Assembly: GCA_003555025.1 (NCBI GenBank)
Contig: PWHV01000005.1
Location: 1-64,000, forward strand
From: Methanomassiliicoccaceae archaeon
Lineage (GTDB): Archaea > Thermoplasmatota > Thermoplasmata > Methanomassiliicoccales > Methanomethylophilaceae
DNA length: 64,000 nt
Direction: 5' to 3'
The translations under genes and the position numbers were made by a program. Positions 1 to 64,000 of this stretch are shown piece by piece; the stretch's first letter is position 1; each line of letters starts with the position of its first letter. Below the pieces are notes generated by a model. It did no database searches and had not been told where the DNA came from. It saw only the letters and a program-made list of their open reading frames with translations.

Positions 1-121
1 ACGCAATAGGTGCTGATTCTTTTATGAACATCTATTCCTATATACCTCATGGGTCTCTCGCTCCTTTGTTTTGATTACCAAAGATATGCGGGAGGCCCCA
101 TTTTAAACCAAAGACGTTTAT
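1..121. other. Intergenic edge of window
   Basis: AT-richer stretch before the stop codon of the first gene. I see no coding sequence with a credible start here and no clear terminator or repeat. Confidence 0.5.
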
Positions 122-1924
122 TCATTCTTCTTTCTGCTCATCGCTGACGCGCACCTTCTTGCGCTGCCGGCCGCCGGTCTTCTTCAGCTTGTTGTTGTCG
201 AGCGCCCACTGAAAGCTCTTATGCTCGGCGGGGGCGATGAGCACCCGGTCTCCTTGAGCGTGGCGGCGCTGCGTGACCCAGTTGGTGAACGAGGAGAGGA
301 CCCGGTACTCGTCGGCGTCCTGGACGATCTCCTCCACCGGTCGCCTCCCCCGCATCTCGGAGAAGGTGCCGTTGAAGGTGGTCACCTTCCCGCCCTTGAC
401 CTCGGCCACGCGGTTGCAGACAGTGTCTAGGAGGTAACGGTCGTGGGTGACCACCATCATGCTGCCCTCGTAGTCGTTGAATGCCATCTCCACCGCGTGC
501 CGGGAAGGGATGTCGAGGTAGTTCGTAGGCTCGTCCATGACGAGGAGGTTGCTCTTCTTCAGCAGGATAAGCGCCAGGGCGACCCTGACCCTCTCGCCCC
601 CTGACAGCGTTCCCAGCGGCCGCTCCACCGCGTCCCCGAACAGCAGCATGCGCGCCAGCATACCGCGGGCATCGGCCTTGCGCTCCTGGCCCAGGGCCAT
701 CAGCAGCTGCTCCTCTGCGCTCAGCTTGAGGTCGAGGGAGTCGTGCGTCTGCGAGAAATAGACGATCCTCGCTCCCGGTGCCCTCCACAGCTCCCCCTCG
801 CAGGGTATCTCCCCCACCAGCGCCTTCACCAGGGTGCTCTTGCCCTCGCCGTTGGCGCCGAAGATGCCGATCTTGTCCCCCTTGTGGATGTCTAGGTCCA
901 CGTCGTTGAGTATGGTCATTCCGCCGAGGCTCACGCTCAGGCCGTCGGCGATTATCACGTTCTTGCCCGACTTCTTCGCCGCCTGGATCCTCACCTTGAT
1001 GTCCTGGGTCTTCGACGGCGCATCGGGGACGTCGATGCGCTCCGCCATCCTGCGCCTGGTCTTATGCAGTGAGAGGTACGGGTTGGCGCGATGCTGCTCC
1101 TCGGCTATCTGCTCCTGTCTCCTCTTCTCCCCTTGAAGGCGCTGGCGCTCCTTCTCCATACGCTCGAGGTCGTTCATCTTCTTCTTGATGAAGGAGCTGT
1201 AGTTGCCGCGGTACTCGCGGGTCATGCCTTCCTCTATCTCCACCACGCGGGTGACGACCTTGTCGAGGAAGTAACGGTCATGGCTGATGAGGACCACCGC
1301 GCAGGCGATGCGCAGCAGGTAATCCTCCAGCCACTCCACGGTGTCGACGTCCAGATGGGAGGTGGGCTCATCGAGGAAGAGGATGTCGCATTCCTCGGCC
1401 TGTACAAGCACCCGGGCGAGGGCCACCTTGGTGCGCTCGCCGCCGCTCAGCTCGCCCATGGGCCGCTCCAGGAACGCCTCCGAGAGGCCCACCTCATCCA
1501 GCGCCGCCGCCTGCTTGCGGCGGTCGTCGGCGCCGCTGCGCGACACCTCCCCCTCCAGGGCGGCGTACTCGGCGGTGACCTCGTTCCAGTCTATGTCCTC
1601 GCCCGAGGCCATGACAGCCTCCAGCTCCTGCATGCGCTGGCGGGCGGACTCCAGCGCCCCGTAGGGCCTCCCCAGCACCATTCTCACGCTGGCCTCTCCA
1701 CCCTCGGGGAACTGTGACAGGTAACCGATGCGATGAGTGTGGCGCTGTATCTCCCCGGTGTCGGGAAACATCTCGCCCATCAGTATTTTGACGAAGGTGC
1801 TCTTCCCGGCTCCGTTGACGCCGATGAGGCCGATGCAGTCGCCGCGGTTGATCTGCAGGTCCGCTTTCTTGAGGACCTTCAAAGGACCGAAGGCCTTGGT
1901 GACCGACTCCGCGCGGATCAACAT
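122..1924 (-). CDS. ABC-F family ATP-binding protein
   Basis: Soluble protein of 600 residues with two ABC ATPase domains and no membrane segment, the layout of the ABC-F family, whose members act at the ribosome (translation factors or antibiotic protection) rather than in transport. The first domain has Walker A GVNGAGKST (residues 35-43) and an LSGGE signature near 160. The second has GANGEGKST near 360 and LSGGERV near 445. Between them lies a charged helical linker (about 250-300, with KERQRLQGEKRRQEQ), which in this family reaches into the ribosome. Start ATG at 1924 has a GGAG-type ribosome-binding site upstream. Which ABC-F subgroup it belongs to cannot be settled by eye. Confidence 0.9.
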   Translation of the reverse strand: MLIRAESVTKAFGPLKVLKKADLQINRGDCIGLIGVNGAGKSTFVKILMGEMFPDTGEIQRHTHRIGYLSQFPEGGEASVRMVLGRPYGALESARQRMQELEAVMASGEDIDWNEVTAEYAALEGEVSRSGADDRRKQAAALDEVGLSEAFLERPMGELSGGERTKVALARVLVQAEECDILFLDEPTSHLDVDTVEWLEDYLLRIACAVVLISHDRYFLDKVVTRVVEIEEGMTREYRGNYSSFIKKKMNDLERMEKERQRLQGEKRRQEQIAEEQHRANPYLSLHKTRRRMAERIDVPDAPSKTQDIKVRIQAAKKSGKNVIIADGLSVSLGGMTILNDVDLDIHKGDKIGIFGANGEGKSTLVKALVGEIPCEGELWRAPGARIVYFSQTHDSLDLKLSAEEQLLMALGQERKADARGMLARMLLFGDAVERPLGTLSGGERVRVALALILLKKSNLLVMDEPTNYLDIPSRHAVEMAFNDYEGSMMVVTHDRYLLDTVCNRVAEVKGGKVTTFNGTFSEMRGRRPVEEIVQDADEYRVLSSFTNWVTQRRHAQGDRVLIAPAEHKSFQWALDNNKLKKTGGRQRKKVRVSDEQKEE

Positions 1925-1962
1925 CCGCCCGTCATCTCCTGATTGTTATATCAATTTGGCCG

Positions 1963-3744
1963 TCAGAGCCGGTAACGTTCCTGGTCCACGGCCGGCTGGA
2001 AGTTCTCGACGGGGGCGCGGAGCACGAAAGTGGCCCCCTCCCCGGGAACCCCCTCCTCGCTCAGCTCGATGCTGGTTATGGAGAGTATCTCCGTGGCCAG
2101 GAACAGTCCCAGGCCGGTGTTCTCCCCCACCTCCCGTTCGAAGATGCGCTGCTTGAGATGCCCCTCCACACCATCGCCGTCATCCTCCACGACCAGAACG
2201 CCGTGTTCCGGGCTGTGAATCCTCACCGTCTTCACATCGCCTCCGTGGCGTACCGAGTTCTCCACCAGGTTCCACAGGACCTTGCGGAAGAGCGGGTCGG
2301 CGAAGACCTTGACGCCCTCCGCGTCGTTCAGCAACTCCGCCCCTCTCAAGGCGGGCTCGTCCCTCAGACTCTCGACCTTCTTGCCCACATCCATCCATCG
2401 GGGCTCATGGACCCCCAGCTGATGGTAGTCCTGGGCGAAGTCCAGTTGCTCATGGACCTTAGACAGTGATTCGAAGATCTTGGAGGTCATCTTGTGCAAC
2501 TCCTCGCCGCCTTGCTCAGGCAGAAGGTCCCTCATCAGTTCAGCGAAACCCATGGCCACCGTGGTCTGGTTCCTGATGTCGTGGCTGGTTATGTCCGACA
2601 GCAGGCCCAGCTTCCGGTTGACCTGGCGGAGCGCATCCTGCGTCCTGACCACGTCGTCGATGTTGAACACCGCGCCGCTCAAGTAATCCTCGCCGTCCTC
2701 ATCAAGGATCGAAGTCGCCAGGAGGCGGTACCATTGATAAGGGCCGGGTCGGAAACGGGCCCGGAAAATGAGCGAGAGGGGATCGTCCGTCGGGACGCTC
2801 TCCCTCTCGATTACGGAGAGCAGCTCGCCCATGTCATCCTCGTGCACCAGATTCAACATGGCATCCAAGGTTACCATGCTCTCCTCGTCGGGTGACAGCA
2901 GCAAACCCTCAACGTTGTCGATCTCGATCATGGGGGATCCGTTACGGTGAACGAAGGAGGAGAAGCCCGCCGCTCTGGACGCCAAATCGAGTCTTCGTCT
3001 CACCCTCTCCATTTCCCCTTTGACCCGGTGGACCTCGCTGACATCGCGCATGTAATGGACGATGCCCTCTGCACCCTCCTCATAGAGCGCGAACGCCCTT
3101 ATGGAGTAGAACCCTCCGTTGCGGAGTTCCAACTCATCGACCTTGGCCTCCTCATTCCGCATCACCTCTTGGCAGAACAAAGAGACATCGTACTCCGTTC
3201 CCGGGCCGAGAAGGTCCTGGCAGCTCTCGTCTGCATCGGTGATGCCGAACTCCTCCTGGGCCATGCGGTTGGACCACAATATGCGGGAGTCGAGGTCGCT
3301 GACGACGATGGGATGCTTGAAGCCGTCCAGGAACGGGCCCATGTGGGAGAATATGTCCTTCGTGCCCTTGTATGGTGCATCGGAAAGGAAACCGTCTCGC
3401 AAGTCGAAAAGACATGTGCGATGCGGGCGCTCCCCATCCAGAATTCTGACGATTACCGGCACATCCTCAATTCCCCTGCGACCTGCGATGGAGAGCATTC
3501 CCTCGCCGCTCTCCAGCAGCGAGATCCAGGACTCCTCGTCGCAGCCCAACGCCCCGGTCGCATAGCTGCCCGCCAGAAGGCCCTGCTCCTGTCCCAGGAA
3601 ATCGGCCATGGCGCGGTTGGCATAGACCACCCGCAACAGGTCGTCCACGACCAGAGTGCCGCACCAGTGGTTGTCCAGCAACGGTCGCAGTTCAGCAGGG
3701 ACGTCCCTGTCGGAAACGGGGTCCTCATGGTTCATGGTCGCCAT
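1963..3744 (-). CDS. Cytosolic PAS-domain sensor histidine kinase
   Basis: 593 residues, no signal peptide or membrane helix, so a soluble sensor. Three PAS-like regions can be seen: about 16-125 (with VVYANRAMADFLG), about 130-240 (with ILWSNRMAQEEFG) and about 250-375. The phospho-acceptor box is SHDIRNQ near residue 390. The ATPase part has the N box LWNLVENSVRHGG, a G1 box EDDGDGV and a GLGLFLATEI G2 box. This is a common kinase type in methanogens and related archaea. No response regulator lies next to it. A TATA-like stretch about 26 nt upstream of the ATG at 3744 suggests a leaderless transcript. The signal is unknown. Confidence 0.88.
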   Translation of the reverse strand: MATMNHEDPVSDRDVPAELRPLLDNHWCGTLVVDDLLRVVYANRAMADFLGQEQGLLAGSYATGALGCDEESWISLLESGEGMLSIAGRRGIEDVPVIVRILDGERPHRTCLFDLRDGFLSDAPYKGTKDIFSHMGPFLDGFKHPIVVSDLDSRILWSNRMAQEEFGITDADESCQDLLGPGTEYDVSLFCQEVMRNEEAKVDELELRNGGFYSIRAFALYEEGAEGIVHYMRDVSEVHRVKGEMERVRRRLDLASRAAGFSSFVHRNGSPMIEIDNVEGLLLSPDEESMVTLDAMLNLVHEDDMGELLSVIERESVPTDDPLSLIFRARFRPGPYQWYRLLATSILDEDGEDYLSGAVFNIDDVVRTQDALRQVNRKLGLLSDITSHDIRNQTTVAMGFAELMRDLLPEQGGEELHKMTSKIFESLSKVHEQLDFAQDYHQLGVHEPRWMDVGKKVESLRDEPALRGAELLNDAEGVKVFADPLFRKVLWNLVENSVRHGGDVKTVRIHSPEHGVLVVEDDGDGVEGHLKQRIFEREVGENTGLGLFLATEILSITSIELSEEGVPGEGATFVLRAPVENFQPAVDQERYRL

Positions 3745-3886
3745 ATATCCAATGCACTCTCATATCTAATAATATTGACCGCAGATTCTCAGCCGCCGAA
3801 TACGCTTGCAGGGAAAACCGTTATCATCCCTTCAGTTCAATGATGGGGTTATGAGAAGGGGGAGGGAACTGTGGGATGTGGGCTCG

Positions 3887-4807
3887 ATGCCCCGCATGGA
3901 CGGAAGGACGGCACTGGTCACGGGGGCGAGCTCGGGGATAGGGCTGCAGCTCACGAGAACGCTGTCCGCCATGGGGGCGCACGTGGTCATGGCGGTCAGG
4001 GACGCGGAGAAGGGGGAGGCCCTCGCTGAAGAGATGAGGTCGCAGAGGCCAGCCTCGCTAGAGGTGATGAGGCTCGACCTCTCCGACCTGGGTTCGGTCA
4101 ATGAATTCATCACCACCTTCAAGATCGCGCACGAATCGCTCGATCTGCTGATCAACAACGCCGGCGTCATGGTCCCTCCCTACTCGCGCAGCGCCCAGGG
4201 ACACGAACTGCAATGGGCGGTGAACCATCTCGGCCATTTCGCCCTTACCGGCATGCTCATTGACATTCTAGCCGACACCCCCGGATCGCGGGCGGTCACG
4301 CAGACCAGCATGGCCCATTGGGGAGGAAGCATCGACTTCGATGACATCAATTCCGTCAACGGCTACCGTCCCTGGAAGGCGTACCAGCAGAGCAAGCTCG
4401 CCAACATCCTTTTCGCCCGCGGCCTGGACCGGCGCCTGCGCGCCCTCGGGTTCCGCTCCCCCGTCAGCCTGGCCTCCCATCCGGGCGTGGCCGACACCCC
4501 TCTGTTCAAGCACGAGAAGCGGGCAACGTACTGGGGCCTGAAGCCCTTCATGCAGGACGCAGGAAGGGCGGCCCTCCCGGCACTGCGCGCCGCCACGGAC
4601 CCGGATGCGCAAGGAGGGGAGCTTTACGGCCCCTCGGGGTTCATGGAGTTCAAGGGATTCCCGGCGCGGGTGAGCCCGCGCAACAAAGGTTCGGACGATG
4701 AGCTGGGGGACCGGGTCTGGGAACTTTCCGAGGAGATGACAGGAGTGGCATTCCAGCGCCAGCTGGAAGGGCTGATTTGCGATGACGGCGGTTGCGCGAG
4801 GAGATGA
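3887..4807 (+). CDS. Short-chain dehydrogenase/reductase
   Basis: NAD(P)-dependent oxidoreductase of the SDR superfamily, resembling the retinol-dehydrogenase/WW-oxidoreductase-like branch. It has the Rossmann motif TGASSGIG near the N-terminus, the NNAGVM motif, a TSMAHWGG segment holding the catalytic Ser and the YQQSK active-site Tyr/Lys. I chose the ATG at 3887 because the family begins just before the Rossmann strand; ATGs at 3851 and 3806 would add 12-27 poorly ordered residues. The substrate cannot be told from sequence. The next gene starts 5 bases after this stop, so the two may be co-transcribed. Confidence 0.85.
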   Translation: MPRMDGRTALVTGASSGIGLQLTRTLSAMGAHVVMAVRDAEKGEALAEEMRSQRPASLEVMRLDLSDLGSVNEFITTFKIAHESLDLLINNAGVMVPPYSRSAQGHELQWAVNHLGHFALTGMLIDILADTPGSRAVTQTSMAHWGGSIDFDDINSVNGYRPWKAYQQSKLANILFARGLDRRLRALGFRSPVSLASHPGVADTPLFKHEKRATYWGLKPFMQDAGRAALPALRAATDPDAQGGELYGPSGFMEFKGFPARVSPRNKGSDDELGDRVWELSEEMTGVAFQRQLEGLICDDGGCARR

Positions 4808-4811
4808 AAAC

Positions 4812-5012
4812 ATGGAGACGGTGATAAAGGCTGAAGGGATGGCGTGCGGAGGCTGCTCCGCCAACATAGAGAAGGCGTTGACATCGCTGGACGGGGTGGA
4901 GGAGGCCTCTGCAGACCACCGCGACGGCACTGTGCGCGTCCGGCACGACCGAAGGGTGACTGAGCAGGACATACGCAAGGCGGTCAGCGCCGCCGGGTAC
5001 GGGCCATCGTGA
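4812..5012 (+). CDS. Heavy-metal-associated (HMA) domain protein, copper-chaperone-like
   Basis: A 66-residue single HMA domain with the metal-binding loop GMACGGC (GMxCxxC) and the usual ferredoxin-like fold pattern, closing with an AAGYGP segment typical of CopZ-like chaperones. It would bind Cu(I) or another soft metal through the two cysteines and pass it to a P-type ATPase, although no such ATPase is in the window. Start ATG at 4812 lies 5 bases after the SDR stop. Confidence 0.88.
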   Translation: METVIKAEGMACGGCSANIEKALTSLDGVEEASADHRDGTVRVRHDRRVTEQDIRKAVSAAGYGPS

Positions 5013-5061
5013 GGCGAACAACTTATAATCGGCTTAAGCCACTATTATCCCGGGTGCTGTA

Positions 5062-5343
5062 ATGAAGAGGAGACTGGAGGAGATTAGGGACGAGGCCGCG
5101 GCGGACGAGAGGCTCGACGGTTACGCCAAGGAGAGGATCGCCGCCGTGCTCGATGAGCTGGAGTCCATGGTCAACTGCGAGATAAGGGGGAGCATAGCCC
5201 TCATCAAGAGACCGCTCTCCGAGCAGCTGGACTGGTACTTCACCTATGGCGACAACCGGGTGATTTCCATAGATGAGCCCGGTGCGATGCGGGACCGGGA
5301 CGCCGTGAAGCTGTCGGTGGTCCTCAGCGACGTGGAGGATTGA
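5062..5343 (+). CDS. Small protein of unknown function (93 aa)
   Basis: Not recognised. The N-terminal half is charged and helical (RRLEEIRDEAAADERLDGY), followed by a predicted beta-rich part. No cysteine pair or membrane segment is seen. A TATA-like box (CTTATAATC near 5030-5037) lies about 27 nt before the ATG at 5062, which supports a real leaderless gene. It ends where a region of inverted repeats begins. Confidence 0.6.
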   Translation: MKRRLEEIRDEAAADERLDGYAKERIAAVLDELESMVNCEIRGSIALIKRPLSEQLDWYFTYGDNRVISIDEPGAMRDRDAVKLSVVLSDVED

Positions 5344-5476
5344 GAAACAGGGTCGCCGCCGGGGGCATGGATCCCTGACGGCTTCATCGACGGACCATGT
5401 CCACAGCACGCGATGGAGCGGGACCGGTGGGCTCAGATTCTGACGCAGCGATCGTCCTCAAACTATAACGCCGCTA

Positions 5477-5527
5477 CCCCGTCGACTGAGCGTTGCGAAC
5501 CTAGGTCGACGGGGCGCTCCCCGCTCA
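5477..5527. repeat. Inverted repeat with possible pseudoknot
   Basis: CCCCGTCGAC (5477-5486) is perfectly repeated in inverse as GTCGACGGGG (5505-5514). Within the loop, TGAGCG (5487-5492) is complementary to CGCTCA (5522-5527) just outside the stem, so the two helices could form an H-type pseudoknot. It lies in the 224-base gap between a small gene and tRNA-Pro. Transcription and strand are unknown. Confidence 0.5.
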
Positions 5528-5530
5528 CAG

Positions 5531-5536
5531 AAAAAA
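5531..5536 (-). terminator. Oligo-T terminator of tRNA-Pro
   Basis: Six As on the plus strand are six Ts on the minus strand, about 30 bases after the tRNA-Pro 3' end. This fits archaeal oligo-T termination. Confidence 0.5.
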
Positions 5537-5567
5537 CATGGCGAGGGCCGCTAGCGACGGAACAAAG

Positions 5568-5643
5568 TGGTGGGGCCGCCCGGATTTGAACCGGAGACTA
5601 TAGCTCCCGAAGCTACAAGGATGCCAAGCTACCCCACGGCCCC
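5568..5643 (-). tRNA. tRNA-Pro (CGG anticodon), CCA encoded
   Basis: On the minus strand the acceptor arms GGGGCCG and CGGCCCC pair perfectly. The anticodon stem GTAGC/GCTAT encloses loop TTCGGGA, giving anticodon CGG, which reads CCG (Pro). The T arm is CCGGTTCAAATCCGG. Discriminator A is followed directly by genomic CCA (5568-5570), unlike the other two tRNAs in the window. No intron. Confidence 0.95.
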
Positions 5644-5728
5644 GTGGGTGATTCGGGTCAAATCATCGATGCATAAAAGGATATTGGTCACCGACGGCGC
5701 TGAACATGCCGTCGCGACTGGAGGCCTC

Positions 5729-8359
<2,631 letters not shown>

Positions 8360-8366
8360 GGGCTCA

Positions 8367-8388
8367 CCTGGCCGCTTCAGCGGCCAGG
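8367..8388 (-). promoter_or_regulatory. Hairpin overlapping the acnA ribosome-binding site
   Basis: In the mRNA sense, CCTGGCCGC and GCGGCCAGG form a perfect 9-bp stem closed by a TGAA tetraloop. The last AGG of the stem is the first part of the AGGTGA ribosome-binding site for ATG 8359, so the folded form would hide it. Confidence 0.55.
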
Positions 8389-8427
8389 CTACCAAGAGAA
8401 ATAGGTATTTTAAGGTTTAGGGGGGAC

Positions 8428-8805
8428 TCAGTCGTCCCATTCATCGAACAGCTGCTCAATGCCCTCCTTGGCCACCGACCAGGTGGGCACTCCGCCGGTC
8501 AGCACGGCGACGTTCATGGCCTCGATGATCTCCTCCTTGGTGGCTCCGAAGTTCTTCGCCACTTTCGCCTGGGGGTAGATGCAGCCGTCACACATGCGCA
8601 CCGCCACGCAGGCCAATGCTATCAGCCTCTTTGTCTTCTTGTCCAAGGCGCCGTCGCGGACCATCACCTGGTCCATGTCCTTGATGAGAGATGCCAGCCC
8701 TGGATGATGTTTCTTGATGCAGTGCAACGTCTGAGGTACGAACCCCCCCATATCTTCGCCCAGTTTTTTCACGTCATCCTCGGCCTTCTTGCGGATTTCT
8801 TCCAT
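8428..8805 (-). CDS. Carboxymuconolactone decarboxylase/AhpD-like protein
   Basis: A 125-residue all-helical protein of the AhpD/CMD family. The motif is RMCDGCIYPQ, holding the CxxC redox pair, but the His normally three residues after the second Cys is Gln here, so peroxidase-type proton relay may differ. It may act as an alkylhydroperoxidase-like thiol protein; the real substrate is unknown. ATG 8805 is chosen because a TATA box (TTATATAAA on this strand, 8827-8835) lies 26 nt upstream and no ribosome-binding site precedes it, indicating a leaderless mRNA. It shares its promoter region with the HTH gene. Confidence 0.82.
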   Translation of the reverse strand: MEEIRKKAEDDVKKLGEDMGGFVPQTLHCIKKHHPGLASLIKDMDQVMVRDGALDKKTKRLIALACVAVRMCDGCIYPQAKVAKNFGATKEEIIEAMNVAVLTGGVPTWSVAKEGIEQLFDEWDD

Positions 8806-8826
8806 GGTGATTAGATTGTTTGGCGG

Positions 8827-8907
8827 TTTATATAACGTTAATGAGCTGACCAATCAATTGAGGGTTGTTAGCATACTGTCGTATGCCGAGTTCGACAAAT
8901 TTATATA
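8827..8907. promoter_or_regulatory. Divergent promoter region with dyad
   Basis: Two TATA boxes face apart: 8827-8835 for the AhpD-like gene and TTTATATA 8900-8907 for the HTH gene, each 26-27 nt from its ATG. Between them GCATAC-TGTC-GTATGC (8871-8886) is a perfect dyad just upstream of the second TATA box, a plausible regulator site. Confidence 0.65.
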
Positions 8908-8930
8908 GCCTCATAAACTAGCGTGGCACC

Positions 8931-9614
8931 ATGAGGGACGAGCTACGGGAGAAGATCGCTGGGGAGATAACCCTCTCCAACGACCCCGGTAGGACCATCC
9001 GTAAATGGCGGGAGGAATTCGGTCTCTCTCAGCAGGAGCTCTCCCACGCGATGCAGGTGTCGCCGTCGGTGGTCTCTGATTACGAGTCCGGACGCAGGAA
9101 GTCGCCGGGCATAGTCATAGTGCGCCGCATGGTGGACAGCTTCCTGTGCTTGGACGAGGAGAACGGATCGCCGACCATCAAGAGGTACGAGATCGGCGGA
9201 CGGAGCGACTGCATCGTGTCCATGGCCGAGTTCCGCGGCGGAATGAGGATGGACGAGTTCATATCGACCATCAAAGGAAGGAACGTCACTGACACCATCG
9301 ACACCCAGGGGCATATCCACGGCTACACTGTGGTCAACTCCATCAAGGCGATAACATCGCTGAGCTCCGCCGATTATCTGAAGATATACGGATGGAGCTC
9401 GGAGAGGGCAATGGTGTTCACCGATGTTTACTTCGGCAGGTCGCCAATGATCGCCATACGCGCGCACCCCCTGACACCGGCGATGGTGGTCTACCACCGT
9501 CCGGAGCAGGTGGACCCGCTGGCGATAAAGCTGGCGCGGCTGGAGGGGATACCGCTTGTGACGACCGAAATGGACCTGGACGAGATGGTGGCCCGGTTGG
9601 AGGATTTGGAGTAG
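8931..9614 (+). CDS. XRE-type helix-turn-helix regulator at the head of the mevalonate operon
   Basis: 227 residues. Residues about 20-75 form an XRE/Cro helix-turn-helix ([18 protein letters not shown] followed by [13 protein letters not shown]). The rest resembles the ligand- or partner-binding half of the archaeal predicted regulators grouped as COG1709, from memory. It begins 27 nt after a TATA box with no leader. HMG-CoA synthase follows after 13 bases, so it may control isoprenoid synthesis, and the dyad at 8871-8886 could be its own operator. It ends in TAG. Confidence 0.82.
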
Positions 9615-9627
9615 GAGGATCGCTATC

Positions 9628-10677
9628 ATGGATGTTGGAATAGTGAGCTACGGCGCGTTCGTGCCGAGATTCAGGATAACGCCGATGGAGATCGGCAGGG
9701 TATGGGGCCAGGACGGCAAGGCAATGAGCAAAGGCCTCTTCATAAACAGCAAGTCCGTCCCATCGCCCGACGAGGATGTCATCACCATATCCGCCCAGGC
9801 GGCCAGGGGCATGATGCGCCGTGTCGATGTGGACCCCGCGGACATCGGGGCGTTGTACGTGGGATCGGAGTCCCATCCTTACGCGGTCAAGCCCACCGGC
9901 ACGGTGGTCGCCGAGGCCATCGAGGCCTCGCCGGAGCTGTGCGTGGCCGACCTGGAGTTCGCCTGCAAGGCCGGCACCGCCGGCATGCAGATGGTTATGG
10001 GGATGGTGGGATCCGGCATGATGAGATACGGGGTGGCCATAGGCGCGGACACATCTCAGGGCGCCCCCGGGGACGCTTTGGAGTACTCCGCCTCCGCCGG
10101 AGGGGCGGCGTTGCTCATCGGCCGCGAGGACATAATCGCCAAGTTCAACGGGACCTTGAGCTACACCACCGACACCCCCGATTTCTGGAGGAGGGAGGGC
10201 CAGCCCTACCCTTCCCACGGAGGGAGGTTCACCGGCGAGCCGGCCTACTTCAAGCACGTGGGCGAGGCGGCCAGGCGGATGATGGAGCGCATGGGCACTT
10301 CGCCGGGGGACTACAACCACCTAGTCCTGCACCAGCCCAACGGCAAGTTCCCTCAGCGCATGGCCTCGATGCTCGGCTTCAGCGAAGAGCAGGTCTCCCG
10401 CGGCCTGCTTACCCCCATGATAGGCAACACCTACAGCGGCGCCGTGCCTTTGGGACTGGCGGCGGTGCTGGACGTGGCCAAGCCCGGGGACAGGATACTG
10501 GCGGTGGCCTATGGTTCGGGGGCGGGGAGCGACGCCTTCGACATCACCGTCACCGAAGCCATAAAGGGATTCAACCGGGGCGCGGCCCCCACCATCGACG
10601 CGATGATGGAGAACACCAAGGAACTGGATTACGCCACTTACGCCAAGTACCGTGGCAAGATATTGATGAAGGGGTGA
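9628..10677 (+). CDS. Hydroxymethylglutaryl-CoA synthase, archaeal type
   Basis: Condenses acetoacetyl-CoA with acetyl-CoA to HMG-CoA, the first committed step toward archaeal isoprenoid lipids. 349 residues, the usual archaeal length. The nucleophile is Cys113 in FACKAGTAG and a catalytic His lies at 235 in [10 protein letters not shown]; the [10 protein letters not shown] segment holding the active-site Glu is also present, so this enzyme looks intact. GGAGGA precedes ATG 9628. In methanogens this protein forms a complex with the thiolase and DUF35 proteins encoded directly downstream, so that acetoacetyl-CoA is channelled between active sites. Confidence 0.95.
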
Positions 10678-10681
10678 TTAT

Positions 10682-11848
10682 CTGAGGGAAGTAGCAGTTA
10701 TCGGCATAGGCGTCACGCAGTTCGGGGAGCTGTGGGACCATTCATTCCGCCAGGTCGGGATACAGGCCGGCCTGGAGGCGGTCTACGACGCCAACCTGTC
10801 CGGCTCGGAGATAGATGCCATGTACATCGGCAACATGTCCTCGGGCCGGTTCATAGACCAGCACCACATCGGGGCGCTTATCGCGGACTACTCGGGGATG
10901 GCGTCCCACAACGTACCTTCCACGAGGATCGAGGCCGCGGGCGCGTCCGGCTCCCTGGCGTTCCGCCAGGGCGTTATGGCGGTGGCCTCGGGGATGCATG
11001 ACGTGGTCGTCGTCGGAGGGGCGGAGAAGATGACCGACGTCTCCGACGATGCCAGCAACTTCATCCTGAACTCCGCCGCCGACCAGCAGTGGGAGTCGAT
11101 GATGGGCGCCACCTTCGCCTCGCTGCACGCCATGATCGCCCAGCGTTACATGCACGAGGGCTACGCCACCCGGGAGCAGATCGCCCAGGTGGCGGTGAAG
11201 AGCCACCTCCACGGGGCGCTCAATCCCAAGGCCCAGTTCCAGAAGCCCATCAAACTGGAAACGGTCCTCCGCTCTCCGACGGTGGCCGAGCCGTTGACGA
11301 TGTTCGACTGCTCGCCGATCTCCGACGGAGCGGCGGCGGTGGTCCTATGCCCGTTGGAGACGGCGCACGAGTACACCGACAAGCCGGTCAAGGTCCTGGG
11401 CACCGGCCAGGCGAGCGATACTCTCGCCCTCTACCAGCGCCCGGACATTTGCTCTTTCGAGGCCACCAAGGTGGCCTCCCGCATGGCCTACGACATCGCC
11501 GGCGTGGGCCCTGACGGCATCGACCTGGTGGAGATCCATGACGATTATACCATATCGGAGCTCCTGGCCCTCGAGGACATGGGCTTCTTCCCCCGCGGTG
11601 AGGCCGGCAAGGCCGTGGAGAGCGGGGAGACGGAGATCGGCGGCAGGCTGCCCGTAAACACCTCCGGCGGTCTCAAGGCCCGCGGCAACCCCATCGGGGC
11701 CACCGGCGTGGCGCAGATCGTCGAGCTTGTGACCCAGCTGCGCGGGGATGCCGACAAGAGGCAGGTCAAGGGGGCGAGCACGGGCATGGCCCAGAGCATC
11801 GGCGGCACCGGTTCCACCGCCGTCATCACCATCATGGGGGTGGTCTAG
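10682..11848 (+). CDS. Thiolase-family subunit with altered catalytic residues, apparent CTG start
   Basis: Homologue of the archaeal acetyl-CoA C-acetyltransferase that partners HMG-CoA synthase. The conserved N-terminus REVAVIGIGVTQFGE is encoded, but the only start available before it is CTG 10682, four bases after the upstream stop and preceded by GGGGTGAT; the first in-frame ATG (10820) would remove 46 residues of core fold. Length from CTG is 388, normal for the family. Three family catalytic positions are changed: nucleophile Cys to Gly (EAAGASGS instead of EAACASGS), HDC to HDD, and the GH of the GHPxGATG motif to GN. It may be a structural pseudo-enzyme. It ends in TAG, immediately followed in frame by the DUF35 ATG. 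Confidence 0.88.
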   Translation: MREVAVIGIGVTQFGELWDHSFRQVGIQAGLEAVYDANLSGSEIDAMYIGNMSSGRFIDQHHIGALIADYSGMASHNVPSTRIEAAGASGSLAFRQGVMAVASGMHDVVVVGGAEKMTDVSDDASNFILNSAADQQWESMMGATFASLHAMIAQRYMHEGYATREQIAQVAVKSHLHGALNPKAQFQKPIKLETVLRSPTVAEPLTMFDCSPISDGAAAVVLCPLETAHEYTDKPVKVLGTGQASDTLALYQRPDICSFEATKVASRMAYDIAGVGPDGIDLVEIHDDYTISELLALEDMGFFPRGEAGKAVESGETEIGGRLPVNTSGGLKARGNPIGATGVAQIVELVTQLRGDADKRQVKGASTGMAQSIGGTGSTAVITIMGVV

Positions 11849-12253
11849 ATGACCGTCGCCAGGTTCTGGAGGGACATACCCAGCCGCTACAACCTCTACG
11901 GCAGCAGGTGCGCCAGCTGCGGGAAGGTCTACTTCCCGGTGAGGCACATCTGCCCGAAATGCCGCCGCTCTAGCATAGGCAAGATGGAGAGGCATCGCCT
12001 CTCCGGCAAGGGCAGGGTGCACTCCTTCTCGGTGGTGCACGACGCCCCGCCGCAGCTAGCGGTTCTGAAGCCCTACGCGGTGGCCATAGTGGAGATGGAC
12101 GAGGGCGTCAAGGTGACAGGACAGCTCGTCGATGTTGAGATCGAAGAGATAGATATCGGCATGGGCGTCGAAGCGGTCCTGCGCAAGCTAGGCGACGAGG
12201 GCCCCGCGGGAATAATCCACTACGGCTTCAAGTTCTCCCCCCGCTTCGACTGA
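11849..12253 (+). CDS. DUF35 zinc-ribbon/OB-fold protein of the thiolase-HMGS complex
   Basis: 134 residues. An N-terminal rubredoxin-like zinc ribbon (CASC about 16 residues before CPKC) is followed by an OB fold with SGKGRVHSFSVVH. In the methanogen thiolase/HMG-CoA synthase complex this protein bridges the two enzymes and helps form the shared CoA-binding site. ATG 11849 directly follows the TAG of the thiolase homologue in the same frame, with GGGGGTGG upstream as a ribosome-binding site. It ends one base before the convergent giant gene. Confidence 0.92.
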   Translation: MTVARFWRDIPSRYNLYGSRCASCGKVYFPVRHICPKCRRSSIGKMERHRLSGKGRVHSFSVVHDAPPQLAVLKPYAVAIVEMDEGVKVTGQLVDVEIEEIDIGMGVEAVLRKLGDEGPAGIIHYGFKFSPRFD

Positions 12254-12254
12254 G

Positions 12255-15200
12255 TCATATCAGGACGCGGCGGGTGCGGCGGCGCTCCGACAGCAGGGGG
12301 AGGTAGCTGATCTCAGCGAAGCCCCGTCCCTTGATGGCAGGATAAACGACCTCCTCCCCTATCCCGAGCTTCTCGGCCAGGGGGCGGCCGTCGATGCGCA
12401 GGTCCACCGCCATGGCGGGGTTGATGTTGCTGATGCGCAGGTAGCCGTCCCGCAGCTCGATGTCCAGGCGGGGCAGGAATGAGCGCTCGATGCGCTCCAT
12501 CGCCCAGGCGGCCGCATGGCACGCCCGGCGCAGGCTGGAGGGGTCATCCGCGGACCACAACATCCCCCGGTGGTCTTTGAGGTCGACCCCCTGGGCCTCG
12601 GCCTCGTCTATGCGCCGGCGGCACTCGTCGAACTGCTCCACCAAAACGCGGGCCCGTTCCTCCTCGAGGCCTTGGACGCAGGACGCGGCTTTGGCCCTCC
12701 ACAGCGCCTCCTCCCATGCGCCATCGTCGCGTAACAACCGGGCTTCTGCTGCCAGATCCGCCGCCGGCCCGCGCTCCTCCACCGCTTCAAGCATGGAATC
12801 AACCGCCTCATCGCAACGGAGCCTCAACTCCGCGCTGAGCTCGAGGAGGGCGTGGTCGTCATACGTGGCGGTGAGGCCGGTGTCGTGCCCCGTCATCCCC
12901 ACCGCCTCGATGACGGCCTCCTCCGTCCCGTAAAGGCCGTGGACCATGTCGGCGCCGGTCTCCACCGTCCCTCGGCCGTGGTCGAGGACGGACGGCTCCT
13001 CGTTGCGGGAGTGCTGGTCCCTCTCGCTGCCGGCGACGCAATGACGGGCATGCTCCACACCCATCATCCGGGCTGCATAGCAGCCGGCGCAGAGGCACTC
13101 CTCCGCCGCTCCGATGCATCCGCTCCCGCCCTCCCAGCAGAAGAAGGCCTCGCCCCTTTCCGCCGATGCCGCGGTGTAGGAGGGGCAGGAGCCGCACCTG
13201 CAATACGACCTGCCCTCGGCGATGAAAATGCTCCTCCTCCTGGGGCTCATGGCGCCCACCAGGCGCAGCGTCTGCATCCATTTGGGCTCGTTCTCGTAAT
13301 CAACGGCAGCGTCATGCTCTGGAATGGTGGCGGCCTCCGTCGCGGCGAGGAGGCCCGCCATCTCGGTGATGCGGGCCCTCTCCGTATGGCGGAGCTCATG
13401 CATGCGCCGTTGCGCAGCGTCCTCAAGCTCCAGCATCGCTCCGATCCCACCGTCGCTGTCGCCCTTGGAGACCAGCGCCACAGTCCCTTCCAGCGCTTCG
13501 ATGTACGAGCGCATCCCCCATCGGGCGGGGGCCTCCTCCATCATCTGGCGGAAACGCTGGACACGGGGTTTGATGCGGATGTAGGCATCCAACGAGGCAT
13601 TCAGGTTGATGTGGTGGCTCTGGGTGAGGACATACGCGGAGATGAAGGTGCCGCGGGAGGTCCATTCCTCCACCTGCTTGATGGCCGCTTCCGCACGTTC
13701 GGTGTGCATCCCCTCTTCGGCCATGTAATCGCGCAGCTCCGACAGGGACCGCAGCGCCCCGCGCACCATGTCACGCTTCTGGGAGGTCCTTCCCTTGGCC
13801 ATGCCGATGAGGCCCTCCACGTCGCCGGCGGCGTGGAACCACCTTTCTGACACCAGGCCTCGGACGGTGTCCATGACCGCGAGGTCCTTCTCCAGGTCCG
13901 GCCCGCTGAGCTCGTCATCCTCCATCGCCTCCTCCACGGAGGAGCGGCTGAGCATGTCGATGAGTTCTCCTACCTGGTCCACGGCCCGCTCCGATATGCC
14001 GCGGGCGAGGCAGAACTCGCCGCTCATCATGACGTCGGAGGCCAGCGCTTGTAGCTCCTCTTGACTTCCGACCTCGTATCCGATGCGCTCGGCGTCGCCG
14101 ACGCTGAGACGGTTGCGGAACTGTGTCATATCGATGGAATCGATGATCTCCTTCCTCCTCTCCGCCTCGCGCCGCAGCGCGGTGATGATGTCCAGCGCCC
14201 TCTCGGGCTCCGGCCCTGACGCCATTGACTCCGCATGGGATATCATCTCTTTCACCGCGCCCTCCTCGCGGGGACGGAAACGCACCCCCTCCACTTTGTC
14301 CCGCAGCCGGGGGAAGTTCTCCTTCAAAGAGCTGGCGATTTCCGCTCTGCCCGCCCTCACCGCCTTCTCCAACAACGAGGAGGCCAGTCGGTAGTCCTCG
14401 CTCTCGAGGAAGAACTCGGCCTGGGGTATGGACTCCCGCAGCGACACCTCATCGATGCCCAATTCCCTCACGGCATCCTGCACCTGCGTCGCCTGCGAGA
14501 GCATCTCCGTCGCGGCCGCCCTGCTGCCGCGATCGAAGATGCTGCGCATCAGCCTCTTGGTGGATATGTCGGCGTCCCGGAACTTTCCGTTATGAAGGAG
14601 CAGCAAAGCGTTATCCAGCACATCCCGGTCGTCCTCGCGCTCGATGATGCGGTCCAGGCGGAGCATGTTGCTGTAGACCTCCCCATGGAGGATGGTGGCG
14701 ATCTCCAACTCGATCTTTGATTCCCTGCTCAGCTCATGCCCCCGCCGCAGTTCCCCTGCTCTCAGATGACGGCGGGCGCTTTTCAGCTTGCTCAGCTGCT
14801 CATCGAGGTTCGTCCCTTCCGCCGCGTGGCGGCTGGCGGTGTTGTGCAGCTCTTCGACCCTCTGCTGCAGCTCGGTGAACACTGTATCCGCCAGCCTCGA
14901 CTCCAGGTCCTTGGCCTTGTCCACGTCTTCGAGGCGCACCCTGCGACCCATTGTGCTCAAGGAGTACATCTCTCGCCGGTGGGCGGATACGTCCACGTTC
15001 ACATACTCCCCGGTGGCGATAAGATCCTTTATCTTGCGGACATGGCGCTCGAGGGAGTCCGTCACATTCCCTGTTATCTTCTTGCGCGCGGTCCATACAT
15101 GCACATGGGCCTGCTCGTGCTCTCCTCTCTCCGTCATCGCCTCGGCTTCGGAGAGCATCTCCTCGTAGGGCCCCACCTCGATCTTACCGCGGTGGGCCTC

Positions 15201-16766
15201 TATGTCCCCGCGGAGGGCGTCGACGGATTCGGCCGCCTTCTCGCCCAGTCGGAGGTCTATGCTCTCCGCCAGCTCGCGGACGGCCTCCACACGGCCTTTG
15301 AATCTGCCCTCGGAGACGTCTTGGAAGAGCTCATCCAAGCGCTCGGTCTCCTCCGGCAGCTCCGCCTCCATGCGGAACCCTGACAAGAGCCCCATCTGGC
15401 ACTCGAGGAAGTCATCGGCGACGTATTCCAAGGCCTGCCCCTTGATCAGGCCCAAGGCCTCCTGGATCATCTCGTGGGCGCCACTGAAGTCCCCTCTCAG
15501 GGCCATCTCCCTGCCCCACTCGATGCGCTTGTCGGCCTCTCTCATGTCGATGTCGTATCGGTCCAGCTCATCCGCCAGCCTCTCCATCTCCGCGAAGGAG
15601 TCACGCATCTCGATGAAACCGGGCATCATGTCCTTGAGGACGGACTCGACCTCGCGCACCTTATCCAGCGCCCCTTCCAGGTCGCCGCTGGACAATATAT
15701 GCCGCGCCTCGTCGAGCCCGACGATGACCGGTCCGATGTCGTGGCCCACCCTCCGGCCGATCTGGATCATCTCCGACAACGAGTCTATGATGCCGGAGAC
15801 CATGTCGGACTCCCGGGTGCCCATCATGTCGTCCAGCTCCAGGAATATCTCCAGGGCCTGGTAGGGGTTCTCCTCCATCTTCTCCTGCATGTCCTCCAGC
15901 CGTTTTTCGACCTCTGGGTCGCGGATGCCCTGGTCCTCCAGCACCTTGTGCCGGTAGCTAATGAACTCGTGGGCGTAGTCGATCCCTTGGCGGAGGATCT
16001 CGTCCATCTCTTCGTAGATGCGGTAGAGGGTGTCGAAAGCCTGACGGTAGTCGCCGCGTCGTAGGGAGGCCCGCGACTGGTCCCACATGCCGCTTATCGG
16101 GCCCATGTCCTGCAGGGCCCTCTCCACCATGGCCTGTTGCTCGGCCACTGCCTGGGCCACATGATTGTAGACCTTTTCGAGCTCGCCTATCGCGGCCTTC
16201 AGAACGCCGCGCACATCATCGAGGCCACCATCGACCTGCTGAAGGCCCTCCATGGCCTGTTTCAGCTCCGGCGTGATATCATCTTCCCTGACGACCTCGT
16301 CGACCACCTCCTGCAGCGCAGACCTGCTGTCGAGTATGAATCGCCTGGCCTCTTCCTCAAGCTCATCGGCGATCCTCGCCGCCTCGGAGATGTCGGTGGA
16401 CATCGCAAGCTCCCCTTCGACGATGCGGTCCATCAGTTCGGGGGGTGTGTATGAGAAACCGAGGTCCACGGTGTTGCGCAGGTCCATGAAACGGGTGGTA
16501 ATCACCTGCTGGCCGGCCATGTCCAATTCCTGGCGGCCGGCGTTAGCCAGATCAAGGGCGTCATGGAAGCGACCCTCCTCGTAGGCTGCCTCCGCATCCC
16601 TCACCATCTTCTCGGTGGCGGCGAAGTCCATCTCCGGGAAGTCGAGGCCGCGGAGGTCCTCATGGAGCTTGGCGAGGGCCTTCTCCGCCTCCTGTTTGGT
16701 CATCACAGCCCTTCTTCCCCTCTCTTGAAGGGATCGGGCGAGACTGATCTGCGGCGGCAAGGTCAA
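12255..16766 (-). CDS. Giant helical protein with a Cys-rich DUF2769-like segment
   Basis: About 1503 residues, almost entirely charged helix and probably a long coiled-coil or TPR-like rod; many blocks follow a pattern such as EEALRxG-x-AHEL. Residues about 1183-1245 form a compact nine-cysteine cluster (CRCGSCPSY, FFCWEGGSGC, CLCAGCY, ARHC) that resembles the archaeal DUF2769 metal-binding segment from memory. About 250 more residues follow, ending in a short beta-rich region. No membrane helix or signal is seen. Start TTG 16766 has AGAGGTGA upstream; an ATG at 16703 is the alternative. The Cgi121 gene ends 33 bases upstream, so the two are likely co-transcribed. Function unknown. Confidence 0.8.
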   Translation of the reverse strand: MTLPPQISLARSLQERGRRAVMTKQEAEKALAKLHEDLRGLDFPEMDFAATEKMVRDAEAAYEEGRFHDALDLANAGRQELDMAGQQVITTRFMDLRNTVDLGFSYTPPELMDRIVEGELAMSTDISEAARIADELEEEARRFILDSRSALQEVVDEVVREDDITPELKQAMEGLQQVDGGLDDVRGVLKAAIGELEKVYNHVAQAVAEQQAMVERALQDMGPISGMWDQSRASLRRGDYRQAFDTLYRIYEEMDEILRQGIDYAHEFISYRHKVLEDQGIRDPEVEKRLEDMQEKMEENPYQALEIFLELDDMMGTRESDMVSGIIDSLSEMIQIGRRVGHDIGPVIVGLDEARHILSSGDLEGALDKVREVESVLKDMMPGFIEMRDSFAEMERLADELDRYDIDMREADKRIEWGREMALRGDFSGAHEMIQEALGLIKGQALEYVADDFLECQMGLLSGFRMEAELPEETERLDELFQDVSEGRFKGRVEAVRELAESIDLRLGEKAAESVDALRGDIEAHRGKIEVGPYEEMLSEAEAMTERGEHEQAHVHVWTARKKITGNVTDSLERHVRKIKDLIATGEYVNVDVSAHRREMYSLSTMGRRVRLEDVDKAKDLESRLADTVFTELQQRVEELHNTASRHAAEGTNLDEQLSKLKSARRHLRAGELRRGHELSRESKIELEIATILHGEVYSNMLRLDRIIEREDDRDVLDNALLLLHNGKFRDADISTKRLMRSIFDRGSRAAATEMLSQATQVQDAVRELGIDEVSLRESIPQAEFFLESEDYRLASSLLEKAVRAGRAEIASSLKENFPRLRDKVEGVRFRPREEGAVKEMISHAESMASGPEPERALDIITALRREAERRKEIIDSIDMTQFRNRLSVGDAERIGYEVGSQEELQALASDVMMSGEFCLARGISERAVDQVGELIDMLSRSSVEEAMEDDELSGPDLEKDLAVMDTVRGLVSERWFHAAGDVEGLIGMAKGRTSQKRDMVRGALRSLSELRDYMAEEGMHTERAEAAIKQVEEWTSRGTFISAYVLTQSHHINLNASLDAYIRIKPRVQRFRQMMEEAPARWGMRSYIEALEGTVALVSKGDSDGGIGAMLELEDAAQRRMHELRHTERARITEMAGLLAATEAATIPEHDAAVDYENEPKWMQTLRLVGAMSPRRRSIFIAEGRSYCRCGSCPSYTAASAERGEAFFCWEGGSGCIGAAEECLCAGCYAARMMGVEHARHCVAGSERDQHSRNEEPSVLDHGRGTVETGADMVHGLYGTEEAVIEAVGMTGHDTGLTATYDDHALLELSAELRLRCDEAVDSMLEAVEERGPAADLAAEARLLRDDGAWEEALWRAKAASCVQGLEEERARVLVEQFDECRRRIDEAEAQGVDLKDHRGMLWSADDPSSLRRACHAAAWAMERIERSFLPRLDIELRDGYLRISNINPAMAVDLRIDGRPLAEKLGIGEEVVYPAIKGRGFAEISYLPLLSERRRTRRVLI

Positions 16767-16799
16767 GAGGTCACCTCTGATTCTTCGTTTATTATGGCG

Positions 16800-17231
16800 C
16801 TACCGTTTTAAAATATCTACCATCGCCACCCGCTCGAGGGCATCCTTCACCAGGGACTCGTCATCCGCTCCGATCACGGAAGGGTCCTCTGTGAGGCCGA
16901 AGCGGGAGAGCACCGCCTCCGGGTCCGATCCTTCGAGCAGAAGCACCATGCGGCCCTTGCCCGCCTTCACCCCCATCCTCGCTATCGCCAGCGACAGCTG
17001 CCTTTCCCCGGAGGCGTAGAGCAACACCTCCATGAGCAGCCTCGATGAGACGTTCTCGCGCCTTTCGAAAGCCCTCTCCGCATGCGTCAGCGCCGACAGC
17101 ACATGGTCCATGCCGCAGACCTCATCGGCATCGAGGGCTATCCCGTCGCCGTCGCTATCGCGGAAATAGGCTATCAGCGACTCCACGTCATCCAGCACGC
17201 CTGAGGCACCGAGGACCGACACCCTGCCCAT
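16800..17231 (-). CDS. cgi121: KEOPS complex subunit Cgi121
   Basis: 143 residues. The central segment MEVLLYASGERQLSLAIARM and the closing ALERVAMVDILKR match archaeal Cgi121 proteins, for example the M. jannaschii homologue with MEILVRASGQRQ. In KEOPS, Cgi121 binds the Bud32 kinase and recruits tRNA for N6-threonylcarbamoyladenosine (t6A37) synthesis. ATG 17231 is chosen because TATA (17255-17262) lies about 27 nt upstream and the family begins here; an upstream frame to 17309 would read through the promoter. The giant helical gene follows after 33 bases. Confidence 0.85.
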   Translation of the reverse strand: MGRVSVLGASGVLDDVESLIAYFRDSDGDGIALDADEVCGMDHVLSALTHAERAFERRENVSSRLLMEVLLYASGERQLSLAIARMGVKAGKGRMVLLLEGSDPEAVLSRFGLTEDPSVIGADDESLVKDALERVAMVDILKR

Positions 17232-17355
17232 GGGCGCTCGATTGCGAAGGTCGGTATAAAATGATGCCTCCCCGCTGGTCTTATGGCACCGGCGGAATAG
17301 TTTTATCAACTCAACCCCTCTTATCCAGCTTGGACTAATGGAAGCTGGTGTTCAA

Positions 17356-18288
17356 ATGAGCAAGGAATGGAAGAAGGTGGCCGCTCCGGCCTCCATATCC
17401 AATCTGGGGCCTGGATTCGATGTTTTCGGCATGGCCCTCGAGGAGCCCTACGACCTGGTGTGCGCGCGGAAATGCGAGGAAGGCGTCTCCGTCATCTCCA
17501 TAGAGGGCACGGGGGCGGAAGGGTTGCCATCCGACCCATCCAAGAACTCCGCCGCCATCGCCGCCGCTGAGGTCCTCCGTCGCTGCGATGCGGATTTTGG
17601 CATTGAGCTGCGCATGATCAAGGGCATCAGACCCCGCAGCGGCATCGGGTCCTCCGGGGCCTCCGCCGCCGGCGGCGCCTACGTTGCCAACCTTCTCTGC
17701 GGCGGAGGTCTCGGCGACACCGAGCTGGTGCTCTGCGCCGCCTACGCCGAGGAGGTCACCTCGGGAGGCATGCACGCCGACAACGTGGCCCCATCGCTGC
17801 TGGGCGGCTTCACGGTAATAAGGTCCTACGCTCCGCTGGAGGTGCTCAAGGTGACCCCGCCGCAGAACCTGGGCGTGGCCGTGGCCATGCCTGACATCGA
17901 GGTCTCCACCAAGGAGGCGCGCAAGGTGCTGCCCTCCGAGGTCCCGGTCAGCGACCTGGTGTTCCATGTGGGCAACGCCTCTTGCCTGGTACACGCGATG
18001 ATGACCGGCGACCTCGACCTGATGGGGAGGTCGGTGAAGGACGCGGTCTTCGAGCCCGCCCGCGCCCATCTTGTGCCTCATCTAAACGAGGCCAAGGACG
18101 CCGCCCGGTCCCACGGGGCGAAGGCCTCCTTCCTCGGCGGCTCTGGACCCTGCGTGATATCGTTCTTCGACCGTTCCATGATGGACGGAAGCGACATCGC
18201 CGCGGCGGTTAGGGACCTCTACCTGGAGAAAGGCATCGACTGCCAGACATGGATCACATCGGCGGGGGCCGGCTGCCGGGAGGTGTGA
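17356..18288 (+). CDS. thrB: Homoserine kinase
   Basis: GHMP-family kinase that phosphorylates homoserine with ATP for threonine synthesis. It shows the N-terminal SISNLGPGFDVFG strand-turn and the phosphate loop RPRSGIGSSGASAAGG. Length about 310 fits ThrB. GGTG seven bases before ATG 17356 favours that start; ATG 17338 in the same frame is possible. A TATA-like TTTTATC lies at 17301-17307. The threonine synthase start overlaps the end of this gene's ribosome-binding region, forming a thrBC operon. Confidence 0.93.
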   Translation: MSKEWKKVAAPASISNLGPGFDVFGMALEEPYDLVCARKCEEGVSVISIEGTGAEGLPSDPSKNSAAIAAAEVLRRCDADFGIELRMIKGIRPRSGIGSSGASAAGGAYVANLLCGGGLGDTELVLCAAYAEEVTSGGMHADNVAPSLLGGFTVIRSYAPLEVLKVTPPQNLGVAVAMPDIEVSTKEARKVLPSEVPVSDLVFHVGNASCLVHAMMTGDLDLMGRSVKDAVFEPARAHLVPHLNEAKDAARSHGAKASFLGGSGPCVISFFDRSMMDGSDIAAAVRDLYLEKGIDCQTWITSAGAGCREV

Positions 18289-18290
18289 AC

Positions 18291-19502
18291 TTGCAGAGAA
18301 GGGTCCGATGCTGGGAGTGCCATCGCGTGGTGGAGGACCCGTATCTCGACGCCTGCCCGTCCTGCAACGGGCTGCTGGAGGTGTCCCTCGACCTGGAACC
18401 GGTCAAGGAGATGGCCCCGTCCGACCTCCGGTCGAGGCCTTTCGGGGTCTGGCGTTACACGCCGTTCCTACCCGTGGATCCATCGATGGCGGTGTCGCTG
18501 CAGGAAGGGGGCACCCCGCTGTACGCGTGCGGGGGCATCGCCGCCGACATCGGCGTCAGGGCGCTCAGCGTCAAGTACGAGGGCGCCAACCCCACCGGCT
18601 CCTTCAAGGACCGGGGGATGACGGTGGGCATCACCCGCGCCAGAGAGATCGGCGCCGACATGGTGGGCTGCGCCTCCACCGGCAACACCTCCGCCAGCCT
18701 GGCGGCCTACGCCGCCAAGGCGGGGATAGGATGTTTGGTGCTTCTCCCTGAAGGGAAGGTAGCGCTAGGCAAGCTGGCCCAGGCCATCTTCTACGGCGCC
18801 AAGGTCGTATCGGTGGAGGGGAACTTCGACGACGCGCTGCGCACCATCAGGGAGATGGCGGAGCAAAGGATCCTCTATCTTCTGAACTCCATCAACCCCT
18901 TCCGCCCCGAAGGGCAGAAGTCGGTGCTGCTGGAGATAATGGACCAGCTCGATTACCGGCTGCCCGACCGCATCGTCCTTCCGGTGGGGAACGCCGGCAA
19001 CATCTCGGCGGTGCACAAGGCGCTCAAGGAGCTTGTGGAGGTGGGATGGATAGACGGCATGCCTATGCTCACCGGGGTCCAGGCCAGCGGCTCCCGCCCC
19101 CTTGTCGACTCCTTCCAGGCGGGAAGGAGGGGCTTCACCCCCGAGCCGGGGCCGGAGACGGTGGCCACCGCCATCCGCATCGGCAACCCGGTCAGCGGCC
19201 GCAAGGCACTGGACGCCATCTACTCCACCGGCGGCGCCGCCGTGGACGTCAGCGATGAGGAGATCCTCGACGCCCAGCTCATGCTGGGAAGAAGGGAGGG
19301 AGTGGGCGTGGAGCCGGCCAGCGCCGCATCGGTCGCCGGCCTGCGGAAGCTCATCGACGAAGGCGTCGCCGACCGCGACGAGGAAGTGGTCTGCATCTGC
19401 ACCGGTAACGCCCTCAAGGACCCTGAAACCATGATGTCGCAGTGCGTCCGGCCTTACAGCGCCCGGCCGGAGGTGAGCGCGGTGATGGAAGCCATCCGCT
19501 GA
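18291..19502 (+). CDS. thrC: Threonine synthase
   Basis: PLP enzyme converting O-phosphohomoserine to threonine. An N-terminal zinc-ribbon pair (CWEC and CPSC) precedes the catalytic domain. The PLP lysine is about residue 106 in NPTGSFKDRGM, and the phosphate-binding region is STGNTSAS. I place the start at TTG 18291, five bases after GGGAGGTG; a GTG at 18285 is a close alternative. About 403 residues. It ends at TGA abutting the convergent Hel308 stop, the two stops forming TGATCA. Confidence 0.94.
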   Translation: MQRRVRCWECHRVVEDPYLDACPSCNGLLEVSLDLEPVKEMAPSDLRSRPFGVWRYTPFLPVDPSMAVSLQEGGTPLYACGGIAADIGVRALSVKYEGANPTGSFKDRGMTVGITRAREIGADMVGCASTGNTSASLAAYAAKAGIGCLVLLPEGKVALGKLAQAIFYGAKVVSVEGNFDDALRTIREMAEQRILYLLNSINPFRPEGQKSVLLEIMDQLDYRLPDRIVLPVGNAGNISAVHKALKELVEVGWIDGMPMLTGVQASGSRPLVDSFQAGRRGFTPEPGPETVATAIRIGNPVSGRKALDAIYSTGGAAVDVSDEEILDAQLMLGRREGVGVEPASAASVAGLRKLIDEGVADRDEEVVCICTGNALKDPETMMSQCVRPYSARPEVSAVMEAIR

Positions 19503-21692
19503 TCAGAAATCGAACAGCCGGGACTGCTCCTCCGACGCGCTACGCGGCGGCGGGGACGACTCCGCCGCCTCCGGCACATCGTCCTGGCCCAACTGTTTTT
19601 TGATAGAAACCGCCAGCTTGGGGCCGATGCCCCGCATCGATGCCAGCCTGTTCACGTCCACGGAGCGCAGCGTGTCCAGGTCGCGAAGGCCGTTGTCGTG
19701 AAGGACGCGGGCGCGGGCGCGGCCCACCCCGCGGAGGCGGACCAGCTCCAGGAGCTGCTCCGACACGCCGTACTTGATACGGGTCCGCATACGGGCCACT
19801 GTCTCCTTGGCCTCAGAGCGGAACATGCCCGCCAGCTCCCCCAGGGCGTAAAGCATCCACTCCGCCGCCTCCACCCGGTTGCGCAGGTCCCCTGGCCCTA
19901 CCGAGAAGAGGTCATGGATGCCCTCCTCCTCCAGCTCCCCGACCCACTCCTGCAGCATCCGGGCCGTCTTGAGGTCGCCGAGGAAGAAGTCCTGCTCGCC
20001 GGGGTCGTCGGGGAAAGGGAGGAGCATGGCGTCCTCCAGGCGGTCCACGGCGGCGAAGAGGGGGTCGTGGTCCCCCTTCCGCAGGTACAGGGACATGACG
20101 TCGGGGGTGGAGCACACCGCGTGGAGCAGGGCGAGCTCGTCCAACCCGTCCCTCCACGATTCCAGCGCCCGGCGCAGCATCACCGCGGACATGGGGTCGA
20201 TGTACATGTCGGAGACCCTCTTGCCGTAGAAGGTGGCCTCCAGGTGTCCGTCCTCCTCCCGCAGCATCCCCTTATCCAGGAAGAAGCCCACCACGTTGTC
20301 CACCGCCTCCTCCAGGCCATGGAGCTCCGACTGCTGCGCCAGGAAGGTAGACCTCAGGAAGTCCATTATGCCCTCGCGGGACGCCACCGAGCCGGTGGCG
20401 AGCAGTCCGAGCACATGGCTTCTCAGCACCGGCTCGCTCCCCAGCTTGGAGTGGATGGTCTCGCTGTCCGCCAACAGGTAGCTCATTATGATATGGTCCC
20501 GCTCGCGGTCGTTGCTCGCTATCAGCACCGCCTCTCCGTAAGGGTCGAAGCGCGGCCTGCCGGCGCGGCCGCACATCTGCTTGACCTCCATGACCGACAG
20601 CGGGACGCTGCCGACGTTGCTGTCGAAACGCTTCACGTCGCGGACTATGACGCGGCGGGCGGGGAGATTGATTCCAGCCGCCAGGGTGGGCGTGGCGACG
20701 ATGCACCTTATCCTCCCGTCGCGGAAGCCCCCCTCCACCGACCGCCTCTGCTCTGAGCTGAGGCCGGCGTGGTGGAAGGCCACTCCCCCTTCCACGCAGG
20801 ACGCCAGCTTCCTGCCGACGCTGGTCGATTCCTCCTCGCCCTCCAGGACCTCGCGGTCCTCATCGCTGAGCTCGGCGCCGGCCATCCTCCTCATGGCGGG
20901 CGCCATTCTCGTGGCGACGGATTCGGTGGAGCGCCTGGTGTTCACGAATACCAGGCATTGCCCTCCCTCCTTGACCGTGTCCTCCACCAGCGGCCACACC
21001 GGGTCCTTGCCGCCGTCGACAGCCTTGCGGCCGTTGTCCGAGAACCACAGCTCGCCGTCGTAGTAGACGCCTTCGCGCAAGGGGACGGGACGCCATTCGC
21101 TGGTGACCAGCCTGGCATCGAGCCACTCGGCCAAGACGTCGGCGTTGGAGATGGTGGCGGAGAGGGCGATGACCTGCATGCCGCGGTTCATCCGCCTCAG
21201 TTTGGTTAGGGCGACCTCCAAGGTGGGGCCCCTGCCCGGGTCGTGCAGCAGATGCACCTCATCGGCCACCGTCAGCGTGACCGAGGACATCCATGAGCCC
21301 CCGTGGCGGAGTATGGAGTCCGCCTTCTCGGAGGTCGCCACGACGATGTCCGCCTCCCCCAGGCGGCGGTCCTCGGAATCCAGGTCGCCGGTGGCGGTCC
21401 GCACTTTGACGCCCAGGTCGGAGAACTCCCTCAGTTCCTCGCCCTTCTCCGATGCCAACGCCTTCAAGGGTACGATGTACAGGACCTTACCCCCCTGCTC
21501 CAGAACATGCTTCATCGCCGCAAGGTACCCGATGAGGGATTTGCCGCTGGCGGTGGGGATCGCCAGGACCAGGCTGTCACCTCGGAGGGCCAACGGCGCG
21601 GCCTCCTCCTGAGGCGGATGCAACCGCAGGTATCCGAGGGAGCGGAAACGCTCCCGCAGCACGGTGTCCAAATCAAGATCGTCCATCATCAT
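19503..21692 (-). CDS. hel308: Hel308-type ATP-dependent DNA helicase
   Basis: Ski2-like 3'-5' helicase acting on stalled replication forks. About 729 residues. Motifs: Q-like RLHPPQEEAAPL, Walker A PTASGKS, DEVH box, SATISN, and motif VI QMCGRAGRPRFDPYG. The helical ratchet domain is followed by a helix-hairpin-helix (GVGRARARVL, GIGPKLAVSI). The last residues, QSRLFDF, fit a QxxLxxF PCNA-binding box, or another C-terminal partner motif. A TATA-like TTTAAGG near 21732-21739 puts the transcript start near 21709, with GAGGTG inside the leader, so one of the three tandem ATGs at 21692, 21689 or 21686 is the likely start. Confidence 0.93.
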   Translation of the reverse strand: MMMDDLDLDTVLRERFRSLGYLRLHPPQEEAAPLALRGDSLVLAIPTASGKSLIGYLAAMKHVLEQGGKVLYIVPLKALASEKGEELREFSDLGVKVRTATGDLDSEDRRLGEADIVVATSEKADSILRHGGSWMSSVTLTVADEVHLLHDPGRGPTLEVALTKLRRMNRGMQVIALSATISNADVLAEWLDARLVTSEWRPVPLREGVYYDGELWFSDNGRKAVDGGKDPVWPLVEDTVKEGGQCLVFVNTRRSTESVATRMAPAMRRMAGAELSDEDREVLEGEEESTSVGRKLASCVEGGVAFHHAGLSSEQRRSVEGGFRDGRIRCIVATPTLAAGINLPARRVIVRDVKRFDSNVGSVPLSVMEVKQMCGRAGRPRFDPYGEAVLIASNDRERDHIIMSYLLADSETIHSKLGSEPVLRSHVLGLLATGSVASREGIMDFLRSTFLAQQSELHGLEEAVDNVVGFFLDKGMLREEDGHLEATFYGKRVSDMYIDPMSAVMLRRALESWRDGLDELALLHAVCSTPDVMSLYLRKGDHDPLFAAVDRLEDAMLLPFPDDPGEQDFFLGDLKTARMLQEWVGELEEEGIHDLFSVGPGDLRNRVEAAEWMLYALGELAGMFRSEAKETVARMRTRIKYGVSEQLLELVRLRGVGRARARVLHDNGLRDLDTLRSVDVNRLASMRGIGPKLAVSIKKQLGQDDVPEAAESSPPPRSASEEQSRLFDF

Positions 21693-21800
21693 CCTTAACG
21701 GGCACCTCGCCGCCATTAAGCGCACCATGACCTTAAATCATATGCAGTGTAGAAAGCAAATACTTAATTAGAAGTCCTAATATCATTACGGATTGACCAT

Positions 21801-23759
21801 ATGACTGATGAGGAAATGAAGGTGTCCCCGGCCCCTGAGCCGCTCGACGAATGGATCGAGAGGCAGGAGTTCGAGACCACCGCGGACATCGAGGTACCGG
21901 AGGCCTTGGCCGACCGTGTCATCGGCCAGGACAAGGCGGTGCAGGTCATAAAGAAGGCCGCCGCCCAGAAGAGGCACGTGATGCTCATAGGCGAGCCTGG
22001 CACTGGCAAGTCCATGCTGGCCAATTCGATGGTGGAGTACCTGCCCAAGACCGAGATGCAGGACGTCATCTCCTACCATAACCCTGAGGACCCCAACGAG
22101 CCCCGGGTGCGCACCGTCCCCGCCGGCAAGGGCAAGCCCATAGTGAACGAGCAGAAGCAGGCGGCCCTGGCCCAGCGCCAGCAGAGAACCCAGTTCCTCA
22201 CCGCCATCGCCGTCATGATCATCGTTCTCACGGTGGGGCTTTTCATATTGGGAGGCATGAGCGAGCCCACCATCCTGCTCATCGGCCTCATAGCCGTTGC
22301 CATACTCTACTTCATAACACGCTCACCTAACCAGCGCCAGGACACCATGATAGTCCCCAAGCTGATGGTGGGCCATGAGGACACCGCCACTCCTCCCTTC
22401 ATCGACGCCACCGGCACCCACGCCGGTTCCTTGCTGGGGGACGTGAAGCACGACCCCTTCCAGAGCGGAGGGCTGGAGACCCCCTCCCACGACCGCCTGG
22501 AAGTGGGCGCCATCCACAAGGCGTCCAAGGGCGTGCTGTTCATCGACGAGATCAACGTTCTGCGCATGGAGTCCCAGCAGTCGCTGCTGTCCGCCATGCA
22601 GGAGGGCAAGTTCTCCATAACGGGGCAGAGCGAGAGGAGCTCCGGCGCCCTGGTCAAGAGCGAGCCCGTGCCCTGCGACTTCGTCCTGGTCTGCGCGGGC
22701 AACATGGACGCCATTGAGGGAATGCACCCCGCGCTCCGCTCCCGTATAAGGGGATACGGCTACGAGGTGTACATGCGCAACTCCATGGAGGACAACGGAG
22801 AGAACCGCAAAAAGCTGGTCCGCTTCGTCGCTCAGGAGGTCAGCAAGGACAAAAAGATCTCCCACTTCGACCGCGGGGCGGTCCTGGAGATACTGCGCGA
22901 GGCCCAGAGGCGCTCTGGCCACCGCGGCGAACTTACATTGCGCCTGCGCGAGCTCGGCGGCCTGATACGGGTGGCCGGCGATGTGGCCAGGGAGATCGAC
23001 TCCCCTGTGGTCGCCCATGAGCATGTGTTGGAGGCCAAGAAGGTCGCCCGCAGCCTGGAGCAGCAGATCGCCGACCGCTACATCGAGAACCGCATGGTCT
23101 ACAAGAGCTACATCACCGAGGGCGCCGCGGTTGGCATGGTCAACGGGATGGCGGCGCTGAACGCCTCCTCCAACATGTCGGAGTACTCGGGAATAGTGCT
23201 GCCCATCGTGGCTGAGGTCACACCGGCCCAGGCCCGCAATGGCGGCAAGATAATCGCCACTGGACAGCTGGGTGACATCGCCAAGGAGGCGGTGGAGAAC
23301 GTCTCCGCTGTGATAAAGAAGTACACCTCCCGCGAGATCAGCAACTACGATATCCACATCCAGTTCGTGGGGACCTACGAAGGTGTGGAGGGCGACTCCG
23401 CCTCGATATCCATCGCCACCGCGGTCATATCGGCGCTGGAGGAGCTGCCCATCGACCAGAACATGGCAATGACCGGCAGCATCAGCGTCAGGGGCAAGGT
23501 CCTTCCCGTGGGCGGGATCACCGCCAAGCTGGAGGCCGCGGCCGAGGCCGGCGTCAACAAGGTGCTCATACCCCGCGACAACGAGCGCGACGTGATGATC
23601 GAGGATAGGTACCGCAAGACCATCGAAATAGTGCCGGTGGACAACCTCAAGGACGTCCTCGACCACGCCCTCGTCGGCGGCAAGAACAAGGAGAACCTCA
23701 TCGAGAAGCTCTCCGGTCTAGCCTCGTTGGCGGCCAAGTCCCCCGCCCCGTCGCCCTGA
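21801..23759 (+). CDS. lonB: Membrane-anchored archaeal Lon protease (LonB)
   Basis: ATP-dependent protease of 652 residues. Walker A GEPGTGKS is at 64-71. Two adjacent membrane helices (about 132-155 and 160-176) are inserted in the AAA+ domain, the hallmark of archaeal LonB. Walker B is LFIDEIN. The C-terminal protease domain has the Ser533 (GDSAS) and Lys576 (GITAKLEA) dyad. It degrades unfolded and regulatory proteins at the cytoplasmic membrane. It is divergent from Hel308, and its promoter region has AATACTTA at about 21759-21766. Confidence 0.96.
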
Positions 23760-24802
<1,043 letters not shown>

Positions 24803-25555
24803 ATGACCGCCCAGGACAGTCGGGGCGACAGGAGGCCGAGGGGCTCCGGCACGCCGGCCCGTTACTCGCGCCAGATCCCGATGGCGATGATGGGCGAGGC
24901 CGGCCAGCGAACATTGAGCGAATCCAAGGTCCTGGTGGTGGGCCTGGGCGGCTTGGGGACGGTGGTGGGCAGCTACCTCGCCGCCGCCGGCATCGGTCAC
25001 ATCACCTTGGTGGATGACGACGTGGTGGAGATGAGCAACCTGAATCGCCAGTTCATATACGGCGATGCGGTGGGCGAGCAGAAGGCGCCGGCGGCGGCCG
25101 CGTTCCTCGCCAAGGTGAATCCCAACGTCCAGGTGGAGCCGGTCGTCCAGTCAATCCAGGATGCGGTGCTGGACTGGAACGCCTATGACCTGGCGTTCGA
25201 CTGCCTGGACAACAACGAGTCGCGGCAGGCGTTGAACAAGGGCTGCCGCGACGCCGGCGTTCCTCTGGTGCACGCCGGCGTCGACGCCACCCGCGGGCAG
25301 GTCTTCACATCCATGCCGGGGGTGACGGCGTGCCTGCGATGCATGCTTCCCAAGGGCAGGCAGGACCGCATACCGGTGTTCGGGCCCGCCGCCGGCGCGG
25401 TCGCATCCATCCAGGCGTCGGAGGGCATCCGCGTTCTATTGGAGAGGTACCCTCCGTTGACGGGCAAGATCCTGTTGATGGACCTGGGTGACTACTCCTT
25501 CGAGACCGTGGAGATGGAGAGGGCCGATGACTGCCCGGTATGCCAGCGCGATTGA
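24803..25555 (+). CDS. ThiF/MoeB/HesA-family E1-like adenylyltransferase
   Basis: 250 residues. The ATP-binding motif is GLGGLGTVVGSYLAAAG, with NLNRQF and a DCLDN segment. Two zinc-binding pairs, CLRC and CPVC, are present. The enzyme class adenylates the C-terminal Gly-Gly of ubiquitin-like proteins (ThiS, MoaD, SAMPs). The crossover loop that carries the catalytic Cys in MoeB and ThiF reads RIPVFGPAAGAVAS here, shorter and without Cys, as in some archaeal members, so only adenylation is expected. It starts one base after the pncC stop. Confidence 0.85.
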   Translation: MTAQDSRGDRRPRGSGTPARYSRQIPMAMMGEAGQRTLSESKVLVVGLGGLGTVVGSYLAAAGIGHITLVDDDVVEMSNLNRQFIYGDAVGEQKAPAAAAFLAKVNPNVQVEPVVQSIQDAVLDWNAYDLAFDCLDNNESRQALNKGCRDAGVPLVHAGVDATRGQVFTSMPGVTACLRCMLPKGRQDRIPVFGPAAGAVASIQASEGIRVLLERYPPLTGKILLMDLGDYSFETVEMERADDCPVCQRD

Positions 25556-25893
25556 TCGATGCATCGCCGCCAGCGACGGGGCCGCGCCTTGCCGCCCCCA
25601 TCGTACATCAGCAAGGACCCTCATCGGTCAACTGCCCCTCTGAATGTCTGCACGATGGTGAGAGGCGCTCGGTGGAAGGCGCTTTTCGAACGCCGCAATG
25701 AACAACAGGGTCGCGCTCCGCCATCAGGCCCTCCCGCTGACAGAGACCAGCGGCCGCGCGTATGAAGGCCGCCGACCATCCGGGGACTGGCGGCGATGAC
25801 GGCGCCCGTCTTCACTGATCGCGATGCCGCGCAGCTACAAAGTAGATATAACAGCCCCGCAATCTCGGCCCGCCGCAATAGGCGGGAGGGATT
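25556..25893. other. 338-base gap without a convincing gene
   Basis: GC-rich. A 68-codon open frame (25559-25765) lacks a ribosome-binding site and looks like chance. A TATA-like AGATATAAC at 25841-25849 and GGGAGGG just before 25894 serve the next gene. Confidence 0.5.
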
Positions 25894-26265
25894 ATGTTCT
25901 TCGTAGACATGGAATGGGTGACCCAGCTCGTTATGATAGCCGCCTTCTTCCTGTTCTTCATCTCGGTGCCGAAGATCGCTCTTGTAAGCATCAAGGCGTT
26001 CGTGGGCATCAAGAGGACCGAAGGCGGGGAGGAGCGCGAAGGCGCGGAGGATGACATCGAAAGGCTGCGGGGGCTCGACCAGGCCTTCATCGAGGCGGCG
26101 ACCTCCCTGTCCCTGATATCGGTGTCCCTCGTCTTCCTCGATTTCGAGAGCGGGGCCAAGACCATATTCCAAGCGATCTCCGTAGTCCTGGTGCTGTCCA
26201 TTGCCGTCGGTTACCCTGTCGCCCGCGCCTTGAGGCTGAGGACCATCCGCGCCCTGCGCTATTGA
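25894..26265 (+). CDS. Small integral membrane protein of unknown function
   Basis: 123 residues. One N-terminal hydrophobic helix (about 8-32), a charged loop (about 38-62, rich in EG and ER) and two C-terminal hydrophobic stretches (about 70-87 and 92-110) suggest three membrane spans. No family recognised. GGGAGGG lies just upstream of the ATG. A 159-base gap separates it from mtxX. Confidence 0.65.
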   Translation: MFFVDMEWVTQLVMIAAFFLFFISVPKIALVSIKAFVGIKRTEGGEEREGAEDDIERLRGLDQAFIEAATSLSLISVSLVFLDFESGAKTIFQAISVVLVLSIAVGYPVARALRLRTIRALRY

Positions 26266-26424
26266 GCGGGCGGCAAATATAACAATCATAGAACAGGCCA
26301 CTATAATCGTTCGGAAGATGAAGGCCGCGAATGTCGTCACTCCGTTCGACCAATGCCGTAAGTAAAGGCCTCCGCCCTTCATACAACACATCAGTTATAG
26401 ATATCTGCAGTAGATTACCCACCG

Positions 26425-27171
26425 ATGCTCAGCTCGGAGGCCGCCCTCGCCGGCGGCGTGAGTAAGGAACTTCGCATCGGCATCGGCCTGCGCCGTGGCT
26501 CGGCCGATGCGGTCAAACTCCCCTCCAAGGCTGAGCTGGTCGTTTACCAGGACGCCCTGCGGCTGTGCAGGGACCTGCGCGACGGGGCGATCGACGCCGC
26601 CGTGCGGGGGGACCTGCCCTCCAACGAGGCTATGGCCTGTCTCAAGGAGGTCTTCTCCTTGGAATCCCTGCAGCGAATGGCCCTTATCGAGCCGATGAGG
26701 GGCGGGCTCTTCCTATTAGGCCCGGTGGGGATCGACGAAGGGCGCTCCCCCGCGGAGAAAGAGGCCATGGCCTTGGCCGGCCACGGTCTCATGCGCTCCT
26801 TGGGAGGCAGGGGCCGAGTGGGACTGATGTCCTGCGGCCGGGAGTCGGACCGCGGCAGGAGCGGCACTGTTGACCGCAGCATGGACGAGGCCCTGCTGAT
26901 CCGGGACGCGTTGCGGGACAACGGCGTAGAGGCGTCGCACGTGCAGATAACCATCGAGTCCGCCCTCGAGGACCATGACGTCATTATCGCCCCTGACGGT
27001 ATCGTCGGCAACATAATATTCCGCACCTTGCACTTCCTGGGCGGGGCCAAGGCCTTGGGGGCGCCGGTGCTGAACATGGAGAGGACATTCATAGACACGT
27101 CAAGGGTGAAGGAGGACTACGGCGACGCCATAGCCTTGGCGCAGAGGTTGGCTACGGAGGCTGAGAGATGA
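26425..27171 (+). CDS. mtxX: Methanogenesis marker protein 4 (MtxX family)
   Basis: 248 residues, resembling the MtxX/methanogenesis marker 4 family, which has a phosphotransacetylase-like fold and is found almost only in methanogens; its reaction is unknown. Seen here: ALIEPMRGGLFLLGPVGIDEG, VGLMSCGRESDRGR and APDGIVGNIIFRTLHFLGG. Leaderless start: TATA-like TTATAGATATC lies about 27 nt before ATG 26425. The last base pairs overlap the start of queD (ATGA), so it opens a preQ0 operon. Confidence 0.85.
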   Translation: MLSSEAALAGGVSKELRIGIGLRRGSADAVKLPSKAELVVYQDALRLCRDLRDGAIDAAVRGDLPSNEAMACLKEVFSLESLQRMALIEPMRGGLFLLGPVGIDEGRSPAEKEAMALAGHGLMRSLGGRGRVGLMSCGRESDRGRSGTVDRSMDEALLIRDALRDNGVEASHVQITIESALEDHDVIIAPDGIVGNIIFRTLHFLGGAKALGAPVLNMERTFIDTSRVKEDYGDAIALAQRLATEAER

Positions 27172-27638
27172 GGATAGAGGTAGACGGAGCGCACTCGGGC
27201 ATCAGGTTCTCGGCGTGCCATTTCATCGCAGGCCATGAGAAATGCTCCCGCCTCCACGGACACTCGTACATCGTGCGGCTGGCGGTGGAGGGGGACATCG
27301 GCCCTGACGGCATGGTGATGGACTTCGTGGTCCTGAAGAGGGCGATGAGGGAGATGGTCGACTCGTTGGACCACCGCGTGCTGCTTCCCGGGAACTCCAA
27401 GGAGGTGGAGATCGCCGTGGACGAGGGTACAGAGGTCATCAGCCAGGGCAGGCGCTACGTCTTTCCCACCGATGACGTCGTCATCCTCGATGTGGAGCAC
27501 ACCACCGCCGAGGAGATGGCCGCCATGATGCTGGACGCCCTTCTGGCGCAAGTGGACGTACCGGGGACGGTCACCGCCGTTCATCTGGGCCTCGACGAGG
27601 AGAGGGGACAGACGGCCTGGGCAACGAGGAGGGTCTGA
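27168..27638 (+). CDS. queD: 6-carboxy-tetrahydropterin synthase (QueD/PTPS family)
   Basis: 156 residues. The zinc ligands are in FSACHF and HGHSY, with the catalytic Cys in KCSRLHGH, and a later DHR motif (LDHRVLLP). It converts dihydroneopterin triphosphate to 6-carboxytetrahydropterin for preQ0, which archaea use for archaeosine at tRNA position 15. Start overlaps the mtxX stop by 4 bases; queC starts directly after its stop. Confidence 0.88.
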   Translation: MRIEVDGAHSGIRFSACHFIAGHEKCSRLHGHSYIVRLAVEGDIGPDGMVMDFVVLKRAMREMVDSLDHRVLLPGNSKEVEIAVDEGTEVISQGRRYVFPTDDVVILDVEHTTAEEMAAMMLDALLAQVDVPGTVTAVHLGLDEERGQTAWATRRV

Positions 27639-28319
27639 ATGGCCGACTCGGTGGTCCTGCTGTCCGGAGGGTTGGATTCGACCGTGGTCCTGGCGATGGC
27701 GGTGGACGAGGGCAGGGAGCCGGTGGCGCTCAGCTTCCGCTACGGGCAGAGGCACTCCCGCGAGCTGGAATCGGCCGCCGCGGTGGCGGAGCACTACCGG
27801 GTGGAGCACCGCATCATCGATCTCGACCTCTCCTGCCTGCAGAGCTCCCTGCTGGGCGAGGAGGACGAGATACCCTCGGGTCGCAGCGAAGAGGAGATGG
27901 AGTCCTCGATCCCCAGCACCTACGTCCCCGGGCGCAACATAATACTGATGAGCGTCGCCGCCGCGTTATGCGAGAGCATCGGCGCCGACTCCGTCCACAT
28001 AGGCGCCAACTCGGTGGACTATTCCGGCTATCCGGACTGCCGCGCCGATTTCTTCCAGGCTTTCGAGGACATGCTGACCCTCGGAACGAGAACGGGCAGC
28101 GAGGGAAGACCTATATCCATAGAGACGCCGATACTGTTCCTGAGCAAGGCGGAGATAGTCGCCGCGGGCAGGAGGCTCGGCGCTCCCTTGGAAAAGACAT
28201 GGTCCTGTTACCGGGGGGGCGGAAAGGCCTGCGGCACCTGCGATTCCTGCCTGCTCAGGCTCAAGGGCTTCGCCGAGGCCGGGGAGACCGACGGTCTCGA
28301 CTATGAGGTGGAACCATGA
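27639..28319 (+). CDS. queC: 7-cyano-7-deazaguanine synthase
   Basis: 226 residues. The PP-loop is LLSGGLDSTVVLA, and the C-terminal zinc site is CYRGGGKACGTCDSC. It converts 7-carboxy-7-deazaguanine to preQ0 with ATP and ammonia. TGA of queD and ATG of queC are adjacent, and its own stop overlaps queE (ATGA), so the three are translated from one message. Confidence 0.95.
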   Translation: MADSVVLLSGGLDSTVVLAMAVDEGREPVALSFRYGQRHSRELESAAAVAEHYRVEHRIIDLDLSCLQSSLLGEEDEIPSGRSEEEMESSIPSTYVPGRNIILMSVAAALCESIGADSVHIGANSVDYSGYPDCRADFFQAFEDMLTLGTRTGSEGRPISIETPILFLSKAEIVAAGRRLGAPLEKTWSCYRGGGKACGTCDSCLLRLKGFAEAGETDGLDYEVEP

Positions 28320-28939
28320 GAGTGGTGGAGATGTTCTATTCACTTCAGGGCGAGGGGAAGCAGATAGGCCTGCCGACCTTCTTCGTTCGCCTGGGCGGAT
28401 GCAACCTGGAATGCCGCTGGTGCGACACCAGGTACGCCGCCGCCGAGGGCGACGATATGTCCGTGCAAGAGATATTCCAGGGCTGCGAGCCCTACGGCCG
28501 TATCTGCCTCACCGGCGGCGAGCCCCTGATACAGGAGGGTTTCAGCGAACTTCTGGGGATGTTGCTGGAGAGCGGCAAGGAGGTGGCGGTGGAGACCAAC
28601 GGCTCTTTGGACGTGTCGGTGATCCCCTCCCATCCTCGCGTCCTAATCAGCATGGACATAAAATGCCCCTCCTCGGGGGAGAGCGGCAGCATGGACATGG
28701 GCAACATAAGCAAGCTGCAGGCCAAGGACCAGTTGAAGTTCGTAATTTTCGACGGCCGGGACCTCGATCACGCGCTCGACGTGATGGACGCCCACTCCCC
28801 CCGCTGCGAATGCATCTTCTCTCCGGTGGGAGGAATGGACCTGGAGCCGTTGGCGGAGGAGGTCCTTTATCGCCGCGTCGACGTGAGGGTGCTGCCGCAG
28901 CTGCACAAGATAATATGGGGCCGACAGCCCGGGGTCTGA
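28316..28939 (+). CDS. queE: 7-carboxy-7-deazaguanine synthase (radical SAM)
   Basis: 207 residues. Starts with the typical YSLQGEGKQIGLPTFFVRL stretch, followed by the radical SAM cluster CNLECRWC and a GGEPL motif. It contracts 6-carboxytetrahydropterin to 7-carboxy-7-deazaguanine. It ends three bases before the convergent pyrophosphatase stop. Confidence 0.95.
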   Translation: MRVVEMFYSLQGEGKQIGLPTFFVRLGGCNLECRWCDTRYAAAEGDDMSVQEIFQGCEPYGRICLTGGEPLIQEGFSELLGMLLESGKEVAVETNGSLDVSVIPSHPRVLISMDIKCPSSGESGSMDMGNISKLQAKDQLKFVIFDGRDLDHALDVMDAHSPRCECIFSPVGGMDLEPLAEEVLYRRVDVRVLPQLHKIIWGRQPGV

Positions 28940-28942
28940 GTC

Positions 28943-29479
28943 CTAGACGCACTTCTCCTGATAGAGACGGATGGAGTGATCCACTGCCTGCAGCGCCGCC
29001 TCGCGGTCCTCCCACCCTTTGACGGCCACGCTCTTGCCCTCTTCGAGGTCCTTGTAGGTGGCGAAGAAGTGGCGGACCTCTGTCTTGGTGTACTCGGGCA
29101 CGTCGCCGATGTCCTTGATGTGGTCGAAACGGTGGTCGTTGGCGGGTACCGCCAGTATCTTGTCGTCCTGCTCGCCGGTGTCCTCCATCATCAGCAGGCC
29201 CACCGGGCGGGCCTCGATGATGCAGCCCGGGAACGTCTTCTCCTCCATGAGCACGATGATGTCCAGCGGGTCGTGGTCGTCATAGTAGCTCCGAGGGATG
29301 AAGCCGTACTCCCCGGGATAATGCATCGGGCTGCGCAGCACCCGGTTCAGCACATAGGTGCCGAACTCCTTGCTGTACTCGAACTTGTTGCGTCCGCCCT
29401 TCGGAATCTCGATTACCGCATACACTACGCTAGGGACGTCGGGCCCAGCGGGAAGGTCTCGCCAATGATCGTTCACCAT
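28943..29479 (-). CDS. ppa: Inorganic pyrophosphatase, family I
   Basis: 178 residues. Key features are EIPKGGRNKFEYS, YGFIPRSYYDDHDPLDIIVLM with the metal-binding Asp residues, and DDKILAVP. It hydrolyses pyrophosphate with Mg. The frame stays open to 29650, but the family starts here and AAGGAGAT lies eight bases before ATG 29479. Confidence 0.94.
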   Translation of the reverse strand: MVNDHWRDLPAGPDVPSVVYAVIEIPKGGRNKFEYSKEFGTYVLNRVLRSPMHYPGEYGFIPRSYYDDHDPLDIIVLMEEKTFPGCIIEARPVGLLMMEDTGEQDDKILAVPANDHRFDHIKDIGDVPEYTKTEVRHFFATYKDLEEGKSVAVKGWEDREAALQAVDHSIRLYQEKCV

Positions 29480-29784
29480 ATCTTCATCTCCTTGATGCCC
29501 TCCTCGCTCGTGCCGACGACGGGAGCGGCAGACGATGCCAATGACGGTGCATGGAGCGACACTGTTCTTGAACATTGCGTTCCCCATTTCAAAGGGAGGG
29601 GTCACAGAAACATATCTACTGATTAATAAGTAGGCTTGGCGGAAGAACACCCATCCATAACTGGCGGCATCCTTCTTTTAACCACGAGTCTGAAAAGGAT
29701 ACCGGTCATGCCCACATTACCAACTTTTAAGTATCACTTGTGTCCTAAGCCGCCTTCATAGCTGCAAAGGCAAGGGTATTTATT
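29480..29784. other. Long leader or promoter stretch of ppa
   Basis: On the minus strand an AT-rich TTATTAATC near 29620-29630 could be the ppa TATA box, giving a leader over 100 nt. No separate gene is convincing; the open frame continuing ppa upstream has coding-poor composition. Confidence 0.4.
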
Positions 29785-29800
29785 TTTAGGTAATCCTAAA
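29785..29800. promoter_or_regulatory. DtxR-like palindrome TTTAGG-TAAT-CCTAAA
   Basis: Perfect 6-4-6 palindrome directly after a TATA-like TATTTATT (29777-29784). The half-site TTAGG/CCTAA is that of DtxR/IdeR-type metal regulators. Its place at the promoter suggests metal-dependent repression of a transcript starting near 29807. Confidence 0.45.
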
Positions 29801-29806
29801 TATTAA

Positions 29807-29914
29807 GTACTGAAACCGCCTGCAGCAATCAGGCGCAGGGCGAGGGGCGTCCGCAACGATCCAATGCCTCCGAAACCGCTTCTCTGAGACGCCCGTCGTC
29901 CGCGCCTGGTTTTT
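29807..29914 (+). ncRNA. Candidate structured small RNA
   Basis: No coding frame. Complementary blocks: CAGGCGC (29830-29836) with GCGCCTG (29902-29908), and GGGCGTC (29845-29851) with GACGCCC (29888-29894), nested as a long helix ending in TTTTT (29910-29914). A local hairpin CGCCTG/CAGGCG (29817-29835) would compete with the outer helix. The upstream TATA-like box and palindrome place a start near 29807. It does not match an RNA family I recognise. Confidence 0.4.
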
Positions 29915-29942
29915 GTCGCTGTCCATCTGTCATGGTCAATAG

Positions 29943-29951
29943 ACTTATATA
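29943..29951 (+). promoter_or_regulatory. TATA box of the leu operon
   Basis: CTTATATAG; transcription would start near 29974, leaving a leader of about 105 nt before leuA that contains the short ORF at 29994. Confidence 0.6.
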
Positions 29952-29993
29952 GGGTAACAAATTATCTTACTCCATCCCCTTCGAGGAAGTACC

Positions 29994-30035
29994 ATGGTCG
30001 ACGTCCACGATGTCCCTGACATTCTGCTTCTATGA
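29994..30035 (+). CDS. Putative branched-chain leader peptide of the leu operon
   Basis: A 13-codon ORF reading MVDVHDVPDILLL then TGA. Seven of 13 codons are Val, Ile or Leu, with three Leu codons (CTG CTT CTA) just before the stop. GAGGAAG ends about four bases before the ATG (GAGG core seven bases away), and the TATA box puts the transcript start about 20 nt upstream. In the mRNA, ACGAUG (30007-30012) can pair with CAUCGU (30037-30042), so a ribosome in the ORF would change local folding. This is the arrangement of bacterial leu/ilv attenuation leaders. Function is inferred only. Confidence 0.55.
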   Translation: MVDVHDVPDILLL

Positions 30036-30080
30036 GCATCGTAGCGTCATCGCTTCATCAAAGTGGCTTGAGGTGGTTTC

Positions 30081-31682
30081 TTGAAAGCACGACAAGTCGG
30101 TAGTGAAAGCGCCCGCAAAGCGGCTGACCGTAGGAGCATCTACACCAGCCACTTCAACGATCAGGCGCTCAAAGGACGCAAAGTGGGGGATGTGAGGATA
30201 TTCGACACCACCCTCCGCGACGGCGAGCAGACGCCTGGCGTGGCACTCTCCATGCAGGAGAAGCTGCGCATAGCGGAGCTCTTGGATGAGCTGGGCGTCC
30301 ATGTCGTGGAGGCGGGATTCCCGGCGATCAGCGAGGGGGAGCGCGAGGCCATCAAATCCATCGCCGCCCTCGGCCTCGACACCGAGGTCTGCGGCCTCGC
30401 GAGGTCTAACAGCACCGACATAGACGCGGCGCTGTCATGCGACGTGGACTACATACACACCTTCATCGCCACATCCGACATACACCTCGAGCACAAGCTC
30501 AAGATGACCCGCGAGCAGGTGATGGAGAGGGCGGTGGCGGCAATAGAGTACGCCAAGGACCACGGCGTGCAGGTGGAGTTCTCCTGCGAGGACGCCACCC
30601 GCACCGACATCTCCTTCCTCAAGGATATGCACGTCGCCGTTCAGAACGCCGGCGTGGACGTGATCAACGTGCCGGACACGGTGGGCGTGATCTCCCCCGA
30701 GGCGATGGAGATGCTCATCGGCGAGCTCCTCACCGTTACCGAGGTGCCCATATCGGTCCACTGCCACGACGACCTCGGGCTCGCGGTCGCCAACAGCATC
30801 ACCGCCATCAGGGCGGGCGCCAAGCAGGCCCACGTCTGCGTCAACGGCCTCGGCGAGAGGGCGGGGAACGCCGCCCTCGAGGAGGTCGCCATGGACCTGT
30901 TGGCGTTCTACGGCGTCGAGCCGCTGGAGATGTCCAAGATAGGCGGGGCCTGCAAGGCGGTGTCCCGCATCACCGGGTATCCGATACCCAAGAACAAGGC
31001 CATAGTGGGCAACAACGCCTTTTCCCACGAGTCCGGCATCCATGTGCACGGCGTCATGGGCCACGCGTCAACCTACGAGGCGTTCGGCCCCGAGCTGGTG
31101 GGCATGTCGAGGGCGATAGTCATGGGCAAGCACTCCGGCGCTCACAGCGTCCGCGATAAGCTCAAGGAGCTCCGCCTCGACATATCCGAGGAGCACATAC
31201 CGGAGATAGTCAACAGGATCAAGGAGCTGGCGGAGGGCGGCAAGCAGGTGGACGACGCTGAGCTCACCGCCCTCGCCGACCACATAGCATCGCGCGGCGA
31301 CCGCGAGCAGAGGGTGAAGCTTAAGGAGTTCGCAGTGTTCACCGGCAAGGGCATCACCCCCACCGCCACCGTCACCATCGAGATAGACGGTGAGAGCAAC
31401 ACCGTCTCCCAGGTGGGCGTGGGTCCGGTTGACGCCTCCCTCCGCGCTCTGCGGGCGGCGGTGGATGAGAACCTCCTCCTTGAGGAGTACAGGCTCAACG
31501 CCATCACTGGGGGGAGCGACTCGCTCGCCGAGGTCACGGTGCTGGTCCGGCACAGCAACGGCAGCGGGAGGCTGTACGTGGGCAAGGGCATAGGCTCGGA
31601 CATCGTGCAGACATCGGTGGACGCCACCGTGGAGGCGATCAACCGCCAGCACTCAATGATAGAGAAAGGTGTTTCAGAATGA
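30081..31682 (+). CDS. leuA: 2-isopropylmalate synthase family protein
   Basis: 533 residues. The N-terminal HMGL-like TIM barrel has RIFDTTLRDGEQTPG and the metal-binding HCHDDLGLA; the C-terminal allosteric domain (from about 400) has the GITPTATVTIEIDG type of repeats. It condenses acetyl-CoA with 2-oxoisovalerate; citramalate synthase, which acts on pyruvate, is a close paralogue that I cannot exclude. TTG 30081 with GAGGTGG upstream is the chosen start, giving about 35 residues before the barrel. Stop overlaps leuC (ATGA). Confidence 0.92.
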   Translation: MKARQVGSESARKAADRRSIYTSHFNDQALKGRKVGDVRIFDTTLRDGEQTPGVALSMQEKLRIAELLDELGVHVVEAGFPAISEGEREAIKSIAALGLDTEVCGLARSNSTDIDAALSCDVDYIHTFIATSDIHLEHKLKMTREQVMERAVAAIEYAKDHGVQVEFSCEDATRTDISFLKDMHVAVQNAGVDVINVPDTVGVISPEAMEMLIGELLTVTEVPISVHCHDDLGLAVANSITAIRAGAKQAHVCVNGLGERAGNAALEEVAMDLLAFYGVEPLEMSKIGGACKAVSRITGYPIPKNKAIVGNNAFSHESGIHVHGVMGHASTYEAFGPELVGMSRAIVMGKHSGAHSVRDKLKELRLDISEEHIPEIVNRIKELAEGGKQVDDAELTALADHIASRGDREQRVKLKEFAVFTGKGITPTATVTIEIDGESNTVSQVGVGPVDASLRALRAAVDENLLLEEYRLNAITGGSDSLAEVTVLVRHSNGSGRLYVGKGIGSDIVQTSVDATVEAINRQHSMIEKGVSE

Positions 31683-32941
31683 GTAGGGGAAAGACGATTG
31701 CGGAGAAGATCCTCTCCGCCAAATCAGGCGAGGACGCCTACGCGGGACAGATAGTGAACGCGGAGGTGGACTACGTCATGGTGAACGATGTCACCGGCCC
31801 GATAGCGTTCCGGGAGTTCGAGGAGCTGGGGATGGAGCCGGTACGGGAGAGGATGGTCCTGATACCGGACCACTACGTCCCCAACAAGGACGTGGCCTCC
31901 GCGGAGCAGGCCAAGGAGATGCGCGAGTTCGCGCGCCGTTACGCCATCGACAACTACTTCGAGGTGGGCCGCAGCGGCGTCTGCCACCAGCTCATGGTGG
32001 ATGAAGGATTCGCCGCCCCTGGCAGGCTGATCGTCGGCGCCGACTCCCACACCTGCACCTACGGAGGCCTGGGCGCCTTCTCCACCGGCGTCGGCTCCAC
32101 CGAGGCGGCCGCGGTGTTCGCCACCGGCCGCCTGTGGTTCAAGGTGCCGGAGAGCATCAAGGTGCTGCTCAGCGGAGACTTCCGTCCGGGGGTGGGGGGC
32201 AAGGACCTGGTGATACGCATCATATCGGACATCGGCGTGGACGGAGCGACCTACAAGACCTTCGAGTTCGCCGGCGACGGCGTCGCCCAGGTGCCCGTCA
32301 GCGACCGCCTCACCATCGCCAACATGGCCATCGAGGCCGGCGGCAAGGCCGGCATATTCCCCTGCGACCCTTCCACGGAAGAGTATATAGCGGAGACGGT
32401 GAAAGGCGATTACCGCGTCTACGAAGCGGACGATGACGCGCAGTATTGTCTCACATTGCACTACGACCTGGGGGAGCTGGAGCCCATGGTGGCCTTCCCC
32501 CACCTGCCGGAGAACGGCCGCGCCGTCAAGGATTCCGATGTGAGCATAGACCAGGCCTGGCTTGGGTCCTGCACCAACGGGAGGATAGAGGACCTGAGGA
32601 TAGCGGCGGAGGTTGTCAAGGGGAGGACCGTGCACCCGGACGTCAGGTTCATAGTGGTCCCCGCCTCTCCGCGGGTATACCGCCAGGCGATGAAGGAAGG
32701 CCTGTTGGAAATCTTCATGGAGGCCGGAGCCTATGTGTCAGGTCCGACATGCGGCGCCTGCCTGGGGGGTCACATGGGCATACTGGCGGCCGGCGAGCGC
32801 TGTGTGGCATCCACCAACCGCAATTTCATCGGACGCATGGGGCACAAGGATTCCGAGGTCTACCTGGCCGGGCCCGGCGTGGTGGCCGCGTCCGCCGTGG
32901 CGGGCAGGATCGTTGCACCCGATGACCTGGAGGCGGTCTGA
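31679..32941 (+). CDS. leuC: 3-isopropylmalate dehydratase large subunit
   Basis: 420 residues, archaeal type. Cluster ligands are in SCTNGRIEDL and PTCGACLGGHMG; GADSHTCTYGGLGAF is the family's substrate-side motif. With the small subunit it isomerises 2-isopropylmalate to 3-isopropylmalate; close relatives act as homoaconitase or citraconate hydratase. It sits between leuA and leuD with 4-base and 0-base junctions. Confidence 0.93.
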   Translation: MSRGKTIAEKILSAKSGEDAYAGQIVNAEVDYVMVNDVTGPIAFREFEELGMEPVRERMVLIPDHYVPNKDVASAEQAKEMREFARRYAIDNYFEVGRSGVCHQLMVDEGFAAPGRLIVGADSHTCTYGGLGAFSTGVGSTEAAAVFATGRLWFKVPESIKVLLSGDFRPGVGGKDLVIRIISDIGVDGATYKTFEFAGDGVAQVPVSDRLTIANMAIEAGGKAGIFPCDPSTEEYIAETVKGDYRVYEADDDAQYCLTLHYDLGELEPMVAFPHLPENGRAVKDSDVSIDQAWLGSCTNGRIEDLRIAAEVVKGRTVHPDVRFIVVPASPRVYRQAMKEGLLEIFMEAGAYVSGPTCGACLGGHMGILAAGERCVASTNRNFIGRMGHKDSEVYLAGPGVVAASAVAGRIVAPDDLEAV

Positions 32942-33427
32942 ATGGAAAACGTCAAAGGAAAGGTTTGGAGGTTCGAGGACCACGTGGACACCGACCAGAT
33001 AATACCGGCTGAGAGACTTCTAGCCGAGAACCTCGACAAGATGGACGAATTCATCTTCGAGAAGGTGCGTCCAGGCATGTCCCAGAAGATATCCAGGGGG
33101 GATATCATCGTGGCCGGCAAGAACTTCGGCTGCGGCTCCTCCCGTGAGCACGCGCCCCGGTCATTGCTGCAGGCGGGTGTCTCATGTATCGTCGCGGAGT
33201 CGTTCGCGCGCATATTCTTCCGTAACTCGCTGAACGTGGGCCTGCTGCTGGTGGAGTGCCCGGTGGCCGCCAGGGAAGGCGACGAGCTGGAGGTCCGCCC
33301 CAAGGATGGCAAGGTCATGAACCACAGCAGCGGCGAGACGTTCGAGTTCCCCCAGTATCCTGAGTTCGTCAGCAAGCTGGTGGAAGCTGGCGGCCTCATG
33401 AATCTGATCAAGGAGGGAAGGTTCTGA
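32942..33427 (+). CDS. leuD: 3-isopropylmalate dehydratase small subunit
   Basis: 161 residues, swivel domain. It has HVDTDQIIPAERL and the catalytic NFGCGSSREHAP. The specificity loop after IIPA reads ERLLAEN, unlike the YLVY or YLRT loops described for isopropylmalate and homoaconitate enzymes, so substrate range is not settled. Start directly follows the leuC stop; its TGA overlaps the apparent CTG start of leuB. Confidence 0.92.
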   Translation: MENVKGKVWRFEDHVDTDQIIPAERLLAENLDKMDEFIFEKVRPGMSQKISRGDIIVAGKNFGCGSSREHAPRSLLQAGVSCIVAESFARIFFRNSLNVGLLLVECPVAAREGDELEVRPKDGKVMNHSSGETFEFPQYPEFVSKLVEAGGLMNLIKEGRF

Positions 33428-34536
33428 GATCCATAGCGGCCATACCTGGAGACGGCATCGGCCATGAGGTCGTGGCCGAGGGCATGAGGGCCCTCGACGC
33501 ATTGGCGGAGATGTCGTCGTTCGACTACGACGCCACCTACTACGACATAGGCTCGGAGAGATACCTCCGCGACCAGACCCTTGTCACCGAGGAGGAGTTC
33601 GATGAGCTGGCGGGCAAGGACGCCATCTATTTCGGCGCCATAGGGGACCCTCGCGTCAAGCCCGGGATACTGGAGAAAGGAGTGCTCCTGGCCATGAGGG
33701 CCCGTTTCGACCAGTACATAAACCTCAGGCCGGTGAAGTCATGGCATCCCCATGTGCCGTTGAAGAAGGAGACCGACTTCGACATCCATTTCCTGCGCGA
33801 GAACACCGAGGACTTCTACATCGGCGCCGGCGGCAGGTTGGTCCCCGGGGAGATGAAGCAGAGGATGTCCATCAAAAGAGGGTTGTACGACCTCGATCTC
33901 AAACTCAAAGGGAAGGCCGAGCCAGAGGATGAGTTCGCCTTCGAGATAGGCATCCTCTCCCGCAAGGGGGTGGAGCGCTTCGCCGACTACGCGTTCCGAT
34001 ACGCGGCTGAGAAGGGGCACGACAAGGTGACCCTGGTGGACAAGGCCAACGTCTGCTCTTCCATCTATGGCATGCAGAGGGAGATCTTCCAGCAGAAGGC
34101 CGACGACGAGGGCATGAACCTGGACTTCATGTATGTGGACGCTATGGCGATGGCGATGCTGGTCCGCCCGGAGAGCTTCGGCACCGTCGCCGTCCCCAAT
34201 CTGTTCGGGGACATACTGACGGACCTGGGCGCCCAATTAGGGGGAGGCCTCGGCATGGGGGCCTCCGGTAACATAAACCCGGAGGGTGTGAGCATGTTCG
34301 AGCCCATCCACGGGTCGGCCCCGGACATCGCCGGCCAGGGCAAGGCCAATCCGTTCGCGGCGCTGATGGCGGCGAGGATGATGCTGGAGCAGCTAGGATT
34401 CCCGAAGGAGGGCGAAATGCTGGAATCAGCGCTCTCCGGCTCGCTGCGCGACGGCGCCACCACCCCCGACCTCGGAGGTGGGCTGAGCACATCAGAGGTC
34501 ACCGATCACGTGATCAAGCGCATCCGCTCGCTCTGA
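33424..34536 (+). CDS. leuB: 3-isopropylmalate dehydrogenase, apparent CTG start
   Basis: Decarboxylating dehydrogenase (NAD) of the leucine pathway, 370 residues from CTG 33424. The conserved opening SIAAIPGDGIGHEVV lies upstream of the first ordinary start (GTG 33472), so starting there would cut the first strand and turn. CTG 33424 follows GGAGGG by six bases and overlaps the leuD stop. Also seen: REnTEDFYIG-type segment, LVDKANV, and the GSAPDIAGQGKANPFA signature. Homoisocitrate or malate-type relatives are possible, but operon context favours leucine. Confidence 0.92.
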   Translation: MRSIAAIPGDGIGHEVVAEGMRALDALAEMSSFDYDATYYDIGSERYLRDQTLVTEEEFDELAGKDAIYFGAIGDPRVKPGILEKGVLLAMRARFDQYINLRPVKSWHPHVPLKKETDFDIHFLRENTEDFYIGAGGRLVPGEMKQRMSIKRGLYDLDLKLKGKAEPEDEFAFEIGILSRKGVERFADYAFRYAAEKGHDKVTLVDKANVCSSIYGMQREIFQQKADDEGMNLDFMYVDAMAMAMLVRPESFGTVAVPNLFGDILTDLGAQLGGGLGMGASGNINPEGVSMFEPIHGSAPDIAGQGKANPFAALMAARMMLEQLGFPKEGEMLESALSGSLRDGATTPDLGGGLSTSEVTDHVIKRIRSL

Positions 34537-34584
34537 GTCATAGCAACGTAGGCTGACCGTCGAGGCGATGGCCCCGCGTCTTGG

Positions 34585-34779
34585 TCAGTCGTAGGCCACC
34601 AGCTTGACCCCCAGCCTGGACTCCAAGGATTGCAGCTCCTCGAGGTCATCGGCGCTGAGGGAGCTGTAGGTCGGCGGGGCCTTGTACGCCACCAGAATGA
34701 CTCCCAGCTCCTGCTCGGTCTTAGCTACCTTGCCGATCTCCTTATCGCTCAGTTCCGCCACTTCAGGATTGCAGCACAT
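34585..34779 (-). CDS. Small protein of unknown function (64 aa)
   Basis: Two Cys at the N-terminus (MCCNPE) and two copies of a short pattern ending LGVILVAYK and LGVKLVAYD around a SADDLEELQSLES helix. GGAG lies about 12 bases before ATG 34779. No family recognised. Confidence 0.55.
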   Translation of the reverse strand: MCCNPEVAELSDKEIGKVAKTEQELGVILVAYKAPPTYSSLSADDLEELQSLESRLGVKLVAYD

Positions 34780-35001
34780 CTGTAGTACTCCAAAGGAATC
34801 ATGGTCCGGGCCGTAGATATTTGTTATGGAATGAGCGTAGGAATCCTAAGCATCGTGCCGCGGGCATGTATGCCAACAAAAAAAAACGGAAGAGTCCCAC
34901 AGGGACCCGGTTCATCCCCTTCCCAGCAGGCTGAATGCCCCAGGCCGGACACAACGGCGGCGATGATCGCGCCGTAGTACGGAGCTCAAGGAATAACTCC
35001 T
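34780..35001. other. Structured intergenic region
   Basis: Holds GTCCC-ACA-GGGAC near 34895 and GGAGCTC (about 34981), whose inverse GAGCTCC lies at about 35024. No gene seen. Confidence 0.4.
34878..34886 (-). terminator. Oligo-T tract (T9 on minus strand)
   Basis: Nine As on the plus strand are nine Ts downstream of the small minus-strand gene and ThrRS, a strong archaeal termination signal. Confidence 0.6.
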
Positions 35002-35205
35002 CTATACGGGAGGGCTACCCCCGAGCTCCTTGAAACGGGCCACCTGCTCGTCCTGGATGGCATCCAGGGTCTCGTCGGCGCACGAAGGGCTGACCCTTTC
35101 AAAGGGGCCGTCGATGACAGAGATTCCTGCATGGCATCCCATATTCACGAGCAGGATCTCCAAATGCTCGGCGCCTATTCCACCTTGCCTGAAAGGAATC
35201 CTCAT
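35002..35205 (-). CDS. Possible small protein (67 aa), weak
   Basis: Open frame between ThrRS and an oligo-T tract, with EILLVNMGCHAGISVIDG and two further Cys/Ser-rich bits. No clear ribosome-binding site or TATA box, and ends in TAG. It may be a real short gene or a remnant; no homologue recognised. Confidence 0.35.
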   Translation of the reverse strand: MRIPFRQGGIGAEHLEILLVNMGCHAGISVIDGPFERVSPSCADETLDAIQDEQVARFKELGGSPPV

Positions 35206-35260
35206 GGCGCGGCATCTACGCGCGCTGAACAGTGAACGGACGCCGCCTAAGCCCCTCGGG

Positions 35261-37099
35261 TCAGAAGTCCACTCTGCGGCTGAGCTCGCGGGGCATGTAG
35301 AGCTTGCGGAAGGGCTTACCCTCGGTCTCGGCGGCTATGCGGCCGCCGAGCGACCGCACGTCCATCTCCATGTCACCGTTCTCGGCGCGCACGTAGACCT
35401 TGAGAACGCCGCTCTCCGCCTCCCTGTCGCCGACCACGGCCACATAGGAGCACCAATCCTGTTTGGCGCGGCGCACCTTCTTTCCCACGGTGGCTTCATT
35501 GTCGTCGATGCCCACGCGCACGCCGGCCTCCTGCAGCTCATCAGCTATCTCCTGGGCCTTCGCCAGGTGCGCATCCCCCACCGGAAGCAGCCGAAGCTGC
35601 TCCGGCGTCAGCCACACCGGCAGATGCCCCACCCTGCCCTGGGACTCCATCATCACTGCGGTGTCTAGTATGGTGTAAAGGTACCTCTCTATGGTGCCGA
35701 TCACTGCGGTGTGTAGGATCACGGGATGATGCCTCTCCGCCTCGGTGCCCGCATAGGTGATATCGAAACGCTCCGCGTTCCCGATGTCTATCTGCACGGT
35801 GCCGATCTCGCGGGCCCTCTTCATCTGGTCCATTATGTGGTACTCGATGTTTATTGTCCAGTAGTAATTGACCCCTTCAGGGTAGAAGTGCAGCAGCGCC
35901 GGCCGGCCATGCTTGCGCAGCAGCTCGAGTATCATCTCCCGGTTCTCCTCGTAGGCATTCTTCGAGGACAGGTTGATGAGGAGCTCGTACTCCCTCCCAA
36001 GGGAGTTCATCTCCGCCAGGATCCTCTCGTCGAGGGTCATGAAGTTCTCCTGGGCCTCGGGCATGTCCTTGCACACCACATGCAGGTCGGGCATGTTGAG
36101 GCGGCGGGTGCGGAAGCACAGCATCGTCTCCCCCGACTGCTCGAGGCGGTAGGAGTCGGCGACCTCGAACGCTCCGAACGGGAGCTGACGGTAGCTCATG
36201 TTCCAGTTCTTCATCATCGCGAACTGCTGATGGCAGGCGGCGTAGCGCATAACGAAGCTCTGCTTCCCGGTCTTGACCGTGTAGAGGCGGTCGCCGAATA
36301 GTTCGGCATGCTCCCTCACCGGCTTCTCGTCGAGGGAGAACATGTTCGTTCCCCTGACCATGTAGATGGGCAGCCCGAGGTCGTTGACTATATCGGTGGC
36401 GTAATCGGCCACGAGGTCGAACATCAGCGCCCCGTTGGGGGTGTACGCCATGTGCCCCACGTCGCTCATCGCCTCCCACTGTATACCGAACTTGCGGCAG
36501 AGGCGGAGGGATTTGGGCTCCTCGGATATGGCCACACCCTCCTTCTTGAGCGCCTCCTTGTCCACCATCTCGCGGAAGCACTCGCTCCCGCCCTGGTGAT
36601 CGGCGACGTCGATCTCCTCGCCTTCGGGGGTCAGGATGAGGAAGCTGCCCTCCGCCTTCCGCTCCTCCTTCGCCGCCTTGGGCGCGAAGTCCCGGGACAG
36701 CTCCGACAGCGGGTGCCCCTTGCACCTGACGCTGAACGCCTTGTACCAACCGAAGGGCGCGCGGGCGACCTCCATCCCTCTGACGGCGATAGCCTCCTCC
36801 ATGGACCTCATCATCGACGTTGCCGCCTTGGGGGATGAGAGGTCGTTGCTCAGGTGCGCGTATGGGTAGAGCATGATCCTTTCCGCCCCCACCCTCGCGG
36901 CGGTCTCCATGATGTCATCCACCGCCGCGGCGCATACCTGCTGCGGGTCCTCCTCGTCCACGCCCTCCACGGTCAGGAACGCCACCAGGGCCTCCTCCAT
37001 GCGGCCTTCGTGCATCTGCTCAGGTACGTCCTCCGCCACCGGGGTCTTCTTCTTGGCCTCGAACTCCATGAAGTCAGCGTGTATGTAGAGTGCTCGCAT
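35261..37099 (-). CDS. thrS: Threonyl-tRNA synthetase, archaeal type
   Basis: 612 residues. The N-terminus (MRALYIHADFMEFEAKK) is the archaeal D-aminoacyl-deacylase-like editing domain rather than the bacterial N1/N2 domains. Class II motifs and zinc-site segments such as VRGTNMFSL, ACHQQFAMMKNW and CFRTRRLNMPDLH are present, followed by an anticodon domain (VWLTPEQLRLLPV). TATA-like TTTAAATATC near 37126-37134 indicates an almost leaderless start at 37099. Confidence 0.95.
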   Translation of the reverse strand: MRALYIHADFMEFEAKKKTPVAEDVPEQMHEGRMEEALVAFLTVEGVDEEDPQQVCAAAVDDIMETAARVGAERIMLYPYAHLSNDLSSPKAATSMMRSMEEAIAVRGMEVARAPFGWYKAFSVRCKGHPLSELSRDFAPKAAKEERKAEGSFLILTPEGEEIDVADHQGGSECFREMVDKEALKKEGVAISEEPKSLRLCRKFGIQWEAMSDVGHMAYTPNGALMFDLVADYATDIVNDLGLPIYMVRGTNMFSLDEKPVREHAELFGDRLYTVKTGKQSFVMRYAACHQQFAMMKNWNMSYRQLPFGAFEVADSYRLEQSGETMLCFRTRRLNMPDLHVVCKDMPEAQENFMTLDERILAEMNSLGREYELLINLSSKNAYEENREMILELLRKHGRPALLHFYPEGVNYYWTINIEYHIMDQMKRAREIGTVQIDIGNAERFDITYAGTEAERHHPVILHTAVIGTIERYLYTILDTAVMMESQGRVGHLPVWLTPEQLRLLPVGDAHLAKAQEIADELQEAGVRVGIDDNEATVGKKVRRAKQDWCSYVAVVGDREAESGVLKVYVRAENGDMEMDVRSLGGRIAAETEGKPFRKLYMPRELSRRVDF

Positions 37100-37215
37100 G
37101 GGATCGTTGTCAGATTCAGACTCAGATATTTAAATTGGTTGTAGCTCCAGCATACTCCGCGCCGAGAGGGCTGGATGGAAGGAATTTTATATCATACCCC
37201 TGATAGGTGCGCTTG

Positions 37216-38103
37216 ATGAGGAGGATTCCCTCCATCCGTGCTGACCGCAGGGCCGTCGATGCCCCCGTTCTCGTTCCGGCAGTGGTGCTGGTAGTCTGCC
37301 TGCTCCTCGTCGCCGGCCTCGCGGTGGGGGACAGGATATCCCCGGATGAGGATGTCGGCCCCGGCGAGGCGGTGACCGGCGACACGGTGAAGGTTGATTA
37401 CGTGGGCAGCTATGCCAACGGATGGGTCTTCGACACCTCCAAATACGCGGTGGCCGCCGACGATGACGTGCCCAAGAGCTTCGAGTTCACCATGAAGGAG
37501 GAGCCTGAGTACCAGCCGATGGAGTTCTCGATCGGCGAAGGCAAGCTGATGCAGATGTTCGAGACCGCCGTGATCGGCCTGGCTGAAGGGGAGCGGACAA
37601 CGGTGACCATACCCGCCGCTGAAGGCCCCGGCGAGGTGCCGGACGACAAGCTGGAGCGGCATGACAAGGTGCAGGACATCCCCCTGAGGCAGACCATGGA
37701 CCTCTCGCAGTTCGAGGGTCACTACGGCGAGGAGGCCAAGGCCGGGCTTGTGGTCACGGACCCGTTCTATGGATGGGAGGTCATGGTGGAGAGCTACAAG
37801 CCCCATGTCGATGAGGTCAAGGTCAAGAACCTGCCCGTGCAGGGCGAGAGCTACTGGGCCTACGGAGACCAGGACCAAGGTTCCGGATGGAACGTGCGAG
37901 TGAGCACGGTGGGCTCTCAGCAGGCCACACTCGAGCATCGGTTGTCCCCCTCAATGGCCAACAATGTCAAGGGCGTCGACATGGACGGGGAGTCATTCTA
38001 CTTGCATGATGTGGACGCGGAGAACATCTGGTTCAAGTACGCCGACGAGATGGTGGGCCAGGACCTGACCTTCACCATCACCCTCAAGGAATTCGTTCAC
38101 TAG
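37216..38103 (+). CDS. Membrane-anchored FKBP-type peptidyl-prolyl isomerase
   Basis: 295 residues. An N-terminal hydrophobic helix (about 17-38, VLVPAVVLVVCLLLVAGLAV) anchors or exports the protein. The FKBP domain follows (DTVKVDYVGSYANGWVFDTS and later IGLAEGERTTVTIP) with a long insert as in archaeal slyD-like FKBPs. It probably assists folding outside the membrane. A TATA box (TTTTATATC, about 37185-37193) supports leaderless ATG 37216 over GTG 37207. It ends in TAG that shares the palindrome CTAG with the convergent gene. Confidence 0.85.
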   Translation: MRRIPSIRADRRAVDAPVLVPAVVLVVCLLLVAGLAVGDRISPDEDVGPGEAVTGDTVKVDYVGSYANGWVFDTSKYAVAADDDVPKSFEFTMKEEPEYQPMEFSIGEGKLMQMFETAVIGLAEGERTTVTIPAAEGPGEVPDDKLERHDKVQDIPLRQTMDLSQFEGHYGEEAKAGLVVTDPFYGWEVMVESYKPHVDEVKVKNLPVQGESYWAYGDQDQGSGWNVRVSTVGSQQATLEHRLSPSMANNVKGVDMDGESFYLHDVDAENIWFKYADEMVGQDLTFTITLKEFVH

Positions 38104-39167
38104 GAGATCCGCCGGTACTGCTCCAGGGTCTGAGCGGCCACGCCTTCCCAGCTGTATGTTCTCGCCAGCTCCAGCGCCCGGCCCCCCATCCTCTTCCTCT
38201 CGCTGTCATCGGCCAGCAGGCGGTTCATGCCTTCAGCCAACGCCGCGGGGTCCCGGGGCGGCACCAGCACCCCCGCGTCCTGGACCACCTCCGGCAGGCC
38301 CCCTGACGTGGTGGACACCATGGCCTTGCCGTGCGACATCGCCTCGGCGGCGGCGATGCCGTAGGACTCGAACAGCGATGGCATCACGTAGAGCGTGCAG
38401 CGGTCGAGCAACCGGTCGCGCTCCTCCTCGCTCACGTAGCCCAGCAGCTCCACCTTGTCCTCGACGCCCAGGCGGCGGGCCTGCCCGCGCAGCCTCTTCA
38501 TCTCCGGGCCCTTGCCGCATATCTTCAGCGGCATGTCCACATCGCGCATCGCCTGCAGCAGGTACTTCAGGCCCTTGGTGGCGACCAGTCTTCCCACGAA
38601 GAGTATGAATCCGTCCTCCTCCCCCGAGACCTCCGCCGGCATATGGACGCCGTTCTTTATGACATCCATACGCTCCTCCGGCACCCCCTTGGCAACCAGC
38701 TCTTTGCGTATGTACTCGCTGATGCAGGTTACCTCATCGTAGTCGCGGAGCTTGGGCAGGAACAGGCGGTCGTTTGCCAGCGAGCCCGCCCGCTGCAGCA
38801 ACCCCTCGCCCTCGCCGTAGGAGTTGTGCCAGGTGAAGACCTTGGGGCCGTCGTAGGCGCTCATGCTCTTGGTGTAGGACGGCGCCCAGCGGTAATGGAA
38901 CTCGACCACGTCGGGATCGATGTCGCGCAACGCCTCCTCCAGTCCTTTGGAGGTGACGTAGGGCGGGTTGTAAGACCCGTAGAAACGGGACTCCAGGCGG
39001 AGGATGTCGTAACCCTCTCCCCGCTCCTCCCTCTCCGTGCCCGGAAGCTGCGATGTGACGATGGTGACCTCGTTGCCCTTGCCAAGTTGGGAGCATATGT
39101 TGTGCACCCGGTGCTCGATGCCCCCGCGGAAAGGGTAGAAATAGGGGTTGACATGGACTATCCTCAT
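38100..39167 (-). CDS. GT4 family glycosyltransferase
   Basis: 355 residues, two Rossmann-like halves (GT-B). The N-terminus YFYPFRGGIEHRV binds acceptor, and the C-terminal ESYGIAAAE fits the EX7E donor motif. It transfers a sugar, probably to a lipid or glycan, at the membrane face. ATG 39167 follows GGGGTGG; GTG 39176 is an alternative. More distant from the two paralogues downstream than they are from each other. Ends in TAG. Confidence 0.85.
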   Translation of the reverse strand: MRIVHVNPYFYPFRGGIEHRVHNICSQLGKGNEVTIVTSQLPGTEREERGEGYDILRLESRFYGSYNPPYVTSKGLEEALRDIDPDVVEFHYRWAPSYTKSMSAYDGPKVFTWHNSYGEGEGLLQRAGSLANDRLFLPKLRDYDEVTCISEYIRKELVAKGVPEERMDVIKNGVHMPAEVSGEEDGFILFVGRLVATKGLKYLLQAMRDVDMPLKICGKGPEMKRLRGQARRLGVEDKVELLGYVSEEERDRLLDRCTLYVMPSLFESYGIAAAEAMSHGKAMVSTTSGGLPEVVQDAGVLVPPRDPAALAEGMNRLLADDSERKRMGGRALELARTYSWEGVAAQTLEQYRRIS

Positions 39168-39301
39168 CGTATCCACCCCGCTGATTCCAGACGATTTTCG
39201 GTTTCGGGACTGGCTCGCGATGCTGCTGCTGCGTTCACTGATGCGGGCATGGGACCGTCCTGGAAACAGGCGATCGACTAATTAAATCTCCGCTCGTAAA
39301 C

Positions 39302-40501
39302 TCAGCGGAGGGAGATGCTGTTGTAGATGTTCTGCAGGCGGCGGTAGTAGCTGCCCTTGCAGCGGTTGCTCCTGCTCTCGATCGCGTACTCGTAAAGGGA
39401 TATCAGCCTCTCGGTGTTGGCGTCTATAGAGTACCTCTCCGCGGTGCGTCGGGCGTTGTCCCTCATCGACCGCGGGGCGTCAAGGCAGGCGTGCATCGCC
39501 TCGGCGCAGGACCGGGGGTAGTCCTCAAACAGGAAACCGTTGTGGCCGTGGCTGACCGCCTCCTTCAGGGCGCGGTAGCCGATGGCGGCCACCGGCAGTC
39601 CGCAGGCCATGGCCTCGTTCACCACCAGGCCCTGGGTCTCGAACTTGGACGCGATCACTGAGGCGTCCGCCGCTGCGTAGTAACGGCGCAGCTCCTCCAG
39701 GGGGACGTAGCCGGTGAAGACCACCCGGTCCTGGATGCCCATGGACCTCACCAGGCCCCTTAGCTTATTCTCGGCGGGGCCGCTTCCGACCAGCACCAGG
39801 ACGACGTCCTCGTCGGTGTGGGCCATCGCCCTCACCACCAGGTCGATGTTCTTCTCATAGGACATGCGCCCCACGTGCACCACCGCCCTCTTGCCCTCCA
39901 GGCCTAAGGCCTGGCGCAGGGCGGAGGCGTCCACGACGGGGTTGAAGTGGTCGGTGTCTATCCCCACCGGTATGGTCTCCAGCCTCTTGATGCGAGGCGC
40001 CCTGCGCCTCAGCTCCTCGCCGATGGCGTCGGTGAGGGTTATCACCGCGTCGGCGTTGTGCAGGAGGGTGCGGAAATAGAACCATATCATGTTCTCGGTG
40101 ACTTTGGAGTCCAGGTTGAAGGGGGAGTAGTACTTCAGCGCCTCGGTCATCATGGTGTTGAACGAGACCACGAACGGGAGGTTGAGGCTGCGGCTGACCA
40201 CGAGCCCCCGCATGCCCATGATGAGCTGCCCCTGGCTGTGGATCAGGTCCACGTCGAGGTCGCGGATGATCTGCATCTTGTTGGAAGGGAAGATGGGGAC
40301 GTAATAGCCCGGATAAGGACGGCACTCCCAGGCGGGGAAGTAGACGGTGCCCTCCTCGCGGAGCTCCTCCTTCCCCGGGTCGGGGGCGATCACGATGACC
40401 TCGTGCCCATTGGCCTCCAGCGCCTTCTTGGCGTTGACCACGGCGGTCACCACCCCTCCGGGCGATGGGAGGTAGCTGTCGGTGGTCATCGCTATGCGCA
40501 A
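39302..40501 (-). CDS. GT4 family glycosyltransferase (paralogue 1)
   Basis: 399 residues. The N-terminus has TDSYLPSPGGVVTAV and GHEVIVIAPDPG; the EX7E motif is ETQGLVVNE. It is closely similar along its length to the gene at 41189-42346, differing mainly in loops, which indicates tandem duplication around a membrane-protein gene. TTG 40501 follows AGGAGGT. Lipid glycosylation (diglycosyl or glycosyl-diether type) is possible; the acceptor is unknown. Confidence 0.85.
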   Translation of the reverse strand: MRIAMTTDSYLPSPGGVVTAVVNAKKALEANGHEVIVIAPDPGKEELREEGTVYFPAWECRPYPGYYVPIFPSNKMQIIRDLDVDLIHSQGQLIMGMRGLVVSRSLNLPFVVSFNTMMTEALKYYSPFNLDSKVTENMIWFYFRTLLHNADAVITLTDAIGEELRRRAPRIKRLETIPVGIDTDHFNPVVDASALRQALGLEGKRAVVHVGRMSYEKNIDLVVRAMAHTDEDVVLVLVGSGPAENKLRGLVRSMGIQDRVVFTGYVPLEELRRYYAAADASVIASKFETQGLVVNEAMACGLPVAAIGYRALKEAVSHGHNGFLFEDYPRSCAEAMHACLDAPRSMRDNARRTAERYSIDANTERLISLYEYAIESRSNRCKGSYYRRLQNIYNSISLR

Positions 40502-40595
40502 TCCAACATACCTCCTGATGCCTGAAGCATGGCCCCATCGCTCATCCAGAATGCTAAAGGTTTGATTTGAGATATTGTTTTCGCCCCCGTTCCGC

Positions 40596-41189
40596 TCATG
40601 CCGAGGCCTCGCCCCCTCCCATGCCCCTCTTGCGGCGATAGCTCTCCGCGAAGGACAGGGCGATGACCAGCGCCACGAAGGCCAGGGTGTAGTTCTGCGC
40701 CTCCCCGCTGCTGAACAGGGCGAAGAAGAAGCCGCTCATCGCCAGTATGAGGCCGTATTTGGCGAAGGCCCCTCCCAGCAGGTAGAAGAACGCCCTCTTG
40801 TAGGTCCAGGTGTCGATCATGCTCACGAACGCCCCGGCGAACGGTATCATCGGCGCCACCCGGTTCACCAGCAGCAGCCTCTCATCACCCACTATGAGGA
40901 AGTTGACGTAACGGGTCGCCAGCGTCTGCACCCGTTTGGGCACCTTGACCCTCTCCACCACCAGGTACAGCGATGTCATGCCGATGAACTCCCCAGCCAA
41001 CAGAGTGACCATTATGGCGAGCCCCCATTGCAACGAAGGGTCGTACATGAAGGCGATGACGGTGAAGAGCTCCGGCAGCGTGGGGAATATCAGGGCGTCG
41101 ACGATGAACACTATCATGACGCAGAGTAGTATGCCCCACCATCCGTACGGTCCGAACACGTCGTAGATGAAATGCCCGATGTCGACCAT
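40596..41189 (-). CDS. Polytopic membrane protein, DedA/VTT-like
   Basis: 197 residues, about five hydrophobic spans (WWGILLCVMIVFIVDALIF; LAIMVTLLAGEFIGMTSLYL; FYLLGGAFAKYGLILAMSGFF). The RVAPMIPFAGAFVSMI segment has the re-entrant look of VTT/DedA proteins, which include lipid scramblases, but I would not insist on the family. Its ATG overlaps the stop of the upstream glycosyltransferase gene by one base, so they are translationally linked. Confidence 0.6.
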   Translation of the reverse strand: MVDIGHFIYDVFGPYGWWGILLCVMIVFIVDALIFPTLPELFTVIAFMYDPSLQWGLAIMVTLLAGEFIGMTSLYLVVERVKVPKRVQTLATRYVNFLIVGDERLLLVNRVAPMIPFAGAFVSMIDTWTYKRAFFYLLGGAFAKYGLILAMSGFFFALFSSGEAQNYTLAFVALVIALSFAESYRRKRGMGGGEASA

Positions 41190-42346
41190 CAGCGCTTGCC
41201 CCTCGTCCTCTCCCTCTTGATGTCCAAGGCCTTGTGGTACACCTCCAGCAGCCTGTCGGCGCAGGACTCCAGGGAATACCTCTCCGCGGTGCTCCGGGCG
41301 TTGGCCCTCATCACGCCGTCCGCCCCCAGGCATGCCTTCATCGCCCGGGCGCAGGACTCCACGTCGTCCTCGAAGAGGAAGCCGTTATGGCCGTCGACCA
41401 CCGTCTCCAGCAGGGCGCGGTAGCCGATGGCGGCCACCGGCACGCCGCAGGCCATGGCCTCGATGACCACCAGGCCCTGGGTCTCGAACTTGGACGCTAT
41501 AATGAAGCCGTCCGCCGCCGCGTAGTACTTGTGCAGCTCCTCGTAGGGCACGTAACCGGTGAACAGCACCCTGTCCTCTAGGCCGAGCTCTTTGACCAGG
41601 GACCTCACCATCGGCTCGGCCGGACCGCTGCCCACCATCATCAGGACCACGTCGTCGTCCATGTGCCGCATCGCATGCAGCACCAGCTCCATGTTCTTCT
41701 CGTAGGAGATGCGGGCCACGTGCAGCATCACCCGCTGGTCCTCGACCCCGAAACGGCGGCGCACGTCGCCGCCGTCGACGTCCAAGGTGAAACGCTCCAG
41801 CTCAATGCCGATGGGAACCGTCTCCAGCAGGCGGATGTCCGGCGCGTGCTGCAGCAGCTCCCTGCCGATGGCGTTGGTAAGGGTGGTGACGGCGTCCGCC
41901 CGGTGCAGCAGCCCGCGGAAGTATACCCAGAAGAGCTTCTCGGCCATGTTCCACTCCAACGGGATGGGGGAGTAGTACTGCATGGCCTCGGTGACCATGG
42001 TGTTGAAGGACACCACCACCGGCAGGCCGAGGTGGCGGCCGGCGAGCATGGCCCTCACCGCCATGGTCAGCTGCCCCTGCGAGTGTATCAGGTCCACGTC
42101 CAGGTCGCGGATGATCTCCATCTTATTGGAAGGGAATATGGGCACGAAATAGCCCGGGTAGCAGGGGAAGCGGCAGGCGGGGAAATAGACCGTCCCCTCC
42201 TCCCGCTGCTCCTCGTTCCCCGGGTCGGGGGCGATCACGATGACCTCATGCCCCTTTTCCTCCAATCCTTTCTTGGACATCGTGACCGCCGTGACGACCC
42301 CGTCCCTGGTGGGCAGATAGCTGTCCGTAATCATCGCGATCCTCAT
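41189..42346 (-). CDS. GT4 family glycosyltransferase (paralogue 2)
   Basis: 385 residues with TDSYLPTRDGVVTAV, GHEVIVIAPDPG, DLIHSQGQL and the EX7E motif ETQGLVVIE. Nearly the same architecture as the gene at 39302. ATG 42346 has GAGGTAG upstream. The stop overlaps the membrane-protein start, and ThiD-ThiN ends 10 bases upstream, so all four may be one transcript. Confidence 0.86.
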   Translation of the reverse strand: MRIAMITDSYLPTRDGVVTAVTMSKKGLEEKGHEVIVIAPDPGNEEQREEGTVYFPACRFPCYPGYFVPIFPSNKMEIIRDLDVDLIHSQGQLTMAVRAMLAGRHLGLPVVVSFNTMVTEAMQYYSPIPLEWNMAEKLFWVYFRGLLHRADAVTTLTNAIGRELLQHAPDIRLLETVPIGIELERFTLDVDGGDVRRRFGVEDQRVMLHVARISYEKNMELVLHAMRHMDDDVVLMMVGSGPAEPMVRSLVKELGLEDRVLFTGYVPYEELHKYYAAADGFIIASKFETQGLVVIEAMACGVPVAAIGYRALLETVVDGHNGFLFEDDVESCARAMKACLGADGVMRANARSTAERYSLESCADRLLEVYHKALDIKRERTRGKR

Positions 42347-42356
42347 AGAAACTACC

Positions 42357-43691
42357 TCACAGTAAAAGAGCGATCTTCTGCAGAAGCTCCTCGGGGCTCC
42401 TGCCCAGCAGCCGGAGCACCTCCCCGCCGTCAATCCTCTGTTCCAGCACCACGTCCGGGAACTCGTCGCAGTGGTCTATGGCGCCCTCCATCCCCCTCGC
42501 CAGCGTGGCCGCGGACCCGCGTTCGAAGGCCGATACCGTAAGGCCCAGCTCCTCCATCAGGTCCAAGCGGTCGTCGTCATGGGCGAGCTTGACGGCGGCC
42601 CGCATCCATGGGTCCCTTCCCATGACCGCCAGCACCGCCTCGGCCATGTCATCCGCTGCGCCGAAGGCCGCCGCTCCGGCACGGGGGCGGCCCCGCACAG
42701 CCATCATCGGCGGCTCCAGGCCGGCGATGTCCTCCGGTCCGCGGGCGAATGGCAGGGCGAAGGCCAAGTTGCCGCCTCCCGCAGGCAACCAGCTGGCCGG
42801 CAGCGTCTCCTCGAGCCGCGTGACGCAAACACGAAGGCGCTGCAGCACCTCCACGGCGGCGGCGTCGCGGCGCAGGTCGACGAGCGGGTCCACCACCGCC
42901 ACCCCCCGGCCCACGGTATACATCGCCACGATGGAGCCTTGGACCGACTCGCGGGCGGCCAGCGCCGCCCTTATGGCGTCCATGCCCTTGGCCATGTTGG
43001 CGGCCATGTACGCCGACAGGACGCATCCGCCGCCATGGCCCGCCGGCGGCAGCCGCGGGTATCTCAGGCGGGTGAACTCCGAGCCGTGGTAGAGGTAGTC
43101 GACCACGTCCAGGGAGTCGATGTGTCCTCCTTTCAGGTAAACGCTGCTACCCTGCGAGCCGATGATCTCGCAGGCCGTCATGGCGTCCTCGCCGTCGATG
43201 ATCTCCATGCCCGCCATCGTTTCCGCCTCGTGCCTATTGGGGGTGACCATGTCGCAGAGCGGCAGCAACCGGTCCATGATGGCCTTCGCCAGCCCCTCCG
43301 ATCCGAGGCTATCGCCCACGCCAGCGACCAGGACCGGATCGACCACCAGCGGTATTTCCCGGTCCTCGAAGACCTCGGCCACCGCCTCCACGCTATCGGG
43401 CATGTAAAGCATCCCGGTCTTGGCGGCCCCGATATCCACGTCCTCGAGGACGCTCTCCATCTGTGCCCTGAGCATCGACGGTTCCACCGCGCATATGCTG
43501 TCCACCGCGGTGCTGCTCTGCGCGGTGACGGCGGTGATGGCGCAGCAGCCGTGCACCCCCAATGAGGCGAAGGCCTTCAGGTCCGCCTGGATGCCCGCGC
43601 CCCCCACCGAGTCGGAGCCAGCTATGCTCAGGGCCTTGTACATGCTCCCGGTAATGGCGCCGGGGTTAATATTGCCATCGTTCCCGGGCAC
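42357..43691 (-). CDS. Bifunctional HMP-P kinase/thiamine-phosphate synthase (ThiD-ThiN)
   Basis: 444 residues. The N-terminal half is a ribokinase-type ThiD (ALSIAGSDSVGGAGIQADLKA, TGMLYMPDSVEAVA, GHGGGCVLSAYMA with the GTGD-like loop changed to GGGC). The C-terminal half resembles ThiN (GNLAFALPFA, AAAFGAADDMAEAVLAVMG, GRSPEELLQKI), the archaeal thiamine-phosphate synthase. It phosphorylates hydroxymethylpyrimidine (phosphate) and joins it to the thiazole. GTG 43691 sits about 8 nt after the expected transcript start; ATG 43643 is the alternative and matches usual ThiD openings. Confidence 0.88.
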   Translation of the reverse strand: MPGNDGNINPGAITGSMYKALSIAGSDSVGGAGIQADLKAFASLGVHGCCAITAVTAQSSTAVDSICAVEPSMLRAQMESVLEDVDIGAAKTGMLYMPDSVEAVAEVFEDREIPLVVDPVLVAGVGDSLGSEGLAKAIMDRLLPLCDMVTPNRHEAETMAGMEIIDGEDAMTACEIIGSQGSSVYLKGGHIDSLDVVDYLYHGSEFTRLRYPRLPPAGHGGGCVLSAYMAANMAKGMDAIRAALAARESVQGSIVAMYTVGRGVAVVDPLVDLRRDAAAVEVLQRLRVCVTRLEETLPASWLPAGGGNLAFALPFARGPEDIAGLEPPMMAVRGRPRAGAAAFGAADDMAEAVLAVMGRDPWMRAAVKLAHDDDRLDLMEELGLTVSAFERGSAATLARGMEGAIDHCDEFPDVVLEQRIDGGEVLRLLGRSPEELLQKIALLL

Positions 43692-43720
43692 AGCACCAGC
43701 TTCCCTCGCACAGTCATCAT

Positions 43721-43730
43721 CTTTATATAG
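43721..43730. promoter_or_regulatory. Bidirectional TATA box
   Basis: CTTTATATAG lies 26-28 bases from both the ATG at 43753 (plus) and the expected start of the ThiD-ThiN transcript near 43699 (minus). A single near-palindromic box could serve both. Confidence 0.5.
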
Positions 43731-43752
43731 ATATCAACAGTTCGAAAGTCAG

Positions 43753-44118
43753 ATGAAAGCCTCAAGCTGTCATTTCGTCCTCAGCGGAGACTCGGACTAC
43801 AAGCACCTGGCCAAGGTCTTCCCCGACCTGCTCGGTTTCTTCCTCAAGGAGACCGACCAGATGCCAGAGGATGAAGAGGTCCTGCACATGTTCATCGAGC
43901 TCAACGTCAGCGACCTGGATCGCAACGTTAAGCCCGAGGGCTACAACCGCAAGGGCAGGATGAGGATGATATTCCCACTCGACCGTAAGGAGTTCTATAT
44001 CCGTAGCACGTCCAGGCCGGCGGAGGTCGCGCGGGTGGGTGAGCGGATCAGCGAGATGCTCAGCGCCGCGGGCATCGAGCACGATGTGGAGCAGAACACC
44101 GTGAACGGCGTCCGTTAA
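43753..44118 (+). CDS. Small protein of unknown function (121 aa)
   Basis: Not recognised. Charged, mixed alpha/beta, with KETDQMPEDEEVLHMFIEL and RKGRMRMIFPLDRKEFYI. Leaderless ATG 28 bases after a TATA box; a longer frame to 43420 reads through the promoter. The stop shares TTAA with the convergent argH. Confidence 0.6.
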   Translation: MKASSCHFVLSGDSDYKHLAKVFPDLLGFFLKETDQMPEDEEVLHMFIELNVSDLDRNVKPEGYNRKGRMRMIFPLDRKEFYIRSTSRPAEVARVGERISEMLSAAGIEHDVEQNTVNGVR

Positions 44119-45566
44119 CCGAGCAGGTGTTCCCAGGCGGCATCGATGCGCCGCATGGCCTCGTCCGCCGCCGACTCCCTTCTCATCACCCGGTCGAGGC
44201 ACTCGGTGGCCTGCACGGCCACGCACTGCGGCGCCGTGCCCCCGTAGGAGCTTCGTCTGCGCATGCACTCCTCCACGCCGATGATGTCCAAGGCGTCCTC
44301 GTCGATCATCTCCGAATAGGAGCGGAGCTGTTGCAGGCTGAGGTCCTCCAGCCGAAGGCCGGCGGCGATGCATTCCCGCACCGCGGCGGCGACCGCCTCG
44401 TGCGCCTGGCGGAAAGGCATGCCCTTCCCCACCAGGTAGTCGGCGAGGTCGGTGGCGTTGATGAAGCCGTTATCGCTCATCTCCCGCATGCGGGCGGTGT
44501 CGAAGCTCAGCGTGGACAGCATCCCCTCCGTCATCGCCAGCGACGAGCGCACCGAATCCAGTGAGCGCATCGTCGTGGCCTTGTCCTCCTGCAGGTCGCG
44601 GTTGTAGGCCATCGGCAGGCCCTTGAGGGTGATAAGCAACGATGAGAGGGCGCCGGCGGCGCGGCCGACCCTCCCACGCACCAGCTCGGCGATGTCCGGG
44701 TTCTTCTTCTGCGGCATTATCGATGAACCGGTGGAGTAGGAGTCGTCCATCTCCACGAATCCGAACTCCGGGGATGACCACATCACCAGCTCCTCGCACA
44801 GGGAGGACAGGTGCAGGGCGACGGTCATGGCGCAGTAGGCCGCATCGAGCACGAAGTCCCGGTCGCTCACCGAGTCCATGGCGTTGTCACTCGGAGCGCT
44901 GAACGCCAGCAGTTCGGCGGAGCGGCGGCGGTCGATGGGATAGGTGGTCCCCGCCATCGCCGCCGAGCCCAACGGGCACACGTTGATGCGGCGGAAGGCC
45001 TCCATCAGGCGCTCGGCGTCACGGTCCAGGCGGAAGGCGTGCGCCATAAGGTGGAAGCCCAGCGAGACGGGTTGCGCGTGCTGCAGATGGGTGTATCCTG
45101 GCATGACGCTATGGGCCTCCTCCTCGGCGCGCTTGATGAGCGTCCTCTGCAGGAGCGACAACCCTCTGACGATCTCCAGCACCTCGTCGCGGAGGTACAT
45201 GCGGAAATCGGTGGCTATCTGGTCGTTGCGGCTGCGGGCGGTGTGGAGCATGCCGCCGCTGGGGCCGACGATCTCTGTCAGGCGCTGCTCTATGTTGGTG
45301 TGGACGTCCTCCAACGAATCATCCAGCTCCAGCCGGCCGTCCTCCACGTCGCGCAGTATGGTCTTCAGCGCCCCGCTGATCAGCTGCGCGTCGTCCGAGG
45401 GCAGCACCCCCGTCTCTCCCAGCATGCGGACATGGGCGAGAGAGCCCATGACATCATAGAAGGCCAGGGCAGAATCGTCTTCCAGAGAGGAGCTGAACGC
45501 CAATACGGACTTGTCCATGCCCTTCTCGAAACGGCCGGACCATAAAGCCTTCCTGTCCATCTTCAT
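44115..45566 (-). CDS. argH: Argininosuccinate lyase
   Basis: 483 residues of the fumarase/aspartase family. Signature GSSIMPQKKNPD and the N-terminal WSGRFEKGMDKSV are present. It cleaves argininosuccinate to arginine and fumarate. ATG 45566 overlaps the argG stop, so argG and argH are co-translated. Confidence 0.96.
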   Translation of the reverse strand: MKMDRKALWSGRFEKGMDKSVLAFSSSLEDDSALAFYDVMGSLAHVRMLGETGVLPSDDAQLISGALKTILRDVEDGRLELDDSLEDVHTNIEQRLTEIVGPSGGMLHTARSRNDQIATDFRMYLRDEVLEIVRGLSLLQRTLIKRAEEEAHSVMPGYTHLQHAQPVSLGFHLMAHAFRLDRDAERLMEAFRRINVCPLGSAAMAGTTYPIDRRRSAELLAFSAPSDNAMDSVSDRDFVLDAAYCAMTVALHLSSLCEELVMWSSPEFGFVEMDDSYSTGSSIMPQKKNPDIAELVRGRVGRAAGALSSLLITLKGLPMAYNRDLQEDKATTMRSLDSVRSSLAMTEGMLSTLSFDTARMREMSDNGFINATDLADYLVGKGMPFRQAHEAVAAAVRECIAAGLRLEDLSLQQLRSYSEMIDEDALDIIGVEECMRRRSSYGGTAPQCVAVQATECLDRVMRRESAADEAMRRIDAAWEHLLG

Positions 45567-46777
45567 CCCTTCCTGTGCTTTTTGGCGACGGTCTTGTTGG
45601 GTAGCCCCCAGCAGTAGATGAAGCCTTTGGCGGAGTCGTGGTCGAAGTCATCGCCCCCCGCATAGGTGGCCAGCCCCTCGTCGTATATCGAGTGGTCCGA
45701 GCGGCGGCCCACCACCGTGGCGCCGCCCTTGTGCAGCTTGAGGCGGACGACGCCGGAGACATGCTCCTGGCTCTGTTCTATGAACGCCTCGAGGCACTCC
45801 CTCAGGGGGCCGAACCACAGCCCGTCGTACGCCACCTCGGAGTAGCGTTGCTCCACCGGCTGTTTGAAGGCGAGGAGGTCACGGGGCAGCACCAGAGACT
45901 CCAGGTTCTGATGGGCCTTGATAAGGCAGACCGCGGCCGGACACTCGTAGATCTCCCTGCTCTTAAGGCCGACGAGGCGGTCCTCCACATGGTCTATGCG
46001 CCCCACGCCGTGCTCCCCGGCGATGCGGTTCAAAGCGGCGATCAGCTCGGCCCCTTTCATCAGATCCCCATCGAGGGAGACCGGGACACCGGCCACGAAC
46101 TCCAGCTCCACATAGCGCGGCTCATCGGGCGACTCGGTGACGGACGAGGTCCACTCGAAAGCCTCCTCCGGAGGTTCGGTCCACGGGTCCTCGAGCACGC
46201 CGCACTCGCAGCTCCTGCCCCAAAGGTTCTCGTCGGTGGAGAACGGGCTCTCCTTCTTCACGATGATGGGTATCTCCCTGTCCTTGGCGTACTCGATCTC
46301 ATCGTCACGGGTCATCTTCCACTCGCGCATGGGGGCGATGATGCCCAACGAGGGGTCGAGTGAGACGATGCCGACATCGAAACGGACCTGGTCGTTGCCT
46401 TTGGCGGTGCAGCCATGGGCGATGTATTTAGCACCCTCCTCTTTGGCCACGTCCACCAGCAGCTTCGCTATCAGCGGACGGGCGATGGCGGTGCTCAGAG
46501 GGTAGGTGCCCTGATAGAGGGCGTTGGCCTTCAAGGCCGGGAATATGTAGTCCTCGACGAACTCGTCACGGGCGTCGATGGAGTAAGCGTTCACCGCACC
46601 TATCTGTTTGGCGCGCTCGATGGCGTCATCGTCCCCAGGGGGCTGACCGACATCGATGGATACGGCGACCACGTCGAGGCCGTGGTTCTCCTGCAGCCAA
46701 CGTATGGCCACCGAGGTGTCCAACCCTCCGGAGTATGCCAGGACCACCTTGTCCCTGCTGTTTTCGGAACCCTGCAT
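45563..46777 (-). CDS. argG: Argininosuccinate synthase
   Basis: 404 residues from ATG 46777. The PP-loop is VVLAYSGGLDTS, with citrulline/aspartate site segments HGCTAKGNDQVRFD and EGxPVxLDG-type GVPVSLDG. Upstream are GGGGGG as ribosome-binding site and TTTATATTG (46804-46812). A longer frame to 46873 reads through the promoter. Joins citrulline and aspartate. Confidence 0.96.
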   Translation of the reverse strand: MQGSENSRDKVVLAYSGGLDTSVAIRWLQENHGLDVVAVSIDVGQPPGDDDAIERAKQIGAVNAYSIDARDEFVEDYIFPALKANALYQGTYPLSTAIARPLIAKLLVDVAKEEGAKYIAHGCTAKGNDQVRFDVGIVSLDPSLGIIAPMREWKMTRDDEIEYAKDREIPIIVKKESPFSTDENLWGRSCECGVLEDPWTEPPEEAFEWTSSVTESPDEPRYVELEFVAGVPVSLDGDLMKGAELIAALNRIAGEHGVGRIDHVEDRLVGLKSREIYECPAAVCLIKAHQNLESLVLPRDLLAFKQPVEQRYSEVAYDGLWFGPLRECLEAFIEQSQEHVSGVVRLKLHKGGATVVGRRSDHSIYDEGLATYAGGDDFDHDSAKGFIYCWGLPNKTVAKKHRKG

Positions 46778-46964
46778 CGTAATCCCCCCTGGTATTTTCA
46801 TGACAATATAAAGCATTGCGTCATTGGCGGGGATGATATGATGAGGGCTCCGATGCGAGGCTCCCAATGTCATTGATAGGCCGGCCCCCGGGCGCTAGGT
46901 GTACAAATCTGTCGCCCTGCGGCCAGGACCCTACCCAGATGGCAAGGCGATTTAGAGCAAAAGG

Positions 46965-47010
46965 TAATATATGGTACATTGGATACAACCATTGTCTAAT
47001 ATCAGACAAT
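46965..47010 (+). promoter_or_regulatory. argC promoter with operator dyad
   Basis: TATA box TAATATAT (46965-46972) predicts a transcript start near 46995, inside the perfect dyad ATTGTCT-AATATC-AGACAAT (46991-47010). A bound regulator would block initiation. Confidence 0.6.
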
Positions 47011-47067
47011 AAACCTAAAAACAAATCCCGGAATCAAACATATCTTCACAGAAAGAGGGTTCAGCAG

Positions 47068-48084
47068 ATGATCGGTGTTGGCATAATAGGGGCGACAGGC
47101 TATACAGGGGGCGAGCTGGCGCGCTTGCTGGTCTCCCATCCGCAGATGGAGCTGAAGGCGATGACCTCCCGCGGAAACGCCGGCCAGCCCGTGGATGCGG
47201 TGCACACTTACCTCAAGGGCCACGTGGACCTGGATTTCGCCCCCTCTGTGGATGGTCACGACGACCTTGACATGGTCTTCGCCGCCACTCCCCACGGCGT
47301 CTCCATGGAACATGTCCCCGGGCTGCTGGAGACCGGCGTCAAGGTGGTAGACCTGAGCGGGGACTACCGTCTGCAAGCCCCTGATGTCTATGAGGCATGG
47401 TACGGGAAGGCGCACAGCGACCCCGGGAATCTCGACAAGGCCGTATACGGTCTGCCGGAGCTGTTCCGCGACGAGATAGCCGGCGCGGATCTGGTGGCCA
47501 ATCCCGGATGCTACCCCACCGCCACCATATTGGCTTTGGCGCCGCTTTATGCGCGCGGACTCATGACAGGGGATGCGGTCGTTGACGCCAAGAGCGGCAC
47601 CTCGGGGGCGGGGATAAGCCCCGGCCCCCGCACCCACCATCCCAACTGCGGCGGGTCGGTCATCGCTTACAACACCGGCAAGCACCGCCACCAGCCGGAG
47701 ATGGAGCAGATACTGCATAAGGTGGGAAAGGGGGGCGCCGTGCTGTTCTCCCCTCATCTCGTGCCGATAGTCCGCGGCATACTGGCATCCTGCTACGCCG
47801 ACCTGGCAGAGCCGATGTCCGCGGAGGAGCTGTCATCCTTGTACAAAGATTTCTATCGCGGCGAGCGCTTCGTCCAGGTGGCGGGGGAGGCATCGATACG
47901 CGCCGTGGCGGCCTCCAACCGTTGCCAGGTCTCCCCGGCGACGATAGGGGGGAAGAAGGCCGCGGTGTTCGCCAGCATCGACAACCTGGTGAAGGGCGCC
48001 TCAGGGCAGGCGATCCAATGCGCCAACATCATGTTCGGCCTGCCGGAGTCCACCGGTCTGGACTTCCCAGGCCTGGGGGTGTGA
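47068..48084 (+). CDS. argC: N-acetyl-gamma-glutamyl-phosphate reductase
   Basis: 338 residues. Rossmann start GVGIIGATGYTGGEL and active-site Cys in NPGCYPTATI. ATG 47068 with AGAGGG nine bases upstream; the longer frame to 46867 reads through the promoter. First gene of argC-argJ-argB-argD. Confidence 0.96.
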   Translation: MIGVGIIGATGYTGGELARLLVSHPQMELKAMTSRGNAGQPVDAVHTYLKGHVDLDFAPSVDGHDDLDMVFAATPHGVSMEHVPGLLETGVKVVDLSGDYRLQAPDVYEAWYGKAHSDPGNLDKAVYGLPELFRDEIAGADLVANPGCYPTATILALAPLYARGLMTGDAVVDAKSGTSGAGISPGPRTHHPNCGGSVIAYNTGKHRHQPEMEQILHKVGKGGAVLFSPHLVPIVRGILASCYADLAEPMSAEELSSLYKDFYRGERFVQVAGEASIRAVAASNRCQVSPATIGGKKAAVFASIDNLVKGASGQAIQCANIMFGLPESTGLDFPGLGV

Positions 48085-48087
48085 GAC

Positions 48088-49314
48088 ATGGAGAAGATAA
48101 AAGGAGGGATAACCGCCGCCCAGGGCTTCAAGGCCGCCGGGGTGCACTCCGGGGTAAAGTACCGTTCGTTGGACCTCGGACTGGTGACATCGGACGTGCC
48201 GGCGAAATGCTTCATAGGCTACACGACCAACAAGGTCAAGGCCGCCCCGGTGCAGGTGATGATGGAGAGCGACCCCCGGGAGCTTGAGGCCTTCGTGATC
48301 AACAGCGGTAACGCCAACGCCTTAACGGGTAAGCGCGGCATCGAGGACGTCCACAACATGCGCTCCCATGCCGCCTCGGCGTTGGGGTTAGACGACGAGG
48401 AATCGGTCGGTGTGATATCCACCGGGCTGATAGGACGTTTCCTGAACATGCCCAAGATACTCTACGGCATAGACCGCGCCTCCAAAGAGCTCGCCTACGG
48501 ATACGAGGCCGACTCGGACTTCTCCGAGTCCATCATGACCACCGACACCCGCAAGAAGGAGATCGCCTACCGCGTCAAGCTGGAGGACGGCAGCCTGGTG
48601 ACCATCGCCGGCGTGGCCAAGGGCAGCGGCATGGTGGCTCCGCACATGAAGGTCCTGCATGCGACCACCCTCAGCTTCATATCGACCGACGCGGTCCTGA
48701 GCGAGAGGTTCATATCCAAGTGGCAGGAGACGCTGGACGACACTTTCAACATGATATCTGTGGATGGCGACCAGAGCACCAACGACATGTCCGTGCTGAT
48801 GGCCAACGGACTCGCCGGCGGCGACTGCGCCGACGAGGACCCCAACTTCATGTCCGCCCTAAAAAATGTCATGGAGGACCTCGCCTACATGGTGGTCGAG
48901 GACGGCGAGGGCGTGACCAAGGTGATCGAGGTGGAGGTGCGCGGGGCGGCGAGCGGGGAATGCGCCAAGTCGGCGGTGAAGTCCATCATACGCTCGCCGT
49001 TGGTGAAGACGGCCATCTTCGGCTCCGACCCCAACTACGGCCGCATTATGATGGCCCTGGGCAACAGCGACTGCGACTTCGATGTGGAGGACGTCAAGCT
49101 CACCGTGTTCGGTGCGGGCATCGAGGTCCCCATACTGGAGTACGGGACGCCGGTCTTCGAGGACCAACGCTCGGTGGACATCGTGCGCATGGCCATGGAC
49201 GGGGACGCGGTGAAGATAATGGTGATCCTCGGCGACGGCGAGCACTCCGCCACCGGATGGGGTTGCGACATGTCCTACGATTACGTAAAGATCAACGCTG
49301 AATACACCACGTGA
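48088..49314 (+). CDS. argJ: Glutamate N-acetyltransferase (ArgJ)
   Basis: 408 residues, Ntn-type autoprocessing enzyme recycling the acetyl group from N-acetylornithine to glutamate. The cleavage region reads KGSGMVAPHMKVLHATTLSF; compared with the usual APNMATML pattern there are about four extra residues (KVLH) before the expected Thr nucleophile in ATTLSF. The rest, including SGNANALTG, GSDPNYGR and the C-terminal cap, looks normal. A stop one base into argB links translation. Confidence 0.94.
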   Translation: MEKIKGGITAAQGFKAAGVHSGVKYRSLDLGLVTSDVPAKCFIGYTTNKVKAAPVQVMMESDPRELEAFVINSGNANALTGKRGIEDVHNMRSHAASALGLDDEESVGVISTGLIGRFLNMPKILYGIDRASKELAYGYEADSDFSESIMTTDTRKKEIAYRVKLEDGSLVTIAGVAKGSGMVAPHMKVLHATTLSFISTDAVLSERFISKWQETLDDTFNMISVDGDQSTNDMSVLMANGLAGGDCADEDPNFMSALKNVMEDLAYMVVEDGEGVTKVIEVEVRGAASGECAKSAVKSIIRSPLVKTAIFGSDPNYGRIMMALGNSDCDFDVEDVKLTVFGAGIEVPILEYGTPVFEDQRSVDIVRMAMDGDAVKIMVILGDGEHSATGWGCDMSYDYVKINAEYTT

Positions 49315-50195
49315 TGCAAATGGAACAATATCCGATCAAGGACAAATTCCCCCGCCTCGAGCAGCTTCGCCAGAACCATATCGTCATCAAGTTCGGGGGC
49401 AACGCCATCAGCGGCCATGACGAGCTCAAACGTTTCGCCAAGGATGTGGCGATGATGCGCTCATTGGGCCTGCAGCCTGTTCTGGTCCACGGCGGCGGTC
49501 CGGAGATCACCAGGGAGATGAGGCTGCGCGGACTCGAGCCCCGTAAGGTCGCCGGCCTGCGCATCACCGACACCCAGACATTGGAGGTGGCGGAGTACGT
49601 GCTGGGGCGCATCAACCGCGAGATAGTCAAGGCCCTCAAAGGCGCCGGCGTGGACGCCTGCGGCATGCCTGGCCACCACGGGGGGATGATGCGGTGCGTG
49701 CGCAAGGACCCCATCCTCGCCTATGACGAGGAGGGCAACCTCGCCACCGTGGACCTCGGGCATGTGGGCGACGTGGAGAGCATCGACGCCAAGCCCATCA
49801 CCCTGTTGACAGCGTCGGGCATGGTCCCGGTGGTCTATCCGCTGGGCAAGGACGACGACGGGGTGCTCGTCAACGTCAACGCCGACACCGCGGCGGCGCA
49901 TATCGCCGCCGCCCTCGACTGCGAGGAACTGATCCTGATAACCGATGTGCCGGGCATATTGGCGGATGTCAACGACTCCGAATCCCTGCTCGATGAGGTC
50001 TCCATCAAGCAGGTGGACGAGCTCATCGAGGGCGGAGTGGTCAAGGACGGGATGGTGCCGAAGATAGAGGCCTGCCGCTTGGCCCTGGAGAAGGGCGTCC
50101 GCGCCACCCACATGCTAGGGGGCAAGGATTCCGAGCATCTGCTGCGCCAGATACTCGACGGCAAGCACCGCGGCACCAAGATAACCAACGGGTGA
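49314..50195 (+). CDS. argB: Acetylglutamate kinase
   Basis: 293 residues. Amino-acid kinase fold with KFGGNA, HGGGPEI and the ATP-side ITDVPGIL. No clear ribosome-binding site; ATG 49314 overlaps the argJ stop, consistent with coupled reinitiation. GTG 49311 is possible. Confidence 0.95.
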   Translation: MQMEQYPIKDKFPRLEQLRQNHIVIKFGGNAISGHDELKRFAKDVAMMRSLGLQPVLVHGGGPEITREMRLRGLEPRKVAGLRITDTQTLEVAEYVLGRINREIVKALKGAGVDACGMPGHHGGMMRCVRKDPILAYDEEGNLATVDLGHVGDVESIDAKPITLLTASGMVPVVYPLGKDDDGVLVNVNADTAAAHIAAALDCEELILITDVPGILADVNDSESLLDEVSIKQVDELIEGGVVKDGMVPKIEACRLALEKGVRATHMLGGKDSEHLLRQILDGKHRGTKITNG

Positions 50196-50199
50196 CGTA

Positions 50200-51375
50200 A
50201 TGGACTTGGAGAAATTGAAGGAGATCGACGGGGAGCACCTGTTCCAGAACTATTCCCGCCAGGACATATGCTTCTCGCACGGCAAGGGGGAGGCGCTCTA
50301 TGACCTCGAAGGAAGGGAGTACATAGACCTGGTGGCGGGCATAGCGGTGAACTCGTTGGGGCACGCGCATCCAGCCATGACAGCCGCGGTCTGCGACCAG
50401 GCCTCCCGCCTGCTGCACGTTTCAAACTTGTACCGCATCAAGGAGCAGGCGGAGCTGGCCGAGGCGCTGGCGCGCATCGCCCCTGGTGACCTGCAACGCT
50501 CCCTGTTCGTGAACTCGGGGGCCGAGGCCAACGAGGCCGCCCTCAAGCTGGCCGTCCGCCGCAGCGGGCGTTGCAAGGTGGTTTCGATGGATAACTCCTT
50601 CCATGGGCGCACCTGCGCGGCGCTCAAGGCCACCGGCCAGACGAAGTACCATGAGGGCTTCCATCCTCTGATGGGGGATTTCGCCGTCCACGTGCCTTTC
50701 AACGACACCGAGTCGCTGAAGGGAGCGGTGGACGATGACACCGCCGCGCTGCTGCTAGAGCCCATCCAAGGCGAAGGCGGCGTGCGTCCCTGCAGCGCCG
50801 AGTTCTTCCGCGCCGCCCGCGACGTCTGCGACGACCGCGGCGCCCTGCTGATAGTGGACGAGGTGCAGACCGGTATGGGACGCACAGGGGAATGGTTCGG
50901 TTTCCAGCACTACGGCGTGCAGCCTGACGTCGTGACCTTGGCCAAAGGCCTGGGCGGCGGTTTTCCCATCGGCTGCGTGTTGAGCACCGACGAGCTGTCG
51001 GAGGCGTTGCCGTCCGGCACCCACGGGACAACCTTCGGCGGCGGGCCGCTGGCTTGCGCGGTTGCATCGGCGGTCGTCAGGACCATAGAGGAAGAGGGGC
51101 TGGTGAAACGGGCCGCCGAGCTCGGCGCGGACGCGATCGGATCGCTCCAGCGGCTGGAGGGCGATGTGCTGACCGAGGTCCGCGGCAAAGGCCTGATGAT
51201 AGGCCTCGACATGCCGGGCCACGCCAAGGCGCTACAGTCCCACGCTTTTGATAATGGCTTCTTGGTCAACGTCTGCGCCGGCAGCGTTGTTCGCCTTGTC
51301 CCTCCCTTGATCGTCAGCCGCTCCTCGCTGCAGAAATTCACGGACATACTCGAAGGATATCTGGATGAAATGTGA
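50200..51375 (+). CDS. argD: Acetylornithine aminotransferase
   Basis: 391 residues, class III PLP aminotransferase. NSGAEANEAALKLA, DEVQTGMGRTG and the PLP Lys in TLAKGLGGGFPIG are all present. Starts four bases after argB. It may also serve as succinyl-diaminopimelate or other omega-transaminase. Confidence 0.94.
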   Translation: MDLEKLKEIDGEHLFQNYSRQDICFSHGKGEALYDLEGREYIDLVAGIAVNSLGHAHPAMTAAVCDQASRLLHVSNLYRIKEQAELAEALARIAPGDLQRSLFVNSGAEANEAALKLAVRRSGRCKVVSMDNSFHGRTCAALKATGQTKYHEGFHPLMGDFAVHVPFNDTESLKGAVDDDTAALLLEPIQGEGGVRPCSAEFFRAARDVCDDRGALLIVDEVQTGMGRTGEWFGFQHYGVQPDVVTLAKGLGGGFPIGCVLSTDELSEALPSGTHGTTFGGGPLACAVASAVVRTIEEEGLVKRAAELGADAIGSLQRLEGDVLTEVRGKGLMIGLDMPGHAKALQSHAFDNGFLVNVCAGSVVRLVPPLIVSRSSLQKFTDILEGYLDEM

Positions 51376-51456
51376 CACATTGTCGGATTCCTTTCTATAT
51401 ACCTTTGTTTTGTATCAAATATAACATATTAATAGTCGAATGACATTCTTCGAGCG

Positions 51457-52134
51457 ATGACCAAGATGCAGTCCAAGGAGAGCATAGCCGAGAGGACCCG
51501 TGCCTACATCGACTCCCATCCGAGCATCAAGGACTGCGTGTCGAAAGACCTAATCAACTACTCTTCGCTGGCCAGGCTCGTAATGAAAGAGTTGGGGGTG
51601 GGCAACGAGGAGGCGGTGATGATAGCCTGCCGCCGTTACGCGCAGCGGTTGGGCGGGAGCGACCACGAGCAGGAGATACTGAGGATACTCAAGGACAGCC
51701 GCCTGGAGATGAGGACCAAGCTCTGCATCATCACCGCCAAGAACGACTGGACGGTCATGCATAAGATGGACAACCTGTTCCGGGACCTCTGGAACGAGAA
51801 GACCATCGTCCAAGTGGTCCAGAGCACCAATGCGGTGACCATAATCTGCGACAAGATGCTAAAGGACCGCATCATGGACACGCTGGGGAGGTTCAACGTC
51901 ATCAAGGTCCGCGACGACCTGGTGGAGATAGCGGTCAAGAGCCCCGAGTCCATCGTGGACACCAGCGGCGTCATAGCCTACCTGATCAACAACCTCTCCG
52001 ATGCCGGGATAAACATCGAGGAGACCATAAGCTGCCACACCGACACCATCTTCGTGGTCAGCAAGGACAGCATGATAGACGCCTACTCGGTGCTCAGCAG
52101 GACCATTCAGAGCGCTGAGGAGACTCTCGGCTGA
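51457..52134 (+). CDS. ACT-domain regulator of amino acid metabolism
   Basis: 225 residues resembling the archaeal COG2150-type predicted regulators. The first 80 residues look like a winged-helix DNA-binding region (SSLARLVMKELGVGNEEAV). The C-terminal half has ACT-like strands (IVQVVQSTNAVTIICD; IAYLINNLSDAGINIEETIS). A TATA-like ATATTAATAG lies about 27 nt before ATG 51457 (leaderless). Next to argCJBD, so an arginine or related amino-acid sensor is plausible, but no target is shown. Confidence 0.75.
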   Translation: MTKMQSKESIAERTRAYIDSHPSIKDCVSKDLINYSSLARLVMKELGVGNEEAVMIACRRYAQRLGGSDHEQEILRILKDSRLEMRTKLCIITAKNDWTVMHKMDNLFRDLWNEKTIVQVVQSTNAVTIICDKMLKDRIMDTLGRFNVIKVRDDLVEIAVKSPESIVDTSGVIAYLINNLSDAGINIEETISCHTDTIFVVSKDSMIDAYSVLSRTIQSAEETLG

Positions 52135-52170
52135 GCGTTGAGCGGCAAGGCATCAGCGTTCGGTGTTCGC

Positions 52171-52923
52171 ATGGCTGCTCATAAAAAGGTCATCAGGGCG
52201 GCGCTGATCCTGTCGGCGGCGTTCCTTTTCCTCGTCGGGCTGACCGTGCTCGACTTCGACACAGGCCTGGATGTCCCCTTGGTCTCCGGCGCCCTCATCG
52301 TGGCCATAGCCCTGCCGTCCTACTATTGCTTCCTACGCTTCGCGGGCGTGAGGAAAGGCGTGCCGCTGTTGCTGCTGCTGAGCGCCATGCCTCTGCTGGT
52401 GGAGGCGCAGGCGGTGGTCACCAGCGTTCCCTATGGCGGATTCTCCTACTCCGATGCCATGGGCCCCAAGCTGTTCGGGCTGGTGCCATGGACGGTGGCT
52501 TTCGCCTATCTGCCCATACTGCTCGGTTCTTTCACCTTGGCATCGCAACTCATAGGAGGTCGTTGGACGCGCATGGTGATGGGCAGCGCCGCTATGCTGG
52601 TGTTAGCGGACCTGGTGCTCGACCCCGCCATTGTGCATGCCGGCCTTTGGATATGGGAGGACGGCGGCGCCTATCACGGAGTGCCGGCAGTCAATTTCCT
52701 GGGCTGGCTTTTGACCGGGGTCGCTTACTCCGCCATACTCTACTTCGCGTTGAAGGACAGGCTGGAATCGGGGGAGGCGCTGCCGGCGGGAGCGAGCAGC
52801 AGCCTCCTGCTGACAATGGCGCTCTGGACGGGATACGTGATCCAGAACGGGCTGTTGGCCCCCTCGGTGCTGGGCCTGGCTTTGCTGGCGTTGCTGCTCC
52901 TCGTCAACATCAAAGGTCGTTGA
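52171..52923 (+). CDS. Carotenoid-biosynthesis membrane protein (CruF/DUF422 family)
   Basis: About 250 residues and seven to eight membrane helices. The family patches YGGFSYSDAMGPKLFG, VPWTVAFAYLPILLG and HGVPAVNFLGWLLTG fit DUF422, which includes the bisanhydrobacterioruberin hydratase CruF of haloarchaea. ATG 52171 has GGTG upstream; TTG 52138 is an alternative. No phytoene synthase or desaturase is nearby, so its isoprenoid substrate is open. Confidence 0.75.
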   Translation: MAAHKKVIRAALILSAAFLFLVGLTVLDFDTGLDVPLVSGALIVAIALPSYYCFLRFAGVRKGVPLLLLLSAMPLLVEAQAVVTSVPYGGFSYSDAMGPKLFGLVPWTVAFAYLPILLGSFTLASQLIGGRWTRMVMGSAAMLVLADLVLDPAIVHAGLWIWEDGGAYHGVPAVNFLGWLLTGVAYSAILYFALKDRLESGEALPAGASSSLLLTMALWTGYVIQNGLLAPSVLGLALLALLLLVNIKGR

Positions 52924-52935
52924 GGGGGACAGCTC

Positions 52936-53322
52936 TCATTCGCAGCCCTGTACGGGCTCCACCTGCCAGTTCTCGTTCACGTAGATGCCCATGACCTTCG
53001 CCGGAAGGTCCCAGGACTCCAGCAGCTCCAAGCCCTTGCGCAGATGCTCGATCTGCATCTCCCGGGGGCCAGGGTTGCCGGCGCAGTCGTGGTGTGCCAC
53101 GAGGGCCACGGTTCGGGAGCCATGGCCGTTTATGGAGATGAGGACCCTCTCCTTGATGGTTGACATGCAAGGCTCCCTCTGCTCGGCGAGTATGCCGTTG
53201 GGCCCGGCCTCGGTGATGGTGTCGATGCAGTCCACATTGCAGCTCCCTTTCATCCATTCCAACACGGGCAGTTGCACCCTGCCGTCCATGCAGTTTATCA
53301 CCGTCGCGAAACTAAAATCCAT
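52936..53322 (-). CDS. Beta-carbonic-anhydrase-like protein
   Basis: 128 residues, shorter than classical beta enzymes. INCMDGR near the N-terminus and AHHDCAGN give a C...H...C zinc site and the Asp-Arg pair of the family. It may hydrate CO2 or act on CS2/COS as some archaeal members do. Stands alone. Confidence 0.8.
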   Translation of the reverse strand: MDFSFATVINCMDGRVQLPVLEWMKGSCNVDCIDTITEAGPNGILAEQREPCMSTIKERVLISINGHGSRTVALVAHHDCAGNPGPREMQIEHLRKGLELLESWDLPAKVMGIYVNENWQVEPVQGCE

Positions 53323-53419
53323 CCACGTTCACCTTGGGACCCGATGCGCGGAGGGGATTAAAACCTTGCCAATGTACGCTGCCACCAGGACGCGGCGGCT
53401 TGTTATGGATGAAAGTGAG

Positions 53420-53493
53420 AGCCACCAGAGGGATTCGAACCCCCGACCTGCTGATTACAAGTCAGCCGCTCTACCAGGCTAAGCAATGGTGGC
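53420..53493 (-). tRNA. tRNA-Thr (TGT anticodon)
   Basis: On the minus strand GCCACCA pairs with TGGTGGC. The anticodon stem GCTGA/TCAGC encloses loop CTTGTAA, giving TGT. T arm GGGGGTTCGAATCCC. Discriminator T, usual for archaeal tRNA-Thr. CCA is not encoded. Confidence 0.95.
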
Positions 53494-53689
53494 CTGTCCC
53501 GGTATAATCAGCAACCCCTTATTATCGTTTACCCCATCCCATGGTGCTGCGACAGGCGATACAGCGGACGCCTTCGGACGCTTCCATGAGCCGTCCTCCC
53601 AGCATCTGGCCGGCGACCAAAACCTTTAATACAGGCCAACGATTGTCGGGGAATCGTACCTATTTGAATATTATTAACCGGTGAATCTT

Positions 53690-54430
53690 ATGGCAATCAA
53701 GAACGGCGACATGGTCCGTGTGGATTACGAGGCATATCTGGTCGACGAGGACGTCCTCTTCGACACCAGCAAGGAAGACAAGGCCCAAGAGGCCGGAATC
53801 TTCGATGAGAAATACAAATACGCCCCCATGCCCGTGATGGTCGGCGGCGGCAAGGTCTTCCCCGGCTTCGAGCAGGCCATAGAGGGCGCCGAGCTGGGCG
53901 AGGAGCAGGAGGTCACCATACCCCCTGAGCTCGCCGCGGGAGAGAGGGACCCCAAGCTCACCGAGCTCTTCCCCATCAGGGAGTTCCAGAAGAAGGACAT
54001 CAACCCCTACCCCGGCCTCGAGGTCAGCATCGGCAACCGCCGCGGGACCGTGGCCTCCGTCAGCGCAGGGAGGGTGAGGGTGGACTTCAACAGCCCCCTG
54101 GCGGGTAAGACGCTGCTCTACAAGTTCACGGTCACCGAGCTCATCGACGACCCAACGGAGAAGGCCAAGGCCATCCTGGACCTCAACTTCGGCACCTCTG
54201 AGGGCTTCGAGTTCGACGTCAAGGACGACAGCGTGGACATAACACTCTCCGAGGTCTGCAAATTCGACCAGAGCTGGCCCATGGCCCGATTCGCCCTGGT
54301 CTCGGACCTGCGCGAGAACCTCGGCGTGGACACCGTCCGCTTGATCGAGGAATGGAGCAGGGTCTCCAAGGACGATGAGCCCGCCGAGTCCGAGGAAGTC
54401 TCCGAAGAAGAGCCAGACGCCGAAGAGTGA
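53690..54430 (+). CDS. Cytosolic FKBP-type peptidyl-prolyl isomerase (long archaeal form)
   Basis: 246 residues. FKBP core with NGDMVRVDYEAYLVDEDVLFDTS, insert flap, and IEGAELGEEQEVTIPPE; C-terminal extension of about 100 residues typical of archaeal long FKBPs, ending in an acidic tail. No signal. GGTGA precedes ATG 53690. Probably a chaperone-isomerase. Confidence 0.9.
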   Translation: MAIKNGDMVRVDYEAYLVDEDVLFDTSKEDKAQEAGIFDEKYKYAPMPVMVGGGKVFPGFEQAIEGAELGEEQEVTIPPELAAGERDPKLTELFPIREFQKKDINPYPGLEVSIGNRRGTVASVSAGRVRVDFNSPLAGKTLLYKFTVTELIDDPTEKAKAILDLNFGTSEGFEFDVKDDSVDITLSEVCKFDQSWPMARFALVSDLRENLGVDTVRLIEEWSRVSKDDEPAESEEVSEEEPDAEE

Positions 54431-54476
54431 CTGGCGGGATAGAAACCCTTAAATCAATCTTTACATTTGGGACTTT

Positions 54477-54551
54477 GGGCGCGTGGCCTAGCCAGGATAT
54501 GGCAGCAGCCTCCTAAGCTGCAAATCAGGGGTTCGAATCCCCTCGCGCTCG
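54477..54551 (+). tRNA. tRNA-Arg (CCT anticodon)
   Basis: GGGCGCG pairs with CGCGCTC (one G-T). Anticodon stem GCAGC/GCTGC with loop CTCCTAA gives CCT, reading AGG. T arm AGGGGTTCGAATCCCCT. Discriminator G, no encoded CCA. Confidence 0.95.
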
Positions 54552-54564
54552 CCTCAACCTTTCT

Positions 54565-54756
54565 TCAACCGTATATCGCCAGGAATGCGAGCACGCATAT
54601 CGCGGCGGTGACCACGGTCAGAACCACGATCTGCAGCCTTTCCTGCTGCAACCTCTTATTCGGGTCCACCTTCCCTGCGAGCTTAGAGGAGTCCTCTATC
54701 ACCTTGTCGAGGAAATTCTCCAGGGAAAGGTCGTCGTCTTTGCCGGAACCCGCCAT
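54565..54756 (-). CDS. Small C-tail-anchored protein (63 aa)
   Basis: Acidic and helical N-terminal part (DDDLSLENFLDKVIEDSSKL) and one C-terminal membrane helix of about 22 residues ending AIYG. A TATA-like GATTATATCG near 54779-54787 supports a leaderless ATG 54756. Unknown function. Confidence 0.65.
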   Translation of the reverse strand: MAGSGKDDDLSLENFLDKVIEDSSKLAGKVDPNKRLQQERLQIVVLTVVTAAICVLAFLAIYG

Positions 54757-54845
54757 CCAGTAGGAAAGAGCAAGCTGCCGATATAATCCTTATGCCGAGA
54801 GCAACATTATTAGCGACCTCTCCCATTGACCCGGAGGTGAACACG

Positions 54846-55430
54846 ATGGATGCCAATGCCGCCAAGACCATGGCCGATACCGGCCTCGGGGAATGGTACC
54901 AATCCTTGGACGGGCAGTCCAAGCGCATACTTTCACGATACATCGGCCGGGCGGCCGAGGGATCGGGGCCCAAAGGAGCACTGCTGGCCATGGCCAAGAG
55001 CGCCAACGATGAGGACAACCACGACTTCGCGCTGACGCTGGCCCTGAAAGGGCTGGGGTTGCCAGGGGACGAGATGGAGGACCTGCTGCTGGACGAGGAG
55101 AGGATCACCGCGCTGGTGGAAAGGAACCGCCATGATGAGGCCAGGGAGGCCTGCCTGCAGTCCTTGGAGAGATTCCCCCGTCTGGCGGGGAGGCTACGTG
55201 AGATGCATCAAGGGAAAATCCCCCAGCAGCTCGCCTGCCGCAACCGGCTAATCGACATCGTGGTGGGCATCGAGGGGGACTATGAGACGGCCAAAAGGCT
55301 GCTGCAGGATTTCGTGGACAAGGGCATCATGGAGCCCTCGGAGCTGGAACTGCGGCTCAACAGCCTGCAGATGCACCGCCTGCAGCGCAGTTTCGACGCC
55401 ATCTACACCGTACGATTCAAAGAGGACTAG
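54846..55430 (+). CDS. Helical protein of unknown function (194 aa)
   Basis: All-helical, with repeat-like DDFALTLALKGLGL-type and ALVERNRHDEAREACL blocks that suggest TPR/HEAT-like packing. GGAGGTGA lies about six bases before ATG 54846. It ends in TAG sharing CTAG with the convergent gene. No family recognised. Confidence 0.65.
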   Translation: MDANAAKTMADTGLGEWYQSLDGQSKRILSRYIGRAAEGSGPKGALLAMAKSANDEDNHDFALTLALKGLGLPGDEMEDLLLDEERITALVERNRHDEAREACLQSLERFPRLAGRLREMHQGKIPQQLACRNRLIDIVVGIEGDYETAKRLLQDFVDKGIMEPSELELRLNSLQMHRLQRSFDAIYTVRFKED

Positions 55431-55774
55431 AGGCCGGCCAGCTCCCTTCCGGGAATGAAGGGGTAGACATCTATGCCCGGCTCCTCGTAGGGATGGGCGG
55501 CGATTATGGCATCGATCACCCGGCGCAGGTCGGAGGCTTTGATGGCGAACTCCATCCTCAGCTCGTCAGCGACCTCCACCTTCCCCACTTCCCCCTGGTA
55601 AGGGTCGGCGCCCTCGAGCGGCCTCCAGCAACCCGTCATCATCTGGTAGCTGAACACCATGTCGTAATGGGGGAAGATGGGCTCCATCGCCCCGTTCACC
55701 GCCTCCATGACTGCATCCCGGTCCTCGGGCGGAAGGAAGACCACCACCTTGTAGTACTCGGTGTCAGGGCTCAT
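55427..55774 (-). CDS. YqfO/NIF3-insert-like domain protein
   Basis: 115 residues matching the stand-alone YqfO domain (the insert of NIF3-family proteins): YYKVVVFLPPEDRDAVMEAV, WRPLEGADPYQGEVG and AAHPYEEPGIDVYP. A ferredoxin-like fold similar to CutA/PII is expected; role unknown. Ends in TAG. Confidence 0.8.
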   Translation of the reverse strand: MSPDTEYYKVVVFLPPEDRDAVMEAVNGAMEPIFPHYDMVFSYQMMTGCWRPLEGADPYQGEVGKVEVADELRMEFAIKASDLRRVIDAIIAAHPYEEPGIDVYPFIPGRELAGL

Positions 55775-55852
55775 GTCGTATCCATCGCCGCCGCGGTTTA
55801 TGAAGGTTGCCTCGATGAAAGGTTTATGTCAGTAAGCGCTTATAGCGGAGGC

Positions 55853-56134
55853 ATGGCAAAGCAGGTCAACGCTTCCCATATTCTCGTCGAGAGCGAGAAA
55901 GAGGCCACGAAGATCGTCGAAAGACTCAACGGAGGAGAGAGGTTCGAGGACCTGGCCAAGAAATACTCCAAATGCCCCTCGGGGAAGCAGGGCGGCGCCA
56001 TGGGGTGGTTCGGCCGCAATCAGATGGTCGCCGAGTTCGAGCACGCCGCCTTCAAGTCCGAGCCGGGCAACGTTGTCGGTCCGGTGCGCACCAACTTCGG
56101 ATGGCACCTGATACTCGTGAACGATGTGAAGTGA
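55853..56134 (+). CDS. Parvulin-type peptidyl-prolyl isomerase
   Basis: 93 residues, a single rotamase domain: NASHILVESEKEA, GGAMGWFGRNQMV, EFEHAAF and NFGWHLILV. No signal peptide, so cytosolic. A TATA-like GGTTTATG (55821-55828) lies about 27 nt before ATG 55853. Confidence 0.93.
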   Translation: MAKQVNASHILVESEKEATKIVERLNGGERFEDLAKKYSKCPSGKQGGAMGWFGRNQMVAEFEHAAFKSEPGNVVGPVRTNFGWHLILVNDVK

Positions 56135-56443
56135 TCTGGAGATTGACGACCTGATGCGCGGCCGTCGTGCCGTTGCCGCATTGAAGCGCATCCGCAAGCC
56201 GTCGCCTCAGGCGCGCTTCCGGGAGGACGGCCGTCGTCGCTGGGCATCTCAGCGACCTCTTTTGCTGTCGTCTATCAGCGATGCGCACCTCGCCATCGAA
56301 GACGAGGGCCGGCGTCATCATCGCCCCTCGGGCCGAGCCCCCCGGGGCCGTCCGTCTTCGCCCCGATGATCCCTTTGGGGATCTTGCGGACGCTGCCCCG
56401 AACCGATAGTATTCGGAGGAGCCGGTTTCGAACAACTCCATCA
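56135..56443. other. 309-base gap with inverted repeats
   Basis: No convincing gene. Contains GTCGCTG...CAGCGAC (about 56236-56256), closely followed by TCTTTTG, and CGAAGACG (56297-56304) with its inverse CGTCTTCG (56353-56360) enclosing further GC-rich complementary blocks. Could include terminators or a structured RNA. Confidence 0.45.
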
Positions 56444-56686
56444 TCACTGCTTGGATATCCATTCCCCGTAGGCCCTCACCAGCCCTTCGGCGTAATCCTC
56501 CCTTTTCTCCTTGGGTATGTAATTGTATATGGAGGCCAATCGCAACAGCTCGTCGCGGAGCTCTTCGCCCTCTTTGCCGTCGACCTTTCGGAATATACCG
56601 TAGAGGTTAGATACTCCCACCATCATACCCGCAACCCTGATGCGGCCGATCTCCGCCGCGGCCTTGTCGATGCAGCAGTCGCTCAT
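56444..56686 (-). CDS. Small protein of unknown function (80 aa)
   Basis: Begins MSDCCIDKAAAEIGRIRVAG, then helical. ATG 56686 is about 5 nt after the start predicted by TATA (56714-56720). A longer frame to 56731 reads through that box. Divergent from another small gene. Not recognised. Confidence 0.6.
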   Translation of the reverse strand: MSDCCIDKAAAEIGRIRVAGMMVGVSNLYGIFRKVDGKEGEELRDELLRLASIYNYIPKEKREDYAEGLVRAYGEWISKQ

Positions 56687-56754
56687 GCGCTCAGGATACG
56701 AACCGGTTGAGTGTATAAAAACGTATTTCAAATATATTAGAAACAGGTGCTAGG

Positions 56755-57081
56755 ATGGCAAAGGTGAAGGTTAACATGGGCGTGTGCGAGCGTACGCACG
56801 AAATCAACGTCAGTCTGCGGGAGGACGGATCGCTGGATGTCAGCATAGTCTCCGATTGCGAGAAGGTGCGGGAGTACGGCGAGCAATTGGGGACCCTGGC
56901 GATGGCCGACCTCGGCAGCATAACCATGAGCCGCATCATGGACCCCATGATAGTGGAGCATCTGACCCCCACCTGCCTGGCGCCGGTGGCGGTGTTCAAC
57001 TGCGCATGGATGGAGGCCGACATGATGTCCAGCTCCCTGGCGTTGAAGGCGGGGGAGATGAGCCTGGAGTTCCAGGAGTGA
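56755..57081 (+). CDS. Small Cys-containing protein of unknown function (108 aa)
   Basis: Contains four cysteines (GVCERTH, SDCEKV, PTCLAP, FNCAW) in a beta-rich then helical layout that resembles a small conserved methanogen family (possibly DUF6951; not certain). GGTGC upstream of ATG 56755. May bind metal or act as a redox partner of the flavoprotein downstream. Confidence 0.6.
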   Translation: MAKVKVNMGVCERTHEINVSLREDGSLDVSIVSDCEKVREYGEQLGTLAMADLGSITMSRIMDPMIVEHLTPTCLAPVAVFNCAWMEADMMSSSLALKAGEMSLEFQE

Positions 57082-57122
57082 AAAGTTAGTTATCCGACTT
57101 AAAACGATTATCCCTAGCTTCC

Positions 57123-58490
57123 ATGGTCAAGGAATACGACATAATCGTGATAGGTTCCGGCGCGGGGCTCAACATCGCCAACCAGGCCCGTGACAAGGGA
57201 TGGAAGGTGGCGTTGTTCGAGAACGGCCCCCTGGGAGGGACCTGCCTAAACCGTGGCTGCATACCGAGCAAGATATGGACCAGCGCCGCCGACGCCATAA
57301 GGTCGGCGGAGGACGCCGCCGGCATGGGGGTGGGGACCAGCATCGATTATGTGGACTTCTCGCTGCTGCGCTCCCGCCTGCGTCATATCGTGGATGGCGA
57401 CTCCAAGTCCATTGAGAATGCCATCGACAAGGACCCTCAGATAGACCTGTTCCGACGGACGGCGGAGTTCGTGGACAGCAAGACCTTGCAGGCGGGCATG
57501 AAGAAGGTAAGCTCAGAAAGGATAGTCATAGCCAGCGGAGTCAGGACCCGGGTTCCTGAGATAAAAGGTCTGGAGAAGGCCGGCTATCTGCGGTCGGAGG
57601 ACGTTTTCATGATAAAGGAGCCTCCCCGCAGCCTCGCCATACTCGGCGGCGGATACAAGGCGGCGGAGTTCGCCCATTTCTTCTCCGCAATAGGCGTTGA
57701 CGTGACCGTGATCGGCCGCAACGCCCGTTTCCTACCCAGCGAGGACGCCGATGCCTCTGAGGCGGTGCTCTCCCGGCTCTCGGAGCGCGCCGATTTCTTC
57801 CTCGGATACGATATCGACGAGGTCGCGATGGCCAACGGCAAGAAGAAGCTGACTCTTTCCTCCAAGGAGGAGAGCGCCGACGTGGAAGCGGATGAGTTGC
57901 TGCTGTGCACCGGCGTGGTGAGCAACAGCGACCTCCTCAAGCCGGAGATGTCAGGGATCGAGACCGATTCCGCTGGCTACTTCATAGTCGACAAGAGGCT
58001 CCGGACCAACGTAAAGGGAGTTTACGCCCTGGGCGACGCCCTGGGGAGGAATATGTTCCGCCACAACGCCAACTACCAGAGCATGGTGGTCTGGCAGAAC
58101 ATCATCGGAAAGGAGGTCAAGGCGGAAGAGCACGCCATCCCTCATGCGGTGTTCTCCTGGCCGCAGGTGGCTTCGGTGGGCATGACGGAGGCGGAGGCCA
58201 AGGCCAGGGGCTTCGAGGTCCTGGTGGGGCATCACCGCTACGCGGACAGCGGGAAGGGCTACGCCATCCGTTCCAAGGAGGAATTCGTGAAGGTGGTCGT
58301 GGACAGGAGGAACAAGGCCATATTGGGGGCCACCGCATGCGGCCCCGAGGCGAGCTCTCTGATACAGACGGTGGTGGTCATGATGAACTCCGACGACGGC
58401 ACCCCTCGGCCACTCATCCAGGGTCAGGTCACACATCCCACTCTGGCGGAGGTCCTGGAGCGAGCGTTCCGCGGCCTGCATGCCCATTGA
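57123..58490 (+). CDS. Dihydrolipoamide-dehydrogenase-like flavoprotein
   Basis: 455 residues, pyridine nucleotide-disulfide oxidoreductase. FAD motif VIGSGAGLNIANQA, redox disulfide in GGTCLNRGCIPSK, NAD motif LGGGYKAAEFA, and the C-terminal THPTLAEV with the catalytic His/Glu. Possible substrates are lipoamide, mycothiol-like or CoA disulfide. No 2-oxoacid dehydrogenase genes nearby. TATA-like ACTTAAAA gives an almost leaderless start. Confidence 0.9.
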   Translation: MVKEYDIIVIGSGAGLNIANQARDKGWKVALFENGPLGGTCLNRGCIPSKIWTSAADAIRSAEDAAGMGVGTSIDYVDFSLLRSRLRHIVDGDSKSIENAIDKDPQIDLFRRTAEFVDSKTLQAGMKKVSSERIVIASGVRTRVPEIKGLEKAGYLRSEDVFMIKEPPRSLAILGGGYKAAEFAHFFSAIGVDVTVIGRNARFLPSEDADASEAVLSRLSERADFFLGYDIDEVAMANGKKKLTLSSKEESADVEADELLLCTGVVSNSDLLKPEMSGIETDSAGYFIVDKRLRTNVKGVYALGDALGRNMFRHNANYQSMVVWQNIIGKEVKAEEHAIPHAVFSWPQVASVGMTEAEAKARGFEVLVGHHRYADSGKGYAIRSKEEFVKVVVDRRNKAILGATACGPEASSLIQTVVVMMNSDDGTPRPLIQGQVTHPTLAEVLERAFRGLHAH

Positions 58491-58641
58491 TCACCTGGGC
58501 ATCGTCGGGCATCGCATGACCCGACCGGCCGATGGCCGATGGACGGATCCGCATGGTCTCCTCCTCAGACGTCGGCGGCGTTCCAGTCTGGACACCTGGG
58601 TTAGAAAAGGTTGATATAATCACACTAGGCTGTTCGACTGA

Positions 58642-59577
58642 ATGTCATTGGCTCTGTTGGGCCTGCCGTTGGGCTTCATCCTTCTGTTTCAAGCCTCCAA
58701 TTGGCTGGTGGACTCCGCCAAGAGGACCGCTTTGTTGCTGGGTGTTTCACCGTTCGTAGTGGGCATAACCATCGTGGCCTTCGGCTCGTCCTCCCCCGAG
58801 GCCGCGCTGGCGCTGATGGCTTCCACCTCTCCCGATGTCATACTGGGCAACATCGTGGGCAGCAACATCGCCAACATCGGCCTGGTGGTCGGTCTGACAG
58901 CCATCGTCTATCCACTCGCCATCCGGTTCGACACTGTCAAGTTCGAGGTATGGGTGATGCTGGCGGCGTCGGTGCTCTTGACGCTTATGGCGGCTTCGGG
59001 CGACCTCGACCTGGTGGAGGGAATCGTGCTGCTGGCTCTCATGGCGGCCTTCATATACGTCGTCTACCGCCTCTCCAAGAGGGATCCGCTGCGTGAGGTT
59101 GTCGATGAGACCCTCATGTCCGAGGATCCGGGGAGGCTGGGGCCGAACCTGGCAATCATGGCCGTCTCATTGGCATTGTTGGTCTTGGGGGCGCAGGTCT
59201 TCGTCCTGGGAGCGGTGGCGCTGGCCGATGCGCTCCAGGTCCCTGAGCTCGTGATCGGGCTGGTGGTGGTGGCGATCGGCACCTCGCTGCCCGAGCTCTC
59301 CATATCCCTGGCGGCCGCCTGGAAGCGGGAGACGGAGATAGTTCTCAGCAATATCATCGGCAGCAACATCTTCAACGCCCTCTTCGTCATGGGCCTGGCC
59401 GCGCTCAGCGCCACCATCGCGGTGCCCGCCGCGATGCTGCGACTGGATCTGCTGGTGATGCTTGCGCTCTCAGTCATCCTGTTGATATTGATAAGGGTCC
59501 GCGGCGGCATCTCCCGCCGCGGCGGCCTGGTCTTCGCTTTTATATACTTTGCATACCTGCTGATACTGTTCGTCTGA
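58642..59577 (+). CDS. Cation/Ca2+ antiporter (CaCA family)
   Basis: 311 residues, about ten membrane helices with two alpha repeats: FGSSSPEAALA with NIVGSNIANIG, and GTSLPELSISLA with NIIGSNIFNALF. Exchanges Ca2+ (or K+/Na+) against Na+ or H+. GATATAATC lies 26 nt before ATG 58642 (leaderless). The 151-base gap upstream holds nothing else evident. Confidence 0.93.
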   Translation: MSLALLGLPLGFILLFQASNWLVDSAKRTALLLGVSPFVVGITIVAFGSSSPEAALALMASTSPDVILGNIVGSNIANIGLVVGLTAIVYPLAIRFDTVKFEVWVMLAASVLLTLMAASGDLDLVEGIVLLALMAAFIYVVYRLSKRDPLREVVDETLMSEDPGRLGPNLAIMAVSLALLVLGAQVFVLGAVALADALQVPELVIGLVVVAIGTSLPELSISLAAAWKRETEIVLSNIIGSNIFNALFVMGLAALSATIAVPAAMLRLDLLVMLALSVILLILIRVRGGISRRGGLVFAFIYFAYLLILFV

Positions 59578-59580
59578 ATC

Positions 59581-60060
59581 GTGGTGAGCATGACGTTGGA
59601 CATTTTCGACTGGACTTTGCTGGCGGTGCTTTCCATGGTGCCGTTCTGGGAGGGCAGGTACACCATACCGATGGCCATAAGGATGGGGGCCGACCCGTTG
59701 TCGGCCTATTTGTGGTGCGCGGCGTTCAACATCCTCGCGTCGCCGCTGATATTCTTCTCGCTGCGGGTGGTCTACACCCGGTGGCTGTGCCACATCGCGC
59801 CGGTGCGCGCGATCTACGAGGCCTGCGTCCGCAGGGTCTCCAGCGAGAACAGCAAGGTGCTGGAGCGCTGGCAGGAGCTGGGGCTCATAGTGTTCGTGGC
59901 CATACCGGTGCCGGTCACCGGCGTCTGGACGGCGACGCTGCTGTCCTGGCTGTTCCAGCTCGACGAGAGGAAATCGATACTGGTCATCGGCACGGGGGTG
60001 CTGATAGCCTGCGCCATAACCACCCTCGCCACCCTGGGCGTGCTCAGCATTTATGCGTAG
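59581..60060 (+). CDS. Small-multidrug-export family membrane protein
   Basis: About 159 residues, four membrane helices, with VPFWEGRYTIPMAIRMG and VFVAIPVPVTGVWTATLL, fitting the COG2426/Sm_multidrug_ex family; its transport role is not established. Starts GTG 59581 three bases after the antiporter stop, or ATG 59590. It ends in tandem TAG TAG and overlaps the convergent ABCE1 gene by 10 bases. Confidence 0.8.
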   Translation: MVSMTLDIFDWTLLAVLSMVPFWEGRYTIPMAIRMGADPLSAYLWCAAFNILASPLIFFSLRVVYTRWLCHIAPVRAIYEACVRRVSSENSKVLERWQELGLIVFVAIPVPVTGVWTATLLSWLFQLDERKSILVIGTGVLIACAITTLATLGVLSIYA

Positions 60061-61817
60061 TAGTACTCGCCCTTCCCCTTCTGCTCGCGGTCAAGGCGCG
60101 AATCGGGCTTGTTGATACGGGGGCGGTGGGTGTCAGCATCGCGGCGGAAGGTGATGTCCACCTCCTTGAGGAAGCGGTTCATACCTGTCCGCATCTCCAT
60201 CGGTCCCTCGCCCACGCCCCTCCTGCCGGGCTCGCCGCCGAACACCATCATGGAGTCCGACACCATGTCCAGGAAATAGATGTCGTGGTCGACGATCAGG
60301 GCGCTCTTGCCGCTCTTCTCCATCACCCTGCGCAAAGTGCGGGCGGCGTTCATCCGCTGGTTCGAATCCAGGTACGCCGAGGGCTCGTCCAGCAGATAGA
60401 CGTCCGCCTCGCGGGCGAGGCATACGGCGATGGCGGCGCGCTGCAGCTCGCCGCCGGAGAGGTTCTTCACCCTCTTTCCCAGCAGATGCTTCAACGCCAG
60501 CGGTTCCATCACCTCGGTCTGGAAGAATCCGGACTGGACCACCTCGAAGGCGGAGCTGTGCAGGAGGTCTTTGAGGGTCCCATCGAAGTCAGGTGTTATG
60601 TACTGCGGCTTGTAGGAGACCTTGATGTCGGCGTCCACCGAGCCGCTGTCCGCCTCGAGCACGCCGGCCAGCATCTTCACGAACGTGGTCTTGCCGGTGG
60701 CGTTGGGGCCGACTATCCCCACTGACTCGCCCTCCTTTATCTTCCCCGGTGACACCTGGAGTGAGAACTGCCCGAAGTCCTTGCCCAGGCCCTGGTATGA
60801 AACCAGTTCCCCGGTGATCCATTCGCCGCGGGGCGGCGACATGGAGAACTCGATGGCGCGTTCGCGGAAGCGGATGTTCTCCTCGGGGAGGTATCCGTTG
60901 AGATATACATTGATGGCGGTTCGCACCTGCCTCCCTTGGGTGAAGACGCCGTAGGCGCCCTCGTCGCCGTACACCACGTTTACGTTGTCAGCGAGGAAAT
61001 CGAGGACGGCGAGGTCGTGCTCGATCACCACCACTTGGCGGTCCTCGCTCAGTCCGCGGATGATCCTTGCCACCTTGACCCTCTGATAGATGTCCAGGTA
61101 CGAGGACGGTTCATCGAAGAAGTAGACGTCGGCGTCGCGCATCACCGTGGCCGCCATGGCCACCCTCTGCAGTTCCCCGCCGGAGAGCTTGTCCAAGGGG
61201 CGGTCGATGACCTCCTCCAGCTCGAAGACGGCCGCGGCCTCGGCGACGGTCATGCGCTCCTCCACCCTCTCCAGCAGGGACCTTACCTCCCCGCTGTGCA
61301 CCTGAGGGAGCTTGTCCACGTACTGGGGCTTGGTGGCGATGACCACATCGCCCCCGTACACATCGCTGAGGAAGGTGTGCAGCTCGGTGCCGCTGTAATG
61401 GTCGAGGACCTCCTCCTTGCTGGGAGGGTCCTCGTAGCGTCCGAGGTTGGGCACCTCCACGCCGGAGAGCATCTTGATAGCGGTGGTCTTGCCGATGCCG
61501 TTGGGGCCCAGTATGCCGGTGACCATGCCCTTCTTCGGCACCGGGAGGCGGTAGAGCCGGAAGGAGTTCTCTCCGTACTGGTGCACCATCTCGCCCTTGA
61601 GCTCGTCGGCGAGGCCGATTATCTTGATGGCATCGAAAGGGCATTTGTGCACGCATATGCCGCATCCGGCGCAGAGCTCCTCCGATATGATGGGTTTGCC
61701 TCGCTCTCCCAGGACGATGACCTCAACCCCCGTCCTTATCTTCGGGCAGAACCTCATGCACTCGTTGTTGCACTTCTTGGGCTGACAGCGGTCCTTGAGC
61801 AATGCGGCGATGCGCAT
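60051..61817 (-). CDS. abce1: Ribosome recycling ATPase ABCE1 (RNase L inhibitor homologue)
   Basis: 588 residues. N-terminal 2x[4Fe-4S] region (CQPKKCNNECMRFCP and CAGCGICVHKCPF), then two ABC domains with GPNGIGKTT and GPNATGKTT Walker A motifs and two LSGGELQR signatures. It splits archaeal 70S ribosomes after termination. A TATA box on this strand (61840-61848) lies 26 nt before ATG 61817; the frame continues to 62213 only by chance overlap with the MarR gene. Confidence 0.97.
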   Translation of the reverse strand: MRIAALLKDRCQPKKCNNECMRFCPKIRTGVEVIVLGERGKPIISEELCAGCGICVHKCPFDAIKIIGLADELKGEMVHQYGENSFRLYRLPVPKKGMVTGILGPNGIGKTTAIKMLSGVEVPNLGRYEDPPSKEEVLDHYSGTELHTFLSDVYGGDVVIATKPQYVDKLPQVHSGEVRSLLERVEERMTVAEAAAVFELEEVIDRPLDKLSGGELQRVAMAATVMRDADVYFFDEPSSYLDIYQRVKVARIIRGLSEDRQVVVIEHDLAVLDFLADNVNVVYGDEGAYGVFTQGRQVRTAINVYLNGYLPEENIRFRERAIEFSMSPPRGEWITGELVSYQGLGKDFGQFSLQVSPGKIKEGESVGIVGPNATGKTTFVKMLAGVLEADSGSVDADIKVSYKPQYITPDFDGTLKDLLHSSAFEVVQSGFFQTEVMEPLALKHLLGKRVKNLSGGELQRAAIAVCLAREADVYLLDEPSAYLDSNQRMNAARTLRRVMEKSGKSALIVDHDIYFLDMVSDSMMVFGGEPGRRGVGEGPMEMRTGMNRFLKEVDITFRRDADTHRPRINKPDSRLDREQKGKGEYYYA

Positions 61818-61903
61818 GTGCCCGCTTATGTGGAGATTGTTTATAAGCTTTAATGAACGGACGAGGCCCGTGGGGCAACGGTCGAAGAATGGATAAACAA
61901 TAA

Positions 61904-61919
61904 GGTTGTTTTCGCAACC
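61904..61919. promoter_or_regulatory. Dyad before the MarR gene
   Basis: GGTTG-TTTTCG-CAACC sits between a TATA-like GATAAACAA and ATG 61921, where an autoregulatory MarR protein would be expected to bind. Confidence 0.45.
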
Positions 61920-61920
61920 A

Positions 61921-62385
61921 ATGGTGCTCCGATTCCATATCCCCCAGGACGAGGGCTGCCCCATTTCGCTGATACGATTGGTGTCGATGATACACCATGA
62001 CTGCCACGGCTTCATAAAGTCCCGATTGGGCGACCTCGGCGTGAGCAGTGGGCAGTTCCCGCTCATGTTCCTGATATACCAGAACGAGGGGGTCAACCAG
62101 GGGCAGGCGGCATCCGCCCTGGGCCTGGACAAGGGGACGGTCGCCAGGGGCATGATGCGCCTGGAGGGGGCCGGCCTGGTGTTACGGGAGCGGGACCGCC
62201 ACGACCGGCGCAACTACCGCCTTCGACTCAGCGACGAAGGAAGAGAGGTCATGGAGCGCCTGGAGGATGTGCGCCTGGAGCTGGAGGCGGGCCTGGTGCA
62301 GGGCCTCAGCGACGAGGAGAGGTCGGTGCTGAGGGAACTGTTGCAGAAGGTGCATGGCAACGTGGCAGAGGGAAAGGATGAGTGA
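61921..62385 (+). CDS. MarR-family transcriptional regulator
   Basis: 154 residues, winged helix with GQAASALGLDKGTVARGMMRLEGAGLV and the wing DRRNYRLRLSDEG. Leaderless ATG about 26 nt after a TATA-like box. It overlaps the first MATE gene by 8 bases, so it probably controls that exporter in response to a ligand. Confidence 0.88.
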   Translation: MVLRFHIPQDEGCPISLIRLVSMIHHDCHGFIKSRLGDLGVSSGQFPLMFLIYQNEGVNQGQAASALGLDKGTVARGMMRLEGAGLVLRERDRHDRRNYRLRLSDEGREVMERLEDVRLELEAGLVQGLSDEERSVLRELLQKVHGNVAEGKDE

Positions 62386-63751
62386 TCCCCGCTACACCGA
62401 CGGCGTGGAGACCCTTCTCGGCGACCCTCAGCGGGCGGTGAGGCGGCTCTCGGTGCCGATGATCATCGCCATGAGCCTGCAGACGGCCTACAACCTCTTC
62501 GATGCCATATGGGTTTCTGGCCTGGGCTCGGACGCCTTGGCGGCGGTGGGCTTCGCATTCCCCATGTTCTTCATCATCCTGGGCATCGGAGCGGGCATCG
62601 GCCTCGGCGGCTCCTCGGCCATCGCCCGGCGCATCGGCGCCAAGGACCGCGACGGGGCACAAAGGGTCCTTACCCACACCCTCTTCCTGACATTGGCGGC
62701 CTCGGCGGCCTTGACGGTGCCCCTTTTCCTCTACACTGAAGAGATCTTTCTGGCCATGGGGGCGGGCGAAGTCACCCCGCTGGCGGTCGAATACGGTAGG
62801 ATTGTCTTCGGCGGGGCGGTGGTCATAATACTCGCTAATGTGCTCGCCGCCACCCTGCGCGGAGAGGGCGACGCTCGAAGGTCCTCCATATTACTGGCCT
62901 TCGGCTCGGTGCTCAACATCATATTGGACCCCATCCTCATCTACGGCCTCGACATGGGTATCGCCGGCGCCGCCTGGGCCACGGTGATAGCCTTCGGCCT
63001 GGTGACCTTGGCCCTGTTGCGCATCTATCTGTGCAAGAACGACACCTTCATCCGTCTCCATATCAAGGGGTATCAATGGGAGAGCGGCATCAACCGCGAC
63101 GTGCTGCGCGTGGGCGCGCCGGCGTCGCTGCAGTTCATCTCCATGGCGTTGACGCAGTTCGTCATGATAATCCTGATACTGATGGTGGACGACACCGACG
63201 GGGTGGCCATATACAGCACCGGCTGGAGGGTGATATCCTTGGCCATAATCCCTCTCCAAGGGATCGCCAGCGCCGTCACCCCCATAACCGGCGCCGCCTA
63301 CGGTGCCATGCGCTTCGACAAGCTCTCCATAACCCATCTTTACTCGGTGAGGTTCGCCCTCTACATCACCGTTGTACTGATGGTGCTTCTTTTCGTCTTC
63401 GCGCCCCAGGTCATGACGCTGTTCACCTGGTCCCCTGACTCCGTCCATCTCTTCGACGACCTGGTCGAGTTCTTGCGCATATTCGCCTTCATGGTCCCGG
63501 GGGTGGCCTTCGGCATGCTGTCCTCCGCCACATTCCAAGGGATGGGGATGGGCATGAAGGCGCTGGTGGCCACCATATTCAGGGCGGTGCTTCTCTCGGT
63601 GGTGTTCTGCTATGTGCTGGGAGTCGTCCTGGGGATGGGGCTGATCGGCCTTTGGATCGGCCTGTGCTCCGCCAACGTCATCGGCTCGCTCATCGTCTTC
63701 AGCTGGGTGAGGCTCACCATCCGCCGCATCGATCGCGGGGTCCATGCTTAA
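62378..63751 (+). CDS. MATE-family efflux transporter (first of tandem pair)
   Basis: 457 residues, twelve membrane helices, MATE/NorM-like. Opening VETLLGDPQRAVRRLSVPM, then NLFDAIWVSGLG. ATG 62378 follows GAGGGAAAGG and overlaps marR. Sodium- or proton-driven export of drugs or metabolites. Confidence 0.9.
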   Translation: MSDPRYTDGVETLLGDPQRAVRRLSVPMIIAMSLQTAYNLFDAIWVSGLGSDALAAVGFAFPMFFIILGIGAGIGLGGSSAIARRIGAKDRDGAQRVLTHTLFLTLAASAALTVPLFLYTEEIFLAMGAGEVTPLAVEYGRIVFGGAVVIILANVLAATLRGEGDARRSSILLAFGSVLNIILDPILIYGLDMGIAGAAWATVIAFGLVTLALLRIYLCKNDTFIRLHIKGYQWESGINRDVLRVGAPASLQFISMALTQFVMIILILMVDDTDGVAIYSTGWRVISLAIIPLQGIASAVTPITGAAYGAMRFDKLSITHLYSVRFALYITVVLMVLLFVFAPQVMTLFTWSPDSVHLFDDLVEFLRIFAFMVPGVAFGMLSSATFQGMGMGMKALVATIFRAVLLSVVFCYVLGVVLGMGLIGLWIGLCSANVIGSLIVFSWVRLTIRRIDRGVHA

Positions 63752-63778
63752 ATAGGCGGGGACTTTCCCATTATTCAG

Positions 63779-64000
63779 ATGAAAGGGGGGACCGAGGGTG
63801 TGGAGACCCTCCTCGGGGATCCGAAGAGGGCGGTGCGGCGCATGTCCGTGCCTCTGGTTATCTCCATGCTCGCCCAGACGGTCTACAATCTCTTCGACGC
63901 CATTTGGGTGGCGGGTCTCGGGCCCGAGGCCCTGGCGGCGGTCGGTCTGGTGTTCCCGGTGTTCTTCATACTCCTGGGGATAGCCAACGGCCTGGGCATC
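63779..64000 (+). CDS. MATE-family efflux transporter, N-terminal part (cut by window)
   Basis: 74 residues in view, opening VETLLGDPKRAVRRMSVPL and NLFDAIWVAGLG, very close to the gene just upstream, so a tandem duplicate. A TATA-like CTTAAATAGG (about 63748-63757) precedes ATG 63779 by about 26-28 nt, giving it its own leaderless promoter. It runs off the window end. Confidence 0.88.
   Translation, partial: MKGGTEGVETLLGDPKRAVRRMSVPLVISMLAQTVYNLFDAIWVAGLGPEALAAVGLVFPVFFILLGIANGLGI

Follow-up and report, generated by a model that had tools for sequence, protein, structure and literature searches.

The archaeal complex formed by thiolase and HMG-CoA synthase (HMGS) is explained by the channelling of an unfavourable intermediate. 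In this known complex the two enzymes share one CoA site (PMC12329534), and in the M. thermolithotrophicus enzyme the active Cys is Cys85 (PMC6392133). A related assembly, PhlABC, contains an HMGS-like subunit, PhlA, in which Gly115 replaces the catalytic Cys and which probably serves assembly (PMC6392133). Here we analyse a locus of a Methanomassiliicoccaceae archaeon, carried by a DNA stretch of 64,000 nucleotides (the window; positions 1 to 64,000 of contig PWHV01000005.1), where the thiolase homologue encoded next to HMGS is predicted to be catalytically dead. It would represent, as far as the open-access literature shows, a previously undescribed variant of a known complex: no prior description of a dead HMGS-linked thiolase was found in that literature, and subscription papers may mention one.

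Results

HMGS, the thiolase homologue and a DUF35 protein follow each other in operon order on one strand (9628-12253; Table 1). The first-pass annotation had taken the HMGS for catalytically intact from its Cys113 and His235, and rightly so, Glu81 being kept as well. The DUF35 sequence, CASCGKVYFPVRHICPKC, has an intact canonical zinc site, Cys-x2-Cys-x10-Cys-x2-Cys (spacing from PMC12329534). An HTH protein lies upstream of HMGS, and a similar protein occupies this place in 50 of 51 named loci whose thiolase has lost the nucleophile Cys (Cys-lost) and in 8 of 22 that have kept it (Cys-intact), counting those with enough flanking sequence. HMG-CoA reductase is also encoded in the genome, and the pathway should therefore be in use. 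Downstream of the operon lies, on the opposite strand, an ORF of 1503 aa (window 12255-16766, -).

Table 1. Features of the HMGS operon in the window and codons at the catalytic positions of its thiolase homologue.
Feature	Position	Strand	Basis
HTH protein upstream of HMGS, conserved neighbour	8931..9614	+	PF01381
Archaeal HMG-CoA synthase (HMGS)	9628..10677	+	TIGR00748, 557 bits vs cut-off 353; Glu81, Cys113, His235 intact
Ribosome-binding-site-like AAGGGGTGAT, overlaps HMGS stop codon	10667..10681	+	conserved in congeners
HMGS-linked thiolase homologue, SCP2/archaeal type, 388 aa, predicted catalytically dead	10682..11848	+	CTG start, open frame, NF004720
Gly87 codon (nucleophile Cys85 position of the Mt enzyme)	10940..10942	+	alignment
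Asp288 codon (HDC cysteine position, Mt Cys286)	11543..11545	+	alignment
Asn336 codon (GHP histidine position, Mt His336)	11687..11689	+	alignment
DUF35 protein (zf-ChsH2 + OB), bridging-subunit homologue	11849..12253	+	PF12172 and PF01796

The thiolase frame has no internal stop (LREVAVIG...EAAGASGS...EIHDDYT...GGLKARGNPIGATG). Its product scores above the cut-off of the NCBIfam model NF004720 and obtains 548.9 bits with NF053570 (METTL thiolase, an NCBIfam equivalog), under the cut-off of 600. We took as residue reference the solved M. thermolithotrophicus (Mt) thiolase 6ESQ, with Cys85, His284, Cys286 and His336; the aligned residues of the window thiolase are Gly87, His286, Asp288 and Asn336, so that the histidine of the HD motif is retained and the three others are replaced. 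The first-pass annotation had read EAAGASGS as a change of the nucleophile Cys to Gly, and GGLKARGNPIGATG as standing in place of GHPIGATG; the comparison with studied archaeal thiolases that it proposed, made here with 6ESQ, places both changes at Cys85 and His336. Its third motif, EIHDDYT instead of HDCF/HDCFT, is equally real as a replacement of Cys286 and loses its value as a catalytic loss: the P. furiosus thiolase 7YVY has HDAF at this motif, and HDSF occurs in many Cys85-intact sequences of the Jordarchaeia phylum, hence this Cys is not diagnostic. The case for a predicted loss of catalysis thus rests on Cys85 and His336.

Gly, His, Asp and Asn are common to the window and four congeners (L004-L007, 88-96% identical), and Gly, Asp and Asn are likewise found in L008 (84% identical); a sequencing or frame error behind the residue losses is ruled out by this shared state. 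The gene starts with CTG (10682-10684), at the codon where congeners have ATG, TTG or GTG, behind the conserved AAGGGGTGAT, which bears out the start given in the first-pass annotation; ORF calling limited to ATG, GTG and TTG places the start at 10820. As AAGGGGTGAT overlaps the end of the HMGS frame at its stop codon, HMGS and thiolase may be translationally coupled. A CTG thiolase start is also seen in one other relative (L013).

The nucleophile Cys was absent in all of the first 30 relatives fetched, and the named close relatives of the locus are Methanomassiliicoccales metagenome assemblies. In most sampled families of Thermoplasmatota, G, D, S, T, E, N or A stands where the HMGS-linked thiolase should have its Cys. 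It is kept in families f10, f15, f18, f35, f39, f41, f43, f45, f46, f48, f53 and f56, with the states C-H-C-H and C-H-A-H, plus single cases of C-H-C-N and C-H-Y-H. Altogether 144 Cys-lost and 35 Cys-intact loci were counted among 179 HMGS-linked loci, a redundant set from class and phylum samples with outgroups included; thinning at 80% identity left 62 and 21. Beside Cys-lost thiolases the HMGS Cys113 is kept wherever it could be read (139/139), and the two groups alike have an intact set of catalytic residues in HMGS. HMGS and thiolase lie on the same strand in 171/171 loci, the thiolase starting at a median of 12 nt past the last aligned HMGS base. In the phylum of a Jordarchaeia genome, further HMGS-linked thiolases are Cys-lost, with D (L131, L276) or G (L285, L289, L290). 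Thiolase paralogues of Thermoplasmatota without HMGS linkage keep C-H-C-H, which rules out that the Cys loss is a general trait of the thiolase family. From these alignments, the loss in the HMGS-linked thiolase is a recurrent state across a phylum and not a local oddity. Another Cys-less group, which has Pro in place of the nucleophile (ENGPASGG), is formed by thiolase homologues of the Jordarchaeia phylum that have no HMGS match in the fetched flank (L296, L298, L303).

On a tree of the concatenated operon, from which the catalytic columns were removed, the Cys state must change five times (independent events number 4-6). A single ancestral loss is rejected: forcing one Cys-lost clade costs 108 log-likelihood (AU p = 4.75e-5). 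The Cys-intact family f18 nests with f22 and f30, which are Cys-lost (supports 100 and 97). This tree leaves the direction of each change unproven.

The search for a second, intact thiolase suggested in the first-pass annotation was positive. Exactly one other PF00108 protein is encoded in the window's genome (P0003, G000:C2:11604-12779), of the acetyl-CoA C-acetyltransferase type, with the motifs CGSG, NEAF, GHPIGASG and CLGGG. Among the 80 genomes of known Cys state, a biosynthetic-type second thiolase is present in 52/52 Cys-lost vs 8/28 Cys-intact ones; of the 20 Cys-intact genomes without it, 19 have no PF00108 protein other than the HMGS-linked thiolase. All four catalytic residues are kept in the 30 second thiolases fetched; an internal stop in that of G028 is only apparent and corresponds to the terminal stop. 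Fourteen of the 15 Cys-intact archaeal genomes behind named loci, mostly methanogens, are without a second thiolase, and the last has two contig fragments; the Cys-lost Jordarchaeia genome has three homologues. As to its location, the second thiolase of Methanomassiliicoccales sits in a conserved TiaS/thiolase/M20-peptidase neighbourhood (L212-L229), and in G128 (L154:3-1461) it is divergent from the HMGS operon, with about 0.2 kb between the two.

Fisher's test gives p = 9e-13 for the association of Cys loss with the second thiolase in the 80 genomes, a value that is overstated and not a true probability because the independent events are few. The sign test on independent pairs has only two supported pairs, too few for significance, and none in the opposite direction. 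The weight of the co-occurrence lies in its zero exceptions. The eight Cys-intact genomes with both thiolases fit a gain of the second thiolase before the Cys loss.

We also checked 39 genomes, chosen mostly because the linked thiolase was absent: 33 are without archaeal HMGS as well, some of them possibly through assembly gaps. Every full archaeal HMGS of this set is flanked by thiolase and DUF35, and no complete archaeal HMGS without a thiolase partner was found among the genomes checked. Families f44 and f50 (L260-L270) are devoid of the archaeal HMGS module and have an HMGS-like protein of another type, of ~525 aa, with no thiolase match near its gene.

The dN/dS of the thiolase in the window's genus is about 0.01-0.06, like that of HMGS. 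With many synonymous distances close to saturation, the closest pair, L003-L004, gives the most reliable value (0.045). The AlphaFold model of the single chain has a pLDDT of 94.9 and its best PDB match is 6esq_A (TM 0.97, rmsd 1.0). The window thiolase thus shows one mark of a pseudoenzyme: strong purifying selection acts on its fold and gene, and catalytic residues are lost. These data bear on the reading that the gene is decaying, about to be lost and deprived of present function, for which the CTG start and the absence of both genes from genomes with the other HMGS type could plead; that the gene is full-length in relatives, with a dN/dS of about 0.05, is kept across a phylum and was never missing beside a complete archaeal HMGS in the genomes checked makes this reading barely credible.

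Comparison of the 62 Cys-lost with the 21 Cys-intact sequences shows a relaxation concentrated at positions 84-85, 122-128, 141-145, 156, 286-287 and 336. Positions 85, 286 and 336, and also 141, 142 and 145, pass from near-invariant in the intact enzymes to high entropy in the Cys-lost ones; in these alignments the relaxation is strongest at and around the catalytic positions. At the opposite, His at Mt 284 is retained in 89% of the Cys-lost sequences, which may reflect a CoA-related or acid-base role, His171 is found in all of them and Cys at Mt 206 in 92%. One could imagine from the latter two that the HMGS-linked thiolase still makes acetoacetyl-CoA with a Cys and a His supplied from other positions or from a neighbouring subunit. 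However, both residues are equally conserved in the intact enzymes and so are not replacements, and no Cys or His has been gained in the Cys-lost alignment, where the first-pass annotation had placed the possible refutation of its proposal. Moreover, in the homologous PhlC the change of Cys88 to Ala or Ser abolishes activity (PMC6392133), which in turn supports the inactivity of the window thiolase. We regard such a relocated active site as highly improbable.

Another alternative, raised in the first-pass annotation, is that the chemistry is altered: the active site would be repurposed, e.g. for retro-aldol or decarboxylase reactions without covalent intermediate, as in the steroid aldolases Ltp2 and Sal. 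These share with the locus the fold and the DUF35 partnership (PMC12329534), and the remaining His284 and invariant His171 might be recruited to such an end. But where the Ltp2/Sal motif, YD[HC][FY], has its catalytic Tyr (the Mt His284 position), 89% of the Cys-lost sequences, that of the window thiolase included, have a His, so that an aldolase of this type is rejected, and the gene is still tied to HMGS. More generally, we disfavour altered chemistry because a shared new chemistry would forbid the free variation seen, even inside a single order, at positions 85, 286 and 336, and because no conserved replacement set was found at these three positions across the Cys-lost sequences. This alternative appears very unlikely; in other lineages Ser, Asp or Glu at position 85 could in principle sustain a weak or different chemistry.

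Discussion

Residue losses, an intact HMGS, a conserved operon, the predicted fold, purifying selection and the co-occurrence of a second thiolase are observed at this locus and its relatives; from them we infer that thiolase activity is lost, that the complex still forms and where acetoacetyl-CoA comes from. The most probable reading (about 0.82) is that of a pseudoenzyme kept in the HMGS/DUF35 complex, where it would serve structure or the CoA site, acetoacetyl-CoA coming from the second thiolase. The window thiolase would have as its ancestor the acetoacetyl-CoA thiolase of the archaeal complex and would no longer form the acetyl-cysteine intermediate. It would be retained because archaeal HMGS needs the thiolase fold for assembly, for stability or for completing the shared CoA site. 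Free acetoacetyl-CoA would come from the second thiolase, which is intact, of biosynthetic type and encoded at a separate locus; HMGS would then condense this acetoacetyl-CoA with acetyl-CoA. The first-pass annotation had already suggested that the subunit may be a non-catalytic scaffold and that a separate thiolase would make acetoacetyl-CoA, and the fact that Cys loss never occurs without a second thiolase in 80 genomes supports its suggestion.

A variant overlapping this reading is that of a regulatory subunit, whose dead site would bind CoA, acetyl-CoA or acetoacetyl-CoA and tune HMGS. The retained fold and the single CoA site shared by both enzymes in the known complex (PMC12329534) are in keeping with it; no regulatory signature was seen in the thiolase, and relaxation is among the highest close to the catalytic motifs, which makes a regulatory function rather unlikely.

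Beyond the window, we lean towards the idea that the channelling complex, which stands at the start of archaeal isoprenoid synthesis, was uncoupled several times. With a free-standing thiolase in place, the thiolase subunit of the complex itself would die and yet stay indispensable to HMGS, perhaps as a lid of the CoA site or a receiver of acetoacetyl-CoA. If this is true, the complex persists through structural dependence and not for channelling. Most sampled lineages of a phylum would then keep the genes of the complex after losing the very reaction that needs channelling, and the Cys-lost lineages are a natural experiment on why the thiolase/HMGS complex exists. On a practical side, annotations that call the HMGS-linked subunit an active acetyl-CoA acetyltransferase are probably mistaken in Cys-lost lineages, the second thiolase being the likely true source of acetoacetyl-CoA in Methanomassiliicoccales and relatives.

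Compared with known systems, the locus resembles the archaeal thiolase/HMGS/DUF35 complex by its three subunit families, its predicted thiolase fold (TM 0.97) and the intact catalytic residues of HMGS; it differs by a thiolase without Cys85 and His336 (and Cys286), and by a genome that encodes, elsewhere, a second thiolase of another subfamily. The latter, P0003, is like the biosynthetic acetyl-CoA C-acetyltransferases (TIGR01930 type) and is our proposed supplier of acetoacetyl-CoA; contrary to the window thiolase it has intact catalytic residues, at a separate locus and in a different subfamily. Ltp2 and Sal also combine a thiolase fold with DUF35 and leave the thiolase nucleophile unused, but their conserved Tyr-based catalytic motif is absent in the window and they have no HMGS partner. 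By analogy, the closest precedent for the predicted dead-subunit arrangement is the PhlABC Friedel-Crafts acylase of Pseudomonas protegens (PDB 5M3K), which likewise has three components, one subunit of the thiolase superfamily having exchanged its Cys for Gly. It is a mirror image of the locus: in PhlABC the HMGS-like PhlA is dead and the thiolase-like PhlC active, whereas in the window the thiolase is predicted dead and HMGS is intact.
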